NCBI RefSeq assembly: GCF_000319385.1
Contig: NC_019566.1
Coordinates: 289,015-353,014, forward strand
Direction of reading: 5' to 3'
Length of the DNA stretch: 64,000 nt
Source: Candidatus Endolissoclinum faulkneri L2
GTDB taxonomy: Bacteria > Pseudomonadota > Alphaproteobacteria > Thalassobaculales > Thalassobaculaceae
Position 1 is the first letter of the stretch, and the number at the start of each line of letters is the position of its first letter. Below the pieces are notes generated by a model. It did no database searches, was not told where the DNA came from, and worked only from the letters and a program-made list of their open reading frames with translations. Both the position numbers and the translations under genes were made by a program. Below, one piece after another: positions 1 to 64,000 of the stretch.

Positions 1-1002
1 CTTTTTATCACACATGATTTTGGTGTGGTAGCTGAGATTGCTGATCGCGTAGTTGTTATGCAAGCAGGCAGAGTGATTGAGCAGGGGCCAGCGAAAGTAA
101 TTTTAAAACAACCCAATGCACCTTATACAAAGATGTTGATCGGATCAGTCCCAAACTTTGTCCCACATTGTCGATCGCTTGCAAAGAATACACCAATAGT
201 GTTAGCGACTAAAAATCTTTGTAAAACATATGGCGGAAGAGGATTTTTTCAAAAATCTCGCGAAATTCGAGCTGTTCATAGAGTTAATTTAGAGATCCGG
301 CGTGGGGCTACTTTAGGCATCGTTGGTGAATCAGGTTCCGGTAAATCTACAGTTGCACGCTGTATTGCTCGTTTGATTGATCCGACTGCTGGTCACATAT
401 ATTTGGAAAATTACGATATTGCTCAAGTTTCTCAGAGTAGTTTGCACTCTTTACGTAGTCGAGTTCAGATAATCTTTCAGGACCCATATCGCTCTCTTAA
501 TCCACGACGTACTGTTGGAGCATCAATTATCGAAGGATTGATTAATTACGGTATGAGCAAGCAAGAAGCATACAAGCGTGCTTGTTTATTGATGCCTCTA
601 GTTAGAATTGATCCAAATGCACTTAATCGATATCCTCATCAATTTTCAGGAGGGCAACGTCAACGCATCTGCATAGCTCGTGCTTTAGCCATGGAACCCC
701 AGCTAATAATTGCCGACGAAGCTGTTTCTGCTCTAGACGTATCGGTTCAATCTCAAGTGCTGGAATTGTTTAATGATATCCGTTGCAGATTAAATTTAGC
801 TATATTATTTATTACACACGATTTGCGTGTAGCTGCTCAGGTTTGCGATACAATTGCTGTAATGCACCATGGTGAAGTAGTCGAATATGGTGAAGCCACG
901 AGAGTATTTGATAATCCACAGCATGAATATACTCGCTCACTGTTTGCTGCTGCACCTGGCCGTGGTTTTGATTTTGCTAATATCTCTATATCCACTGGAT
1001 GA
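1..1002 (+). CDS. ABC transporter ATP-binding protein, two-domain peptide/microcin type (5' truncated)
   Basis: The reading frame is open from base 1, so the gene begins outside the window; 333 residues are visible. It starts inside the end of a first ATPase domain (H-loop ITHD at residues 3-6, then a C-terminal region of the oligopeptide-ABC type). A complete second ATPase domain follows: Walker A GESGSGKST about residues 109-117, Q-loop in IIFQDPYRSLNP, signature FSGGQRQR about 215-222, Walker B LIIADE about 235-240, and H-loop ITHD about 271-274. The tail with HEYTRSLFAAAPGR is typical of oligopeptide importers. Two fused ATPases in one chain fits the YejF/GsiA type, which energises uptake of peptides or glutathione at the inner membrane. 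The permease and binding-protein partners would lie upstream, outside the window. A terminator-like hairpin follows at 1088. The substrate cannot be told from this sequence. Confidence 0.9.
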   Translation, partial: LFITHDFGVVAEIADRVVVMQAGRVIEQGPAKVILKQPNAPYTKMLIGSVPNFVPHCRSLAKNTPIVLATKNLCKTYGGRGFFQKSREIRAVHRVNLEIRRGATLGIVGESGSGKSTVARCIARLIDPTAGHIYLENYDIAQVSQSSLHSLRSRVQIIFQDPYRSLNPRRTVGASIIEGLINYGMSKQEAYKRACLLMPLVRIDPNALNRYPHQFSGGQRQRICIARALAMEPQLIIADEAVSALDVSVQSQVLELFNDIRCRLNLAILFITHDLRVAAQVCDTIAVMHHGEVVEYGEATRVFDNPQHEYTRSLFAAAPGRGFDFANISISTG

Positions 1003-2138
1003 TATTTATAAAAATTTAATTATTATTTATAAAATAAGTTGTGTGGTTGCTTTGCCGGAGAAAGTTAATTAAGGAGTAATTTAGACCATTGATCTAAGAT
1101 CAATAGTTTTTTTAGAGTATTATTTATTAGATATTAAGATTATTATATTTTTGCCTGAATTACCTAAAAGCATAGATGCGATAAGAATTATTCGTAATAA
1201 AGAGAAACTCATTTATTAATTGTATTTATTTATTATTATTTAATTATATTTTTATTTGCTACCTATAGATTATTTTATAGTTTAATTGAAATTTTTATCT
1301 AAAATAGTGAATACTTTCGCATAAATTGCAAACATTTCCTATTATAAAATGAAATAAAAATACCTCATTAATTATCCTTGAGGTATTAGTACTATGCTGG
1401 ATATTGTTTGTATAGTTCTATGTTTTTAATTTTTTAATTAATTTTTAAAGCTGTTTTAAATATAATTCTCTTATTAATTGATTAACATTAATTTATTAAA
1501 TGACTATTTTTATTATAACGTTAATTTAAGTAATTAATTGATTATATTTTTGGCGTATAATATTTCATTTATTCTTTTTTAAAAAAATTTTTGAGGATAT
1601 AGCTAAAGCTAGCTATACAAATTTTGTCAACTATTACTACATCGTAAGTTAATTTTCTTTTATATTACTAAAGTAAATAATAATATTTAAAAGAACCAAA
1701 TCTACCATAAACATTTTATAAATAAAAACACTGAAGATTACAAGTTCTATTTTTAAAACTGACTATAAATTTTTCAAGTTTAAAAGATGTATGCGTAATA
1801 CAATACAAATGCTGCATCTTATAATCAGAAATTAATCTTAAAATATACCTTAATCTAGGCTATAAATAAACTTGATATTTTGCCATTTATCGATCAGAAT
1901 AGAAGTATAGGATAATTAGATATAATAATATACGAAAAGGAATTTTTTACATTGTTTTACTTGGCAAGTAGAGTAACAGAACTATGATTGCACATAGTTT
2001 TTGAGTTTATAAATCATTTGTATCAATCGTTCCGTTCTAGAATTACTATCTATAGGATAGTATACTTAAGCTTCATTATACTTAATAATACTAAGTAATT
2101 ATCTCGAGGCAAATTGAGAGAATGTTTTACTTAATTCA
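1003..2138. other. Gene-free AT-rich interval
   Basis: No coding region could be supported. Apart from the terminator at 1088 it holds several short perfect hairpins: 1359-1387 (9-bp arms), 1598-1617 (8-bp arms, 4-nt loop), 1980-1999 (7-bp arms followed by T) and 2044-2062 (7-bp arms). Arms this short are expected by chance in sequence this AT-rich. Confidence 0.6.
1088..1113 (+). terminator. Rho-independent-type terminator after the ABC gene
   Basis: Arms at 1088-1094 and 1098-1104 pair perfectly (7 bp, 3-nt loop). After two bases comes a run of seven T (1107-1113). It lies 85 bp past the ABC stop codon on the same strand. The stem is AT-rich, as expected in this genome. Confidence 0.6.
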
Positions 2139-2210
<72 letters not shown>

Positions 2211-2633
2211 ATCTATTAATTAGCAAATGATGGCATTATACTACAAAGCTAATTTGTAGTATAATGCCAGAGAAAATGACAGGGTGCAAGTGGATTGGTA
2301 TCATTAACATTGATAGATTAAAATTATTATAGAATGTTATAGTACAGTTTACTAATCATCCAAGAAATTAAGCAAATGAATTATTAAATATAGTTATGGT
2401 AAATAGAAGATAAAAAAGATTGTGATAGAACCTCAAATAACTCATAATAATTTGTGTAATTATACTAATTATTAAAACATTCCGAATAAAAATACACCAG
2501 TAACAGGCAAGAAATTAAAATCATGCTGCTAATCCTTCGCCGGATTGAAAAATGCATAAAATCATGCATTGCATTTTAGCCTTGCTAGACTCATCGGTTG
2601 GACTCATTTATAAAAAATATTTGTGTGTTACAC
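2211..2633. other. Interval between tRNA-Thr and murA
   Basis: No gene was recognised. Besides the 17-bp inverted repeat at 2231, bases 2549-2577 can form two competing hairpins that share the same segment: 2551-2557 with 2564-2570, or 2549-2556 with 2570-2577. They lie about 55 bp before the murA start codon. Confidence 0.55.
2231..2269. repeat. Perfect 17-bp inverted repeat between tRNA-Thr and murA
   Basis: Arms 2231-2247 and 2253-2269 are exact reverse complements, separated by the 5-nt loop GCTAA. It sits 20 bp upstream of the tRNA-Thr 5' end (minus strand) and about 365 bp upstream of murA (plus strand), so in a divergent intergenic region. No T-run follows on either side. It could be a regulatory site or a cruciform-forming element. 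Confidence 0.85.
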
Positions 2634-3899
2634 ATGCATCAGATTCGTGTGCGGGGTGGGAGACCTCTCCGCGGGACCATTCCTATAAGCGGCGCTAAGA
2701 ATGCTGCTTTACCATTGATGGCAGCGTGTTTACTGTCCTGTAAACCGCTGAATTTAACCAATGTTCCAGATGTGGCTGATATTGCCTCAATGACTAATCT
2801 GTTGCGTCAACACGGAGTACACATAGAGCGAGATGGTGGAGATATGATAATGGATGCGGCTCAGGTCGAGAGTACTACCGCTCCTTATAATTTAGTAAGA
2901 AAAATGCGTGCTTCGGTTCTGGTACTTGGACCACTTGTGGCACGATTTGGACAGGCTCAAGTATCTTTACCTGGTGGTTGTGCAATAGGTAATCGTCCAA
3001 TTGATTTGCATTTGAAAGGTCTAGCAGATCTTGGTGCTGAGTTAACCATTGAAGCTGGTTATATAGAGGCCAAGGCACCGAAAGGTGGTTTGCAATGCGG
3101 ACGATTTACTTTTCCCTTTGTATCAGTTGGTGCAACTGAGAACCTTATGATGGCAGCATCTTTAGCACAAGGTGAGACAGTGTTAATCAATTCAGCACGA
3201 GAGCCAGAAATCAGCGATTTGGCTAAGTTACTCATTGCTATGGGTGCTGAAATTGAGGGGGCTGGTACTGACACCATCTATATCCAAGGTAAAGCAGAAC
3301 TAGGTGGCGCTAGCCACCGAGTAGTCGCAGATCGAATCGAGACAGGAACTTATGCTATGGCAGTAGCCATTGTAGGTAGTGAAGTAATCCTGACCAATAC
3401 TGATTTAGTGCTGATTAACTCGACTGCTGAAACTTTAAGACAGGCAGGAGTCACTTTAGAGGCTGTTGACGGTGGTGTTCGTGTTGCTAGAGGTGATGAA
3501 CGTGTACTTGGCGTCGATATGATGACCAGGCCATATCCTGGTTTCCCAACTGATTTGCAGGCACAGTTTATGTCATTGATGAGCGTATCTCGAGGTGAGT
3601 CTATAATCACTGAGACTATTTTTGATAACCGCTTTATGCACGTACAAGAGTTGTCACGTATGGGGGCTAATATCACTGTGCACGAAGCTTCAGCTATTAT
3701 ACGTGGCGTAGAGAAATTGAAAGGTGCGCAGGTTATGGCAACGGATCTACGGGCTTCTGTTTCTCTAGTGCTAGCTGGGTTAGCTGCCGAAGGGGAGACA
3801 ATAATTAACCGAATTTATCATCTAGATCGCGGCTATCAAGATTTGATTGGTAAGCTATCTGCCTGCGGTGCAGATGTAACTAAAATAGTCTCTGGGTAA
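2634..3899 (+). CDS. murA: UDP-N-acetylglucosamine 1-carboxyvinyltransferase
   Basis: MurA carries out the first committed step of peptidoglycan synthesis in the cytoplasm, moving enolpyruvate from PEP to UDP-GlcNAc. The 421-residue product has the usual length and N-terminus ([20 protein letters not shown]). The substrate-binding Lys is K22 in SGAKNAA and the PEP-binding Cys is C116 in [20 protein letters not shown] follows. I chose the ATG at 2634 because the family starts directly before IRVRGG; the frame also opens at a TTG at 2598. No clear Shine-Dalgarno is visible. Its presence means a murein wall precursor pathway is kept. Gene order murA-hisG-hisD...infA-maf is alphaproteobacterial. 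Confidence 0.96.
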
Positions 3900-4328
3900 T
3901 CTATATTGATAGTCTAAGATAGCTAGTGTTAGCAAATTAAAATAGTAGTTTTGCTTTCGTTAATGCAATTAACTTATCTGCATAGATAGAAAAAAAATTT
4001 TAGTGAATTCCTGCATATCTAGTACGGATAAGTATTTTTTATTTGAGATGTATTTACGTCTTTGCCTAATAATTTTATAAACTCCATTATTTTAGATGTT
4101 TTTTTCGTAAATAATGTGCTTTAGCATTACATCAGATAGACTAAAATACTCATTATTATATCAGACAGCATTAAAATAAAAATTTAGCCTAAGCTACACA
4201 TTATGGTATCTTATTGAATAATAATATGTTTTTATAATAGATTTTATTACTCTAGTGAAGTCGATAACTTATTTTCAATAAATATAATAATTTTGTTTAG
4301 CTTAATCTTTGCTACGGGATTGCATTGC
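3900..4328. other. Interval between murA and hisG
   Basis: No gene, RNA or strong hairpin seen. In many alphaproteobacteria a small DUF2948 gene lies between murA and the his genes; no remnant of it could be recognised here. Confidence 0.5.
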
Positions 4329-4994
4329 ATGAACGCGGATGATAAGCTAGTAATGGCTATACCTAAGGGGGGGCGTATCTTGAATGCGATTGCACCTTTG
4401 ATGTTGCGCGCTGGGATCGACTTAAAAGATACATTTTCTGAAGGATGTGAGCGTCAGCTCCAATTTCCCACTACGGATCCAAAGATTGACATTGTGTTAG
4501 TGAGTAATTTTGATGTTGTCACTTTTCTAGCTTTTGGCGCCGCTCATTTAGCAATCGCTGGTTCGGATATTTTGATGGAGTTTAACCATCCAGAAGTTTA
4601 TGCTCCAGTAAACCTGGATGTTGGTATTTGTCACTTAGCGGTTGCTGCTCCTGTACAGCAGTTTGCTAAAGAAGATTATTATCGTTGCTCTCATGTGCGT
4701 GTGGCTACTAAGTATCCAAATCTTACTCGTAACTATTTTGCGCGGCATGGAGTGCAAGCTGAGTGTATTAAACTAAATGGTGCTTTGGAAATGGCTCCAA
4801 ATCTAGGCTTGTGCCGTCGTATTGTTGATCTAGTGCAAACTGGTTCAACTTTAAAAGCCAACGGTTTAGTAGAAATCGACAAAATCATAGATGTAAGCGC
4901 CCGCCTTGCAGTCAATCGCACAGCGCTAAAGATTAGACCTGGGCTGATTGGTGATCTAATAGAACGTTTCCGAGAGGCTGTCAATGTCGTGTAG
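4329..4994 (+). CDS. hisG: ATP phosphoribosyltransferase, short form
   Basis: HisG joins ATP and PRPP in the first step of histidine synthesis. The 221-residue length marks the short form (HisGS), which lacks the C-terminal regulatory domain and in known systems needs the HisZ subunit for activity and feedback control. No hisZ is in this window. Recognisable segments are AIPKGGRI near the N-terminus, HLAIAGSDILME and, near the C-terminus, DLVQTGSTLKANGL (the PRPP-binding segment). I chose the ATG at 4329, which gives NADDKLVMAIPKG; a TTG at 4293 in the same frame is less likely. The stop overlaps the hisD start by 11 bases, so the two are probably co-translated. Confidence 0.94.
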   Translation: MNADDKLVMAIPKGGRILNAIAPLMLRAGIDLKDTFSEGCERQLQFPTTDPKIDIVLVSNFDVVTFLAFGAAHLAIAGSDILMEFNHPEVYAPVNLDVGICHLAVAAPVQQFAKEDYYRCSHVRVATKYPNLTRNYFARHGVQAECIKLNGALEMAPNLGLCRRIVDLVQTGSTLKANGLVEIDKIIDVSARLAVNRTALKIRPGLIGDLIERFREAVNVV

Positions 4995-6279
4995 ACTGGT
5001 GACTAGTGACACAAACTTTGCTAGTGCATTTGATGTTTTAATTAACCGCAAAAGTATCAACAAATATTATATAAACGAAATAGTTACGAGGATTATTGCA
5101 GCTGTCATTGATACTGGTGATTCAGCGTTGGTAGAGTACACTCGCAGATTTGACTTGTTTGACCCTATTAAGACAGGCCTATCAATAGGCAATGCAGAGA
5201 TTAATGCAGCAGTTGCTCGCGTTGACTCTGATACTCAAAAGTCACTAGAATTGGCTGCTGAGAGAATAGAAAATTTTCATCGTCGTCAGCTTCCTAAAGA
5301 TTTTGAAATTAATGAAAGGCTTGGAATTCGTATAGGTATGCGCTGGAGTGCGATAGATTCCGTTGGACTTTATGTTCCTGGTGGAACTGCAACTTATTCA
5401 TCCTCAGTGCTAATGAACGCACTACCAGCTAAAATAGCTGGTGTACCTCGTAGAGTTATGATGGTCCCAACTCCAGATGGGGTGGTTAATGATTTAGTGC
5501 TGGCTGCTGCTCATATTGCTGGTGTTAATGAAATTTGGCGAATCGGAGGAGCTCAAGCTATTGCAGCACTAGCATACGGTACGCAAACTATTACTAGGGT
5601 TGATAAAATTGTCGGCCCTGGTAATGCCTATGTAGCCGCTGCTAAGCAGCATGTTTTTGGTAAAGTAGGTATAGATAGTTTGGCTGGCCCATCTGAAATT
5701 TTAGTAGTTGCTGATTCTCAAAATAATCCGCATTGGATTGCAATTGACTTATTAAGTCAAGCAGAACATGATCCTTTAGCGCAAGCTATTCTTATTACCG
5801 ACGATAACGCTTTTGCCAATGCTGTAGCTGATGCTGTAGAAGATCATCTTGTTACCTTACCTCGCGTTGAGATAGCTGAGAAAAGCTGGCGTGTTTATGG
5901 TGCTATAATTGTTACCGAGTCAATAGAAGAGATACCTGAAATAGTTAATAGGATAGCGCCTGAGCATTTGGAATTAGCTGTAGCAGATCCCGAATCTATG
6001 GCTGTACAAATCCGCCACGCGGGAGCAATTTTTTTAGGTCGATTTACACCGGTAGCAATAGGAGATTATTTAGCTGGCCCAAACCATGTATTGCCGACAG
6101 CGGGTACAGCGCGATTTTCTTCTGCTCTTAGTGTGTTTGACTTCATGAAGTATACAACAACTGTAGCTTCTGATCCACAGGGACTTGCATATTTGGGGCC
6201 AGCAACGATTAAATTAGCTGAAATGGAAGGTCTTAATGCACACGCGCGTTCGTTAGCAATACGAATAAATCAGAGATAA
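4984..6279 (+). CDS. hisD: Histidinol dehydrogenase
   Basis: HisD oxidises histidinol to histidine in two NAD-dependent steps, the last of the pathway. The 431-residue product has normal length. It shows KIVGPGNAYVAAAK and the family signature GIDSLAGPSEILVVAD. Zinc-site residues are in SQAEHD (about 257-262) and in the GDYLAGPNH segment (D361, H368). The catalytic Glu-His pair is in APEHLEL (E327, H328). The start ATG lies inside the end of hisG in another frame (overlap 4984-4994), which argues for translational coupling. All key residues are present, so it should be active. A 12-bp hairpin follows 17 bp after the stop. Confidence 0.97.
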   Translation: MSCRLVTSDTNFASAFDVLINRKSINKYYINEIVTRIIAAVIDTGDSALVEYTRRFDLFDPIKTGLSIGNAEINAAVARVDSDTQKSLELAAERIENFHRRQLPKDFEINERLGIRIGMRWSAIDSVGLYVPGGTATYSSSVLMNALPAKIAGVPRRVMMVPTPDGVVNDLVLAAAHIAGVNEIWRIGGAQAIAALAYGTQTITRVDKIVGPGNAYVAAAKQHVFGKVGIDSLAGPSEILVVADSQNNPHWIAIDLLSQAEHDPLAQAILITDDNAFANAVADAVEDHLVTLPRVEIAEKSWRVYGAIIVTESIEEIPEIVNRIAPEHLELAVADPESMAVQIRHAGAIFLGRFTPVAIGDYLAGPNHVLPTAGTARFSSALSVFDFMKYTTTVASDPQGLAYLGPATIKLAEMEGLNAHARSLAIRINQR

Positions 6280-6295
6280 CTTGTATTACTTCAAG

Positions 6296-6321
6296 TAAGT
6301 ATCTATTTTAATAGATACTTA
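6296..6321. terminator. Hairpin just after hisD, probable 3' end structure
   Basis: Arms 6296-6307 and 6310-6321 are exact reverse complements (12 bp) around a TT loop, beginning 17 bp after the hisD stop. No T-run follows, so classical Rho-independent termination is doubtful; position suggests an mRNA 3' end or stabilising structure. Confidence 0.5.
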
Positions 6322-6677
6322 GAATAGCTTATAATTAGTTTATCGATAAAAGCATTATGCATTATGAGTTTGATTTTCAATATTGTGTGATTACTTGATT
6401 TTATATTGTTTAAACAATAGACTAAATGATTTAATTACTTTAATTGTAATAATTGTTAATTATTTTTTATGAAACGATAATCGCAAATAATTTATAGAAC
6501 ATTTTTTAATGATTTACTCAGTATTAGTTGCGCTATTAAATAGCTGCCGTTTTTTATCGACCAAATTTATCTAGGATTATCGCAAATTATCAAAAAAAAA
6601 TTGAGATATTCTATAAAATTATTTTCCATTTTTGTTGAAAAGGTTGTACTAAGCTATTTTTTTAGTAAGTCCTATAT

Positions 6678-6723
6678 CTGATTAATGTTAATTATATTGT
6701 AAAATATAATTAACATTAATCAG
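6678..6723. repeat. Perfect 21-bp inverted repeat
   Basis: Arms 6678-6698 and 6703-6723 match over all 21 positions, separated by the tetraloop GTAA. This is the longest perfect stem in the window. It lies about 400 bp after hisD and 550 bp before infA. No T-run follows on either strand. Confidence 0.9.
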
Positions 6724-7274
6724 TGAATGATGCCTGTAAATATTTTTTAGTATTGAATAGTTGAATTTTGTTATAGAACTTAGAAAGAGTATTTTTATCT
6801 TCATAAAGCCAATTATACCTGAATAATTCTTTAATTATTCTTTTAAACCTACTTTATTAAATTTATTAGTACTTTTCTAGTTGCATAACTTTTAAAATAA
6901 CTCATTCTAATACATACTGTTTTAGATAATGTTGTTATGTGTTAGTACTAATTTTAGTTTTTTTTGCCAGGAGGCAAGGCTTAAAAGTAGGAGAATAATT
7001 GACTAATGATGCTAATTTAAGCTATAATGCTTTGCTTAGAATTGATTTAGAGCGAATATATAAAATATACTTGCTTTGTTGTGTTCTCTTCTATTTTATA
7101 GAAGCTAATTAAGTCAGCGACAAGATGTTTTGGCGTTTTTTATTATTTGCAGGGTGCTTTTCGGCGGTTTGATAGTGGCAAGTTATTTTTAGTGATTTGT
7201 TTTTGTAAAAACAACTTGACCTTTCCTATTAGCATTAGCACTTAAGGCAGGCTTAAACTGCGCAGGGTGCAATG

Positions 7275-7493
7275 ATGGCAAAAGAAGACATGATTGAGTT
7301 TTCGGGCACTGTCGCTGAACTTCTACCGAATGCGATGTTTCGTGTTAGACTTGATAACGACCACGAAGTGCTAGCACATACCAGCGGCAAAATGCGGAAA
7401 AATCGTATTCGAGTATTAGCTGGCGATCGAGTAAATGTCGAAATGACTCCTTACGATCTAAGCAAGGGTCGTATTACTTTCAGATTTAAGTAA
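7275..7493 (+). CDS. infA: Translation initiation factor IF-1
   Basis: IF-1 is a small OB-fold protein that occupies the ribosomal A site during initiation. The product from 7275 is 72 residues, the standard length, starting [11 protein letters not shown]. It contains [12 protein letters not shown], the RMRKNRIRV-like stretch [15 protein letters not shown] and the usual end [16 protein letters not shown]. Two adjacent ATGs occur (7272 and 7275); the second gives the conserved MAKE start. AGGG at 7264-7267 may be the ribosome binding site. maf follows 22 bp downstream, as in many alphaproteobacteria. Confidence 0.97.
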
Positions 7494-7515
7494 TCGTTTT
7501 TGACTGACATTATCG

Positions 7516-8139
7516 ATGACCTCACCAATGGTATTATTACGCGCTCCACAGGGCGCTCAATTTGTGTTCGCATCTAGTTCTAATTTACTTAAGAATTTGT
7601 TAGCACAAATTGGACTTTTCCCTGACTTGGTAGACAATCCTAAAATTAATAAATCTCCATTTCCGACTGAACCTGTTCGAATCTATGCAATGCGCATAGC
7701 CATATCTCAAGCACAATTAGTAGCTTATCGTTACCCGGATAGTTTTGTACTAGCTGTTAGTAAAGTAGTGGCCTGCGGTCGCCGTATTCTACCGAAAACA
7801 TATAGAATTAATGAGGCTAGGCAATGTTTAAAGTTGTTATCTGGTCGACGTCATAGAGTAATCGGCGGTATTTGCGTAATCGATCCCCATGGTAAGGGAT
7901 ATAAACGTTTGGTAGAGACAAGAGTTGGCTTTAAACGATTATCAGATGCTGAGATTGATGCTTATCTTAATTCTGGCGAGTGGTTTGATCAGGATGGTGG
8001 ATACACAATTAATGGGTTAACTGGCGCTTATGTTAATTTTTTAAACGGCTCTTATTTTAATGCGATAGGTTTAGATTTAGCAAAAACTTACTCACTGCTG
8101 AATGGTCTTGGTTTTGCTTATTTGCGCACTTCAATGTAA
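7516..8139 (+). CDS. Maf-family protein with altered active site
   Basis: Maf proteins are nucleotide pyrophosphatases of the ITPase-like fold. Similarity is clear in the middle: GRRILPKTY, QCLKLLSGRRHRV, LVETRVGFKRLSDAEIDAYL and GEWFDQDGGYTINGLTG. Length (207 residues) and the place right after infA are typical. The catalytic parts are not. The N-terminal S-x-R-R motif of the family is replaced by FASSSNLLKNLL (about 18-29), and the ADTVV segment carrying the catalytic Asp is AVSKVV (about 80-85, Asp to Ser). NGSYFNAIGL replaces the usual GSYSNVVGLP. The frame is intact, so the protein may be made, but pyrophosphatase activity is doubtful. Either a decaying gene or a changed role; the family call is firm, the function is not. 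Confidence 0.85.
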   Translation: MTSPMVLLRAPQGAQFVFASSSNLLKNLLAQIGLFPDLVDNPKINKSPFPTEPVRIYAMRIAISQAQLVAYRYPDSFVLAVSKVVACGRRILPKTYRINEARQCLKLLSGRRHRVIGGICVIDPHGKGYKRLVETRVGFKRLSDAEIDAYLNSGEWFDQDGGYTINGLTGAYVNFLNGSYFNAIGLDLAKTYSLLNGLGFAYLRTSM

Positions 8140-8746
8140 GTGTAGTTAATTATGTTATTCTATAAGGCATTTTTATAAATTACGAGTATGTGTTTTTTAA
8201 ATAAATATAAACATCATCAATGATATTGTTTTTTTATATATATTAAAAGATGATTTAAACCTTTTTAATCTTAAAAAGCTATTAAACCTTGCAACATTTG
8301 CTGTTCGAATGATAAACGCAGTAGTCAAAAATAAACCGTTCGCTAACCAAATCTTTAAGAGTATTTTTCGTGCTAGTATAATTTTAATCAGCTAATGAGT
8401 ATTGTCTTGATTAATAATAAATCCTGTCTACTAATAACAAAGAGAGCAATAATTATCAAAAAAACTTGATTTTATTAAATTTATTATTACTAATAAGTAA
8501 TGTTATTTAAAATATTTTATATTGCTTGCTGTACTGCCAAAGACAGTATATCTAATAAATAACGTGCGCTAGTTATCTTGGTGGTATACCTACTATCTAG
8601 AGATGAGCTAATAAAACAAAATTACAAATAGTTGAAAGTTGGTCACAGAATCGGTAATTTTTGGGCTTTTGTTAGCATTAGTAAAACAATACGCAAATCC
8701 TATTAAACTGACTTTAACTACATCTAAGCTAGAAAAATTATGACGG
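8140..8746. other. Interval between maf and tRNA-Phe
   Basis: Nothing recognised. The yacG gene that often follows maf in alphaproteobacteria was not found. Confidence 0.5.
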
Positions 8747-8819
8747 TGCCCAGGGGAGGATTTGAACCACCGACACGCGGAACTTCAATCCGCTGCTCTA
8801 CCAACTGAGCTACCTGGGC
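8747..8819 (-). tRNA. tRNA-Phe (anticodon GAA)
   Basis: The complement forms a 73-nt cloverleaf: acceptor GCCCAGG/CCTGGGC with discriminator A, D-arm GCTC...GAGC, anticodon stem GCGGA/TCCGC around TTGAAGT (anticodon GAA), T-loop TTCAAAT. The T-stem (GGTGG/CCTCC) has a central T-T mismatch. The next bases read CCG, so CCA is not encoded. Confidence 0.94.
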
Positions 8820-9003
8820 TTTATAAGAAGAAAAATCGTAGCAAGTATAATAAAATTTGTCTACTAAAACTTACTCAAAAAATTTACTAAAAATTAAGTC
8901 AGTTGAAATGGGCTTAAATATAACGAATTTTTATATTCTTTGCCTAATATGAATTTTTTAATATTATGTAAATTTTCAATTGCAAATGCTTTTAAGTTTT
9001 TAA

Positions 9004-9018
9004 GGGGAGGGGTGGGGG
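9004..9018 (+). other. G-rich block
   Basis: Thirteen of fifteen bases are G (runs of 4, 4 and 5), in surroundings that are almost pure A/T. It lies about 185 bp upstream of the tRNA-Phe 5' end and 55 bp before a long inverted repeat. With only three G-runs a three-layer quadruplex is not possible in one strand, but a two-layer one is. Confidence 0.6.
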
Positions 9019-9072
9019 AATAATAAACATAATTATCACTTGCTATGAAAATTATTAATCCAGCATTTGTCG

Positions 9073-9111
9073 AATATATACATTCCCATTAGAAATGGGA
9101 ATGTATATATT
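9073..9111. repeat. Perfect 18-bp inverted repeat
   Basis: Arms 9073-9090 and 9094-9111 are exact reverse complements with a 3-nt loop (AGA). The inner half of each arm holds a CCC/GGG core, which makes it one of the more stable stems here. It lies in the divergent gap between tRNA-Phe (minus) and serC (plus). Confidence 0.88.
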
Positions 9112-9604
9112 GCATCTGCGAAAATGGTATTTATTTATAATTTGCATTGAATCATAACTTTTTTAATTGACTATAACAATGAATAAAAGTAAAGAAATAT
9201 GATAAGATCATATAACAACTAAACCATACTGTTGCTTAATAACAGTATTTGACGATAAAGTTTAAGAATAATATAAGGATTGATTATATATTCTGTTAAA
9301 TATCAGAGGAGTAATTGCTTATATATTCAAACACAATTTATTATAAAAATAATTTTTATGCTTTTTAATATATCCTATTTGTTTGATATATTAGGTGGGT
9401 AGTTTTACTCATTTTTAAATCAATACATTGAATAGTGAGCAAGAGTATTGAATACACAGTTTAAGATAAAGTAATTTTATTACTAATCAATCGATTAATT
9501 TTTACGTCAAAGCAGCCAATGTTTATAACAAAAAATTACATGATGTATATTTCATTACTGATTAATGTTTTTTTTAATTTTTAACAATGAATATTCTTTT
9601 TCAG

Positions 9605-9632
9605 AAAACTTATCAACTAGTTAATAAGTTTT
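9605..9632. promoter_or_regulatory. Near-perfect 28-bp palindrome upstream of serC
   Basis: Outer arms 9605-9613 and 9624-9632 pair over 9 bp and the centre AACTAGTT is itself a palindrome; only one of fourteen pairs fails. It lies about 165 bp before the serC start. It could be a regulator binding site or a hairpin; no regulator is known to me for it. Confidence 0.35.
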
Positions 9633-9795
9633 ATTCTTTAATCTTGTTTTCTAAATTAATGCATTAATTATCGTTTAATTAATTACAAATTTTACTATAC
9701 TAATGTCTGAAATAATAGAATAATATTATATTTAAAATAGATAACAGTCCGTTAATTAGTTTTTATCTAATTATCCAGTTAAAAGATATATAGTT

Positions 9796-10959
9796 ATGAA
9801 ACCTCAGCAGTTACCTTCAGTACCATTATTCTCTTCTGGGCCATGCGCGAAACGTCCTGGATGGGCTAATGAGGTACTCTCAGAGGCTTCTCTTGGTCGT
9901 TCTCATCGCTCAAAAATAGGAAAAGCTAAACTGTGTGAAGTTATCAATCGCTCACGCAATATTCTTGGCATTCCTGATAACTATCGAATCGGTATAGTAC
10001 CTGCTTCTGATACGGGTGCTATGGAAATGGTACTTTGGTCTATGCTTGGTTCACGTGGCATTGTCATGTTAGCATGGGAGAGCTTTGGGAACTGTTGGGT
10101 TAATGATGTCACTAAGCAACTTAAACTTAACAATGTCCAAATCATGAAAGCGCCTTATGGTCAAATTGTTAATCTAGCGGAGGTGGATTTTTCTCGAGAT
10201 GTAGTTTTTACTTGGAACGGCACTACTTCAGGTGTACGCGTTCCCAATGGAGATTGGATTCCAGCCAAGCGCGATGGGTTGACTATCTGTGACGCTACTT
10301 CAGCAGTATTTGCTATGGATCTTGCTTGGGAAAAGTTGGATGTAGTCACCTGGTCGTGGCAAAAAGTTCTAGGTGGTGAAGCGGCTCATGGCATGCTGGC
10401 ACTAAGCCCTCGGGCAATTGATCGATTGGTAAGCTATGTACCTCCATGGCCAATACCTAAGTTATTTCGAATGGTTAACGAAGGTAAACTTAACAAAGGT
10501 ATCTTCGTTGGTGAAACTATTAATACTCCTTCTATGTTAGCTGTTGAAGATGCAATTGATACGTTGGTTTGGGCTGAGAAGATAGGAGGTTTGTTTACTT
10601 TGATTGATCGCTGTGAAGCCAACCTTGCAGCAATTGAGTATTGGGTTTCAAGATCTAACTGGGTAAGTTTTCTTGCAAATGATAAATCGATCAGATCTTG
10701 TACTTCAATTTGTCTATCAATAGTGGATCCCACATTTAGTTCGCTGTCTTATTTTCGTCAAGCTATTGTAGCTAAAAATATTGCTAAACTAATCGAGGAT
10801 GAAGGCGCTGGTTATGATATTGCTAGTCATCGTGATGCTCCTCCAGGCTTACGCATTTGGGGTGGAGCTACGGTGGATACTCAAGACATTAATGCACTTC
10901 TTCCTTGGCTTGACTGGGCTTGGAGTAAAGTTAAATATGAAATTACAAAATTTGCTTAA
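9796..10959 (+). CDS. serC: Phosphoserine aminotransferase, alphaproteobacterial type
   Basis: SerC is a PLP enzyme that makes 3-phosphoserine from 3-phosphohydroxypyruvate and glutamate, the second step of serine synthesis; it can also serve pyridoxal phosphate synthesis. The 387-residue product matches the distinct alphaproteobacterial branch: [14 protein letters not shown] at the start, [40 protein letters not shown], the stretch [12 protein letters not shown], and the PLP lysine K190 in [14 protein letters not shown]. The start is the ATG at 9796, directly before the conserved region. It stands alone: no serA or serB is next to it, while relatives often have serC-serA together. All visible active-site parts are intact. 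Confidence 0.95.
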
Positions 10960-13006
10960 TATATTTAGTGTGTTTTATACCTACGATAATTATGTTGTAT
11001 TTGACTTTTAATATTGATTTTATGTAAAAAATTATTTGCATAAAATTTTTAATTACTAAGCTTATTGATGTGTTTTATAGTTAAATTTAGCTGTGCTCTA
11101 GCGTATATAGTAAGTACGCTACGCTAAATTTTATAATAAATAAATAATTAGGCAAAAACACTGTTGTACTCTTTTATAATATAATACCAAGACCAGTTTT
11201 TGGTATTACTAGGATAATTTTATGATTTTATATATTCATACAAACGCATAATAAAAATTATAAAGTTTAATACATTGTTGTTTTTTATTTACATTTATTG
11301 TATAAATAATGCAAAATACAGATTTGTTTAGCTTTAAAAAAAATTTAATTTTTTATACTAAAAATAGTATTCTAGTCAATTTTGATTAGTGAAGTTAAAC
11401 TAAAACGAGATATTTAATTATTATAGTTCTCAAACAAGCAATAATTAAATTCACTAGCTTATTTACTGTAAGCGGCGTAGATGATTACATTACAAAAATA
11501 TTGTTTAAGTTTTAATTAGATTTGCAGTTAATCATTAATTTTTTGAAGTAAAAATTTCCTACCTAATTAATTACAATAATTAAAATCATAGCTGATATTA
11601 TTAATCTATTGAAAAATTATCTTCAACTGGGGCAGCAATATGCCTTATATAATGTTAAGGAAAGCTTAGTAAGTTTAATAACAAAATTTTTGCTATAAGA
11701 GTATTTCTATTTGTATCCGGATAAAAGTATTTAGTATTAGTATTCACTTAAGCTAAAGTTGTTAACATTAACGTATAATCAACCAGTAAACTAAATTAGC
11801 ATACAGCATTATGATTAGTACCGTTTTACTATATATGCTTATTGAATAAAATGCATGATACAAGATTATTTTGCTGTGTGTTGAGTTAAACTCAATTTGG
11901 TTTGGATACTGAGTGAACAATTACAGTCTTGGTATAATATAAGTAGTAATATTGATAATATGCATTAGTATTGCGCGAATTTAAATTTTTTAATATATTT
12001 GAACTCATTTGTTAGGCGCTGCATAAAAAAAATTATTTGATTTTTGATTGTTTTTGCTGTTATTGGATAAAAAAATGAATGTAAGCTATATTAATCTTTA
12101 TTAATGTATCTTGTGCTATCTAAAAAAAACTAGGAGTTAACTATTGTAAAAGCTGGATAATTACTAACACTATTTTACAAAGACCATCTATATAATATGC
12201 AATTTTATAATAAAACTAAATTAGTTTTTATAGGCATTCGGTGGTCAAATAATTACAACATTCTAATTGTATAATACTCATTATTGTAGTATCAATTTTT
12301 AATTGATAGAAAACTTAATTAAAATCATCTAGCAATACGTTACTAATAATCCCTAATTTTTAGGAATTAGCTGCAAGGTAAATTAGTATATTTATTTACA
12401 TACCTTACAATAAATATCTAGTACTAATCTATTCGCATGAAAATTAATCATTAGATATTATCATAAGTCAAATTAAACTATGAGTATAATAAATAATAGA
12501 AGTTATTTTTTTCATCCGAGCATTTTGATTGTTTACGATAAATAATAAATTTTTAGTTAATAAGGGCAAGTATACTAATTGCTCAGCTTGATTTTGATTA
12601 TTTTTGTTTAATCGCAAAACTTTTTCAAAACTTAGGATGACATTCTTGTCATTAGAATTAACCATCTCGTTTTGTTTTGTATTTAATGAGGATAAAAAGT
12701 CTTTTTAATAATCAGAAGACTAATATTAATCTATTCTTATGATAGAATGTAGGTCAATATAATAATTGAAATGATTTTTTCTATCCATAATTGATGCCTA
12801 ATGGATATCGTACATATATAGAATAGCCTATTGACAAAGATTTCTATTACTGATAGAAGTGATAATTATCATTTACGCTTAGATAATTTATTACTAGTTA
12901 TTTATCTTTCAAAGTTGAGTCTTTATTAAGATGGTAATATTTTTTCAATTAAAATTTTAAACATTAGAGAAATGAATTTTGATGAGATTGTAGAGGAAAA
13001 GTATAA
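10960..13006. other. 2-kb gene-free interval between serC and rnhB
   Basis: No coding region supported; serC (plus) and rnhB (minus) converge on it. Hairpins: the compound one at 11083, 11182-11208 (9-bp arms), 11412-11450 (11-bp arms), 12290-12308 (8-bp arms). Nothing resembling an RNA gene was found. Confidence 0.6.
11083..11131. repeat. Compound stem-loop after serC
   Basis: Outer arms 11083-11091/11123-11131 (9 bp) and inner arms 11099-11105/11115-11121 (7 bp) stack with a 7-nt bulge on one side and 1 nt on the other. It starts about 125 bp after the serC stop and may be its 3' end structure. Confidence 0.4.
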
Positions 13007-13642
13007 TTACGGCAGTAATGCCCGGATAGGTGCGAAGTTTTGCCGATGATGCTGGGTGATACCTAATTCAACTAATGCTTTCATATGTTCTGCGGTACCA
13101 TAGCCGGCGTTGCGTTCCCAGCCATAACCTGGATGGCTTTTTGCTAGAACTGACATTCTAAAGTCGCGCTTTTGTTTAGCTACAATAGATGCAAGTGCGA
13201 TTGATTTAGATATTTCATCGCCTTTTACTATAGCCTCAGTAGGCCAATGGCAAGTAGGAAGATGATTGCCATCGATAAGCACATTATCTGGCTCTCGCTT
13301 TATATTATTTACAAGAGATTTTATGGCGCGCTCCATTGCTTTTAGTGTGGAGACTAAAATGTTTGTTGCATTGATCTCACTAACCTCTGCTATACCTAAT
13401 TCAATTACTGTGTAAGGTCTCGTCGCAATTATTACTTTTGTTCGACGTTTCTTTGTCAAGGCCTTACTGTCAATAATCATATGAGATATTTCTTGTGGAA
13501 TAAGGTTTAGATTGATCCAGCAGGCGCCTGCTATTATAGGGCCAGCTAGCGCTCCACGTCCAACCTCATCTACACCAAATACGGTACCTCCTTTATTAGC
13601 ACCATATTCTAACTCTAGATTAAATTCCTGATTAAAAATCAT
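13007..13642 (-). CDS. rnhB: Ribonuclease HII
   Basis: RNase HII removes ribonucleotides from DNA and RNA primers from Okazaki fragments. The 211-residue product shows the signature GVDEVGRGALAGP with the first two catalytic acids (D25, E26), IIDSKALTKKRR, the third acid in NVLIDGNHLP, and SIALASIVAKQKRD with the following GYGWERNAGYGTAEH. Length is normal. AAAGGA just upstream of the start ATG (minus strand) is a good ribosome binding site. It stands alone, with about 2 kb and 1.5 kb of non-coding sequence on either side. Confidence 0.95.
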   Translation of the reverse strand: MIFNQEFNLELEYGANKGGTVFGVDEVGRGALAGPIIAGACWINLNLIPQEISHMIIDSKALTKKRRTKVIIATRPYTVIELGIAEVSEINATNILVSTLKAMERAIKSLVNNIKREPDNVLIDGNHLPTCHWPTEAIVKGDEISKSIALASIVAKQKRDFRMSVLAKSHPGYGWERNAGYGTAEHMKALVELGITQHHRQNFAPIRALLP

Positions 13643-15125
13643 TTTTCCTTTAAACTATTAAGCTTTTATTTTTAATATTTTTCATAGGTAAATAACAAAT
13701 TTATATTTCAATATCCATTTAGACGATTAGATTGCCTTCTAGGCACCTACAATAGGTAGGTTATGCTTATCTATTTAATCGCAATATGCAAGTCTTGTTT
13801 TCATATTAGAGTTGTTTATAGATAAATTATTAAGTTTTATAATCATATAGCAAGCTGTGATTATTTTGAATGATGAATGAGTAGATGTTTAGAATATTAT
13901 CAATAACATTGATTATACTGCTAGGTGTAATGTATTCTTGGTAATCTGGATTTTAGGTAGAATCATAATGATGATATAACAGACGCTAGCTGATGTTAAT
14001 ACTAATTAATTTCGATCTAATCAACTATTAATCTCTAGCATTAAGAATGCTGACATAACTTTGGTTAAATTATGTCAATATATTATCTGCAAAATAGATT
14101 AATTGTGCTGTCGAAAACAGAGAATTTTAGCGGCTTTTTAAAAAAGATGCAAGAGGGTATTATTTTATAAGTCAACATCATACAATGAATTTTAAATTGA
14201 CTTGATTAATACTATCCGCCAAAATCAATAAGTAGTATGTATGTAGGAAGGCATTTGCGTACTATAGATCGCTATAGTAAAACGACTTATATCTAATACC
14301 AATTGAGATTATAGTATTGTGTTACATAATATTACTAGATTAATGTATATATTTTACAGGCAAGTTGTATTTGAATAATTTACAATTGAGTATTTGCTGC
14401 TTTGTAGAAACTACGCTCAGTATATTTAACAATTAACGACAAATTTGGTATATATGACTACAACTAATCAATATATCATGGACAAAACATATTTAATTAT
14501 ATTAAATTTTTATTTAGAAATAATCATACTAGCGCGTATCTTAAAAAAACTAAATAGTGCATGATTAAAGTAATTCAGCTGAAGTCAGACTTACATAGTT
14601 ATCGGCAAATTGTTATCGACTATCATGCATCATAATTAAATATTCAATTACGATGCATTGTAAAAGAAAATCCACAATTATAAATTGATTCAATTTAGCC
14701 AACATCATTTGTATACCCTGAGATATCCACAGATTGCCAATAATTATTTTGAGCTAGTATTATTTATGCAGCAAGTTTTTTTTTTAAAATAAAAATCCAA
14801 TAACATTTTTTAAAAAGTAAAATATTTTAATATTTTGCTTACTACTATATTGTTGTGTGAAAAAAGAATAATTGATGTGTGCTCTACATCAATTATAACA
14901 CTGACAAGTCAATTTATAGTAAACTATACAGATGTAAGAGGTATTCTAATTACATAAGAAAATATCTAAGCCTTACCCATATATTAATAATAATTCAATG
15001 TTATAAAAACAAAATCTTAAATAAAGTACAAGAGTACTTTTTAGATAAAAAATCCAGTGAGCGAATTATATATTGTCTGAATATATAAATTACTTGTTGC
15101 ACAATTTAGGATGAATTAAAATACT
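13643..15125. other. 1.5-kb gene-free interval
   Basis: No gene seen. An 11-bp perfect hairpin lies at 14868-14896. A few sequences near 14690 and 14725 resemble DnaA boxes with mismatches, but not enough to call an origin. Confidence 0.55.
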
Positions 15126-16766
15126 TTACATATTTTGGTATATCGGACCTTCACCTCCTTGCGGTACAACCCATTTGATATTTTGCTTTGGATCTTTAAT
15201 GTCGCAGGTTTTGCAATGGACACAATTTTGAAAGTTGATCTGTAAGCGTGGATTTTTGCCATTGCTGTCACGGATAATTTCATAAACACCAGCTGGACAA
15301 TAGCGTTGTTCGGGTGAGTCATAGATTTTAAGATTAAAACGCACCGCTATTGATGGATCTTTCAGTATAAGATGAGATGGTTGATTATCCTCATGGCTAG
15401 TATTAGATAAAAATACAGAAGAGAGCTTATCGAAGCTAATTTCCCCATCTGGCTTAGGATAAGCGATTGGTTTTGCTTGTGAAGCTGGGATCATTCGTGT
15501 GTGGTCAGAAACATGGTGAAAAGTCCAAGGAGCCTTGCCGCGAAGTAGGTAAGTATCAAGCGCAGAATAAGCTATCCCAGCTAACAATCCAGCACGAAAA
15601 GCTGGACGTATGTTGCGAGCTTTATAAAGCTCATCGTATACCCAACTCTTCTTGATTCTACTCATATATTCCGATGGCTCAAAATTGTGCGGAACTTTAT
15701 CGCTGCTTAAAGATTCAAATATGGCTTCGGCAGCAATTATACCAGATTTTATTGCGTTATGGCTGCCCTTAATCTTAGGTACATTCAAAAAACCAGCTGC
15801 ACAACCAATAAGCGCTCCTCCTGGAAATGTTAGTTTGGGGATTGATTGCCAACCGCCTTCGTTTAATGCACGTGCACCATAGCCGATGCGATGTCCACCT
15901 TCGAGAATTGGTCGAATAGAAGAGTGTTGCTTAAGTCGCTGAAATTCATCAAACGGCGAGAGAAAGGGATTATTATAGTCTAACCCCATAATAAAGCCTA
16001 TCGTGACCTGATTATCTTCCAGGTGATAGAGGAATGATCCACCATAGGTATTACTGTTCATCGGCCATCCAAGTGTGTGAATAATCTTGCCTGCTTTATG
16101 CTTTTGCGGCTCAATTCTCCACATTTCTTTTATGCCTATACCATAAGTTTGTGGATCGCATTTCTTACGTAAATTAAAGTGCTCTATTAATTCTTCAGTG
16201 AGCGAACCACGGCAGCCTTCTGCAAATAGCGTGATTTTAGCGTGCAACTCTATACCTGGCTGATATCTAGTAGTCTTTTTGCCAAGTTTATTAATTCCAA
16301 AATCTCCAGTAGCAACACCCTTTACACTACCATCCTCGTGGTAAAGTACTTCAGAGGCGGCAAAGCCCTGACATATCTCAATACCTAATTTTTCGGCCTG
16401 CTGACCAAGCCAACGCACTAAATTAGCTAGGCTTACAATATAATTGCCATGATTGTTCATATTTGGTGGGGTAGGTAATCGAATTGAGGAATTTTTAGTC
16501 AAGAAAAGTAGATGATCTTCGGTAGCTAGTGTATTTAGTGGAGCTCCTTCGTCTTTGCAATTAGGGATTAGTTCATTTAAGGCAAGAGGCTCAATGACAG
16601 CTCCAGATAAAATATGAGCACCAATTTCAACACCTTTTTCCAAAACAATAACAGAGAGCTGCACATCATTTTCAATACACTGTTGTCTTATTCTGATTGC
16701 TGCAGCCAGACCTGATGGCCCGCCTCCGACAATAACTACATCGTATTTGATCAATTCTCGATTCAT
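15126..16766 (-). CDS. Electron transfer flavoprotein-ubiquinone oxidoreductase
   Basis: ETF-QO passes electrons from reduced electron transfer flavoprotein to ubiquinone at the inner membrane, linking fatty-acid and amino-acid dehydrogenases to respiration. The 546-residue product has full length. The N-terminal FAD-binding motif is VVIVGGGPSGLAAAIRIR (about 9-26). Further parts are GAHILSGAVIEP, GCRGSLTEEL and GYGARALNEGGWQSIP. The C-terminus carries the [4Fe-4S] site: one Cys in YCPAGVYE and three in NCVHCKTCDIKDP. GGEGPIYQNM is the usual end. AGGA stands 8 bases before the ATG. The partner ETF genes are not in the window. It is divergent from the uracil-DNA glycosylase gene with 137 bp between them, a shared promoter region. 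Confidence 0.96.
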   Translation of the reverse strand: MNRELIKYDVVIVGGGPSGLAAAIRIRQQCIENDVQLSVIVLEKGVEIGAHILSGAVIEPLALNELIPNCKDEGAPLNTLATEDHLLFLTKNSSIRLPTPPNMNNHGNYIVSLANLVRWLGQQAEKLGIEICQGFAASEVLYHEDGSVKGVATGDFGINKLGKKTTRYQPGIELHAKITLFAEGCRGSLTEELIEHFNLRKKCDPQTYGIGIKEMWRIEPQKHKAGKIIHTLGWPMNSNTYGGSFLYHLEDNQVTIGFIMGLDYNNPFLSPFDEFQRLKQHSSIRPILEGGHRIGYGARALNEGGWQSIPKLTFPGGALIGCAAGFLNVPKIKGSHNAIKSGIIAAEAIFESLSSDKVPHNFEPSEYMSRIKKSWVYDELYKARNIRPAFRAGLLAGIAYSALDTYLLRGKAPWTFHHVSDHTRMIPASQAKPIAYPKPDGEISFDKLSSVFLSNTSHEDNQPSHLILKDPSIAVRFNLKIYDSPEQRYCPAGVYEIIRDSNGKNPRLQINFQNCVHCKTCDIKDPKQNIKWVVPQGGEGPIYQNM

Positions 16767-16903
16767 TCTTCATTCCTAATTAAAAAGGAAATTGTATTGT
16801 ATATTTTTCTCATTAGGTGGTAATAGATAACAGTTTAGTCTACAATTTTAATCTAGTTGTGTATTTGTAGGCGAATATCCATAGCAGCGTGTGTAATATA
16901 GAA

Positions 16904-17752
16904 ATGAGAATAACTGATATTTACATTGATGCGGTATTTAAAGCTCTTCTCGGTTGGTATGTGGAAGCTGGAGTAGATGAAACAATACTTAATAGACCAA
17001 TAAATCGAACAAGAATAGCAGTAAATTCAGCGCAAAGATCAGAAAAAAAGCATACTGCAGTCAGTTATAGTTTAACTAGGGATTTGTTGCAACCTGCTAG
17101 TAAAGCAGGTGAGATAAATTTTGACCTTAATGGGGCAGTTGAAGCTGCTCGCAGAGCTGCTAATCGTGCAGCATCTTTGGATGCATTAAACGTCGCTGTG
17201 GAGAGATTTGATTATTGTAATTTAAAACTTACGGCCAACAATACTGTTTTTGCAGATGGTATTCCTGGTGCGGAGGTTATGATTATTGGTGAGGCGCCAG
17301 GGGCGGATGAGGACCATCAAGGTAAGCCTTTTGTAGGGGTTAGTGGTCGTTTGCTTGATTCTATGCTAGATAGCATCGGCCTTTCGCGTTTTAAATCAGT
17401 TTATATAACTAATATTATTCCTTGGCATCCACCTGGAAATCGGCAGCCTACATCTGATGAAATTAGCGTTTGTATCCCATTTGTAGAGCGGCATATCGAA
17501 TTAGCAGCACCAAGAATTTTGATGCTTGTTGGAGGTACATCAGTTAGGGCATTGATGAAAATTCATGATGGAATTGCTCGCTTGCGCGGCAATTTTATGA
17601 ATTGGACGTCCCCAAATTACCAAGAAACTATTCCTGCTTTAGCAACTTACCATCCTGCTTATCTTTTACGTACTCCAAGCCAAAAAGCCAGTGCATGGAA
17701 TGATATGCTTACATTACGCTGTCGTTTAGACTCTATCGCTAATAAATTTTAA
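16904..17752 (+). CDS. Uracil-DNA glycosylase, family 4-like
   Basis: This family removes uracil from DNA and starts base-excision repair. The C-terminal two thirds match well: VMIIGEAPGADEDHQGKPFV (about 125-144) with the family motif GEAPG, then GRLLDSML, TNIIPWHPPGNRQPT, and ALATYHPAYLLR, which includes the second active-site motif. Canonical family 4 enzymes bind an iron-sulfur cluster through four Cys; here the N-terminal pair is reduced to one Cys (FDYCNLKLTANN, C105) and a second is in SVCIPFVERH, as I recall for alphaproteobacterial homologues. Cluster binding is thus uncertain. I prefer the ATG at 16904 to the GTG at 16889; the FKALLGWYVEAGVDE region fits the family N-terminus. Retention of a repair gene in such a reduced genome is notable. 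Confidence 0.88.
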   Translation: MRITDIYIDAVFKALLGWYVEAGVDETILNRPINRTRIAVNSAQRSEKKHTAVSYSLTRDLLQPASKAGEINFDLNGAVEAARRAANRAASLDALNVAVERFDYCNLKLTANNTVFADGIPGAEVMIIGEAPGADEDHQGKPFVGVSGRLLDSMLDSIGLSRFKSVYITNIIPWHPPGNRQPTSDEISVCIPFVERHIELAAPRILMLVGGTSVRALMKIHDGIARLRGNFMNWTSPNYQETIPALATYHPAYLLRTPSQKASAWNDMLTLRCRLDSIANKF

Positions 17753-18910
17753 TTCTTATTGTAATTTTCTTATTTAAGGAAATAATATTACTTAAATAAA
17801 AAATAACTTAATAATCTTATAGTTAAATGGTGCCTTTATATTAGAAATATCTTTTATTTAGCTTTTTTAAAAATTAATTTAACAATGCTTTTATAAGATA
17901 GAATGTAAAAAAATAAATTTTACTAAAAATTAGTATTTATTATTATATAAAAATGTTGTTCTGCTGGCATTTGAAATTAATACTTTTTAGTTACCATTGT
18001 GTATGCAGAAGCGTAATTGTTGCTATCGTGCTATTCTAGCTCGAATAGACTAAATAATGCGATAAGCTGTCAACGTGTCGTTTTTATTTATAAGGTTTTT
18101 GAATTAATTAAAATGACAAGACCCTGCACAATGATATGTTTGTTTTGTCGATCATATTTTAGTTCGTTTAAAATGTTTGCTATAATGCAAATTATGTATG
18201 CTGTTTTTTTTACTATAAAAATCTTTTACTGAAGTTAATGTTTAATGAGTTTTGCAGGGTATAATGTTTTTGTATAAAAGTCTGTTTAGACAAATATTTG
18301 CGCTAAGAAACTAATCTTGAATAAGTTTTTGTTAAAAGTTTCTTTAATCATAAAAAATAATTTTCCCCGTAATGTGTTTTACAGGATTATTTTTCTAATT
18401 AATCAGGGATGGTGTTATTTAAAGCAAAATAACTGTTCAGTCAATGCTAGCATTGATTTATTTCCCTCAAGTTTTGTTTTATCTTCAGATATGAGGAACA
18501 AGTTGGTTATTTAATATTATGATTAAACTGCATTGCGTAAAATAATTTGCTTAATCAAGCCTTTTTCTATGAAATTCCCGAATTAATATTGTTTACTACA
18601 TCGATTACTAAAAAGTTTTACTTTTATGCTAATAGAGCTGATTGGTAATTTTTTCTTTGTGTTATGCTTACAACCACTTAAGTTTAAAATGTAAGATTTA
18701 TAAAATGATAGTGCATTTGGACGGTAATAGCGCTATTGGTTGTTTTTTTAATCTGATACTTGCTGTAGTAATAAATTTGACTGCACTAATATTAAACTGA
18801 ATTTATTTTAAAGCTAATTGTGCAAATTCTTGCTGAGATTGTTAATTTTTTATTAATCTAATATAAGCTGAAGTTTATATTCTTTGGATTCGTTATTATA
18901 ATTAATTAAG
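17753..18910. other. 1.2-kb interval before ispE
   Basis: No gene recognised. Short open frames here are low-complexity and without family features. A perfect 16-bp palindrome lies at 18441-18456. Confidence 0.5.
17770..17799. terminator. Hairpin after the uracil-DNA glycosylase gene
   Basis: Arms 17770-17778 and 17791-17799 match over 9 bp with a 12-nt loop, starting 18 bp after the stop codon. No T-run follows. Position is the main argument for a 3' end role. Confidence 0.35.
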
Positions 18911-19813
18911 ATGAACGGCTCTAACAATGGTGTGCTTTCTAAGGTTAATGCTTGCCCTCGAATTCGTCTTTCGCCAGCAAAAGTTAACCTTGCTTTACAT
19001 TTGATTGGCAGACGATCGGATGGATATCATTTTATTGATACACTTGTAGCGTTTGCTGATTTTGGTGACTGGGTGACTTGGCGAACAGGCGGATCTGCTT
19101 GTTTATTGGAAGTAAAAGATTGTTTTAATCGATCTAAACCAATACCCAAAAACACTGCTAACTTAGCATGGCAGGCTTTGTCAATTGCAGGTAGGATTAG
19201 CAATTTTTTACTATCTGGATCTTTGACCGTGGAGAAATTTTTACCTTCAGGCGCTGGTATAGGTGGTGGGTCAAGCAATGCTGCTACCGTTATGCATTTA
19301 ATACTTGAGGATGTTAATATAAACAAAGATAGTTTGTATACTAAAGCCCTAATGCTTGGGAGTGATGTACCAGTTTGCCTGGCTGGCTGTCCCACTCGGG
19401 TAGAGGGGGTAGGTGAGCGGCTAACTACAATTACTTTAGCCAAACCATTGCCAGTAGTTATGGTTTGGCCTGGAGCAAGCCTTTCTACTGCATCTGTTTT
19501 TAGATACGGAAAGTTCAATGATTATGGTAATATACCAGCAAGAGCAATTGAATGTTTAGCTACTGATCCTTTAAGTGCTATTGCAAGTTTACGTAATGAC
19601 CTAGAATGTATATCTTGTTGTTTGCTTCCTGCTGTTAGGCAAGCGATGTTTGCGCTGCAAAATTGCAGCGGTTGCCGTGTCGCTCGAATGTCAGGGAGCG
19701 GATCTGTTGTAGTAGGCTACTTCGAAAACTACTGTAGTGCCAATGCTGCTGCAAAAATGCTGACATTTTACTCACCAAGTTGGTGGGTGCGTGCTTGTAC
19801 CTTACTAATATAA
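18911..19813 (+). CDS. ispE: 4-diphosphocytidyl-2-C-methyl-D-erythritol kinase
   Basis: IspE phosphorylates CDP-methylerythritol in the MEP pathway, which supplies isoprenoids for the lipid carrier and for ubiquinone. The 300-residue product is a GHMP kinase: AKVNLALHLIGRRSDGYH near the N-terminus with the catalytic Lys (K24), the phosphate-binding loop PSGAGIGGGSSNAA (about 112-125), the catalytic Asp in GSDVPVCL (D152), and the C-terminal MSGSGSVVVG. The start ATG at 18911 gives a somewhat long N-terminal extension before RIRLSPAKVN; no better in-frame start is visible. ubiA, which uses products of this pathway, is the next gene downstream but on the other strand. Confidence 0.95.
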   Translation: MNGSNNGVLSKVNACPRIRLSPAKVNLALHLIGRRSDGYHFIDTLVAFADFGDWVTWRTGGSACLLEVKDCFNRSKPIPKNTANLAWQALSIAGRISNFLLSGSLTVEKFLPSGAGIGGGSSNAATVMHLILEDVNINKDSLYTKALMLGSDVPVCLAGCPTRVEGVGERLTTITLAKPLPVVMVWPGASLSTASVFRYGKFNDYGNIPARAIECLATDPLSAIASLRNDLECISCCLLPAVRQAMFALQNCSGCRVARMSGSGSVVVGYFENYCSANAAAKMLTFYSPSWWVRACTLLI

Positions 19814-19920
19814 ATATCGTTTAGCGTGAGATAACAAGTACAATTCTAATAAGCTATATAATAACCAAAATGTTTAACAAATTCTTCTTAAAATTGATGC
19901 AATTAATCGATTTGCTATAG

Positions 19921-19940
19921 TTAAAAATATATATTTTTAA
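19921..19940. repeat. Perfect 20-bp A/T palindrome
   Basis: Only A and T; the two 10-base halves are exact reverse complements. It is about 110 bp after ispE. Weak stem, chance is possible. Confidence 0.5.
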
Positions 19941-20136
19941 ACATCAAATTGGAAAATTTGCTAAAAATTGATCGAATCATATTGAACTAATGATATCAAG
20001 ATTCTTGATTTTTAATTTAATTAATCGTTATTAAATCAGTTTGGACTATTTTAGTTTTAAATTATTAGTATAATTTATTTTAATAATTATACATTAACGT
20101 CTAATGTTATCATCATCCTAGCTGATAATTAAACCC

Positions 20137-20178
20137 ATATAACAATATGCCAACAAAACAATTGGCATATTGTTATAT
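20137..20178. terminator. Perfect 17-bp hairpin between converging ispE and ubiA
   Basis: Arms 20137-20153 and 20162-20178 match exactly with an 8-nt loop. The plus-strand side continues with TT then TTCTG after the stem's own T-rich end. It sits 325 bp after ispE and 650 bp after ubiA, in a convergent gap, so it could stop transcription from both sides. Confidence 0.5.
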
Positions 20179-20823
20179 TTTTCTGAATAGAGGAAATTAG
20201 TCTAATACGTTACAAATTATTATTCTATTAGAATAGACAGATTGATCAATATAAACCCCCAAAAGAAATTACCTTATTTTCTATAATTGATTATCAATTA
20301 AAAATTTAATGGTAGAGCAGGCAGTCAATCGATTAAGGCATTCAATGAGTAATCACGATTGATAGTTTTACTCTTAACTATTTGAATCCTACTATCATAA
20401 TAACAACAAGTACAATTGTCTTATAGATATAAAGTTATAGGCTTCTTAAAAGTAATAATCATTGCTATTATTTAGCCAATTTACATTGTTTTTATTAGTA
20501 GTGTTATAAGGTAAACTACTAATAAATTTTCTTGCTAACAATTTTTTAAAAATTGCTGTATACAATTATGCGATGGATTATTTTATCTTTTAGTTCTTAG
20601 TAGATGCTACATCGTAAAATTTATTTTTCGTGAATTTCTATAATTAAGATAAACATTAGAGGATATACGCTAATTTTTATGCTATATCTAATCGATTTAA
20701 TAAAGTAATAAATTATAATACCAAATAAATCAAAATGAAGAATTTAAGTTAAATAAATTATTTATTAATCAATAATATTGCAATTTACAAATATAATTTT
20801 CTTAATTCAGTTATTGCTGGTTT

Positions 20824-21765
20824 TTAGCCTAATGTAATAGCCAAGAATATCAACATACCTGCGTTTCTATTTGCTAAAAAAGTCTGCAAACATATAAGAG
20901 GATTGTCGAGATCTACATCCCATATCTGGTATGCAAAATTAATACCAGATAAAAAAACTCCGATATAAGCTATTGGTCCTAAACCAGCGTGCCAAACACT
21001 AGCAATAAGCAAAAATACTGTAAGAGCATAAAATATACCGAGCACTGGTTTGGCTCCTTCCTCATCCAAAAGCAAAGCCAAAGAGCGAACGCCAGCTATA
21101 CGATCTTCTTTCTTATCTTGATAAGCGTAAATTGTGTCATAACCTAGTGTCCAAAAGAACCCCGCTGCATAAGCTAACAAAGCGGCTGGCGAGATAGTTT
21201 CCTTCACTGCCACAAAACCAAGCAGGGTGCCCCAATTAAAGGTTAAGCCAAGCACTGCTTGTGGCCAATAAGTTAATCGCTTAGCTCCTGGATAAAAAAT
21301 AACTAATGGCAACACTGATGATCCTAATACCCAAGAAGTTGGATTAAGTTGTAACAAAATAACAAGACCAACAGATAACTGAGCAGCCAGAAAAATTATA
21401 GCGCCAAAAGTCATTACCGCACCGCTAGCCAAAGGTCTATTTGCGGTGCGTGCGACCTGTGAATCGATTTTACGATCCCAAAGATCGTTCAACGTACAAC
21501 CAGCTCCTCGCATTACAAATGCACCAATTGCAAATAGTAATACGATTTGCAATATATCCAGCAAAGGTGCTACCGAGAAAGGTGCCCCCATTTCCTGCCA
21601 GGCTAAAGCTATGCCCCACAAACAAGGCAAATAAAGTAGCCAGGTACCGATAGGTCGATCAATTCGGGCTAATCTTGCATAGGCTCTCCAGGAGCATGGC
21701 AGCCAACGATCAACCCAATTATCTTGAGGAATATCACTTGCGTTGGATAAAATTTTTTTATTCAT
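20824..21765 (-). CDS. ubiA: 4-hydroxybenzoate polyprenyltransferase
   Basis: UbiA attaches the polyprenyl tail to 4-hydroxybenzoate in ubiquinone synthesis and sits in the inner membrane. The 313-residue product has several hydrophobic segments and both Mg-prenyl-diphosphate motifs: NDLWDRKID (N93 to D101) followed by ARTANRPLASG, and the second, DTIYAYQDKKED. RPIGTWLLYLPCLWG near the N-terminus is also typical. No strong ribosome binding site is seen before the ATG at 21765. With ETF-QO and SCO1 nearby it supports a working ubiquinone-based aerobic chain. Confidence 0.95.
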   Translation of the reverse strand: MNKKILSNASDIPQDNWVDRWLPCSWRAYARLARIDRPIGTWLLYLPCLWGIALAWQEMGAPFSVAPLLDILQIVLLFAIGAFVMRGAGCTLNDLWDRKIDSQVARTANRPLASGAVMTFGAIIFLAAQLSVGLVILLQLNPTSWVLGSSVLPLVIFYPGAKRLTYWPQAVLGLTFNWGTLLGFVAVKETISPAALLAYAAGFFWTLGYDTIYAYQDKKEDRIAGVRSLALLLDEEGAKPVLGIFYALTVFLLIASVWHAGLGPIAYIGVFLSGINFAYQIWDVDLDNPLICLQTFLANRNAGMLIFLAITLG

Positions 21766-22112
21766 AGATAAAGGATTAATTTCTTTTAAGCGAAATTAAA
21801 CTATTTACCCAATTAAGTTTAACCTTAGCAAAATTAAGTCCTTCAAAGGAAGTGCTTAAAAAATACTCCTGATAAACATTATGGCCAATAGTTAATTTTT
21901 TTCAGTATGTCATGTTTAATTTCAACATAAATTTTATGCATTGCATGGAAAAGCAAAAACTATTTTTGTCAATTTGACAGCAAGCAATCGTGCTATAAAG
22001 TTTATATTTTTGAAAAATTTCCTTTTCAAATTTATCTATTGTAAAGGTAAATTACTGTATTATTTAAATAACTAATCCATCCTAAATTTTTCTAGAATTA
22101 TAATAAATTAGG
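21766..22112. other. Interval between the SCO1 gene and ubiA
   Basis: Nothing recognised beyond short chance inverted repeats. Confidence 0.5.
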
Positions 22113-22700
22113 TCATTTATCGATATATTTTCTTAAAGTTTCCGCCATCATATCTGGATTAGTTCCGTGATTAAAATAAGTAACATAATTGCTGTTTGGA
22201 TCAAGCAAATAAGTCATAGATGAGTGATCTATGAGATAGTCTGAACCAGCTTTATTATCGTTTTTGTTATAGTATACTCGGAAATCCTTGGCCACCTTAG
22301 CGATTTGTTCCGGCGTTCCGGTCAACATTGCAAATCTAGGATGAAAATAATCGTGATAACTAGCTAATTGTTTAACATTATCGCGTTGCGGATCGATTGT
22401 AATAAAAATTGGTGTTATTTTATTACTTAATGGACCAAGCTTGTTAAGCGCTTTCGTAATTACCATTAGATTAGTTGGACAAATATCCGGACAGAAAGTA
22501 TAACCGAACAATACTATCTGCCAAGTACCTTTATAGCTATTTTCCGACACTTGTTTGCCAGTATGATCAATTAATTTTAGATTCCCACCTATTTTAATCT
22601 GGCCATCTTTTGCTTGCCAGATATGATATCCCGCTGTAATAGTTCCTATTAGTGTACTGGCGATTAAAGTGATAATAAAAAATAAAACCCTGTAGGACAT
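22113..22700 (-). CDS. SCO1/SenC copper chaperone for cytochrome c oxidase
   Basis: SCO proteins deliver copper to the CuA site of cytochrome c oxidase and face the periplasm. The 195-residue product begins with a membrane anchor (about residues 5-22, VLFFIITLIASTLIG). The thioredoxin-like domain has the copper-binding FCPDICPTNL (C69, C73) and the distal His in LIDHSSMTYLLDP. FITIDPQRD is also a family feature. GGAAAGG stands about ten bases before the ATG. It implies that an aa3-type oxidase is encoded elsewhere in the genome. Confidence 0.94.
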   Translation of the reverse strand: MSYRVLFFIITLIASTLIGTITAGYHIWQAKDGQIKIGGNLKLIDHTGKQVSENSYKGTWQIVLFGYTFCPDICPTNLMVITKALNKLGPLSNKITPIFITIDPQRDNVKQLASYHDYFHPRFAMLTGTPEQIAKVAKDFRVYYNKNDNKAGSDYLIDHSSMTYLLDPNSNYVTYFNHGTNPDMMAETLRKYIDK

Positions 22701-23606
22701 TGGTTAACCTTTCCACTACTATAGAACAACTACGTAGTAAAAAATATTATCTGTAATGTTACAGTAAGGGCGGAACAAAGCTTGGTAAAAGCTAACATAT
22801 TTCGATGATTTGCTAGCATTTATTATCTTTAAATTTGGCTAACATAGTGGTTGTACTCTATTCTAAAAGCAGACGATAAACTTTATTTTTACTCAGCGAT
22901 AAAATAATTGATTGCCATCTGCATTTATTATCTACGCAATTTAAAAAATAGTTTTACATCCGTTATTATTTTATAATTTAGCAAAACTTTTAACTTAATA
23001 CTGATTTTTGATCACCTTATAGCGTGTTAGTAACTTTATAAGTTTTTTGCTTTAAGAGAATTACAGTTAACTCTGGCTAGATATAATCTATCTAGCAACC
23101 AGCCTTCACTTTGGAATATTACTTATTTATTCTATAAAATTACTACCTGCCGCAAAGTAATCTTTATCAAAAAAAACTTAAAATAATTTGATGTTTAGTA
23201 TATTGAATTAAATATTATTTTATTAGTAAAGTCATCTTAAAAATTTACTAATCGTAACGTAGATATCGATTAATTGAATCTTTTGCTCTGAAGACAGCAC
23301 TTTGCTAAAAAGATTAATAATTAATGCCATTAAGGCGGTGTATACCACGGTAAGTCTATATTTTAATTTTAAAATATGCTTAAACGCTATTATCCTCCGT
23401 AAGGACTAGATGATAAAGCATTTATAAAAAATTTTTTGTTTAAAAAATCCTCATCTATAAGAAGGACAGTTGAGCTGATTTGTTATTAAGCTTATCTACC
23501 TTGTAGATTGAACAAAAATTTACAAATAATTCCATGTTAGAAATTTTGCTAAGTTACGCAGGATAATGACTGTATAAAGCTTGGGTTTTTAATACAATTA
23601 ACGAGG
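22701..23606. other. Interval between the SCO1 gene and tRNA-Ile
   Basis: No gene found. One fairly stable hairpin lies at 23076-23096 (8-bp arms, 5-nt loop), without a T-run. Confidence 0.5.
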
Positions 23607-23682
23607 GGGCCCGTAGTTCAGTGGTCAGAACGCGCCGCTCATAACGGTGTTGTCACAGGTTCGAATCCTGTCGGGCCCACCA
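23607..23682 (+). tRNA. tRNA with anticodon CAT, probably tRNA-Ile2
   Basis: Cloverleaf: acceptor GGGCCCG/CGGGCCC, discriminator A (23679), then encoded CCA (23680-23682). D-arm GTTC...GAAC, anticodon stem CGCCG/CGGTG around CTCATAA, T-arm ACAGG/CCTGT. The body resembles alphaproteobacterial tRNA-Ile2, whose CAT anticodon is changed by TilS to read ATA, more than elongator or initiator tRNA-Met. Met cannot be excluded without comparison. It is the only one of the four tRNAs here with an encoded CCA. Confidence 0.85.
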
Positions 23683-24036
23683 CTTTAATAAGTTTTAAAC
23701 TAACTGAACTAAATGATTCAGTAAGACTGAATGTTGATTACTATAGAACAATTTTGAGCTTAAAAATTATTTGTTTGATATGAGCAAATCAAACTTAAAC
23801 GCTACTACGAAATTATTGTGCATCATCTTAAATACTGGGGCAGTATTTACACGTGAGTCTTTATATTTGTAGATCCGTAAAAAGCCTATTTAATTAAGAG
23901 TTAAGCGGATTAATAATATATTTTAATTACTTAACTCAAATTAATGAAGCACTAAAATTAATTATTGCTTAATAGAATAATTAATGCTGCTATCTAATAA
24001 TTGTTAACTAATTATATTTATATTTTTTTATTGAGG

Positions 24037-24058
24037 GTATTATTTATATAAATAATAC
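24037..24058. repeat. Perfect 22-bp palindrome
   Basis: The halves 24037-24047 and 24048-24058 are exact reverse complements with no spacer; four T follow on the plus strand. It is about 355 bp after tRNA-Ile. Confidence 0.6.
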
Positions 24059-24216
24059 TTTTATCATTGTTTAGAATAATCGTAAGACTCAACTATATTA
24101 AGAATACTTCAGGTAGTATAATTGATCATAGAGTAACGATGACTATTATAAAATCAACGTCGAATAGCAAACATTTCGTTTCACTATAAAAATCAACTAT
24201 TCATCTCCTAAAGCAA

Positions 24217-24269
24217 GATCATCCAAACATAATGGAATCTGTAACAAGTTAAATTATGTTTGGATGATC
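24217..24269. repeat. Perfect 17-bp inverted repeat with 19-nt loop
   Basis: Arms 24217-24233 and 24253-24269 match at all 17 positions. The stem has more G/C than its surroundings. It lies in the gap between two plus-strand tRNA genes. Confidence 0.85.
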
Positions 24270-26162
24270 AATTGTCGGCATTTTTTATTAAATTTTATGT
24301 TTTTTATTAATAGACCTTCAAAAGTTGTTATCCAAATTCCCCTAGGGCTACTGAAATAATTTATTAAGCATTGTTTTTATAAAACTTCTTTCAAAAATGA
24401 ATTTATTGTTAGTACCTCAAAGGTCATCATATTTATATAAATGATAATAATATTATTATCTAACTAATAGGTGATAGTATTCCAGTTAATTTACGAACAA
24501 GTGATTATCATGCTATTTAATTGCTCGGTCAATGCCCGTATTAAAATTAATAAGTTCTTTAATATTGTTAAACGATACTTAAGAATAATAATAGATGAGT
24601 ATCATTTTTAATTAACAACTTATTTAATTCAAGCTAAAGTATACGAGCTGCAAATAATAAATTGCTCAGTTGTTTATGCTAGGCTATAAAAAAATCATCT
24701 TTCACGCCACCACTGAATAATTAAGCTTGCAACTAATTATTTTATATTTGATTGGCGGCTCAATACAATACTATTTTTACTTATCGTTTTTTAATAAAAT
24801 TTTTTGTTATTCCTTTCTCAAAGAATATTAGCTTATGTTATCGCTGCAAAGTTTTCTTAATCTTTAAGATTATTGCGCTGTGCAAAATTACTGCTAGTTT
24901 TTTAGCAGATAAACTGAATAAAATTTACAATATTTGCTTTAAACGTTAGGTTCATGAAGCTAATGTTTAAAGATTAAAACAGATTAATATTTACTGATAA
25001 CAGAAAATATTAATGACAGCAGGTAAATAAAAAAATTTTACTGTAATTGCCTAGCAATAATATGATTAGAATAAATTAACTTGATTAATTACGGCAATAA
25101 TTTTATTATGAGTAATTGTATAATGTAGTTATTAAACAATTACTTAAGGATAAAATAGCATTTATTAAATTGTACGTATTATAAATATTCACTTGAATAA
25201 TATAGAATTTTAAAAATTTGCTGATAGGTTCTATCGAGAACTTTCAAATCAGCATTAATGAGAAAAATGTATTTTAAAAAAACCATAATTGTTATAATTT
25301 GTGTGACGTTTGGTCTTGGTCGGTTGCTATTTATGATAATCAGTTAATTAGGTCTTGTTGAATAAAATACGTTGTTATTTTATATGATGATTAGATAACA
25401 TTCATCCTTTTTAAATCCTTACAAAGAATATAAATTTATTTCTTTATTAACGAAGATAAGTTGATCTCATTGTTAATTAAAGAAACTAATTGTTTAGCTA
25501 AAGAGGGTACTTAGAGCTATGCCTAGAAAATTTACTTCTCTTTAAACTATACTCAATGTATTGTATTACTAATACATACAGAAATAACAGAACAACATTA
25601 TTTTCAGATTTTAAGCTAGAGCCTGAGATGGAAAATATTAAGAATGTATATTATTAATTATTTTGTATTGCAAGTTATTGTTAACTATATTAGTTTATAT
25701 TTTTATAATAAATAATAACTGATTATTGATATGATTAAATATATTGTTTTAAGCTAATGTTTTATTAAATAGGCTATAAACTAGTTTATAAAATAATAAT
25801 ATTAGTTATGTTATAACTTGACTAATTATGAAGCGAAATTGCAATGAAATTACTACTATTCTCCATTTTGATTGCTTTGTTTGTTAGAACTAGCCTTATG
25901 AATAATAGATAGTAAAAACTAAGTATGCAATAGGATTGTTAATAATTATGGGTTTTGGCGTTATGGAATAAAATCTATCATCGTACATCTTTGTGAGCCA
26001 AGGTCACAAAATTATGCAGTTATATTTACAATGCCCAACAACGATACTCAATTTATAAGGTAAAATTTAAATATTTATCATTTGATATTCTACAATTGAT
26101 AAACGGTGTTTTGTCAAAAAAAAACAATATCCTTTAGTTGTTCTAGTAATCTTATTTAATGC

Positions 26163-26235
26163 GCCGGCATAGCTCAGCTGGCAGAGCATCTGATTTGTAA
26201 TCAGAGGGTCGCGGGTTCAATTCCTGCTGTCGGCA
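26163..26235 (+). tRNA. tRNA-Thr (anticodon TGT)
   Basis: 73-nt cloverleaf: acceptor GCCGGCA/TGTCGGC (one G-T pair), discriminator A, D-arm GCTC...GAGC, anticodon stem TCTGA/TCAGA around TTTGTAA (anticodon TGT), T-loop TTCAATT. The following bases read TCA, so CCA is not encoded. Together with the GGT tRNA at 2139 it covers most Thr codons. Confidence 0.94.
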
Positions 26236-27539
26236 TCAAAATGATAATATGTACTTTCGTAATCGAAATATTTATATCGATATAAATAAATTATGCTGCA
26301 TAAACAATTGTGTGTTGTATTTATCGTTAATGGCTCTGCGATGAAATATCAATTTACTAGTATGTTATTATCCTAGAGGAAGATAAACAAAATACTTCTG
26401 CACGAGCAAGTGATTTGCTATAAACAACGTGCTTGTTTTCAGATTATGTTTGCTCTGATTAAACTGATTAGGCTAACTATTTTATTCAAGAAAAACGTTA
26501 AGTTAATTTATGCTACAATATTTAACTCATCTTTAATAAACGAGTATTTGCTATTAAGTTTCTGATCTCAGAAAGCAATAAATTGATTGCCTGCTCTGTT
26601 ATAAGTTAGACAACAAAATTGTATTTTGAATACTGACTATGCTTATTAAGCATAAATAAAACGATTGTAAATTTATTTGAACAATCTACAAGGTGCTTTC
26701 AGTGTTTTAAATAAAAAATTTATAAGATTAATCAAAATAACTAGTTCTAGGTTAAGAAAATTTTATTGATTGGAATTAATTAGTTAGAGTTTTTTGATTT
26801 TATGGAAGATTTAGAATTATTTATTTATCGATTAAGTAAGCTGTGTGATGTTTAATATGTTTACGCTATTTAATTGGTCTAGTGAACATGGTTAAAAATT
26901 TATATGAAAATTATATTAGTTTCATAAACAGCTTATCATTAAGCTAATAGATAATTATTTTTTTTTTTGAACATAAAAGTTTATATATTAAGATTTATTA
27001 GTGAAATAATTGAGTAATTTTTTTTGTTTTTCGAGACGTTATTGAATACAATAAAATATTTTCTTATCTGTAGATTAGGAATTGTTAAACAACTTATAGT
27101 TAACATTTGAGGTTTTATCTAAAGTTTTAGTTTTATTGTAAAATTCTTAAGGGCTAAAAGCAATGCAATAATTAAAATTAGTGATTTTATAAACTATTAA
27201 GTTTAAGATATCTCATTAGAATCTTATTAAAATTTTTTATTGATTAATTGTGTTATGGTATTTTTATTGTTATAGGTGATAAATATTTAAATTCAGGCAT
27301 TATTTACTTGGAAATTTTATATGCGTGCCTCTATACTTTTGCGGATAGGATTTTCGTAATTCAGTAAAACTATTGCTATGGCATGATTTTATATACTGTA
27401 ATGACTGTTTATGAGCAATTTGAAATCTTTTAAATTTACAGTTCATAGTTAGCGCGTTTAATTTAAATAATGTTGCATAAATTAAGCTTCCTTCTTAGAG
27501 GAGGGGCTGTACTTGTGATATCCACTAAGGAGTTATGGA
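26236..27539. other. 1.3-kb interval before the rpsF operon
   Basis: No gene seen. The promoter and leader of the ribosomal operon must lie in its last part; I could not assign a promoter with confidence. Confidence 0.5.
26269..26288. terminator. 20-bp palindrome just after tRNA-Thr(TGT)
   Basis: The two 10-base halves are exact reverse complements around a central CG. It begins 33 bp after the tRNA 3' end. Position suggests a 3' end structure; no T-run follows. Confidence 0.35.
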
Positions 27540-27926
27540 TTGACGTACTATGAAAGCGTTTTTATCGCACGTCAGGATGTTTCATCCGCCCACGTGGAAC
27601 ATCTGACAAATCAGTTCGCTGAAGTGGTGGTTGCTTTAGGTGGAAAAATTAAGAAGCGTGAGTATTGGGGTTTACGCACTCTTGCTTATAAAGTGAATAA
27701 AAATCGGAAAGGGCATTATGTGCTTTTTAATTTAGATGCATCTTTCAAAGCAGTGAATGAGATGGAGCGTTTGATGCGTTTGAATGAGGACGTGTTACGC
27801 TATATGACCATCAAAATTAAACGTCTTGAAGAAAATCCTTCTATTATGATGTGTGCTAAATCTAATCGTGATCGTAGTCGTGGAGAGCGCCGCGAACGTG
27901 AATACTTCAGCAAAAGAGATACATAA
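27540..27926 (+). CDS. rpsF: 30S ribosomal protein S6
   Basis: S6 binds 16S rRNA with S18 in the platform of the small subunit. The 128-residue product matches alphaproteobacterial S6: [58 protein letters not shown], then a basic tail rich in Arg. The start is a TTG at 27540, placed 7 bases after a strong ribosome binding site AAGGAG (27527-27532). An ATG at 27535 lies between them but reads ATG-GAT-TGA in another frame, so it cannot start S6. First gene of the operon with rpsR (TAATG overlap), the DUF2232 gene and rplI. Confidence 0.95.
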
Positions 27927-28180
27927 TGAGCCAATTACAGATTGTTCGTGCCGCTGTTCGTAGACCTTTCATGCGGCGGAGGAAGTCCTGTCCATTATCT
28001 GGGAATAATGCACCAGATATTGATTACAAGGACGTTAAGCTACTCTCTCGTTTTATTTCCGAGCGAGGTAAAATTGTGCCAAGCAGAATTACCGCTATAT
28101 CTGCTAAAAAACAGCGTGAGTTAGCCTGTGCTGTTAAGCGCGCTCGTAACATAGCGCTTTTGCCCTTCGTGATAAGTTAG
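27926..28180 (+). CDS. rpsR: 30S ribosomal protein S18
   Basis: S18 pairs with S6 on the small subunit. The 84-residue product contains [54 protein letters not shown] and [11 protein letters not shown], the core of the family. Its ATG shares the last base of the rpsF stop codon (TAATG), so the two are translationally coupled, which suits proteins that bind as a pair. Confidence 0.96.
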
Positions 28181-28238
28181 GGAATTAGATTGATATCTAA
28201 CGGCATTATGGAAAGCTCCGATACAACGGTAGCCATTG

Positions 28239-29165
28239 ATGAATTATGATTGGCTAACAGTTGGAATAGCAGCAACGTCCAGCGCTCTGATGGCTGTTGC
28301 TGTTAATCCTTCACCTTTTTTTGCTGTTCTTCAGTTGTCTCTAACCTCTTTGCCAATTTTTTTGGTAGGGCTAACATATGGGTCATTTCTGGGAATAACG
28401 ACAGCTGTTTCTGCTTTTGTTGCATTAGTACTTTCCTTAGGTGCAGAGTCCGCAGTGTATCATGCGATATTAACTGGCGTTCCAACTGCTTTAATGATTT
28501 GGCAGGCAGAGCGAAGCTCTAGCCATCCAATGGTTTTACTGTTTACGCTGATTGCTTATGCCTGCGGAATGATAGCGCTAGCTGCTGTATATTTATCAGA
28601 TAATCCTCAAGGCATGCAAGGGGTAATCGCGAACGAATTGCAGCAAGTATACGAAAAAATTTTGCTTTATGCTAATAAAGCTGGGAAATTACCGGTTACC
28701 ACAAACGAGCTACACGATATGCTTTCTTCATTAGCTAGTTTACTTCCAGCTTTCGCCGCCTATGGTTGGGTGATGGCAACAATAGTTAGTGCTATTCTAG
28801 CACAGTTTGCTTTGCGCCGATTTGGAAAATCGAGTTTTTCTACACCTGACATCGCCGATTTGCGCAGTCCGCGTTGGATTACTTTTGTACTTTTAGTGGT
28901 GTTAGCCTTCGCTTATCTACCTTATGGTGTTGGTTTTGCTGCTAAAAATATGGTTCTAGTTGTATTAATGATTTTTCTATTCACTGGACTAGGTGTCATA
29001 CACGCTTTTGCACGATCTAGCACTAATGGTAGATTTTGGCTTGGTAGCACTTATGCTTTACTAATAATTTTTAATTGGGTGGTGGCAGCTATGATTGTTT
29101 TGATAGGTGCTTTGGATGTGATTTTTGATTTTCGCCGGTATACTAGGTCTCCTACGCGGGAATAA
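28239..29165 (+). CDS. DUF2232 multi-pass membrane protein
   Basis: The family has no firm function; in alphaproteobacteria it sits between rpsR and rplI, as here. The 308-residue product is strongly hydrophobic, with about seven or eight predicted membrane segments by eye (for example near residues 5-45, 50-70, 100-118, 160-195, 213-232, 237-258 and 265-295). A short soluble loop around 118-150 separates two halves. I chose ATG 28239 over the TTG directly before it. Its survival in such a reduced genome suggests a needed role, but what it does cannot be read from the sequence. Confidence 0.85.
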   Translation: MNYDWLTVGIAATSSALMAVAVNPSPFFAVLQLSLTSLPIFLVGLTYGSFLGITTAVSAFVALVLSLGAESAVYHAILTGVPTALMIWQAERSSSHPMVLLFTLIAYACGMIALAAVYLSDNPQGMQGVIANELQQVYEKILLYANKAGKLPVTTNELHDMLSSLASLLPAFAAYGWVMATIVSAILAQFALRRFGKSSFSTPDIADLRSPRWITFVLLVVLAFAYLPYGVGFAAKNMVLVVLMIFLFTGLGVIHAFARSSTNGRFWLGSTYALLIIFNWVVAAMIVLIGALDVIFDFRRYTRSPTRE

Positions 29166-29265
29166 ATCTAAAGAGGGGTAATAAGCTATTGACTTTATAA
29201 GGCTATGGCTGAGTTAACAAATTAACCTGGAGGCGCGTAAGCAATCAAGATAAGGAATTGAGAGT

Positions 29266-29754
29266 ATGGAAGTCATTTTGCTGGAAAAAATTGATAGTCT
29301 TGGTCAAATGGGCGATGTAGTATCAGTTAAAAATGGATATGCGCGTAACTACCTAATGCCACAAAAAAAGGCTTTACGTGCCGATCATTGGAATGTCAAG
29401 CTTTTTGAAGAACGTCGTGCTCAGCTTGAGGCTGATAACCGTGAGCGTAAAGCTAAGGCCGAGGAAATTTCACTAATCTTGAAAGATATGGTTTTTGTTT
29501 TAGTTCGTGCAGCCAGTGATACTGGTCATCTTTACGGCTCAGTTTCAGCTCGTGATATTTCTGATGCAATTACTGATGCTGGTATCAAAATCAATCGTAA
29601 TCAGGTCAAATTGGATAAAGCGTTGAAGGAACTTGGGGTAGAGCTAGTACGAATTAATTTACATCCGGAAGTGAGAGTTAATGTAACTGTGAATATTGCC
29701 CGTTCTCGTGATGAGGCCGTTATCCAACTGCAGGTACATAAAGCAAAACTATAG
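29266..29754 (+). CDS. rplI: 50S ribosomal protein L9
   Basis: L9 is a two-domain protein joined by a long helix and binds 23S rRNA near the L1 stalk. The product starts MEVILLEKIDSLGQMGDVV, followed by NGYARNYLMPQKKAL, the L9 signature region, and by the C-terminal domain (LYGSVSARDISDAI, LHPEVRVNVTVNIARS). It is 162 residues long; alphaproteobacterial L9 commonly has an extra acidic tail to about 190, which is missing here. AAGGA precedes the ATG. The last codons and the stop lie inside a perfect 30-bp palindrome (29737-29766). Confidence 0.95.
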   Translation: MEVILLEKIDSLGQMGDVVSVKNGYARNYLMPQKKALRADHWNVKLFEERRAQLEADNRERKAKAEEISLILKDMVFVLVRAASDTGHLYGSVSARDISDAITDAGIKINRNQVKLDKALKELGVELVRINLHPEVRVNVTVNIARSRDEAVIQLQVHKAKL

Positions 29755-29766
29755 TTTTGCTTTATG
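29737..29766. terminator. Perfect 30-bp palindrome over the rplI stop codon
   Basis: Halves 29737-29751 and 29752-29766 are exact reverse complements with no spacer; the rplI stop codon ends at 29754, inside it. As RNA it would form a long hairpin at the 3' end of the ribosomal operon. There is no T-run after it, so it may protect the mRNA end rather than terminate. Confidence 0.6.
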
Positions 29767-30349
29767 ATTAGTAAAAATTAAATTTAATTAACTAATTAAT
29801 AGTTTATTTTTATACGAAGGATTCTATAAATCTTAGCTACTATACTATTTCAGTCAAAACTAACAATTGAATTAATTTATTGGTTGCTCTGAGGAATTTT
29901 GCAGCGGTGGTATTTTGTGCACGGATTATGACCATCAATATCTAATAGTTATTATTATTGCTTATTAACTTCTGCTATTCGTATTGTTACACGAATAAGT
30001 TTTATAGACAGTTATGTTAAAATTTATTCTTAGATGTGCAGTCGATTGATGTATTGTGCATTTATTGAATAAATCGTTTGCAAGATAAATAAATTATAAA
30101 TCATAGCCTGTACTATTAGTAAAGTGATTAAATAGTTTGCTGTTAACGGCTAAGTTTTAGCAAACTATTTCTAATAATGATTTAAATTATCCATTAATTT
30201 TTAAATTAATTTAATGATACAGCGTATCAGGTTACTTGCTATTATTTTAATTAAAAAATAGTGTCGTGATAACAAATAAAGCCATGAAGCAAACCAAGAT
30301 ATATTAATGCTATTGATAATAGCTAAATGGCCTTACTCTTTAGCTATTA
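29755..30349. other. Convergent gap between rplI and hisN
   Basis: No gene. Bounded by two hairpins that each reach into a stop codon (29737 and 30312), with a third at 30130. Confidence 0.6.
30130..30170. repeat. Perfect 12-bp inverted repeat between rplI and hisN
   Basis: Arms 30130-30141 and 30159-30170 match exactly with a 17-nt loop, in the convergent gap. Confidence 0.6.
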
Positions 30350-30354
30350 TCAAT
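30312..30354. terminator. Perfect 16-bp hairpin over the hisN stop codon
   Basis: Arms 30312-30327 and 30339-30354 match exactly with an 11-nt loop. The hisN stop codon (minus strand, 30350-30352) lies in one arm. No T-run follows on the minus strand. It mirrors the palindrome at the rplI stop on the other side of the same gap. Confidence 0.6.
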
Positions 30355-31135
30355 TTTTGTTGGAAAGGATATCAACCGCAGAAGCGTGTAAAGAATGATC
30401 ACGAGCGGCTATAATGTGTGTAGTAGAACCAAGTTTGACCGGAACGCCATTCCAATCGGTTAGCAAACCTCCAGCTCCAGTTACCACAGCGGATGGGGCA
30501 AGATAATCGTAATCTTTGAGATTTGACTCTACAACTAAATCAATAGTACCAAATGCTAACAAGCCAAAATTATGACAGTCTCCACTAAACAATGTAAGTT
30601 TACATTTTGCTTTCAATGTTGAAAAGATGCTAGCATCTAGGCAGTTAAACATATCTGGCGAAGTAACAGCTAAAATCGCCTGATCAAGTGTTTTGTGAGT
30701 CAACTCCATTAATTTATTCCCATTCATGGTAGTAGTAATTTCTGGACCACCAATCCATCGCTCGTTTAAGATTGGGCAATCAATTAACCCAAGTACTGGA
30801 TTACCAATATGCAATAGTCCGATCATAGTACCAAAGCTTGGTCGACCTGTAATAAATGCTTTTGTTCCGTCAATTGGGTCGAGCGACCATACATATTCAG
30901 CATTCAAATTCTTTGGAGCAAATTCCTCACTAGCGATACCATGATCAGGGAACTTATTCTCAATCATTGTCCTCATAATCTTTTCTATGCTGCGATCAGC
31001 TATGGTCACCGGAGTGTTATCGTATTTAATGTCAACAATATTTCGTGTGCGGAAATATTGCATAATGACAGGACGAGCTGCATTTGCTAAATCAATTGCA
31101 AAGTCTATTGCTGTTTTAAGTGTAAAATTTGCCAT
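30350..31135 (-). CDS. hisN: Inositol-monophosphatase-family protein, probable histidinol-phosphatase
   Basis: The 261-residue product belongs to the Mg-dependent, Li-sensitive IMPase family. The metal site is visible: EE in GIASEEF (70-71), WSLDPIDGTKAFITGRPSFG (D86, D89) and the final Asp in KDYDYLAPSAVVTGAGG. Sequence features (FITGRPSFGTMIGLL, APSAVVTGAGGLLTDW) resemble HisN, which dephosphorylates histidinol phosphate, the step before HisD. With hisG and hisD in the window this role is the best guess; inositol or other sugar phosphatase cannot be excluded. Its stop codon lies in a strong hairpin. Confidence 0.85.
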   Translation of the reverse strand: MANFTLKTAIDFAIDLANAARPVIMQYFRTRNIVDIKYDNTPVTIADRSIEKIMRTMIENKFPDHGIASEEFAPKNLNAEYVWSLDPIDGTKAFITGRPSFGTMIGLLHIGNPVLGLIDCPILNERWIGGPEITTTMNGNKLMELTHKTLDQAILAVTSPDMFNCLDASIFSTLKAKCKLTLFSGDCHNFGLLAFGTIDLVVESNLKDYDYLAPSAVVTGAGGLLTDWNGVPVKLGSTTHIIAARDHSLHASAVDILSNKN

Positions 31136-32059
31136 ACGTGTTAAATGATCAAAATTTAAGATTTCTTTATAAAGCTTCTTTAATTTTTTTGCCTACTTCT
31201 AATTCTTTACTATGTATAAATAAAATGTCCCAAGAATGAAGCAAAACATAATCATATTTTAGAAGTTAGCGATCTTGTGTCAGGATATTTATCTTCTCCC
31301 TCTTATTAACTCCCTTTAGATTTAGCTGATCGATCATAAACTACTGTATGTTGTAAAAACCTTATTTAATCCAATATACGCTAAGACCTATAAAATATTT
31401 AAGATTTCTAATTTTATTGTATCATTAGCAATCCATCAAGTTTATTTCTTAAGCATAATTGCCCTCCAAATATTTTATATCTAAAAAATAATATTATAAC
31501 CCAATTATTGAATAAACGAGAACTAAAAAAATTTAGCTTACTTGCGTTTATCCATCTGCCAGCCAGCATTGCTGCCATATTTAATATGAATTAGTTACTT
31601 AATAGGTCATTATCGTCAAATAACACGGAAATGCTATTAACAATTTTTCCTTTAAAGGAAAACCTCACTTTTTTTTGGTTTTTCTAGATAAGCTTGTATG
31701 CGGTTAATGCTTCTAACTCTGCCACACTGATCAGCAGGCTAATCTATCTAACATAGTATCTTAATAGCATTAAGTTGCTTGCTAGCAAAGAATTTTATAG
31801 CTTTAAATTTTGTTATTAGCTTTTAGGTTCATTCATTATACAGACTGACTTCATAGAAAAATTTTTGTTCCTATATAATTTATTATAACCAAAAATTTCA
31901 CAACTCCATGATAGATAATTGCAAGTAATTGTAAATTCTTCGTTTTAATCAAGAATATCTGATGTTATGCTTTTTTCTTACTTATGTCCATGGGGTTATT
32001 GGTATAACGTAAATTTGATGTTGTTTTTTGAGTCCGCAATAATAACCATTTGTTCTTAG
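31136..32059. other. Divergent gap between hisN and kdsB
   Basis: No gene seen; promoters for both neighbours should lie here. Contains the palindrome at 31645. Confidence 0.5.
31645..31662. repeat. 18-bp palindrome upstream of kdsB
   Basis: The two 9-base halves are exact reverse complements without spacer; a run of T follows about ten bases later. About 400 bp before kdsB. Confidence 0.5.
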
Positions 32060-32797
32060 ATGAATCCCATATTGTTGATTCCTGCTAGATTAAACTCATC
32101 ACGACTACCGAAGAAAGTACTTGCCGATATTAACGGAATGCCGATGATTGTTCAGGTATTACGTAATGCGCAAGAGTTTGATATCGCTCCTGTCGTAGTT
32201 GCCGCTGATGATCCAGCAATCGAGGAGGTAATAGTGCAGGCTGGTGGACACGCGGTAATGACTGATCCTAACCTACCGTCAGGCACTGATAGAATTCATC
32301 AAGCTTTAGATAAAATTGATCCGGATGAAATTTATGATTTGATCATTAATATTCAGGCTGATCTTCCTTTTCTGGAGAGTAAAACTGTGCATGCTACTAT
32401 TAGGGCTTTGACTCGAATGCCAAACGCTGACTGGGGAACAGCAGCCAGTGCAATTACAGATCCGGATCATTTCAATCCAAATAGTAGCGTTAATAAAGTA
32501 GTAACTTCGTGGGAGGCTAATGGATTATTCGGTAGAGCGTTATACTTTTCTAAGTACCCAATTCCCTGGGGTTATAGTGAAGTATTTCAGCATATTGGTC
32601 TTTATAGCTATCGTCGAGCTTCGCTCGAGAGATTTGTTACCTTACCACAATCACCATTGGAACTTAGCGAACGCCTAGAGCAACTTAGGGCCATTGAAGC
32701 TGGAATGCGTATAGAAGTTGCTCGAGTTGAAACAGTTCCTCTCAGTGTTGATACTCAACGCGGACTGGAACAGATTCGTGATCTGCGCTTGCGTTAA
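32060..32797 (+). CDS. kdsB: 3-deoxy-manno-octulosonate cytidylyltransferase
   Basis: KdsB activates Kdo with CTP so that it can be added to lipid A; its presence implies an outer membrane with at least a Kdo-lipid A core. The 245-residue product begins LLIPARLNSSRLPKK, the nucleotide-binding signature. It continues with VVVAADDPAIEE, MTDPNLPSGTDRI, LIINIQADLPF (usually QGDLP in the family) and HIGLYSYRRASLERF. QLRAIEAGMRIEVARV and VDTQRGLEQIRDL form the typical end. Start at ATG 32060. It stands alone. Confidence 0.95.
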   Translation: MNPILLIPARLNSSRLPKKVLADINGMPMIVQVLRNAQEFDIAPVVVAADDPAIEEVIVQAGGHAVMTDPNLPSGTDRIHQALDKIDPDEIYDLIINIQADLPFLESKTVHATIRALTRMPNADWGTAASAITDPDHFNPNSSVNKVVTSWEANGLFGRALYFSKYPIPWGYSEVFQHIGLYSYRRASLERFVTLPQSPLELSERLEQLRAIEAGMRIEVARVETVPLSVDTQRGLEQIRDLRLR

Positions 32798-33415
32798 GAA
32801 AAATTGCTATTAACTAGCTAGTATTCATTAAACAGTGCATTCTCAAACGCACACTGAGGTTTTTGTTTATCCGATAGCCAATTATAATATTAGCCAACTA
32901 ATTAAGAATCATTGGTTGGCAATATATTTAAATATATAAGTAATGTCTTTCATAATTAAGAAGATAATAGATCTTTAGTATAATTTTCATATACTTAGTA
33001 TGTTTTTGGTAATCTTGTTTGAGCATTAGTATAAGCAGTATTTCTACTAAAAAGCAAAGATGTTTTTTGCGAGGACAAATTTATTTAATATAAGCTTAAG
33101 TAAACTTGCTCGACTTAGAGAACTAAGATCGCTTTACTTAAAACTATCCAGCAATTCTAAGATTAAGCGAGCGGAAAAGGCCTTACGAATAAAACAATAA
33201 TTATGGTAGTAAGTTATTGCTATCGCTTTATGCAGCATTTCTTAATACTGATCTCATAGTTAATCAGTGAAGGCTTTTAAGAACCAATAAGATTCAATTA
33301 TGCAAAAATTTTTTCAAGTCAAAAATCATTGCGATTAATAGTAAAAGATGTGTTGATAATAAATTATTCTTATTAGCCTAAATATTATATATCTTAATAG
33401 AATGAAAAAGTAAAA
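32798..33415. other. Convergent gap between kdsB and rmuC
   Basis: No gene. Holds the compound stem-loop at 33096. Confidence 0.55.
33096..33141. other. Compound stem-loop
   Basis: Outer arms 33096-33104/33133-33141 (9 bp) enclose CGA/TCG (33111-33113/33129-33131) and CTTAG/CTAAG (33114-33118/33123-33127) with an AGAA loop, giving 17 pairs in one nested structure. It lies between kdsB and rmuC, which converge. May be a 3' structure or a small RNA part. Confidence 0.4.
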
Positions 33416-34579
33416 TTAATCTTTAATATTAGCAATTTTTGTTCTACTTACATCTCCGATAATGGTTGGTTGCTCTAATTCCAACTCTTGAATACGTTCG
33501 CTGCGTTTTGTAATCTTTTCAGTTGAAATTCTAATCTGCCGAATATCTTCGTTTGCTTGTATAAAATGCTTGTCAAGTTTGCTTACACGCTCATCTAATC
33601 GTATTATGTCATCTAAGAGTCTGTTAACCTCATCCTGAATTACATCAGCATTCTCTCGCATGGAAGCATCCTTCAGCACTGCACGCACTGTGTTTAGCGT
33701 GGCCATCAAAGTAGTTGGTGATACGATCCATACTCGACGACGAAAGGCTTCTTGGACTACGCTTGGTAGATTTGAGTGCAGCTCAGTATATACTGCTTCG
33801 GAGGGCAGAAACATCAGGGCTGATTCTGCAGTTTTGCCAGGTATAATGTATTTTTCAGCTATAGCTCGTACATGTACGCTAACTTCTTGAGCTAAACGCC
33901 GACGTGCAGTTGCGCGCTCCTCGTCCTTCGTTGACGCTTGAAGCAAATAATATGCTTCCAAAGGAAATTTAGCGTCGATAGCAATTGTACCAGGTGGATT
34001 GGGTAGATTTAGCAAGCAATCAACCCGAAAATTGTTGCTTAAGGAAGTTTGAAAACTATAAACGCTTGGTGGCAATGCTTGAGTGATTAGATCTTTAAGT
34101 TGAATTTCTCCAAACGTGCCGCGGGCCTGTTTGTTTGAAAGTATAGATTGTAATTTATCTACTTGAATTGATAAGTCTGTCATGTTTTTTTGAGCTCGAT
34201 CAATTATAGCTAACCGCTCCTTTAGATCACTAGCGGTTGATTCGATTGATTTTGATGATTTTTCTATGCCGTCGCTGATCCAGCTGTTCATATCGTTTAG
34301 TCTTTTGTCTAATTTATTTGAGAGTTCACGTTCTTGAACTTGAAGTGCTTCTGCTATGCGTGCTTGGGATATGATTTGACTATTAGCAATTTGGGCTATG
34401 CGGCCTGAGAGTTGTTCTTGGCTGGCTGACATACGTTCGGTTAGTGCCTGCTGTTGCTCATCTTTTTTTTCTAGCAGCTTATCTACTTTTGAACGATTAT
34501 GTTGGGTTAGAATAAAGTAGGTTGCGATTGAAATAATTGCAGCGATAATTACTAGTAAAATAATATTTATTTCTGCCAT
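33416..34579 (-). CDS. rmuC: RmuC-family protein
   Basis: RmuC is linked to limiting inversions and recombination between repeats in E. coli; its biochemistry is not settled, and it carries a PD-(D/E)XK nuclease-like core. The 387-residue product has an N-terminal membrane anchor (about residues 4-24), a long charged, coiled-coil stretch to about 160, then the core: GTFGEIQLKDLITQALPP, DCLLNLPNPPGTIAIDAKFP, SALMFLPSEAVYTELH and RRVWIVSPTTLMATLNTVR. The IAIDAKFP segment is the presumed nuclease strand. In many alphaproteobacteria it is divergent from def, as here, though the gap is 1.5 kb. Confidence 0.92.
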   Translation of the reverse strand: MAEINIILLVIIAAIISIATYFILTQHNRSKVDKLLEKKDEQQQALTERMSASQEQLSGRIAQIANSQIISQARIAEALQVQERELSNKLDKRLNDMNSWISDGIEKSSKSIESTASDLKERLAIIDRAQKNMTDLSIQVDKLQSILSNKQARGTFGEIQLKDLITQALPPSVYSFQTSLSNNFRVDCLLNLPNPPGTIAIDAKFPLEAYYLLQASTKDEERATARRRLAQEVSVHVRAIAEKYIIPGKTAESALMFLPSEAVYTELHSNLPSVVQEAFRRRVWIVSPTTLMATLNTVRAVLKDASMRENADVIQDEVNRLLDDIIRLDERVSKLDKHFIQANEDIRQIRISTEKITKRSERIQELELEQPTIIGDVSRTKIANIKD

Positions 34580-35142
34580 GTTTTTAGCTTAAAATTTAAT
34601 TTTTGATAAAATTTTAGTATTTATTAGCACTTGCATAAAAATTCTTCATGAGAAAATTTTGTACGAAAATATACCTATAAAAATTTATTTAATTTTTATA
34701 GCGAATGCTGTGTAACTAATTTTTATCTACCGGTAGTTACCAATATAACTAACTTTTTTTTAAAAAAACAATTATATTGCACACAATGCGTGTATATATG
34801 CTGGTATTATTTAGATAAAAATTAATTATTGATGCAATATTATAATTCTTATCTTGGTATTTGCACCGATATGTTTGGTTTACAATACAAAAACTCAATC
34901 TCCAATTGATTATTAGTGATTTAAGGCTGCAATGCAGCTTAGTTTATTAAGACTTAAAAACTAGAACTTAAATAAAGTAGGCTACACAAAATTGTTTGTG
35001 TAATGTCATCTATACATTAAAGTTAAACTTTTTTATAATTTTTTAATGTAAAATGATAATTATACTCTCAATAACTATTGCCGTAGAACAAAGCAATACT
35101 ATTAGTAATATTGATAACAAAAATTTGGAATATTTGTTCTAT

Positions 35143-35192
35143 ATTATTTTTTTGTAATAATAACAAAATTATTTTTTTGTAATAATAACAAA
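35143..35192. repeat. Two exact tandem copies of a 25-bp unit
   Basis: 35143-35167 is repeated without change at 35168-35192; each has a run of seven T followed by GTAATAATAACAAA. It is the only perfect tandem duplication of this length noticed in the gaps. Confidence 0.85.
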
Positions 35193-35666
35193 GTTTTTTT
35201 TGGTAAAAGTAGACTTTTGCTTAATTTATCTAAATATATCAATGGTATGCTTTTAATCAGAAATAACTAATCTATCATTAGCTTAATCGAACTAAGGTGC
35301 TCATAAAGATAATTTAACTATTATTCATTTTAATAAAAAATCCTGGGCAAGATCAATGCTTTTTTTGTCATAATATTAACAAGATCGCATGCGAATATTG
35401 TACGGTTTGTTTAAGCAATTATTAATTTAACTAAATATCTGGCAGTATGCAATAATGCTTGCAATAAATCAAACATATGATTTTAACATATACAATGAGA
35501 TTATTTTAAATATCAGTTGGTTTTATAATTCTTTATACAAAATTAATACCTAATTACTAACTAGTGTAACTATATTTTAGCTTATATTAGGTTAAAAGCT
35601 TATATGTTATCATATAGTTAACTTCTTGTTTTTACGCAATTGTTGTTCTGATGAAATCTTTGTAAA

Positions 35667-35706
35667 AAAGTTAATTTTTACTACTGATGAAGTAAAAATT
35701 AACTTT
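35667..35706. repeat. Perfect 16-bp inverted repeat upstream of def
   Basis: Arms 35667-35682 and 35691-35706 match exactly with an 8-nt loop. It lies in the rmuC-def divergent gap, about 410 bp before def. Confidence 0.85.
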
Positions 35707-36114
35707 AAAAATAGATTAAGGCATAAAATTTTCTATAAATTTGTACATTAGCTTAATGTTGTTTGGAGTAGCTTAGGAGTAAATCCTACTAATTATATTT
35801 AATAAACAATCATATCACTTTATGATTTGTGGTAGTCAAGTTTTGCAAAAATATACTACTAATCTTCATGTCTTTACAGTTCAGTTTTATTTTACTGTAG
35901 TAATCAAGACAATTGATGTTTAATGATTAAGTTGATATTAACTTTACTTTTATCTAATGATTGTGCAATACTCGTAGCGTAAGCAAACCGAAATGTGTTA
36001 TCTCTTTTAATAAAGTGAAATGAACTTACTTCACCTGGAAGGAGCTATCATATTCTTGAACAACAAGTAAAGTTTTTTTCATGCTTTTGATTGTAATTAT
36101 ACTGTCGAATAGAC

Positions 36115-36669
36115 ATGGTTATTAACATGCCAAAACAATCAATAATCTGGGCACCAGATCCTATTTTAAAGGTTAATTGCACTCCAGTAGCATTTGTGGA
36201 CAAGGAGATTCTTACCCTGATGGAGGACATGCTTGAAACCATGTATGATGCGCCGGGTATTGGTCTTGCTGCCCCCCAAGTTGGTGTGACAAAGCGTGTT
36301 ATTGTCCTAGATGTTTCCAAAAAAGACAGCCAGCAAGCGCCGTTATGCTTGGCAAATCCGGAAATAATTTGGAGATCATACGATAATATTACCTATGAGG
36401 AAGGATGTTTATCATTACCTGATTTTTATACGGATGTAAAGCGCTCAGCGGCGGTGAAGGTGCGTTATGTTGATCGTAATGGTCATAAGCAAGAAATCCA
36501 TGCCAAAGGATTACTGGCAATTTGCTTGCAGCATGAGATTGACCATATTAACGGCATACTTTTAGTTGATAATATTTCCAGATTAAAAAGGAATATCTTT
36601 TTTAAAAAGATGATTAGAGTAAAAAAAATCATACGTAAAAATACGCACTCCGGAACAGTTACTCCCTGA
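36115..36669 (+). CDS. def: Peptide deformylase
   Basis: Def removes the formyl group from new proteins, using a bound metal ion. The 184-residue product has all three motifs: GIGLAAPQVG (48-57), EGCLSLP (96-102, metal ligand C98) and QHEIDH (139-144, H140 and H144 as ligands, E141 as base). The start could be ATG 36115 or 36127. fmt begins six bases after the stop, forming the def-fmt-truA operon, which pairs the formylating and deformylating enzymes. Confidence 0.96.
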   Translation: MVINMPKQSIIWAPDPILKVNCTPVAFVDKEILTLMEDMLETMYDAPGIGLAAPQVGVTKRVIVLDVSKKDSQQAPLCLANPEIIWRSYDNITYEEGCLSLPDFYTDVKRSAAVKVRYVDRNGHKQEIHAKGLLAICLQHEIDHINGILLVDNISRLKRNIFFKKMIRVKKIIRKNTHSGTVTP

Positions 36670-36674
36670 TTATC

Positions 36675-37625
36675 ATGATGTTAACGAATTGTGCGCCATT
36701 GAGTATAGCTATGATGGGTAGCTCAGATTTTTCAGTACGGATTCTTCGCTCACTGGTTGATGTTGGTCATAATATTGTTTGCGTTTATATGCCACCTTCT
36801 ACTTCTACGATAACTTACAAAAAAAAAAATAAGTTAACTTCGATTAAAGATGCTGCGATTAAGCTAGGTATATCTGTGCGCACACCATTTAATTTGCGCG
36901 ATCCGCTTGAGCAGAAAAAGTTTTTTGCTCTTAAGGTTGATCTTGCGGTGGTTGCGGCTTATGGATTGATTTTGCCAAAAGAAATCTTGAATGCACCGCG
37001 GCTTGGTAGTATTAACGTTCATACTTCTTTATTGCCTAGGTGGCGTGGAGCTGCCCCTATTCAGCATGCAATTTTAGCTGGTGATATGAAAACTGGCGTT
37101 ACTATTATGCAGATGAATTTAGGCTTGGATACTGGCGATGTGCTTCTTAGTGGTATGGTGCCTATCACGAGGAAGAGTACTTTCCAGAGCTTGGAAGGTG
37201 AATTAAGTGTTCTTGGTGCGGAGCTTATCGTTTTGGCAGTTGAAGCTTTGGCACATGGTGAGCTGATTAGTACACCGCAGGTAGAAAAAGAGGTAACGTA
37301 CGCTAAGAAATTAAAGCGTGAAGACGGCAGACTTAACTTCCACTTATCTGCCATGGTGCTTGAGCGCTTAGTTCGTGCTTTTAATCCTTGGCCAGGGGCT
37401 TTTTTTGAATATAATGGCATACCTATTAAGGTGTTTGCAGCAACTGCGCTTGATGTTGGACAAATTACTAATTTTCCTGGTACTGTGCTAGATTCAGAAC
37501 TGAAGGTCTCTTGCGCTGATGGAATATTTTTTCCGACGATTGTGCAGCGACCGGGAAAGAAGATAGTGAACGTAGAAGATTTTTTGCGTGGCTTTCCGAT
37601 TAAGCCTGGAAGTATATTGGATTAG
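36675..37625 (+). CDS. fmt: Methionyl-tRNA formyltransferase
   Basis: Fmt formylates initiator Met-tRNA using 10-formyl-THF. The 316-residue product shows AAYGLILPKEILN, the catalytic region SINVHTSLLPRWRGAAPIQ (Asn and His), GVTIMQMNLGLDTGD (catalytic Asp) and RAFNPWPGAFF in the C-terminal domain. The loop near residues 38-52, which in E. coli helps hold the tRNA acceptor end with a key Arg, reads PPSTSTITYKKKNK here instead of the PDRPAGRGKK type. Two ATGs stand at 36675 and 36678. The folate supply may connect to folD and fchA in this window. Confidence 0.94.
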   Translation: MMLTNCAPLSIAMMGSSDFSVRILRSLVDVGHNIVCVYMPPSTSTITYKKKNKLTSIKDAAIKLGISVRTPFNLRDPLEQKKFFALKVDLAVVAAYGLILPKEILNAPRLGSINVHTSLLPRWRGAAPIQHAILAGDMKTGVTIMQMNLGLDTGDVLLSGMVPITRKSTFQSLEGELSVLGAELIVLAVEALAHGELISTPQVEKEVTYAKKLKREDGRLNFHLSAMVLERLVRAFNPWPGAFFEYNGIPIKVFAATALDVGQITNFPGTVLDSELKVSCADGIFFPTIVQRPGKKIVNVEDFLRGFPIKPGSILD

Positions 37626-37638
37626 GAAGCGGTGCTCT

Positions 37639-38394
37639 TTGTCGCGCTTTAAGTTAAAAATTGAATACGATGGCCGGCCATATATTGGTTGGCAACGCCA
37701 GTCATATGGGCCATCAGTTCAGAATTTTTTGGAGAATGCTGTATTTGCCTTTTCCGGTGAGCGCGTCGAAGTTGCTGGAGCTGGGCGAACTGACAAAGGA
37801 GTGCATGCTACAGGCCAGGTTGCCCATATTCAGCTAGCCAATAATAAGTTTGACGCTAAAACAGTTATGAAGGCTATTAACGCCTTAATTCGCCCTGAAC
37901 CTATTGTGGTGGTGGCAGCTGAAGAAGTAAAAGAAGATTTTCATGCGCGTTTTTCTGCTATCGAGCGTTGTTATCACTATGAAATTTTAAATAGATACGC
38001 GCCAACAGCACTTTATCGTGGTTTAGTTTGGCACGTAAAGGCTCCGCTCTTTGTGGAAGCCATGCAAGAAGCTGCCCATTGCTTAGTCGGACATCACGAC
38101 TTTACCAGTTTTCGTGCTAGACAATGTCAGTCAAATTCACCTGAAAAGACCTTGGATCAATTGGATATTTTTCGCAAAAGTGAAAATCGAATCGTTATTA
38201 TTGCTCGTTCTCGATCATTTCTTCATCATCAAATGCGCAATATGGTTGGCACACTCGCATTGGTAGGCATAGGCAAATGGACTTCATGCAAAGTATCTGA
38301 GGTACTAGCTGCACGTCAGCGTTCTGCAGCTGGTCCAACTGCCCCACCTGATGGATTGTACCTAACTAGTGTAAAATATCCAAATGAAAGTTAA
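37639..38394 (+). CDS. truA: tRNA pseudouridine(38-40) synthase
   Basis: TruA makes pseudouridine at positions 38-40 of the tRNA anticodon arm. The 251-residue product from 37639 starts SRFKLKIEYDGRPYIGWQRQ and has the catalytic Asp in AGAGRTDKGVHATGQVAH (D52), then DFHARFSAIERCYHYEI and FLHHQMRNMVGTL. I chose the TTG at 37639 because the family begins just before the F-K-L-x-I-E-Y-D-G strand; AGGA at 37625-37628 is a possible ribosome site. The frame is open further back to a GTG at 37588 inside fmt. Third gene of def-fmt-truA. Confidence 0.93.
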   Translation: MSRFKLKIEYDGRPYIGWQRQSYGPSVQNFLENAVFAFSGERVEVAGAGRTDKGVHATGQVAHIQLANNKFDAKTVMKAINALIRPEPIVVVAAEEVKEDFHARFSAIERCYHYEILNRYAPTALYRGLVWHVKAPLFVEAMQEAAHCLVGHHDFTSFRARQCQSNSPEKTLDQLDIFRKSENRIVIIARSRSFLHHQMRNMVGTLALVGIGKWTSCKVSEVLAARQRSAAGPTAPPDGLYLTSVKYPNES

Positions 38395-39057
38395 TACATT
38401 TATTAAGTGATTTACAACTTTTTGAATTAGTGGACTACAAATTAAAAATTAATTTTTTGGATACTGGTTTAGTAAATTAGTGCAAGAAAATTGCTAAGTA
38501 ATAAGAAGGATTTTTCTAAATTTAACTAAACATGCAATAAATAATTACGCTTGTTATAATAACCAAATATATAGTAAAATTTTACACAATTTTATTATCA
38601 CTAATACTATAAAAATTATCTATTTTAGTAGAAAATCAGCATTAATATTTCAACTTAGAATATGCGCTAACAACGACGAGCAGAGGAAAAATTCCTATAG
38701 TTTTATTCTTATGAAAATTTAGTAAAGCCCATAATTTAATTGATATTAATCATTTCATAGAATGAATTTTTAGTTCATACAAATTATTTTTCTATTCTTC
38801 TATATCTTTTCCATTCGATTTTTATCTAAAGATAATTTAATTATTGATATTGAAAGATGAAGCTGCTTGAAAATAATATTTTTAATTGCTTAAACTTTAT
38901 TCAATTATCGATGCTACTCTCAATAAGCTAACATATATTATGTTTTCAAATTCTTTATAGCAAGAGATGAAAATTAATCTCGCTTTACCATGAGCTATCT
39001 ATTCCTGTTAGATATGACAGGTCTTAGGCTGCAAGTTATTGCTTAGATTTAATGAAA

Positions 39058-39091
39058 TGATAATAATAAAGGTATAACTTTATTATTATCA
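39058..39091. repeat. Perfect 14-bp inverted repeat
   Basis: Arms 39058-39071 and 39078-39091 match exactly with a 6-nt loop. Lies 660 bp after truA in a gene-free stretch. Confidence 0.7.
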
Positions 39092-40093
39092 AAAATAACT
39101 AACCTAGTCGCATACAGTGAAGTAAGTTTATTAAAAACGATGATTTTTAAGAGTTTTAAAACATAAATCATGCAGTGAATTATATTATAATAATTAATAA
39201 ATCTTTTTGTTTTAAATAGATAACCTGTACTACCTACAACTAAACTAATTGAGGAAGGCATTGTTACTTTTATTGATTATTGTACAGCCAGCAGTTAATA
39301 ATGAAATATTAAGGTAGTGTTCCGAAAAGACAAAAAATTTCAATAACCGTATAATTATTTAATTAAATTCAAACCTTATTGAGCATGACATACATAAAAA
39401 TTGTAGCATAAAATCAGCTGATTAATTATTTTAAATTACTTTAATTATTATCTTAAAAGTAATACAAATTTTGTAAGGATATTATTTAATCTCATATTTT
39501 ATACATTAAAAATGTATTAGGCAAATATTTAATTTATCTTTAGCTAATTTATAAGTCACGCATGCAGTTTTGTTTTTTTAAAATTATTTGGCTGAGTGAT
39601 AGTCATATAGCCCTGACTATATTCTCATCTATTTTTTTATCAAGTTATTTTTATTGTCGTTGATGCTTAAAAGATAGATATACTTCTTAATCAGTTGACT
39701 ATAATGAATGTTCAACAGTGATTATTTTAAATTAAATAATTGATTTTGCCTGAGTTAATTATTTTTTAGATTTCGCTATAATGAAATACTTGTTTGTATC
39801 TTAATAGCCAAATTTTTCTATCTTAATTTTAGTAATTTTTTATTTTGCTTTATACTAGATGTAGTTGATGCTAATCGTCGCTAGCTAAATATAAATTAGT
39901 TCGCTACGGTAGATTGCTTTTTTGTGTGTCATAATAGTATCTTGGTGTGTAAGGATTACAATAAACGTTTTACTGTCAAAAATAAATTTGCGTTATTTAA
40001 TGTACCTAAGCAATAATGATTGTTGATTGTAAAATTGGTAAAAATTAGCTTTTTAGCAAATTATGTTAATTGCTTGTTAATTAAAGTAAAATT

Positions 40094-40119
40094 GCTTGCT
40101 TAAAAAGCAAGCTTTATTT
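40094..40119. terminator. Orphan terminator-like hairpin
   Basis: Arms 40094-40101 and 40105-40112 (8 bp, GCTTGCTT type, AAA loop) are followed by TTTATTT. The stem has four G/C pairs, more than its surroundings. The nearest plus-strand gene upstream (truA) ends 1.7 kb away, so no obvious transcript is served. Confidence 0.5.
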
Positions 40120-40563
40120 CAGTAAAGATTATCAACTTATCGTTGCAGATTTATTGCTATTGAGATTATGATTATAACACCAAAGAACTGACTATAAATC
40201 TGCTACTCAATTGTATACGTATCATTCTTCAGCTCACTACTAGTCTTTTCTTTAATCTAAATAACTGCAATAGGCCATCAAGTTGACGCAAATTAAGCAT
40301 TAAGGTTTCCTTACTGATTATCATGCTAATAATTAAACTAGACGTGGAGAGTATTAATGTAGCGACTTAAACTAAACTTACAAACATTTATTTTGTTTTA
40401 CAAAGAAAATTATTTATTTCTACCTCAATCATTAGATTATTATCAGTTATTTGATTATAGTTTAACAAACTACAATTTTATTATTTTGCACTATTATAGT
40501 CGAGATTACTTAAATCAAAGTGATAAATTTAATTCATTAAACTCGTTATGTGAAATTTATTTT

Positions 40564-40592
40564 ATGCAAAATAGTTTATTACTATTTTGCAT
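40564..40592. repeat. Perfect 12-bp hairpin upstream of dapF
   Basis: Arms 40564-40575 and 40581-40592 match with a 5-nt loop. A further hairpin of 11 bp follows at 40690-40714. Both lie in the 350 bp before the dapF start. Confidence 0.6.
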
Positions 40593-40904
40593 GTATTTGT
40601 ATTATTTGTTGATAATCTCATATAATAGCTAATTGGTTCTTTTGATTATCAGGTTCCGCTGGTAGGAAGTTAAGAATTATTTTTGGCATATTGTTAATCT
40701 TATAGATTAACAATCTAGATTGCTTTAGTTTAATGTCTTCTATACCTCATCAACGATGATATGTTATATCAAAAAAAACATTATTTGATCGCGTACAGAA
40801 ATATTAGTTGCAATCATTTTTATTGATGACTAGAAGTGCAAATTTTTCCAACAGAATAGATAAGCAACTGGGTATATATAAAATATTATTTTTTTCTTAA
40901 GAAT

Positions 40905-41747
40905 ATGATTAAGGAATTAGCATTTCTAAAAATGCATGGCCTAGGCAACGACTTTATCGTTGTGGACGGACGTAAATCAGAGATAGCTTTGAGCGAAGAG
41001 CACTATCGCATGATGAGCGATCGTTGGCGTGGAGTAGGTTGCGACCAGTTTCTTACTATTTTGCCACCAAAGAATAATGGCTTTGCTTATATGGAGATTC
41101 ATAACCCCGACGGCTCCCAGGCGGAGACTTGCGGTAATGGAACACGATGTGTGGCACATTTGTTGATGGATGAGGTTAATGTCGACAAAATAGTATTGGA
41201 AACTATGAATGGTAGTTTAGTTTGCACGCGTTCGGCTAATAAATGCGTGACTGTATGTATGGGTAAGCCAAATTTTAATTGGAGTGATATCCCACTTGCT
41301 GTAGAGAGAGATACTCTAAAGGTAACTGTCCCAGGTGCTGAATCGTATGGCCTAGCCACCATGGTCAATATGGGAAATCCTCATGCGGTCTTCTTTGTAG
41401 AAGATATTGACATCTTAGACTTAGTTAGCATTGGTCCTTTGATTGAAAATAATTTAATCTTTCCAAAGAGATCTAATATCGAGTTTGTTAAGGTTCTATC
41501 GCATAATAGTTTGCGCGTACGTTTTTGGGAGCGAGGTGCTGGCATGACACAGGCTTGTGGTTCAGGAGCTTGTGCTACTGTAGTGGCTGGGATATTGCGC
41601 GGATTTATCACTGGTCGTTCTGCCAGTGTTGTACAGGATGGAGGCATATTGGAGGTTACTTGGGATAGTGATGGCCAAGTATATATGACTGGTCCAGTTG
41701 CAATAAGTTTTCTTGGAAAGATCGATTTGTCTATCATTAAATCCTAA
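40905..41747 (+). CDS. dapF: Diaminopimelate epimerase
   Basis: DapF converts LL- to meso-diaminopimelate, needed for peptidoglycan and as the direct precursor of lysine. The 280-residue product has FLKMHGLGNDFIVVDGR, the first catalytic Cys in AETCGNGTRC (C76), MGNPHAVFFVEDI, and the second catalytic Cys in QACGSGACATVV (C218). All key residues are present. Start ATG 40905. With murA it supports an intact wall pathway, and it may let the symbiont make lysine. Confidence 0.96.
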   Translation: MIKELAFLKMHGLGNDFIVVDGRKSEIALSEEHYRMMSDRWRGVGCDQFLTILPPKNNGFAYMEIHNPDGSQAETCGNGTRCVAHLLMDEVNVDKIVLETMNGSLVCTRSANKCVTVCMGKPNFNWSDIPLAVERDTLKVTVPGAESYGLATMVNMGNPHAVFFVEDIDILDLVSIGPLIENNLIFPKRSNIEFVKVLSHNSLRVRFWERGAGMTQACGSGACATVVAGILRGFITGRSASVVQDGGILEVTWDSDGQVYMTGPVAISFLGKIDLSIIKS

Positions 41748-42982
41748 ATAAAGCGATTCAGTATTGTTTAGATTAGCTGTTACTCTATTCAAGTATACTT
41801 GAACAAGAGCAAATACTTTATATCGCTGCTGTATTTTGGAAGTTGATAATGTTGCCTATATGAGGTAATTTTTTACCTTCTAATGTTGAAGATGATATTT
41901 TTATATGTGACTAATAAGGAAATGTCTTTGCAATGGCTTTAGTGTTGTCTTGGCATGAATCAATGATTTGATTAATATTAGTTTAATCTTTAAATGATGG
42001 TTTAATTGTAGATTAATTATTAGTACTGATTATCTTATTTATTTCTTAGAAAACTAATTATGCTAACTATATCATAGTTTTATATTTTCTGATCAAAATT
42101 TTGCTGTTTGCCTTTACAAAGCTAATACTACAATGTAGTTTAATTTATGTTATTAAGTAATAAAATTATCTGCTGTGCTTGAGCTATCTAAATATATAGA
42201 AGAAAGCTTATTTAGTTAAAGTTTTTACATTGTCACATAGATATTGTTTGATTACTTGCTAGAGTAATATTTTTTACTTAAATTTTTGCGCTAACAGTTA
42301 TTTGTTTACAATTGCACAAAATAATCAATTAATTATTCAAGGATATTGTATAGGAAGTTATATTTAAAGGTAATTAAAGCTAATGACTGATGATTAAACT
42401 TGCAGCTTATGCTGATTAATGATAGTTAAATTTTTAATATTATTTTAAGTAGACATTAATCTTCAGCCATGATTTATTTATTTATCAAGAGCATTCGATA
42501 ATATTATCTTGCTGTAAATTTTTTACTCAAGAAAACAAGGTGATTACCTAGTTTAGATAAGGTTATAAATGACTAAGTAATTATTGATATTTGCAAAGTA
42601 CTGTTTAGTCGAATGTTGGAAAGAGATCAATGATTATGTATATCGTTTATATACTAGAACTACTAAGTAAATTATTTTTTACAACTACTGCATCATATTA
42701 AATATAAAGTGGATATCTGAGTTAGATCGATATATGACTGATGGTTATGATTAATTATTCCACTATAGACTTAATTTATTAGGTAAGTTTGTGCGCTATT
42801 GCAGTAAGTTTCTAATTCACAATAAACTTAGCAAATTATTTAAATGCTCATAATTTTAACTAAAAATTGATCTTTGCTTGTAATTAAAATATTTCGCTAC
42901 TTTCTTTTCTGAAAGAAATAACAATATCATTTTCAGCAGAAGCGCTGAGTACATTGGAATAAAAAATAAATATAGCTAAATA
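41748..42982. other. Convergent gap between dapF and hisS
   Basis: No gene. Contains the palindrome at 41789 and a 7-bp hairpin at 42901-42918 about 65 bp past the hisS stop. Confidence 0.55.
41789..41804. terminator. 16-bp palindrome after dapF
   Basis: TTCAAGTA/TACTTGAA without spacer, beginning 41 bp after the dapF stop. Flanks add partial pairing (CTCT with AAGAG). No T-run. Confidence 0.35.
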
Positions 42983-44356
42983 TTAGCAGGCGAGCATCTT
43001 ATTGATTGTTTCAACTAACTTAGAATTATTTACTACAATCTGCTTGCGTGTCGTCATGTCCTTTAACTGCCAAGTTCCGTTAATGAATTCTTTTTCACCG
43101 GCGATTATAGCTAGTCTAAATCCTTTACGATTGGCATATTTAAACTGCTGACTGATGTTAGTTTGCTCTGTGGCAATTTCGGTAGCAATTCCTGCTTGGC
43201 GTAGTCTGTTAGCAATACTTAAATAACGACCTAAGTAACTATGGTTAAACACAATAATTAAAACTGGCTCAATGCTAGGTTTTGCTTGCTGAAGTAATCC
43301 TTTATGCATCAAATGACTAATTAGGCGGGTTAATCCAATAGACATGCCAACGCCAGGTAACTTACGATTACTATAGAGGCCAACTAGATTATCATACCGC
43401 CCGCCAGAGCAAATGCTCCCAAGTGCAGGATGATTGGTTAAAGTTGTCTCATATACTGTGCCAGTATAGTAGCTAAGACCTCTTGCAACAGAAAGGTCAA
43501 GAATAAAAGTTTTAGAAGTTAAACCAAGACTATAAACTATCTCAGAAACTGTAGTAAGTTCCTTAATGCCAACCTTATAAGTTTCATTCGCTTTATGGTT
43601 TTGCTCTACTAAAGTAAGCAGCTTGTCGATTACCTCATCTACAGGACCTCTTAAGGAGGTATATGTTATGATTAAATCAATCTGATTATCTTTCAACCTA
43701 TACAACTGAAAGAACTGCTTGCGTATTTCATCTTGTCCTACTTTTGCTATTTTATCAATCAATCGCAAAGCGTTAGTGATTGAATTAGCCGGAATACCTG
43801 CACCTAGCAATAACCCTCCTAGTAGCTTACGATTACTCATGTGAATTTGAAATGGCCCGATATTCATATCTTTAAATATACCATCAATAATTATTGGCAG
43901 TTCAGCATCATTTATTAGATTTAGTGTTTGATCGCCGATAACGTCAATGTCGCATTGAATGAATTCTCGGTAACGACCAGCCTGAGCTCTTTCACCACGC
44001 CATACTGGCTGTATTTGATAGCGTCGAAATGGAAAAATTAACTTACTTGCATGTTGTGCTACGAAGCGTGCCATAGGAACTGTTAAATCAAAGCGTAGCG
44101 CAAAATTAGTTTCATTATGCTCATTAGCTATTCGATGTACACCGTATACTTGCTTTTCGATGCTGCTGGTATTGTTAGATTCTTCTTTTGCCATGAGCAC
44201 TTCGCGTAGCTCGAAGGCTGAAGTGTTTAATGGCACAGCTCCTGTAAGCTCGAAATGTTTTCGCACAATATCCTTATAATGATTAAAGGTGATCTGCTCA
44301 GTAGGTAATAATTCTTGCATGCCGCTTATAGAGCGAGGGCGGATCATAGCTGTCAT
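42983..44356 (-). CDS. hisS: Histidyl-tRNA synthetase
   Basis: HisS charges tRNA-His. The 457-residue product is a class II synthetase: motif 2 in PVWRGERAQAGRYREFIQCD (117-136), the His-specific region VARGLSYYTGTVYE, SICSGGRYDNLVG, and motif 3 in PGVGMSIGLTRL, then an anticodon-binding domain. Its motif 2 is not of the divergent alphaproteobacterial type I recall (PVWRNEKPGPGRFRQF-like) but of the more usual type found in other phyla and in eukaryotes. It may thus have another origin than the rest of the window. Start ATG 44356, with a second ATG at 44347. Confidence 0.93.
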   Translation of the reverse strand: MTAMIRPRSISGMQELLPTEQITFNHYKDIVRKHFELTGAVPLNTSAFELREVLMAKEESNNTSSIEKQVYGVHRIANEHNETNFALRFDLTVPMARFVAQHASKLIFPFRRYQIQPVWRGERAQAGRYREFIQCDIDVIGDQTLNLINDAELPIIIDGIFKDMNIGPFQIHMSNRKLLGGLLLGAGIPANSITNALRLIDKIAKVGQDEIRKQFFQLYRLKDNQIDLIITYTSLRGPVDEVIDKLLTLVEQNHKANETYKVGIKELTTVSEIVYSLGLTSKTFILDLSVARGLSYYTGTVYETTLTNHPALGSICSGGRYDNLVGLYSNRKLPGVGMSIGLTRLISHLMHKGLLQQAKPSIEPVLIIVFNHSYLGRYLSIANRLRQAGIATEIATEQTNISQQFKYANRKGFRLAIIAGEKEFINGTWQLKDMTTRKQIVVNNSKLVETINKMLAC

Positions 44357-44602
44357 AATTCCTTAGCAGATGGCAGTGTTTTATATGTCATAAATAGAAA
44401 AGCTAGTTTTAAAGTAAGTAATCACACAACGTTTAATAGATCATAAAATATTTATTTTAAAATTGATACAAGTATATATATAAACTTGCGATTGAAGTAT
44501 AAATTATTAAAATAATCTTTATCATAAGATCATAAAATTTTAACTAATAGCGGATATATGATTAAATTGGTAGAATATCTTGTATTAAGAATATTACTTG
44601 TC

Positions 44603-44638
44603 TCAGATATAATGCTTTATATAAAGCATTATATCTGA
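44603..44638. repeat. Perfect 36-bp palindrome upstream of hisS
   Basis: Halves 44603-44620 and 44621-44638 are exact reverse complements with no spacer, about 250 bp upstream of the hisS start. No T-run on either side. Confidence 0.88.
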
Positions 44639-46132
44639 TAGCTTTGTTCATGTTCAGCTGTTTGCAGAGCTAAGCTAACACTTGTAAAGTATCTAATAGT
44701 ATAAAGTTAAAAAGCAATCAACTTACTGACAAATAAAAATTGATACAGCTTTGAATCTATTTTCATTCTTCATTTCACTGCGATTAGATTAGTAATAATC
44801 GTGATTTAAAGTGGCTAACTTAGATAGTTAGAGAGTCAATAAAATCTTAAATTTTAAAAAATCAGACACCGGTTAATATAATTTTTTCTTGATACAAGTG
44901 TTCTGTAATTTATTAAAGCATAAAAATAATTAAGTAATTTTTATAATAAAAGTAGAATTAAATATAATTTGTACAATGCACTATTAGTGCAACTTGATCT
45001 AGTAGCATATATTTAATAAAGAAAATTTTAGTTTAATAACCTTTATTAAGGTATTAATTAGTAATAAACATGCCAGTAAAAGTGTTGTTATATTTTAGTT
45101 TTAATTATTATATCTTGGAATGTAATATGGATTTGTTCTTGATAAGAAAGTCAAATCTTTTTACAATTATTTGTCGAATATTATTGGTCTTTCTTCCAGA
45201 ACGGAAGGAATTTTACTGATGGCTATTTTAGCTTATATATACTTTAGCTAACACAGGTACTTGAACTAATTATAGTTATTAAATTAACTTAACATATTGA
45301 GTAGGTTTATTGTTTGTAGGTTATACTGTAGCACTTTTGAGAGTGATGAATTTAGATTAGAGTTAAACAAAATGATTAAATTTGTTATCATAATTTATAA
45401 TCCACAGATATCTTCTTTAAAGTTAATAAAATTAGCTTACAAAACATCTTACCTGATATAATTATTGTTTATTCATAAATTCTTCACATTGAAGAGAAGT
45501 TCTTTACGGTATTTTTTCAGGTATAAATTAATCTATTTAACACTCCATTCGATTATTTTTAATTACTCAACTAATTTTTTAATCTGTTCTATGATTAGAT
45601 AAAATTATCTAGCTCATAATGGGCTTTACTTAATAATATCCGATTAATTATCGATCTTGTGTAGCAGTTCGATTTTGTTGCGAATTAATATGCTGTAGAC
45701 AATTTATTAGTAGCTGTTAGATTATAATTTTTATAAATATATGATAAATTTTTATCAAAAAGTATTTTTCGCCATGATGTAGAAGTAAAATGTAAATTTT
45801 ATTGATTTATTATAAATTGATTTAAAATATATTGTTTGGCTTCAGACTATATTAAGTTTTTTCTGCCTTAAGAAGGCTTACAGCTAATAGTGATTTCATG
45901 GCGTGTTAGGTACAGTACAATAAATTTTATCAGAAATAAAATCATCTAAAATCATTGGAGAATACTACGGATAAAAATACTAGTATTTAGCAGATTTTTT
46001 GATAAACATAAAATTTATTCTTTCTTGCTTCGACAAACAGAGTGTTTTTTTCGAGAAGAAGATTAACGGATAAATTGCTTTATTGAAAATAAATCGATAA
46101 GCTTATGGATATGAATATAAAATCACTTATTA

Positions 46133-46178
46133 TGCAGCGATAATTACGAAACAGTAGTTTTTTATAATTATCGCTGCA
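46133..46178. repeat. 14-bp inverted repeat with G/C-richer stem
   Basis: Arms 46133-46146 and 46165-46178 match exactly with an 18-nt loop. Five of the outer pairs are G/C, unusual for this desert. Confidence 0.7.
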
Positions 46179-46886
46179 ATAGCTTGTTTATATTGATTAA
46201 ATTCATTGAATTGAAGTAAAAAGGATATTCTTTGATAAATAATCAAGCGTTACACTAATAATATTTGCAATATATGCTTAAAATTAGATAAATTCATTCA
46301 TAAATATTATATCTTTACTTAATTTCAGCAATACAATATTTAAAAAATTATTAAGGTTAATTACTATTAATTTTTAAAATTATAAAAGTAATTTGCTTAT
46401 CTGCACAAATTTTGCTTTTAAGCAAAAAATATTTTATTTATGATTATCAAATTTGATTTATACAAAATATTTATTAATATATTATTAAGTTAATAATATA
46501 TTAATTAGCGATAGATTTAATTTACGTCTTAAATTAATAAAATTATTTTTATTCTATTTGATAAATAATGCCATTTCGTTAGATATTTATCATCAACTGA
46601 ACAATTAATATTTAAGTGATACAATCGTTTGACTGTAATTTTATACTACTCAAGATCAAAATTATTTTATAGATAGAATATTAACGTAAATAATTTACGG
46701 AGTAAAATTTATATGTATTGATCATGTAAAATTAAATTCATGTTATTCTGAAATTAAATTAGCCATCATTTGTGAAAATGAATGTATAATCACTAAAATA
46801 AATACTAGTATTTTTACAAAAAATTTTTAAACTTTTGTGTTTTTTATTATATAAAGATATATTGATATTTAAGTTAATTATTAAGT

Positions 46887-46945
46887 TACTGTAAAATATA
46901 TTGTTGATAAACAATATATTAGTTGATAAGCTAACAGTTACAGTA
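46887..46945. repeat. Nested inverted repeats
   Basis: An inner 11-bp hairpin (46895-46905/46910-46920) is flanked by outer 8-bp arms TACTGTAA and TTACAGTA (about 46887-46894 and 46938-46945), so the whole can form a branched structure. Confidence 0.45.
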
Positions 46946-47154
46946 TTTGATTGATTTTATCAATGTAGTTTTTATATAGTAAAATGCAATAAGCATTTTG
47001 TTTTTCAGTGGAAGCAAACTGCAATAATAGATAATGTTATAACTATATTAAATATTATTTATTTTGTAACTATACTTTTTGAACATTTTTGAGTCATATA
47101 GGTAAGTTTACATACAATATAATTTATCTAAGAGATATTTCTATTTTAGCCAAA

Positions 47155-47243
47155 ATAGTAAATAATTTTTATTTACTATCGATTCTCAGTTTTTTATTAA
47201 AGTACACTGAATTGCAGATAATTTACTTTCAAAAAAGTAAATT
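47155..47243. repeat. Two neighbouring perfect hairpins
   Basis: First: arms 47155-47165/47169-47179 (11 bp, 3-nt loop). Second: arms 47220-47229/47234-47243 (10 bp, 4-nt loop). They are 40 bp apart, in the gap downstream of fchA. Confidence 0.55.
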
Positions 47244-47965
47244 GATTAGTACGATTTAAACAAAAATAAAAATTAAGTTATCTGTTTAAAAGATTTTGAT
47301 TAACAAATCAACGCTGCTCTTATGATTGAAACGTTATCAATCTTGCGATCGATTAAAATGTCAATTCTATTAACAACTGAACAATGCCAATTGTTAAATA
47401 AAATGGATAGAATTATTATAATTTCTGCTAATCACCATGAATTGATCGATTGATTTTTGTAACAATAAAATGGCGCTTGAAATAATTATGACATGATATA
47501 ATTAATCATGGTACGGTGAATAAGATAACAGGTATAAAAATCCACAAAAGTTTAATCAATTTATAATTTCTTATAGTTAGTATTGAGTGCAAATATATCA
47601 ACGTTTGATTTGCTACTAGCCTAGAAAGTAGCTAACGCACTACACTCTACCGGAGTGTTTATAAGAGATAATGGTTAATTTTGCTATTTAATTTGTCTAA
47701 ATTGATTACTGATTATCAATAAACCTGTAAATCCATAATGTTTATAAACAAAATAAACAATACACTAATTTTTAGCAGTTATCGTCAGCAAAATTACTAA
47801 ATTTAGGCTAAAAGAAAAAATTTTCATTTTTTTGATTATTTATTTTTAAATAGATTTGTATTCATAAATATAATTTATACTATAAATTCCACAGTATTGA
47901 TGCAGTAACTAGGACAATGATAAATTCTCCTAGTTAGTAGTAACTATAAAGTGGTTAGTGAATAT

Positions 47966-48571
47966 TTATCGCTTAACAGCATGAAACAAGTCAGATGCCT
48001 CTGTCATTAATTTAATTTTAGCGTTAGAGTAACTATTCCTTTTATCTTTTGAGCTAATTAAATTAAGATTAGCGTCAACATTAAGTAGTATAGAATTGCA
48101 AGATGTATTTAGCAAATTTGCACCTGTATAGACATCGCTAAGAATTGTTTTACGACAGATTGCAATAGACTCTACAGCAATCTTTAAGCCTGTTACACAG
48201 TGACTTGCAGCAGATATTGGTACAGCGGTAGCTTTTATTGCTGCTTCGTTTATCGCAAGCTGGCGATTATTGCTTTCTATTTCGTTGTTATTTGGTTTAT
48301 TTTTAGCTTCTATGAAGCTTGAAAAGCATTCAATATCTTCTATCAGATTAACTTTTAGCGCATCTAGTACAAATTGGCTACGCTTAATTAAATTAAGTAA
48401 TTGCCCTTTATTGTTTGTTTTTTTAATAGAAATCTTAAGTGCCATTATTACTAGTGCAATCCCCGTCGCAGCCGTATAAGCACCCACCGAGCCTCCACCT
48501 GGAACTGGATCATCACTGGCAATTGCTTCAAGGAAATTACTGATTGATTGTTCAAAAAACATGTTTGTCAT
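47966..48571 (-). CDS. fchA: Cyclodeaminase/cyclohydrolase family protein (FchA type)
   Basis: The family includes formiminotetrahydrofolate cyclodeaminase and the methenyl-THF cyclohydrolase FchA. From 48571 the product has 201 residues: FFEQSISNFLEAIASDDPVP near the start with the signature PVPGGGSVGAYTAATG (22-37). The remainder is helical and fits the family size. The ATG shares its first base with the last base of the folD stop (TGATG), so it is coupled to folD. Methenyl-THF cyclohydrolase is the likely role, converting the FolD product to 10-formyl-THF, the donor for Fmt and purine synthesis. A longer start at 48598 would reach into folD and is less likely. Confidence 0.88.
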   Translation of the reverse strand: MTNMFFEQSISNFLEAIASDDPVPGGGSVGAYTAATGIALVIMALKISIKKTNNKGQLLNLIKRSQFVLDALKVNLIEDIECFSSFIEAKNKPNNNEIESNNRQLAINEAAIKATAVPISAASHCVTGLKIAVESIAICRKTILSDVYTGANLLNTSCNSILLNVDANLNLISSKDKRNSYSNAKIKLMTEASDLFHAVKR

Positions 48572-49416
48572 CAAAAGTATCCTTGCATATTCATGCACTT
48601 CAAAAGATTGGAAAAAATAATTACTGAGGTTAATGATCCAACACCACCAGGTACGCTGCTATAGGCCATTACTTTATTAGCTGCTTCAACATCAAAATCA
48701 CCAACCAACTTATCGTTTTTGTAAGCGATCCCAGCATCAATAATTACATGCCTAGCTGTTACGTTATTAGCATTTAGTAGTCCTGGTTGACCAGTGGCTG
48801 TAAAGATAAATTTAGCTGGTCTAAGAGTATGAGCAAGATTCTTACTACGACTATGAACAATGGTTACAGTGGCATTCCGATTGATTAACATAGTCGCTAA
48901 CGGCTTACCCACAGTTGGACCACGACCTATTACAACTACTTGTTTTCCAGATAACAAATCGATTGTTTCGGCAAGTTTAATACAAGCTTGTGGTGCAGCC
49001 GGGCATATTGTTTTATTTTCTTGTCCTTGTTGAATAAGTGCTTGATTTAAAGGATTAAGTCCGTCTATATCTTTCTTTTGATCAATAATAGTCAGCACTT
49101 GGTTTTGGTCGAGGTCATTACGTATGGGAAGATCAATTATAATTCCGTGAATTGATTTATCATTGTTCGATACACGAATTAGTGCTTCAAAAGCTTCATG
49201 TTTTTTGTTAGAACCAAGCTCAATGACCTTCATAGCAATGCCCAGATTAGCTGCTTGTTTTATTTTAGAGAGGATATAAGGCTTAATTGCTGCGTTATCG
49301 CTAGCGATAATTGTCTGGATTGTTGGCTTTATACCTTTAATCTTATAAGCATCAACCTTTGCTTTTACTTCAATTTTTATTGAATCAATTATTTTATTAG
49401 CCTTGATTCTCATCAT
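48571..49416 (-). CDS. folD: Methylene-THF dehydrogenase (FolD family)
   Basis: FolD normally has two activities: methylene-THF dehydrogenase and methenyl-THF cyclohydrolase. The 281-residue product has the dinucleotide-binding VVVIGRGPTVGKP and the end SVPGGVGSLT. Active-site Tyr and Lys are kept (Y47, K51 in PYILSK), as is the Asp in DIDGLNP (D118). But the GILVQLPLP segment reads GIIIDLPIR (91-99): the Gln important for the cyclohydrolase reaction is Asp (D95). PCTP is also changed (CPAAP). Dehydrogenase activity is plausible, cyclohydrolase less so; fchA, coupled directly downstream, would supply it. Start is one of two adjacent ATGs (49416 or 49413). Confidence 0.93.
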   Translation of the reverse strand: MMRIKANKIIDSIKIEVKAKVDAYKIKGIKPTIQTIIASDNAAIKPYILSKIKQAANLGIAMKVIELGSNKKHEAFEALIRVSNNDKSIHGIIIDLPIRNDLDQNQVLTIIDQKKDIDGLNPLNQALIQQGQENKTICPAAPQACIKLAETIDLLSGKQVVVIGRGPTVGKPLATMLINRNATVTIVHSRSKNLAHTLRPAKFIFTATGQPGLLNANNVTARHVIIDAGIAYKNDKLVGDFDVEAANKVMAYSSVPGGVGSLTSVIIFSNLLKCMNMQGYF

Positions 49417-50531
49417 AAACTTTACTCTTATTATCCAATAATGTTGAAACTATAGGACACATTTTTTTTGAAGCTCTGTTGTCCTGGAGGTGATTGTTAA
49501 AATTTGGATATTTACCACTCATCGAGAACCGATATTGATGTTGAGTAGAAAAAGTGAAAGTCTGTTATATTAAGATGTTTTATCTAAAAATTATGTCCTC
49601 AGTTTATAAATTTTATTGTAAATAGTACCTGCTATTGGTTTAGCATTTACGGGAAACAAACTTAATGGTATTAGCTAATGTTAATACAAATGAACCAGTA
49701 AGTAGAAAATATTTTATTTTAAAGGTAATAAAGCAATAGTAAAAGCTTGCAGCTTAGCGAAGAAAAAGAATTTATTGCTGACTGCAGGTCTTATTATTGA
49801 AAATAATGCATTTTCTAGAACATTCCTGCTCAGAAATGAGTTCAATATTTGATTAAATAATTATACTAAATTATAAACGTTCAGAAAAACATTGCTAATG
49901 TACAGTAAATTAACTTTAATGTATACTGCTATTTCTATTTTGTATTAATCTTTTGGTTGATGAAAAGAAAATTAAGAATAGTTTTTAATATTAAGTGGAG
50001 CAATTGGTGCGATATGCTTTATTAGAAGCGTGTAATTATCTAGATATGATATAAGATAATTTTTTTATTAAATTGATTGATTAGCTTTTTGCTTATTCGT
50101 TATTTGTATTCTATATTATAAGGATAATATTCAATTAATGGACAAAATTTTTTCTCTTATATTGAATAATAAATGGCAAAAACATATAAAGAATGTTATT
50201 TCAAGTAAGCCAAATTAAAGCACAATAAGTATTCATAGTATCAAATTATATTACTTAATCTTATTCTAGTCAGATTATTATTGATATAATAGCCATTGTA
50301 TGCCTTACGTAATTGCCTTTTTAGTATAAAAAAGTAAATTTATAAATAATACTTAATATACGATTAATGTATACTACTTTTACAACAAATACATTATGTT
50401 GCTTTACTCACAAAGTATCTGTAGCCAATGATCGTATATTGATAATACTTGATCCAATAAACTTACTACGGTTGTTGCCCCATATTATAGGTTGCATTGT
50501 ATAATAGTCTATTAAGCCTTTTTCATTAAAG

Positions 50532-50564
50532 TTTACTTACGCTGTAAGTAAAAAATTTTTTTAT
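50532..50564. terminator. Orphan terminator-like hairpin
   Basis: Arms 50532-50540 and 50544-50552 match over 9 bp with a 3-nt loop, followed by AAAA and then seven T on the plus strand. No plus-strand gene lies upstream for over 12 kb except small unsupported frames. Confidence 0.4.
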
Positions 50565-51231
50565 GTAGAAAAAATAGAATATTTATGTTTGCTTAAAAGG
50601 ATAAATTATATAATCAATTAAGTTGCCTTATTGATATAAGGCGATAAGTAAAGCTAATTCATTAATTAGTTTTATAATTTCTAGTGCAGATTGTAATTTT
50701 ATTATACGTAGTTTATTAAAAAAATAACTTTATATTACATAATATAGTTTAGGTTATATCTAACCTTCACTTTGTGACACAATAAAAATTATAGACATAA
50801 TGAATAATAAGATAAAACAGTACTTAAATCAATTAGTTTAGTTGATAATTATAATGCTAAACAAAATTGATAATAGTATTATATATCTAAATGCAAAGAT
50901 ATCACAAGTAAAAATTATTCTTAATAATAAATTTTAGATATAAATTTATTTCGTTAACTATTGTTAGTATGTAATACTATATTAAAGATGATAATTACTT
51001 CAATACAGCCATTTCTTACATCTAAGCGAGGATAAACATAAAATGCCATGCTCGGCTATTTATTAATAAAATAATACAAGTAACCTTTAACACTAACATT
51101 TTGTAGCGCTACGAGTAATAATTGATCATAAATATTATTTAATTAAACCGGAAATAGCAATAAAAGTGGCAATGAATACTATTTTAGGGTTTAAATAATT
51201 TATTTGAGTTAAGCAAAATTAATTAGCTCGC

Positions 51232-51271
51232 TCACAGTAATGAAATTATAATTTCATTACTGTGATTTTTT
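51232..51271 (+). terminator. 34-bp perfect palindrome with T-run, orphan terminator
   Basis: Halves 51232-51248 and 51249-51265 are exact reverse complements; six T follow directly (51266-51271). This is a near-ideal plus-strand terminator shape for an AT-rich genome, yet no plus-strand gene precedes it in the 2.2-kb gap. On the minus strand it lies 400 bp past argB without a T-run. Confidence 0.6.
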
Positions 51272-51667
51272 AAAAATTTATAGCAAACTCAGTAATTTAC
51301 TTCTATTATGTCAAATGTATTTGGTCTAAATGCTAATAAATAAATTGATAATCACAAACAAAACTTACAATTGTTCAAAGCTTGTCGATCAAAGCAGGAT
51401 AGAATCAGTCAGCCCGTTTAGTTTAATAATGATAAAGAAGTTATTGCCATTTGCAGTAAAAAATCTATATAGCTTGACTATACATGTATAAATTATTATG
51501 GCATTGGATCTTTTACCTACATAGATCTTCGTTGGAGAATTTGATTCGTTAATTATTGTTATAATTTTTAAGATTAAATCCTCCTATATATCCTTATCAA
51601 AAATATAATTAAACTCAATCAAAACTATTTTTATGCTATATTTAGCTAATGTAATAGCTATGCTGTT

Positions 51668-52582
51668 TTAGTCGCATCGAATCCAAGTACCCATACCATG
51701 ATTAGTAAATAATTCCAACAATACACCATTTTGAACTCTACCGTCTATTATCACAGCACCCTCAGCACCACATTCTACAGCTTTTATGCATGTTTCAACC
51801 TTAGGTATCATACCGTTAAAGATTATCCCCTCATCAATTAATTTACGGGCTTGAGATACAGTAAGTTCTGGAATCAGACAGCCATTTTTATCTAGCACCC
51901 CTTCTAAATCAGTCAACAACATAAATCGGCTAGCATCAATGGCAGCAGCAATCGCACCAGCAGCGGTATCAGCATTAATATTGTATGTTTTACCATCATA
52001 GCCAAGCCCAATCGGTGCTACTATTGGGATCAGATCTTGCAATGCTAGTGAACGCAATAAGGAAGCATCTACTTTATTAGGTTCACCCACAAATCCAAGA
52101 TCTATTGCTGTTTTTATCTTGCTATTTGGTTCAACCTTGTTAAGAAAAAGTTTTTTTGCCTGAATTAGTCCAGCATCTTTGCCGGACAAGCCAATAGCTT
52201 TCCCACCAGCTTGAGTAACGGCAGAGACTATGGACTTGTTAATAAAACCAGATAATACCATCTCGATAATTTCTACTGTCATTTGATTAGTTATTCGAAG
52301 GCCATCTATAAACTCGCTCTTAATATCAAGTCGCTTAAGCATATTTGTAATTTGCGGCCCACCGCCATGCACTACAACTGGATTCATGCCTACTTGCTGC
52401 AGCAATACCATATCTGCAGCAAAATTTAGTGCTAAATTATTGTCAACCATCGCATGACCGCCATATTTTATAACTACAGTTTTGCCCGAATATTGGCGCA
52501 TAAAGGGCAGTGCTTCAGTAAGAATATTTGCTTTAGACAACCAATCTGTCTGTCTTTTAAGATCAATCGGCTTACTGGTCAT
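51668..52582 (-). CDS. argB: N-acetylglutamate kinase
   Basis: ArgB phosphorylates N-acetylglutamate in the second step of arginine synthesis. The 304-residue product shows KTVVIKYGGHAMVD, VVVHGGGPQITNML, the substrate loop in KSEFIDGLRITNQMTVEI, INADTAAGAIAAAI and GMIPKVETCIKAVECGAEGA, all family signatures. Length is normal. GGAA stands nine bases before the ATG. It is the only arginine gene in the window; others would be scattered elsewhere. Confidence 0.96.
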   Translation of the reverse strand: MTSKPIDLKRQTDWLSKANILTEALPFMRQYSGKTVVIKYGGHAMVDNNLALNFAADMVLLQQVGMNPVVVHGGGPQITNMLKRLDIKSEFIDGLRITNQMTVEIIEMVLSGFINKSIVSAVTQAGGKAIGLSGKDAGLIQAKKLFLNKVEPNSKIKTAIDLGFVGEPNKVDASLLRSLALQDLIPIVAPIGLGYDGKTYNINADTAAGAIAAAIDASRFMLLTDLEGVLDKNGCLIPELTVSQARKLIDEGIIFNGMIPKVETCIKAVECGAEGAVIIDGRVQNGVLLELFTNHGMGTWIRCD

Positions 52583-55084
52583 TGAATTAATTCCTTGACT
52601 CTAAAAAAACAGCAAACAACCATATAACACTACTTTAAATAACTATCAGTTTAGCATCAGTATTAGATCCAAACTTGTTAAGTAACTAAAATTGATCTAT
52701 TTTTGTTATTGCAATCCAATTAAAACAATATCAAGATTATAAATAAAAAGCATGGTATATATTGTTTTATATATAAAATAAATCAGTAAATTTTACTCTA
52801 TTTGAAACATAATAAATAACATAACTTTTTGAAAATTATGTCATAATGTTACTTTGGTGTATTTATCAGAAAATTAAGTTGTATGCATTGGTTAATTTAT
52901 AAAATTAATCATAGTATACTCAATTGATTATATCTTAATTTAAATATTCTTTAAGATTGCTGCAAATATTTTGCGATTATATTAGATAGAATGTTAAATT
53001 ATTCGGTAAATAAAATATAAAAACTACTATTTAAAACAATACTATCGACAAAATTAATCTGATTGATTACAATCATTTAATTGCAAAAATAACAGCTTTA
53101 TAAGCTATAATTAACAAATTATTATTCCAAACCTAATGCAATGCAATAATCAACCTATTTTATTTTACTGACATCCGATAAATATTGATTATTTAGTAAA
53201 TTGATTTAAAACCAATATCAATTTACTAATGCTTTAGATGGCATTTTTAAGATAGTTAATTAAACACTTGCTATCAACTAACTTCAAGTTTAATACGACT
53301 TAATAAAATTTTAGTATATTCTATATATTAACTTGATTGTAATTATTGCATTACAGATTTTTATCTAAAAAACCTAATACTCAATAATTCTATTTTCACT
53401 AAGTATTTTAGTAAAAAAATGTTCAGTTATTATCTATCGAATAAAAAATGCTTGATATATAGATAAGTAATTGTTTTGCTTAGAATATATTTTTACCGTT
53501 TAACATTACAAAGCCAATCTATCATTGAATGAGTTGCGCATTGAGCAAATTATTGTTTTATCTTTCAATAACGGAGAAAGAATAAATAAAATTTTATGCA
53601 TTTTGTCAACAAACTATTTAGTATGAATAATTAAAATATCTTATAAAAAACTTTGTTAATTGGTCGCTAGTCAAAATATAAAAATACTAAATGTTAAAGT
53701 TTTAATAAATATGGTAATTTTTTATCGAACTCAATCGGAGTATAGAAATTAAAGGTAAAAATTTTTTACGCAAAACAACAAAATAAGCACAACGTTAAAT
53801 AAGTAAACAACAAAATTTTTACTGACTACTTATTATAATACAGAATAGATTTTATTTTAACTCGGCTAAATTTTTAATGCATATAATTTTTCTGTATAAC
53901 ATATTTATAAATATGTTAATTTTTTTTGAGTAAAATGATCTGTCCTATATCAATATATGCAATGATACATTAAAGAATATTGCAAAATAGTACTAACTAA
54001 GATCTAACATACTAGAAAATTTTTGTATTTAATAATGAAATTTAATAGTAATAATTAAAATATATTAATATTTTTTATATATCTTACAGATATAATGCTA
54101 TTAAAAATTAGTAATATATCTAAATATATTTTAATATATGATTTGTTATACGGCGCTAACTAGTAGTTAGTTATATTAGCCTAATATATACTACAATACG
54201 TCCTGCTAATTATTTTCAATTTTTAATTAATTTTTGCAAAAAGCTTATGTAAAAAATAGTTAAAAATCAATTATATCAATTGTATGTTTTATTTTTTTAA
54301 TAAAATTTTTTATGCAGGATTTTATCCAACTAGCACAAATTTCATTTATAGAAGAGGTATCTGTTGGTATCCTAGAATTAAATTCTACTTAAATAAATAT
54401 TTTCTTAGATTTTAACGCAAAAAAGACAATAGAACTATCAATTCTGATCTAACTCACGGCTAAATATATTTTAGTTTTTACCTAATATGCTGGAAAAGTA
54501 GTAATAATGCATCAATTATACACTCTCAATACTACAATCATTAACGCTAATCGCATTACAAGTATTTTGAAGTATTTCAGTCAATGCATCAATTAAATAA
54601 GTTTCGATTACAATTATGCAAAACAAAAACCATCTGGTTTTTCTTCCGTACATTTCTTCTGTAAGATACAGTTGATTTTGTATTGATAATTAGATTTTTA
54701 AGTTTAAAGTAATATAACTAATAATTTAGCATTATTAATTAGGTTGCCTTATAACATTTATTAGCGTAAACTAATCTCCATTATAAGATGATATTCTGAA
54801 GAAGGTAGCATTTTACAAATGCCTATTATCTTTCTTATCAAGAGGATAGGCAAAAAATTTTTACTTATTACAAATATCACAGTTAAGTAATATTTAGTTA
54901 ATTGTTTGAATATGATATTGACAATAAGTTTCTTTCTTTTTTTTACTCTAAGTATTTTTACTGAGTAAAAATCAGTATGACTTGTGGTACAGTTTTGAGT
55001 TTAGCTTTTATGAGCTGTATATTAACAAATGATTTAGAACTGGAATAAATTTATTGCTCTTTAAGCAAGATTTTCTTAGTCTTC
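52583..55084. other. 2.5-kb gene-free interval between argB and fabI
   Basis: No coding region supported. Contains the palindrome at 53897 and a 9-bp inverted repeat around 54940-54971, about 115 bp past the fabI stop. Confidence 0.6.
53897..53928 (+). terminator. 22-bp palindrome with T-run, orphan terminator
   Basis: Halves 53897-53907 and 53908-53918 are exact reverse complements, followed by one A and eight T. Purely A/T except one G-C pair. No plus-strand gene precedes it. Confidence 0.45.
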
Positions 55085-55897
55085 TCAGATAACGGCAATG
55101 TCCGGCGCATCAATAGCTTTCATTCCAACGATATTATAGCCACAATCTACGTGATGAACTTCACCAGTAACACCAGTAGACAGGTCCGATAGCAAGTACA
55201 CACCTGCTCCCCCTACATCTGTTAGTGTAACATTGCGACGAAGTGGAGAATTGTACTGATTCCACTTTAGTATATAGCGAAAATTTCCAATGCCTGAAGC
55301 AGCAAGTGTTTTCATTGGCCCTGCAGACAAACCGTTTACCCGCACTCCCTGATCTCCCATGTCAACGGCAAGATAGCGAATGCTAGCCTCTAGTGCTGCT
55401 TTAGCTACACCCATAACGTTGTAGTGCGGCACTACCCTTTCAGAACCATAATAAGTTAATGTCAGCAAACTACCGCCATCTTTCATTAATGGTGCTGCAC
55501 GTTTAGCTACGGAGGTAAAAGAGTAACAAGAAATATCCATAGTGCGCCGAAAGTTGTCGCGTGTGGTGTCTAGATACTTACCCTTTAGCTCATCCTTGTC
55601 AGAATAAGCGATAGCGTGAACAAGAAAATCGAGGTTGCCCCAAATCTCTTCTATTCGACCAAACACCCGATCAACACTAGCATCATCATTAATGTCGCAA
55701 GCTTCCACCAAAGTGCTACCAACTTGGTCTGCCAGAGGGCGGACTCTTTTTTCAAGAGCATCACCCATATAAGTAAAGGCAAGCTCAGCGCCTTGCTCGG
55801 CAACTGCTTTTGCAATGCCCCACGCGATCGAACGATCATTAGCTACACCCATGATCTGACCGCGTTTACCCGCCATAATGCGGAAATCTTTAGTCAT
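55085..55897 (-). CDS. fabI: Enoyl-[acyl-carrier-protein] reductase (NADH)
   Basis: FabI performs the last reduction in each round of fatty-acid elongation. The 270-residue product is a short-chain dehydrogenase-type protein with the cofactor loop IMGVANDRSIAWGIAKAV, DFLVHAIAYSDKDELKG, and the catalytic Tyr and Lys in PHYNVMGVAKAALEAS (Y159, K166). SAGPMKTLAASGI and STGVTGEVHHVDCGYNIVG are also typical. GAGGA precedes the ATG at a short distance. It stands alone, though relatives often have fabB next to it. Confidence 0.95.
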   Translation of the reverse strand: MTKDFRIMAGKRGQIMGVANDRSIAWGIAKAVAEQGAELAFTYMGDALEKRVRPLADQVGSTLVEACDINDDASVDRVFGRIEEIWGNLDFLVHAIAYSDKDELKGKYLDTTRDNFRRTMDISCYSFTSVAKRAAPLMKDGGSLLTLTYYGSERVVPHYNVMGVAKAALEASIRYLAVDMGDQGVRVNGLSAGPMKTLAASGIGNFRYILKWNQYNSPLRRNVTLTDVGGAGVYLLSDLSTGVTGEVHHVDCGYNIVGMKAIDAPDIAVI

Positions 55898-57399
55898 TCA
55901 ATCCTCAATATCGCTAATAAGCATTCAACGTCGCATCTTACACCAAAAATCATTCTGCGTAAGAAAAGGTAAGTTCGATGATATGTTAATAAGAATCTAT
56001 TATATAATTATTTTTTAAATAAATTACCTTAAACATACTAATCAAACTTTAGCGCACAAAATTTTTATCTTTGATAAAATAATCAAATTAATGTTGCGAG
56101 AAAAATACACAAAAATTTCTTACAATTAAAGGTATTTATTCTAATAGAAAGCAAAACAATAGATCTACAAAAAAAATACAATGCAATATTTAGGTTATAT
56201 GGTAATTTTTAAATCATTTTATCCCATTGTCTAGACAAAATTTTTACTAAAAATTAAATTATCGGCTATATCATTTCCAATCAATAAGTCCATCATATTT
56301 TCATTGCACCGTACAATAGAATTTATCCATTAATTACCTCAAATCAAAAGTGAAAAAGCAAAATGCTCTACCGTTATTACAGCGATTATTCCAAGAATAA
56401 CAAACTTTATCTTTGTTTGTAATGTTAAGACGATACTTTTTTAAATACTATTTTAGATAAATAGCACGAAGAAAATTATAAAGTTTCTTTCAGCAAATAG
56501 CAAAAAACATAATTTAAATTATAATAAGAAAACCACTATTCCTATTAAAAAAGAAGGATAATAATTTCTATTATAACCAGAGAAACAATTGTGTTTATCT
56601 AAATAAATAAGTTATTCCGTTTAGTACACAGATAATTATATTATCAAGTGGCCAGCAGCGAGAATAATTTCAAAATTTCATCAAACATCGCCTGTTCAAA
56701 ATATAATTACTGATCAATTCATCTATTGAAAGTTACATATCACTAACTTCACCACAAAACAATAAAATAAATATTAATATATCATAAATTCAAACATTAA
56801 ATAAAATTTAGCCAGTATATTCAACACCTAATAAATTTATTCGCTAGATAAACCATTTAATAACCTATCGCAGTATAAATATTACTACCTTTTAGATAGC
56901 CTATATCGTTTTATCTTTGGTAACATATACCGATTTATTTAAAATAAATAATGAGTATAATTAAAGATAAAATATAAAAAAATATTTAATGAGTAAGGCT
57001 TATATTTATTTAATGTTATTTATTTATTATTTGAAAAATTACTGATGTGCATTACTAGCGATTGACAAAAATAATTGTTTTATATTGTTTGTAGTAGAAC
57101 TATGCATTCTATTACCATGTATATTAATTTACTTTAAGTTTAGCAAAAAGTAAAGTACCTAAAATTGCCGTATCAAACTTATTAGCTAAATTCTAAAACA
57201 TTATTAAAACAGCTGTTTTGTAGTCACTAACCTAATAGTTTGGAAAAATTTTTTGAATTATGATTAGAAGCTTGGCATTAGTGCTTACTATAGGCTATCG
57301 GCTTAAATAATAACTGTATAGTATCTGTTGGATGTGCTGAACAGCTAACTGTGTTAGAAAATAAGAAGAATATTTACGCTTCTATGTAGGAACTTGACC
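55898..57399. other. 1.5-kb divergent gap between fabI and pyrE
   Basis: No gene found. A 14-bp palindrome (AAAACAGCTGTTTT) lies at 57207-57220, about 180 bp before pyrE. Confidence 0.5.
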
Positions 57400-58080
57400 A
57401 TGACAAGAATTATCAAATCATTCGATTATTCGCTTACACCAGCTAAAACTCCTGCTGATATTTTATTGGATATACAAGCAGTTTATATTAGCGAAAATAA
57501 ACCTTTTATTTTTACTTCAGGTCGTCTTTCGCCTATTTATGTGGATTGTCGTAAAATCATTTCATTTCCCACCGAGAGGCGCCTATTAATAGCTATGGCT
57601 GTGGAACAGCTCATCGCTATGAGCACTGAAACTGCCTTTGATATGGTGGCTGGTGGTGAAACCGCTGGAATTCCTTTTGCCGCTTGGATTGCTGATGCAT
57701 TCAATTTGCCAATGCTCTACATTCGCAAGGAGGCTAAAGGATTTGGCTGCAATTTTAGAATTGAAGGACAAGTTCGTAAAGGCGCTCGCGTATTGTTGGT
57801 AGAGGACTTGGCGACTGATTGTCTTAGCAAAATTTCTTTTATAGAGGCCATACGCGATGCAGGAATGCAGGTAGCCCATTGTTTCGTGATTTTTGAATAT
57901 GGAGTATTTGCAAATTGCAGTACTATTCTTCAAAAAGAAAGCGTAGAATTGCATAGCTTATGCAATTTGTTGGATATTTTGGTAATTGCCAAACAGTATG
58001 GCTATACTGCTAAAAAGCTTGTTGAAGTTTTTACTTTTCTTAATGATCCAGAAGCATGGCAGTCTCGTATCAAGGAATAA
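57400..58080 (+). CDS. pyrE: Orotate phosphoribosyltransferase
   Basis: PyrE joins orotate and PRPP to orotidine monophosphate in pyrimidine synthesis. The 226-residue product resembles the longer alphaproteobacterial form: FTSGRLSPIYVDCRKIISFP (38-57), VAGGETAGIPFAAW (83-96) and MLYIRKEAKGFG. The PRPP-binding motif, usually VLLVEDLTTDGGSK, reads VLLVEDLATDCLSK (131-144): acids are kept but the two Gly of the phosphate loop are Cys and Leu. That may weaken activity. I chose ATG 57400, which has AGGAA upstream, over the TTG at 57394. Its stop is followed by a short hairpin (ACGCA/TGCGT near 58116). Confidence 0.92.
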   Translation: MTRIIKSFDYSLTPAKTPADILLDIQAVYISENKPFIFTSGRLSPIYVDCRKIISFPTERRLLIAMAVEQLIAMSTETAFDMVAGGETAGIPFAAWIADAFNLPMLYIRKEAKGFGCNFRIEGQVRKGARVLLVEDLATDCLSKISFIEAIRDAGMQVAHCFVIFEYGVFANCSTILQKESVELHSLCNLLDILVIAKQYGYTAKKLVEVFTFLNDPEAWQSRIKE

Positions 58081-58204
58081 AATTTATAAATAATTTAAGT
58101 ACGTTAGGTGTTAAACACGCAAGTTGCGTTTAGATTATATAATTTAATAATGTAGCATAATTGCAGGTGTTGAAAAAAGTATATGAATTGTTTCAATAAA
58201 AGTG

Positions 58205-59668
58205 CTAGCTATCAAGTTTATCACGAAGCAATTGAGTAACTATAATAGGGTTAGCCTTTCCATGGCTTTTTTTAATAGTTTCACCGACAAAAAAGCTGAA
58301 AAGCTTGTCCTTGCCGTCTTTGTATTTTTTAACATTATTAGCATGTGTAATTAGCACATTGTCAATGATATCCTCGATTATAGAAACATCCGAGGTTTGT
58401 GATAGATTTTTTTCCTTTACTATGCTAATTGCAGATTTGCCGGTTTCAAACATCGTAGCGAAGACTGTTTTAGCGATGCAACCAGATATATGTCCATTTT
58501 CTATCATATTCACTAATTCACTTAGTGCTTTTGGCGAAATCAAACTATCTGATAAATTTTTTCCAGCTTTATTTAAAGCTCCAAAAAGCTCGGAGATCAT
58601 CCAGTTGGCTGCAATTTTTGGGTTATTACTTTGTTCAGCAAGCTGCTCGTACCAATCTGCGTTTGCACGATCTTCTAGCAATATGTTTAGATCATAGAAA
58701 GATAAATTAAATGCTGATATAAATCTAGCCCTTTTGGCATCAGGCAATTCAGGTAGTTCATTTTTGAGTTGATCCACTCGCGACTGATCCAGCACAAGCG
58801 GTAGTAAGTCTGGATCTTTAAAGTAGCGGTAGTCCTCCGCGTTTTCTTTGGATCGCATTGACTTAATCTTATTTTCTATCGGGTCAAATAAACATGTTTC
58901 TTTATCGATTTGTCCACCATTTTCCAGAATATTAATTTGTCTATTAGCTTCTTGCTCTATCGCTTGGTATATAAAACGCAGTGAATTTATATTTTTAATT
59001 TCACAATATGTACCTAGTGGTTCATCAGGTTTGCGTACCGATACATTTACATCCACACGTAAAGACCCTTCTTGCATGTTTCCGTCACAGGTGCTGATAT
59101 ACTGCATGATTAGACGCAGCTTGTTTACGTAAAGCCGCGCTTCCTCCGGAGAAGAAAGATCAGGTTTAGAAACAATTTCCATTAACGCTATACCAGCTCT
59201 ATTAAGATCTACATATGTAGCATGTGAATGTTGTTCATGTAATAATTTCCCAGCATCTTGTTCCAATTGCAATCGTTCAATCTTGACTGACTTAATCTTT
59301 CCGTTTGGTAGATCTAGCAGCAACTCGCCATCACTAGCAATTGGTTCTTTATATTGAGTGATTTGATAACCTTGAGGTAAATCAGCATAAAAATAGTGTT
59401 TGCGCTCGAATACGCTATGCAGATTTATCTTTGCTTTTAAAGCTAAACTGGTTCGCACCGCTTGTTCTACACATTTGCGATTAATAACTGGTAGCATGCC
59501 AGGCATAGCAGCATCAACCAAACTTACCTGAGTGTTAACATCTCCTCCAAAAGCAGCCTGGGATCCAGAGAATAATTTAGCGTTAGAGATCACTCTTGCG
59601 TGCAATTCCAAGCCTATTGCTAGCTCCCAAACTCCTTTTTTACCTTGTATGTAATAACTTTCATTCAT
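58205..59668 (-). CDS. gatB: Asp/Glu-tRNA amidotransferase subunit B
   Basis: GatB binds the mischarged tRNA and activates its carboxylate; with GatA and GatC it makes Gln-tRNA(Gln) and possibly Asn-tRNA(Asn). The 487-residue product shows the catalytic-domain start [78 protein letters not shown] and [11 protein letters not shown], then a helical domain and the C-terminal YqeY-like tail domain. It overlaps gatA by 8 bases. The operon order is gatC-gatA-gatB. Confidence 0.96.
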
Positions 59669-61154
59669 CTTTTAGGATACCGTTTACCAAGGTGGTCATT
59701 GCTTTAAACTCTGCTGTTCGTTCTAGCGTTCGTCCTACACGAACTACTGAGTTCTCATCGAACATACGACCTAGTACTTGCAAACCTATAGGCAATCCAC
59801 GTTTAGATAGAGTTACTGGTACGGAAATGCTTGGTAGACCAACAAGACTGGCGGGCACGGTAAACACATCTTGCAAGTACATCTTAAGTGGATCATCTTT
59901 GTTGTCGCCAATTTCAAAGGCATCCGATAACGTTGTAGGAGTTAGAATAGCGTCAACCTTGTCAAAAGCCTGATTAAAATCGTGACGTAATAAATTACGC
60001 ATCTTCTGAGCTTTTAGATAATAGGCATCGTAATAGCCAGAAGAAAGCACGTATGTACCCAGTAATATCCGACGCTTTACTTCTTCACCGAATCCTTCCG
60101 TTCTTGTATGAGTATACATATCTGTTATATTTTGCTCGTTTATCCGTAGTCCGTAGCGAACCCCATCATAGCGAGCTAAGTTAGATGATGCTTCGGCCGG
60201 GGCGATAATATAATAGGTAGGTAATGCATACTTGGTATGCGGTAGTGATATATGGACAATATCTGCTCCTTCGGATTTTAGGTAGTCGATACCATGGTCC
60301 CAAATTTTGGATGTTTCTTCTGGCAAACTATCAATTCGGTATTCTATTGGCACACCTATACTCATGCCTTTCACACTCTTGTTTATATCTACCAATAAAT
60401 TTGGCATAGTTGTTTTTGCTGATGTAGAGTCCTTAGGATCATAACTAGCCATGGCCTGAAGCAAAATGGCAGCATCCTCAACTGTTCTTGCCATTGGCCC
60501 TGCCTGATCTAGTGATGAAGCGAAAGCGATTATACCCCAACGTGAACACCGGCCATAAGTAGGCTTTATACCAACAATTCCGGAGAAACTAGCTGGTTGA
60601 CGGATCGATCCCCCTGTATCTGTACCAGTTGCTGCTATCGCTGAGCGAGCAGCAACCGCCGCGGCTGAGCCACCCGATGATCCACCAGGCACGCGCTTTT
60701 TATCAGAAGCATCGGTTGAGCGCCATGGGCTCTCCACCGCACCATAATAGGATGTCGTATTGGACGATCCCATTGCAAACTCATCTAAATTAGTTTTACC
60801 AAGCAAAACTGCGCCTGCATTCCATAGATTGCTCGTTACTGTTGATTCGTATGTTGGGATAAATCCATCTAACATGCGTGAAGCTGCTGTAGTCTGTACG
60901 CCATTAGTACAAAACAAGTCTTTGACTGCGATACAAATACCTTCTAGGATACCACCCTTTCCTTTAGCCAAACGTGCATCTGCTTGTGCAGCTCCAAGCA
61001 TGGCTTGATCATGAGTAATAGTTATGTAAGCGTTCAAGTTAGCTGTAGCCTCTATGCGACTTAGATAAGCCTTAGTCAGCTCAGTGCTAGATATATCCCT
61101 AGCAGCTAGTCTGGCACGGGCTTCCGCAAGACTTAGATCTAAAAAATCATTCAT
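59661..61154 (-). CDS. gatA: Asp/Glu-tRNA amidotransferase subunit A
   Basis: GatA releases ammonia from glutamine for the GatCAB reaction. The 497-residue product belongs to the amidase-signature family with the Lys-cisSer-Ser triad: K78 in IAVKDLF, cis-Ser about S159 in [12 protein letters not shown], and nucleophile S183 in [29 protein letters not shown] and [16 protein letters not shown] follow as in GatA. It overlaps gatC by one base (TAATG) and gatB by eight. Confidence 0.97.
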
Positions 61155-61441
61155 TAGTCGATAACTCTAGGTACTACAAAAAAACCACGATCAACTTTAG
61201 GTGCGTTAGAGGTTATTTGGTTCTGATAGCCGCCGTCTATAATTAAGTCATCGCTTTGCGATAAAAAATTACCAGTGATGTTTGTTAATGGTTCCACACG
61301 CAAAGTATCGACCTCATCAAGCTTATTAAACATTAGGATAATAGTATTTAGGTTTTCAACAACATCATCTAGCTCATCTTCGGATATCTTAATTCGAGCT
61401 AGATTAGCTAATGTTTTAGCAGTTAATTTGTCAATGGACAT
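61154..61441 (-). CDS. gatC: Asp/Glu-tRNA amidotransferase subunit C
   Basis: GatC is a small subunit that wraps around GatA and GatB and stabilises the complex. The 95-residue product starts [20 protein letters not shown] and has [18 protein letters not shown] and the end FFVVPRVID, as expected. I chose ATG 61441 over the TTG directly before it. First gene of gatC-gatA-gatB, its stop overlapping the gatA start. Confidence 0.94.
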
Positions 61442-61444
61442 CAA

Positions 61445-62451
61445 TGAGTGTCATCCTAAGAATCATTTTTAATAAACATGTTAAAGTTTAATGATTGTTT
61501 GTTTTTGTGGCAATAAAAAAAAGACCGCAAAGTGCTTTTATAGAGAGCAAATACTCTATTATCTAATTCTTTTAGGTTCAAATTAATTAGATTTGATGAT
61601 TTTCGTAATTGATTATAAATCAAGACTTTAGCTAGATATTTCATAATAATCTTATTACTATATTAATTAATAAATTAAAAAATAAACGATAAATAACATA
61701 GAGTCTGAAAAGTAAGTTCAAGTATTACTTGTTTGATTAAAATCCACACTATATTAATAGTTTAATGATAGCAGCTGTTAAGATCAATGTTATCTTAGAA
61801 AGCTAATTTAGCTTAGCATCTAGCTTTGTTAAACAGGGTATTTTATGATTAACGATACGCTTAGTTAATTAATTTTAACTCTTAATTAATTTAGCCTAGG
61901 ACACAAAATATTATCTGATGACAAATGTTTATGTCGGTAAACTAGACTAGTAATCTCATACTAACTTAAAGTCAATTAGTCTAATATTGATTTGCTTTGG
62001 TAAATTAATTTTTAATTTTTTAGATATTAATTGCTCTTTTATTTTTAGCGTCGATCGATTGTTTTTTTTCAATTTTACTTATAATATTTTTAGCTAATAT
62101 TTCACTTTGGAAAAGATTCTTTAAGCATGCTTATTAGCTGCAATTAAAGCATCATCCACGAAATTCCTGCCAGATTATTAAACAATAAATTCAATTATGA
62201 GAATAATTTATCTATAATCGCCAAGTAAACAATGCTTTACTGGATTAATTATCTTAGATTTGGGATAAATCAATCCTTTGATTGGGCACTAATTACTTTT
62301 GACATTCAATGCGTCAACTTGCGAGTTTATAATTGTTGGTCAATTATAAACAAAATAATAGTAAATATTTAGCTATTGCTAACTTATAAAAATATTACCA
62401 CTTGATTGTCCTAATGAAATAAAATCGACTATCTGTGGCTAATTTCAGTTA
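61445..62451. other. 1-kb gap between gatC and rsmB
   Basis: No gene seen; it should hold the gatCAB promoter. No strong hairpin noticed. Confidence 0.5.
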
Positions 62452-63798
62452 TTATAGAATACGATTAAAATTTTTATTTTTAATCAATCGGCAAGCGTAG
62501 AAACCATCAATACCACCATAATTAGCCAAATGATCGGGTCGAGTAAGCAGATCACCATCTTCGTTAAGTAGTTCCGACAATCCACCGATTTCATTTGCTG
62601 TTATAGGTTTCCGCGTGACGTATGGATTGCGTGAAAACAATGCTTCGATGCGTTTACTACCTTCCTCTCGTAGCAAGGAACATGTAGAGAAAATAATCAT
62701 GCCGCCTGGTCGAACCATAGAAAAAGCTGCGTTGAGTAGTTGATCTTGAATAGCTGCCATTTTGGTTACATCTCTCTCGTTTTTTAGCCAAGGAATATCT
62801 GGATGCCGCCGTATTAGGCCAGTAGCCGAACAAGGGGCATCAAGTAACAAAGAATCAATCGGAAATTGCGGCTGCCATTTAGTGGCATCTGCTATTATGC
62901 ATTTAGCTGTAAGTTGCAGGCGATCTAGGTTATTCTTTATTTGTTTTACTCGCTGAGGTGCTTGATCGACTGCTATCACATTTGCTAAACGAGCGGCGAG
63001 TTGTGCAGTTTTACCTCCCGGAGCAGCACAAAGATCAACCACAGTTTTGCCACTTACGTTACCGAGTAACTGGACTGGTATTGCAGCAGCAGCGTTTTGT
63101 ACCCACCATGCGCCTTCAGCAAATCCAATAAGGCGATCAATCCGACCATTCATTTGACGACGCAGAGTACCTGTAGGTAAAATTTTAGCCTTTAAAGTTC
63201 TAGCCCAATACGCATGATCAGTATTTACTGTGATATCCAGCAACATTGGTTGCTGCTGCATGGCTATGGCTATGGCTATGGCTATGTCGTCGCCATATGT
63301 TTGGCGCAAGTTTTTAGTAAGCCATTTAGGTAAAGCATGAAAAGCAGGAAGAGTGTTTATAACACTACGACCATCGCGATCAATTCTTCGCAGGACAGCA
63401 TTAGTTAGTTTAGCAAATTTATCTTCTCCTTGTGATCGTACTAAATTAACTGCACTATGAATTGTAGCGTAAGGAGGAATATTTAGTAGTAATAGCTCAG
63501 TTGCTGCAATTCGCAGCACATCTCGTACAATTGAGGCTTTCATAGGTAAAGGACGAGTGAGGCAAATATTGATCACCTGATCAATGTGACCAAGTCGACG
63601 TAAGCTATTTGCGACTAAGCTACGAGCAAAATTACGGTCGCGATCTGACAGTTTAGCATTGCCACTATGGTCAATTAAGGCATCACTTAATCGCATTTTT
63701 TTTATAATTACTGCACGCAGCAGGTCAAAAGCAATTCTACGTGGTGCAGAGACTTCTGTAATTGTGGAGCAAACTCCATCTGTATACTCTTTGATCAT
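62452..63798 (-). CDS. rsmB: 16S rRNA (cytosine-967-C5)-methyltransferase
   Basis: RsmB methylates C967 of 16S rRNA. The 448-residue product has an N-terminal NusB-like RNA-binding domain (about 15-140, with SDRDRNFARSLVANSLRR) and a SAM-dependent domain with VVDLCAAPGGKTAQLA, VIAVDQAPQRVKQIK, LLDAPCSATGLIRRHPDIPW and the catalytic-Cys region FSTCSLLREEG. I chose ATG 63798; a TTG at 63840 opens the frame earlier. Between the domains, residues 171-180 read DIAIAIAIAM, coded by four copies of a 6-base repeat (63260-63283), a possible slippage site. Confidence 0.95.
   Translation of the reverse strand: MIKEYTDGVCSTITEVSAPRRIAFDLLRAVIIKKMRLSDALIDHSGNAKLSDRDRNFARSLVANSLRRLGHIDQVINICLTRPLPMKASIVRDVLRIAATELLLLNIPPYATIHSAVNLVRSQGEDKFAKLTNAVLRRIDRDGRSVINTLPAFHALPKWLTKNLRQTYGDDIAIAIAIAMQQQPMLLDITVNTDHAYWARTLKAKILPTGTLRRQMNGRIDRLIGFAEGAWWVQNAAAAIPVQLLGNVSGKTVVDLCAAPGGKTAQLAARLANVIAVDQAPQRVKQIKNNLDRLQLTAKCIIADATKWQPQFPIDSLLLDAPCSATGLIRRHPDIPWLKNERDVTKMAAIQDQLLNAAFSMVRPGGMIIFSTCSLLREEGSKRIEALFSRNPYVTRKPITANEIGGLSELLNEDGDLLTRPDHLANYGGIDGFYACRLIKNKNFNRIL
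63260..63286. repeat. Hexamer tandem repeat inside rsmB
   Basis: ATGGCT occurs four times in a row (63260-63283) followed by ATG. On the coding (minus) strand it reads repeated Ile-Ala codons. Loss or gain of a copy would keep the frame. Confidence 0.9.
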
Positions 63799-64000
63799 AG
63801 TTAACCGTTTGTATAAGATTTTTTTTGGATAGTGAAGCAAAGAGCAAATGTTTGTTTTTTACGGGGTAATATATGATAAAGTACACTATTTTATTTTTTA
63901 TATTTTGTGATACAACGGGTATTTTTTAATTAACACTCTTCCTAATTTTCTAAATGCAGTTTTAAGTACGAAATAACATCTTGAAATTGTGTAATTTTAT

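What the first reader, a model, noticed from the sequence alone, without database searches (positions are those of the whole stretch)
47966..49416. FolD with changed cyclohydrolase site coupled to a stand-alone cyclohydrolase-family gene
FolD keeps the active-site Tyr, Lys and Asp (Y47, K51, D118), but the Gln needed for the cyclohydrolase step in bifunctional enzymes is Asp (D95 in GIIIDLPIR). The next gene, overlapping by one base (TGATG), encodes an FchA-type protein, a family with methenyl-THF cyclohydrolase members. This suggests the two activities have been split between two coupled genes, unusual in a strongly reduced genome where fusions are expected to be kept. What is seen: the substitution and the coupling. 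Known: roles of these residues and families. Inferred: the division of labour.
Basis: partly seen in the sequence, partly recalled or inferred. Interest (0 to 1): 0.6.

Follow-up and report, generated by a model that had tools for sequence, protein, structure and literature searches.

The report
Split folate enzyme pair, folD plus fchA
A reduced bacterial symbiont of sea squirts appears to make the folate cofactor 10-formyl-tetrahydrofolate with two coupled one-step enzymes instead of the usual two-step enzyme; it inherited this arrangement from free-living ancestors, and related pairs occur in several bacterial phyla.

Summary
FolD (48571-49416, -) keeps Tyr47, Lys51 and Asp118 but has Asp95 where bifunctional enzymes have Gln. 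Its TGA overlaps by one base the ATG of an FTCD_C/FchA gene (47966-48571, -), with AAGGA 8 nt upstream. The genome matches Ca. Endolissoclinum faulkneri L2. The division-of-labour reading is well supported, though only by comparison. All 64 full-length FolD genes sampled next to fchA lack the Gln; all 121 sampled without fchA nearby have it. On the tree this reduces to about two changes of state, so it is a lineage association, not 64 independent events. The pair is not a product of genome reduction: four free-living relatives in the same genus (one is Thalassobaculum litoreum) have it with Glu, and sampled sister genera have Gln-FolD and no fchA. Both symbionts lack Fhs, a second FolD and the formiminotransferase domain, but keep fmt and a purN-type gene, so FolD plus FchA is the only route to 10-formyl-THF found. 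Split FolD/FchA is already known from Clostridium perfringens and acetogens (recalled), so this is a new member of a known kind. What is less familiar is the Glu/Asp class that keeps Lys. No activity was measured, and published mutants of this Gln disagree.

The parts
48571..49416 (-). folD, class with an acidic residue (Asp95) in place of the Gln; predicted dehydrogenase-only 5,10-methylene-THF dehydrogenase, 281 aa
   Evidence: Pfam PF00763/PF02882; Y47 K51 D95 D118; AlphaFold mean pLDDT 94 and best PDB matches all FolD/MTHFD
47966..48571 (-). fchA-like FTCD_C protein, 201 aa; predicted methenyl-THF cyclohydrolase
   Evidence: PF04961 E 1.6e-37; best solved relative is methenyl-THF cyclohydrolase 7vg4; the strictly invariant columns of paired FchAs are kept
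48571..48573 (-). folD stop TGA sharing base 48571 with the fchA ATG (TGATG); AAGGA 8 nt upstream inside folD
   Evidence: junction conserved in L039 and the genus
36675..37625 (+). fmt (methionyl-tRNA formyltransferase), a user of 10-formyl-THF
   Evidence: TIGR00460 251 bits, above cut-off 201.5
36115..36669 (+). def (peptide deformylase), partner of fmt
   Evidence: TIGR00079 177 bits, above cut-off 103.95

Best explanation
folD and fchA form a translationally coupled two-enzyme unit. FolD, whose Gln partner of the catalytic Lys is replaced by Asp, only oxidises 5,10-methylene-THF to 5,10-methenyl-THF. FchA then hydrolyses methenyl-THF to 10-formyl-THF, which Fmt and a PurN-type formyltransferase use. 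Probable mechanism (inferred): a carboxylate next to Lys51 salt-bridges it and raises its pKa, so it can no longer act as the acid/base of the cyclohydrolase step while substrate binding and hydride transfer remain. The pair was already in the common ancestor of Thalassobaculum and the symbionts, probably in place of the Gln-type FolD of related genera (horizontal gain inferred). Shown: sequences, coupling, conservation, distribution and gene absences by search. Inferred: the activities, the pKa mechanism and the horizontal gain.
For: (1) Of 185 full-length FolDs, 64 of 64 next to fchA lack Gln and 121 of 121 without fchA nearby have it. (2) Of 385 alphaproteobacterial genomes searched, 8 have PF04961 above cut-off: seven have it next to a FolD with Glu or Asp, and the eighth next to an MtdA-type dehydrogenase (Mpt_N) with no FolD match. 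(3) Eleven genomes of other phyla with the pair have a single FolD, the non-Gln one. (4) Neither symbiont has a match to Fhs (PF01268), while four free-living congeners do; each symbiont has one FolD and two formyltransferases. (5) No formiminotransferase domain (PF02971) matches in any alphaproteobacterial genome with the pair that was searched. (6) FchA keeps the strictly invariant columns in both symbionts, dN/dS 0.35-0.38, while a flanking dihydropyrimidinase-like gene of the free-living relatives has no close match in the symbionts. (7) E. coli FolD Q98H keeps about 8% dehydrogenase but about 1% cyclohydrolase; K54N keeps about 19% dehydrogenase and no detectable cyclohydrolase (PMC5688156).
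Against: The tree needs only two changes for the Gln/non-Gln state and two for pairing, so independent support is small. The Gln set is not a random draw: 30 Bacillota members are the best PF00763 matches and others are nearest relatives. Bombyx mori MTHFD Q97A, and even K53A, keep cyclohydrolase kcat/Km (PMC6443876). Lys51 is kept, so some cyclohydrolase activity may remain. T. acidophilum FolD (3ngl) has Glu at the aligned position and is deposited as bifunctional; its fchA status was not checked. Methenyl-THF hydrolysis can be spontaneous (PMC5688156), so FchA need not be essential. fchA evolves faster than folD (dN/dS 0.35-0.38 against about 0.15).
Confidence: 0.77

Rival explanations
1. 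FolD with Asp95 is still bifunctional, at reduced cyclohydrolase rate; FchA only speeds the second step.
For: Lys51 is kept; Bombyx Q97A keeps cyclohydrolase activity; T. acidophilum FolD has Glu at the aligned position and is deposited as bifunctional; fchA is under weaker constraint than folD.
Against: No Gln-type FolD among 64 next to fchA; E. coli Q98H falls to about 1% cyclohydrolase; both symbionts keep fchA despite wide gene loss.
Confidence: 0.15
2. The FTCD_C protein is a formimino-THF cyclodeaminase of histidine or purine breakdown and does not complement FolD.
For: Same Pfam family; it falls below the FchA equivalog cut-off (82 against 275 bits); FTCD is a solved relative.
Against: No formiminotransferase domain PF02971 match in the symbionts, Thalassobaculum genomes or three other alphaproteobacterial carriers; coupling is to folD.
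Confidence: 0.05
3. The split arose during genome reduction by decay of the FolD cyclohydrolase site with rescue by fchA.
For: Asp is found in the two symbionts and not in their free-living congeners, which have Glu.
Against: All four free-living congeners examined have the coupled pair and an acidic residue; Asp also occurs in genomes of 4-6 Mb, G182 and G359.
Confidence: 0.02

Closest known systems
Clostridium perfringens FolD + FchA (Aluri et al. 2016, doi 10.1099/mic.0.000209; recalled from abstract, paper not held; cited for a separate FchA in PMC7219735)
   Same: Dehydrogenase-only FolD with a separate FchA; both needed to replace E. coli folD (recalled).
   Different: C. perfringens also has Fhs (recalled); the residue class of its FolD was not tested here. 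Here Lys is kept, the replacement is acidic, and no Fhs was found.
Termite-gut Ca. Adiutrix-type folD-fchA pairs (acetogens by recall)
   Same: Acidic-class FolD, Lys kept, GRGxTVG motif, fchA directly downstream (L047-L054, L091, L104).
   Different: Probably run in the reductive direction with Fhs (recalled); the symbiont has no Fhs match, so the flow should be oxidative.
Methylobacterium-type MtdA + FchA
   Same: Dehydrogenase and FchA-type cyclohydrolase are separate; seen in one alphaproteobacterial genome of the sample (G316).
   Different: The dehydrogenase is MtdA (Mpt_N), not FolD.
Bifunctional FolD of E. coli and human MTHFD1
   Same: Fold, Tyr, Lys and Asp.
   Different: The Gln that works with Lys is replaced.

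Membership tests
FolD / MTHFD family | PF00763 and PF02882 domains above cut-off | tested here: met
FolD / MTHFD family | Active-site YxxxK and the Asp of DxDG | tested here: met
   Y47, K51, D118
Bifunctional FolD | Gln at E. coli position 98 / human 100 | tested here: not met
   Asp95
Bifunctional FolD | Cyclohydrolase activity | not testable with these tools
   needs an assay
Split FolD/FchA pair | folD adjacent to fchA on the same strand, FolD without the Gln | tested here: met
Split FolD/FchA pair | No other Gln-type FolD in the genome | tested here: met
   one FolD match per genus member
Split FolD/FchA pair | Dehydrogenase-only FolD and active cyclohydrolase FchA | not testable with these tools
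   needs an assay
Split pair, class without the Lys (Phe/Met/Leu at the Gln position) | Catalytic Lys lost as well | tested here: not met
   K51 kept; belongs to the Glu/Asp + Lys class
FTCD_C / FchA family | PF04961 above cut-off and the strictly invariant columns (PGGG, D, P, SD, N) | tested here: met
NCBIfam FchA equivalog NF045657 | Score at least 275 bits | tested here: not met
   82.4 bits
FTCD (formimino-THF route) | Formiminotransferase domain PF02971 in the genome | tested here: not met
   no match in either symbiont

The most novel reading that the evidence does not exclude
The Glu/Asp + Lys class is a broad subfamily of dehydrogenase-only FolDs, found here in alphaproteobacteria, Deltaproteobacteria-labelled lineages, Spirochaetia and Bacillota, in which a carboxylate disables the catalytic Lys. 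It is co-inherited with fchA and annotated as bifunctional, and one residue predicts the split across bacteria.
Probability: 0.5. Interest if true: 0.5.

Novelty: new member of a known kind. Interest (0 to 1): 0.38.

Why it matters
If right, one active-site residue plus gene context would tell which of the many proteins annotated as bifunctional FolD are dehydrogenase-only. That affects metabolic models, antifolate target choice and the reading of one-carbon metabolism. The symbiont is a natural test: with no Fhs and no second FolD found, the pair should be its only enzymatic supply of 10-formyl-THF for purines and fMet.

Tried and rejected
Split caused by genome reduction: rejected, pair and acidic residue are in free-living congeners. 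FchA as formimino-THF cyclodeaminase: made unlikely by absence of PF02971 matches. FchA as a decaying gene: rejected, intact in both symbionts, dN/dS about 0.36, invariant residues kept. The count '64 against 121' as independent evidence: rejected, only two changes on the tree. Fusobacterium vincentii FolD (Asn/Gln at the Gln/Lys positions, no fchA nearby) looked like an exception, but an FTCD_C gene lies elsewhere in the same record. The structure model gave fold and confidence only; the Lys51-Asp95 distance was not measured.

Full report
WHAT IS THERE. On the minus strand, folD (48571-49416, 281 aa) is followed by an FTCD_C/FchA gene (47966-48571, 201 aa). The folD stop and fchA start share one base (TGATG), and AAGGA lies 8 nt upstream of the ATG inside folD. 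FolD keeps Tyr47, Lys51 and Asp118; the Gln of bifunctional enzymes (E. coli Gln98, human Gln100) is Asp95. A model from an alignment of locus sequences has mean pLDDT 94, and its best PDB matches are all FolD/MTHFD.

WHOSE GENOME. The window lies in a single contig of 1,481,191 bases. Its size, a 1.52 Mb sister (G001, contig) and a genus shared with Thalassobaculum litoreum DSM 18839 (L046, a contig of the same length as that of G002) match Candidatus Endolissoclinum faulkneri L2 and L5 (1.48 and 1.51 Mb, 57% and 56% coding, T. litoreum closest; PMC3851785).

HISTORY. All six genomes of the genus examined (two symbionts, four free-living of about 5 Mb) have the pair; free-living members have Glu, symbionts Asp. 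No FchA match was found in the other sampled genera of the family, and their FolDs that were read have Gln. So the split predates genome reduction. In the free-living relatives the pair lies among amidohydrolase, dihydropyrimidinase-like and carbon-nitrogen hydrolase genes; the close dihydropyrimidinase-like neighbour has no close match in the symbionts (best about 29% identity), yet the pair stays.

COMPARATIVE TEST. A scan of genome contigs with the FolD alignment gave 80 loci; every FolD next to fchA had Glu or Phe, every other had Gln. A Bacillota sample (178 of 300 genomes with PF04961) was read at 60 selected fchA or FolD places plus the 30 best FolD matches. Of 185 full-length FolDs combined, 64 of 64 next to fchA lack Gln and 121 of 121 without fchA nearby have it. 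Two classes appear: Glu/Asp with Lys kept (42), and Phe/Met/Leu with Lys lost (22). The class without Lys also occurs in Collinsella aerofaciens next to fchA, annotated there as bifunctional. In 385 alphaproteobacterial genomes, 8 have PF04961 above cut-off; seven pair it with an acidic FolD and one with an MtdA-type enzyme. The tree, built without the two trait columns, needs two changes for each trait, so this is an association of lineages.

PATHWAY CONTEXT. Neither symbiont has a match to Fhs; four free-living congeners do. Each symbiont has one FolD and two formyltransferases: fmt, next to def in the window, and a purN-type gene beside a PurM-like ORF (the PurM-like reading is from inspection of the ORF, not a family search). 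No formiminotransferase domain was found. FolD plus FchA is therefore the only route to 10-formyl-THF found; PurU, PurH and other enzymes were not searched individually.

SELECTION. Between L2 and L5 dN/dS is 0.14-0.15 for folD, 0.14 for argB and 0.35-0.38 for fchA. fchA is constrained but less so, which fits either looser structural needs or partial dispensability through spontaneous hydrolysis.

BIOCHEMISTRY FROM PAPERS. E. coli Q98H: about 8% dehydrogenase, about 1% cyclohydrolase; K54N: about 19% dehydrogenase and no detectable cyclohydrolase; the hydrolysis can be spontaneous (PMC5688156). P. aeruginosa and human: Gln positions the catalytic Lys (PMC3338484). Leishmania paper: Lys56 and Gln100 act together and Lys must be unprotonated (PMC3368264), which is what a neighbouring carboxylate would oppose (inference). 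Against: Bombyx Q97A and K53A retain cyclohydrolase kcat/Km (PMC6443876).

VERDICT. Observation confirmed; division of labour likely (0.77) but unassayed; 'unusual because reduced' not supported. New member of a known kind (split FolD/FchA, known from C. perfringens and acetogens by recall), in the less familiar class that keeps Lys and has an acidic residue.

Noticed in passing
L166:1375-2379 (G050) and G057:C1:722536-723351: A divergent FolD-like clade with Gln at the Lys position and Glu at the Asp position; in G057 it lies between fhs and a canonical FolD. Function unknown.
   Followed up: partly
L303:3001-3828 (Fusobacterium vincentii): FolD with Asn and Gln at the Gln and Lys positions and no fchA nearby; an FTCD_C gene lies elsewhere in the same record.
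   Followed up: partly
L307:3989-5478 (Collinsella aerofaciens): fchA directly upstream of a FolD annotated as bifunctional although Gln is Phe and Lys is Ala; likely a mis-annotation shared by many such genes.
   Followed up: partly
L040-L043 (free-living congeners): folD-fchA sits among amidohydrolases, a dihydropyrimidinase-like gene, a carbon-nitrogen hydrolase and (L041) a DctM transporter, suggesting a link to hydantoin or pyrimidine breakdown.
   Followed up: partly
window 47966-48571: fchA has about two and a half times the dN/dS of folD or argB between the two symbionts while keeping its strictly invariant residues.
   Followed up: partly
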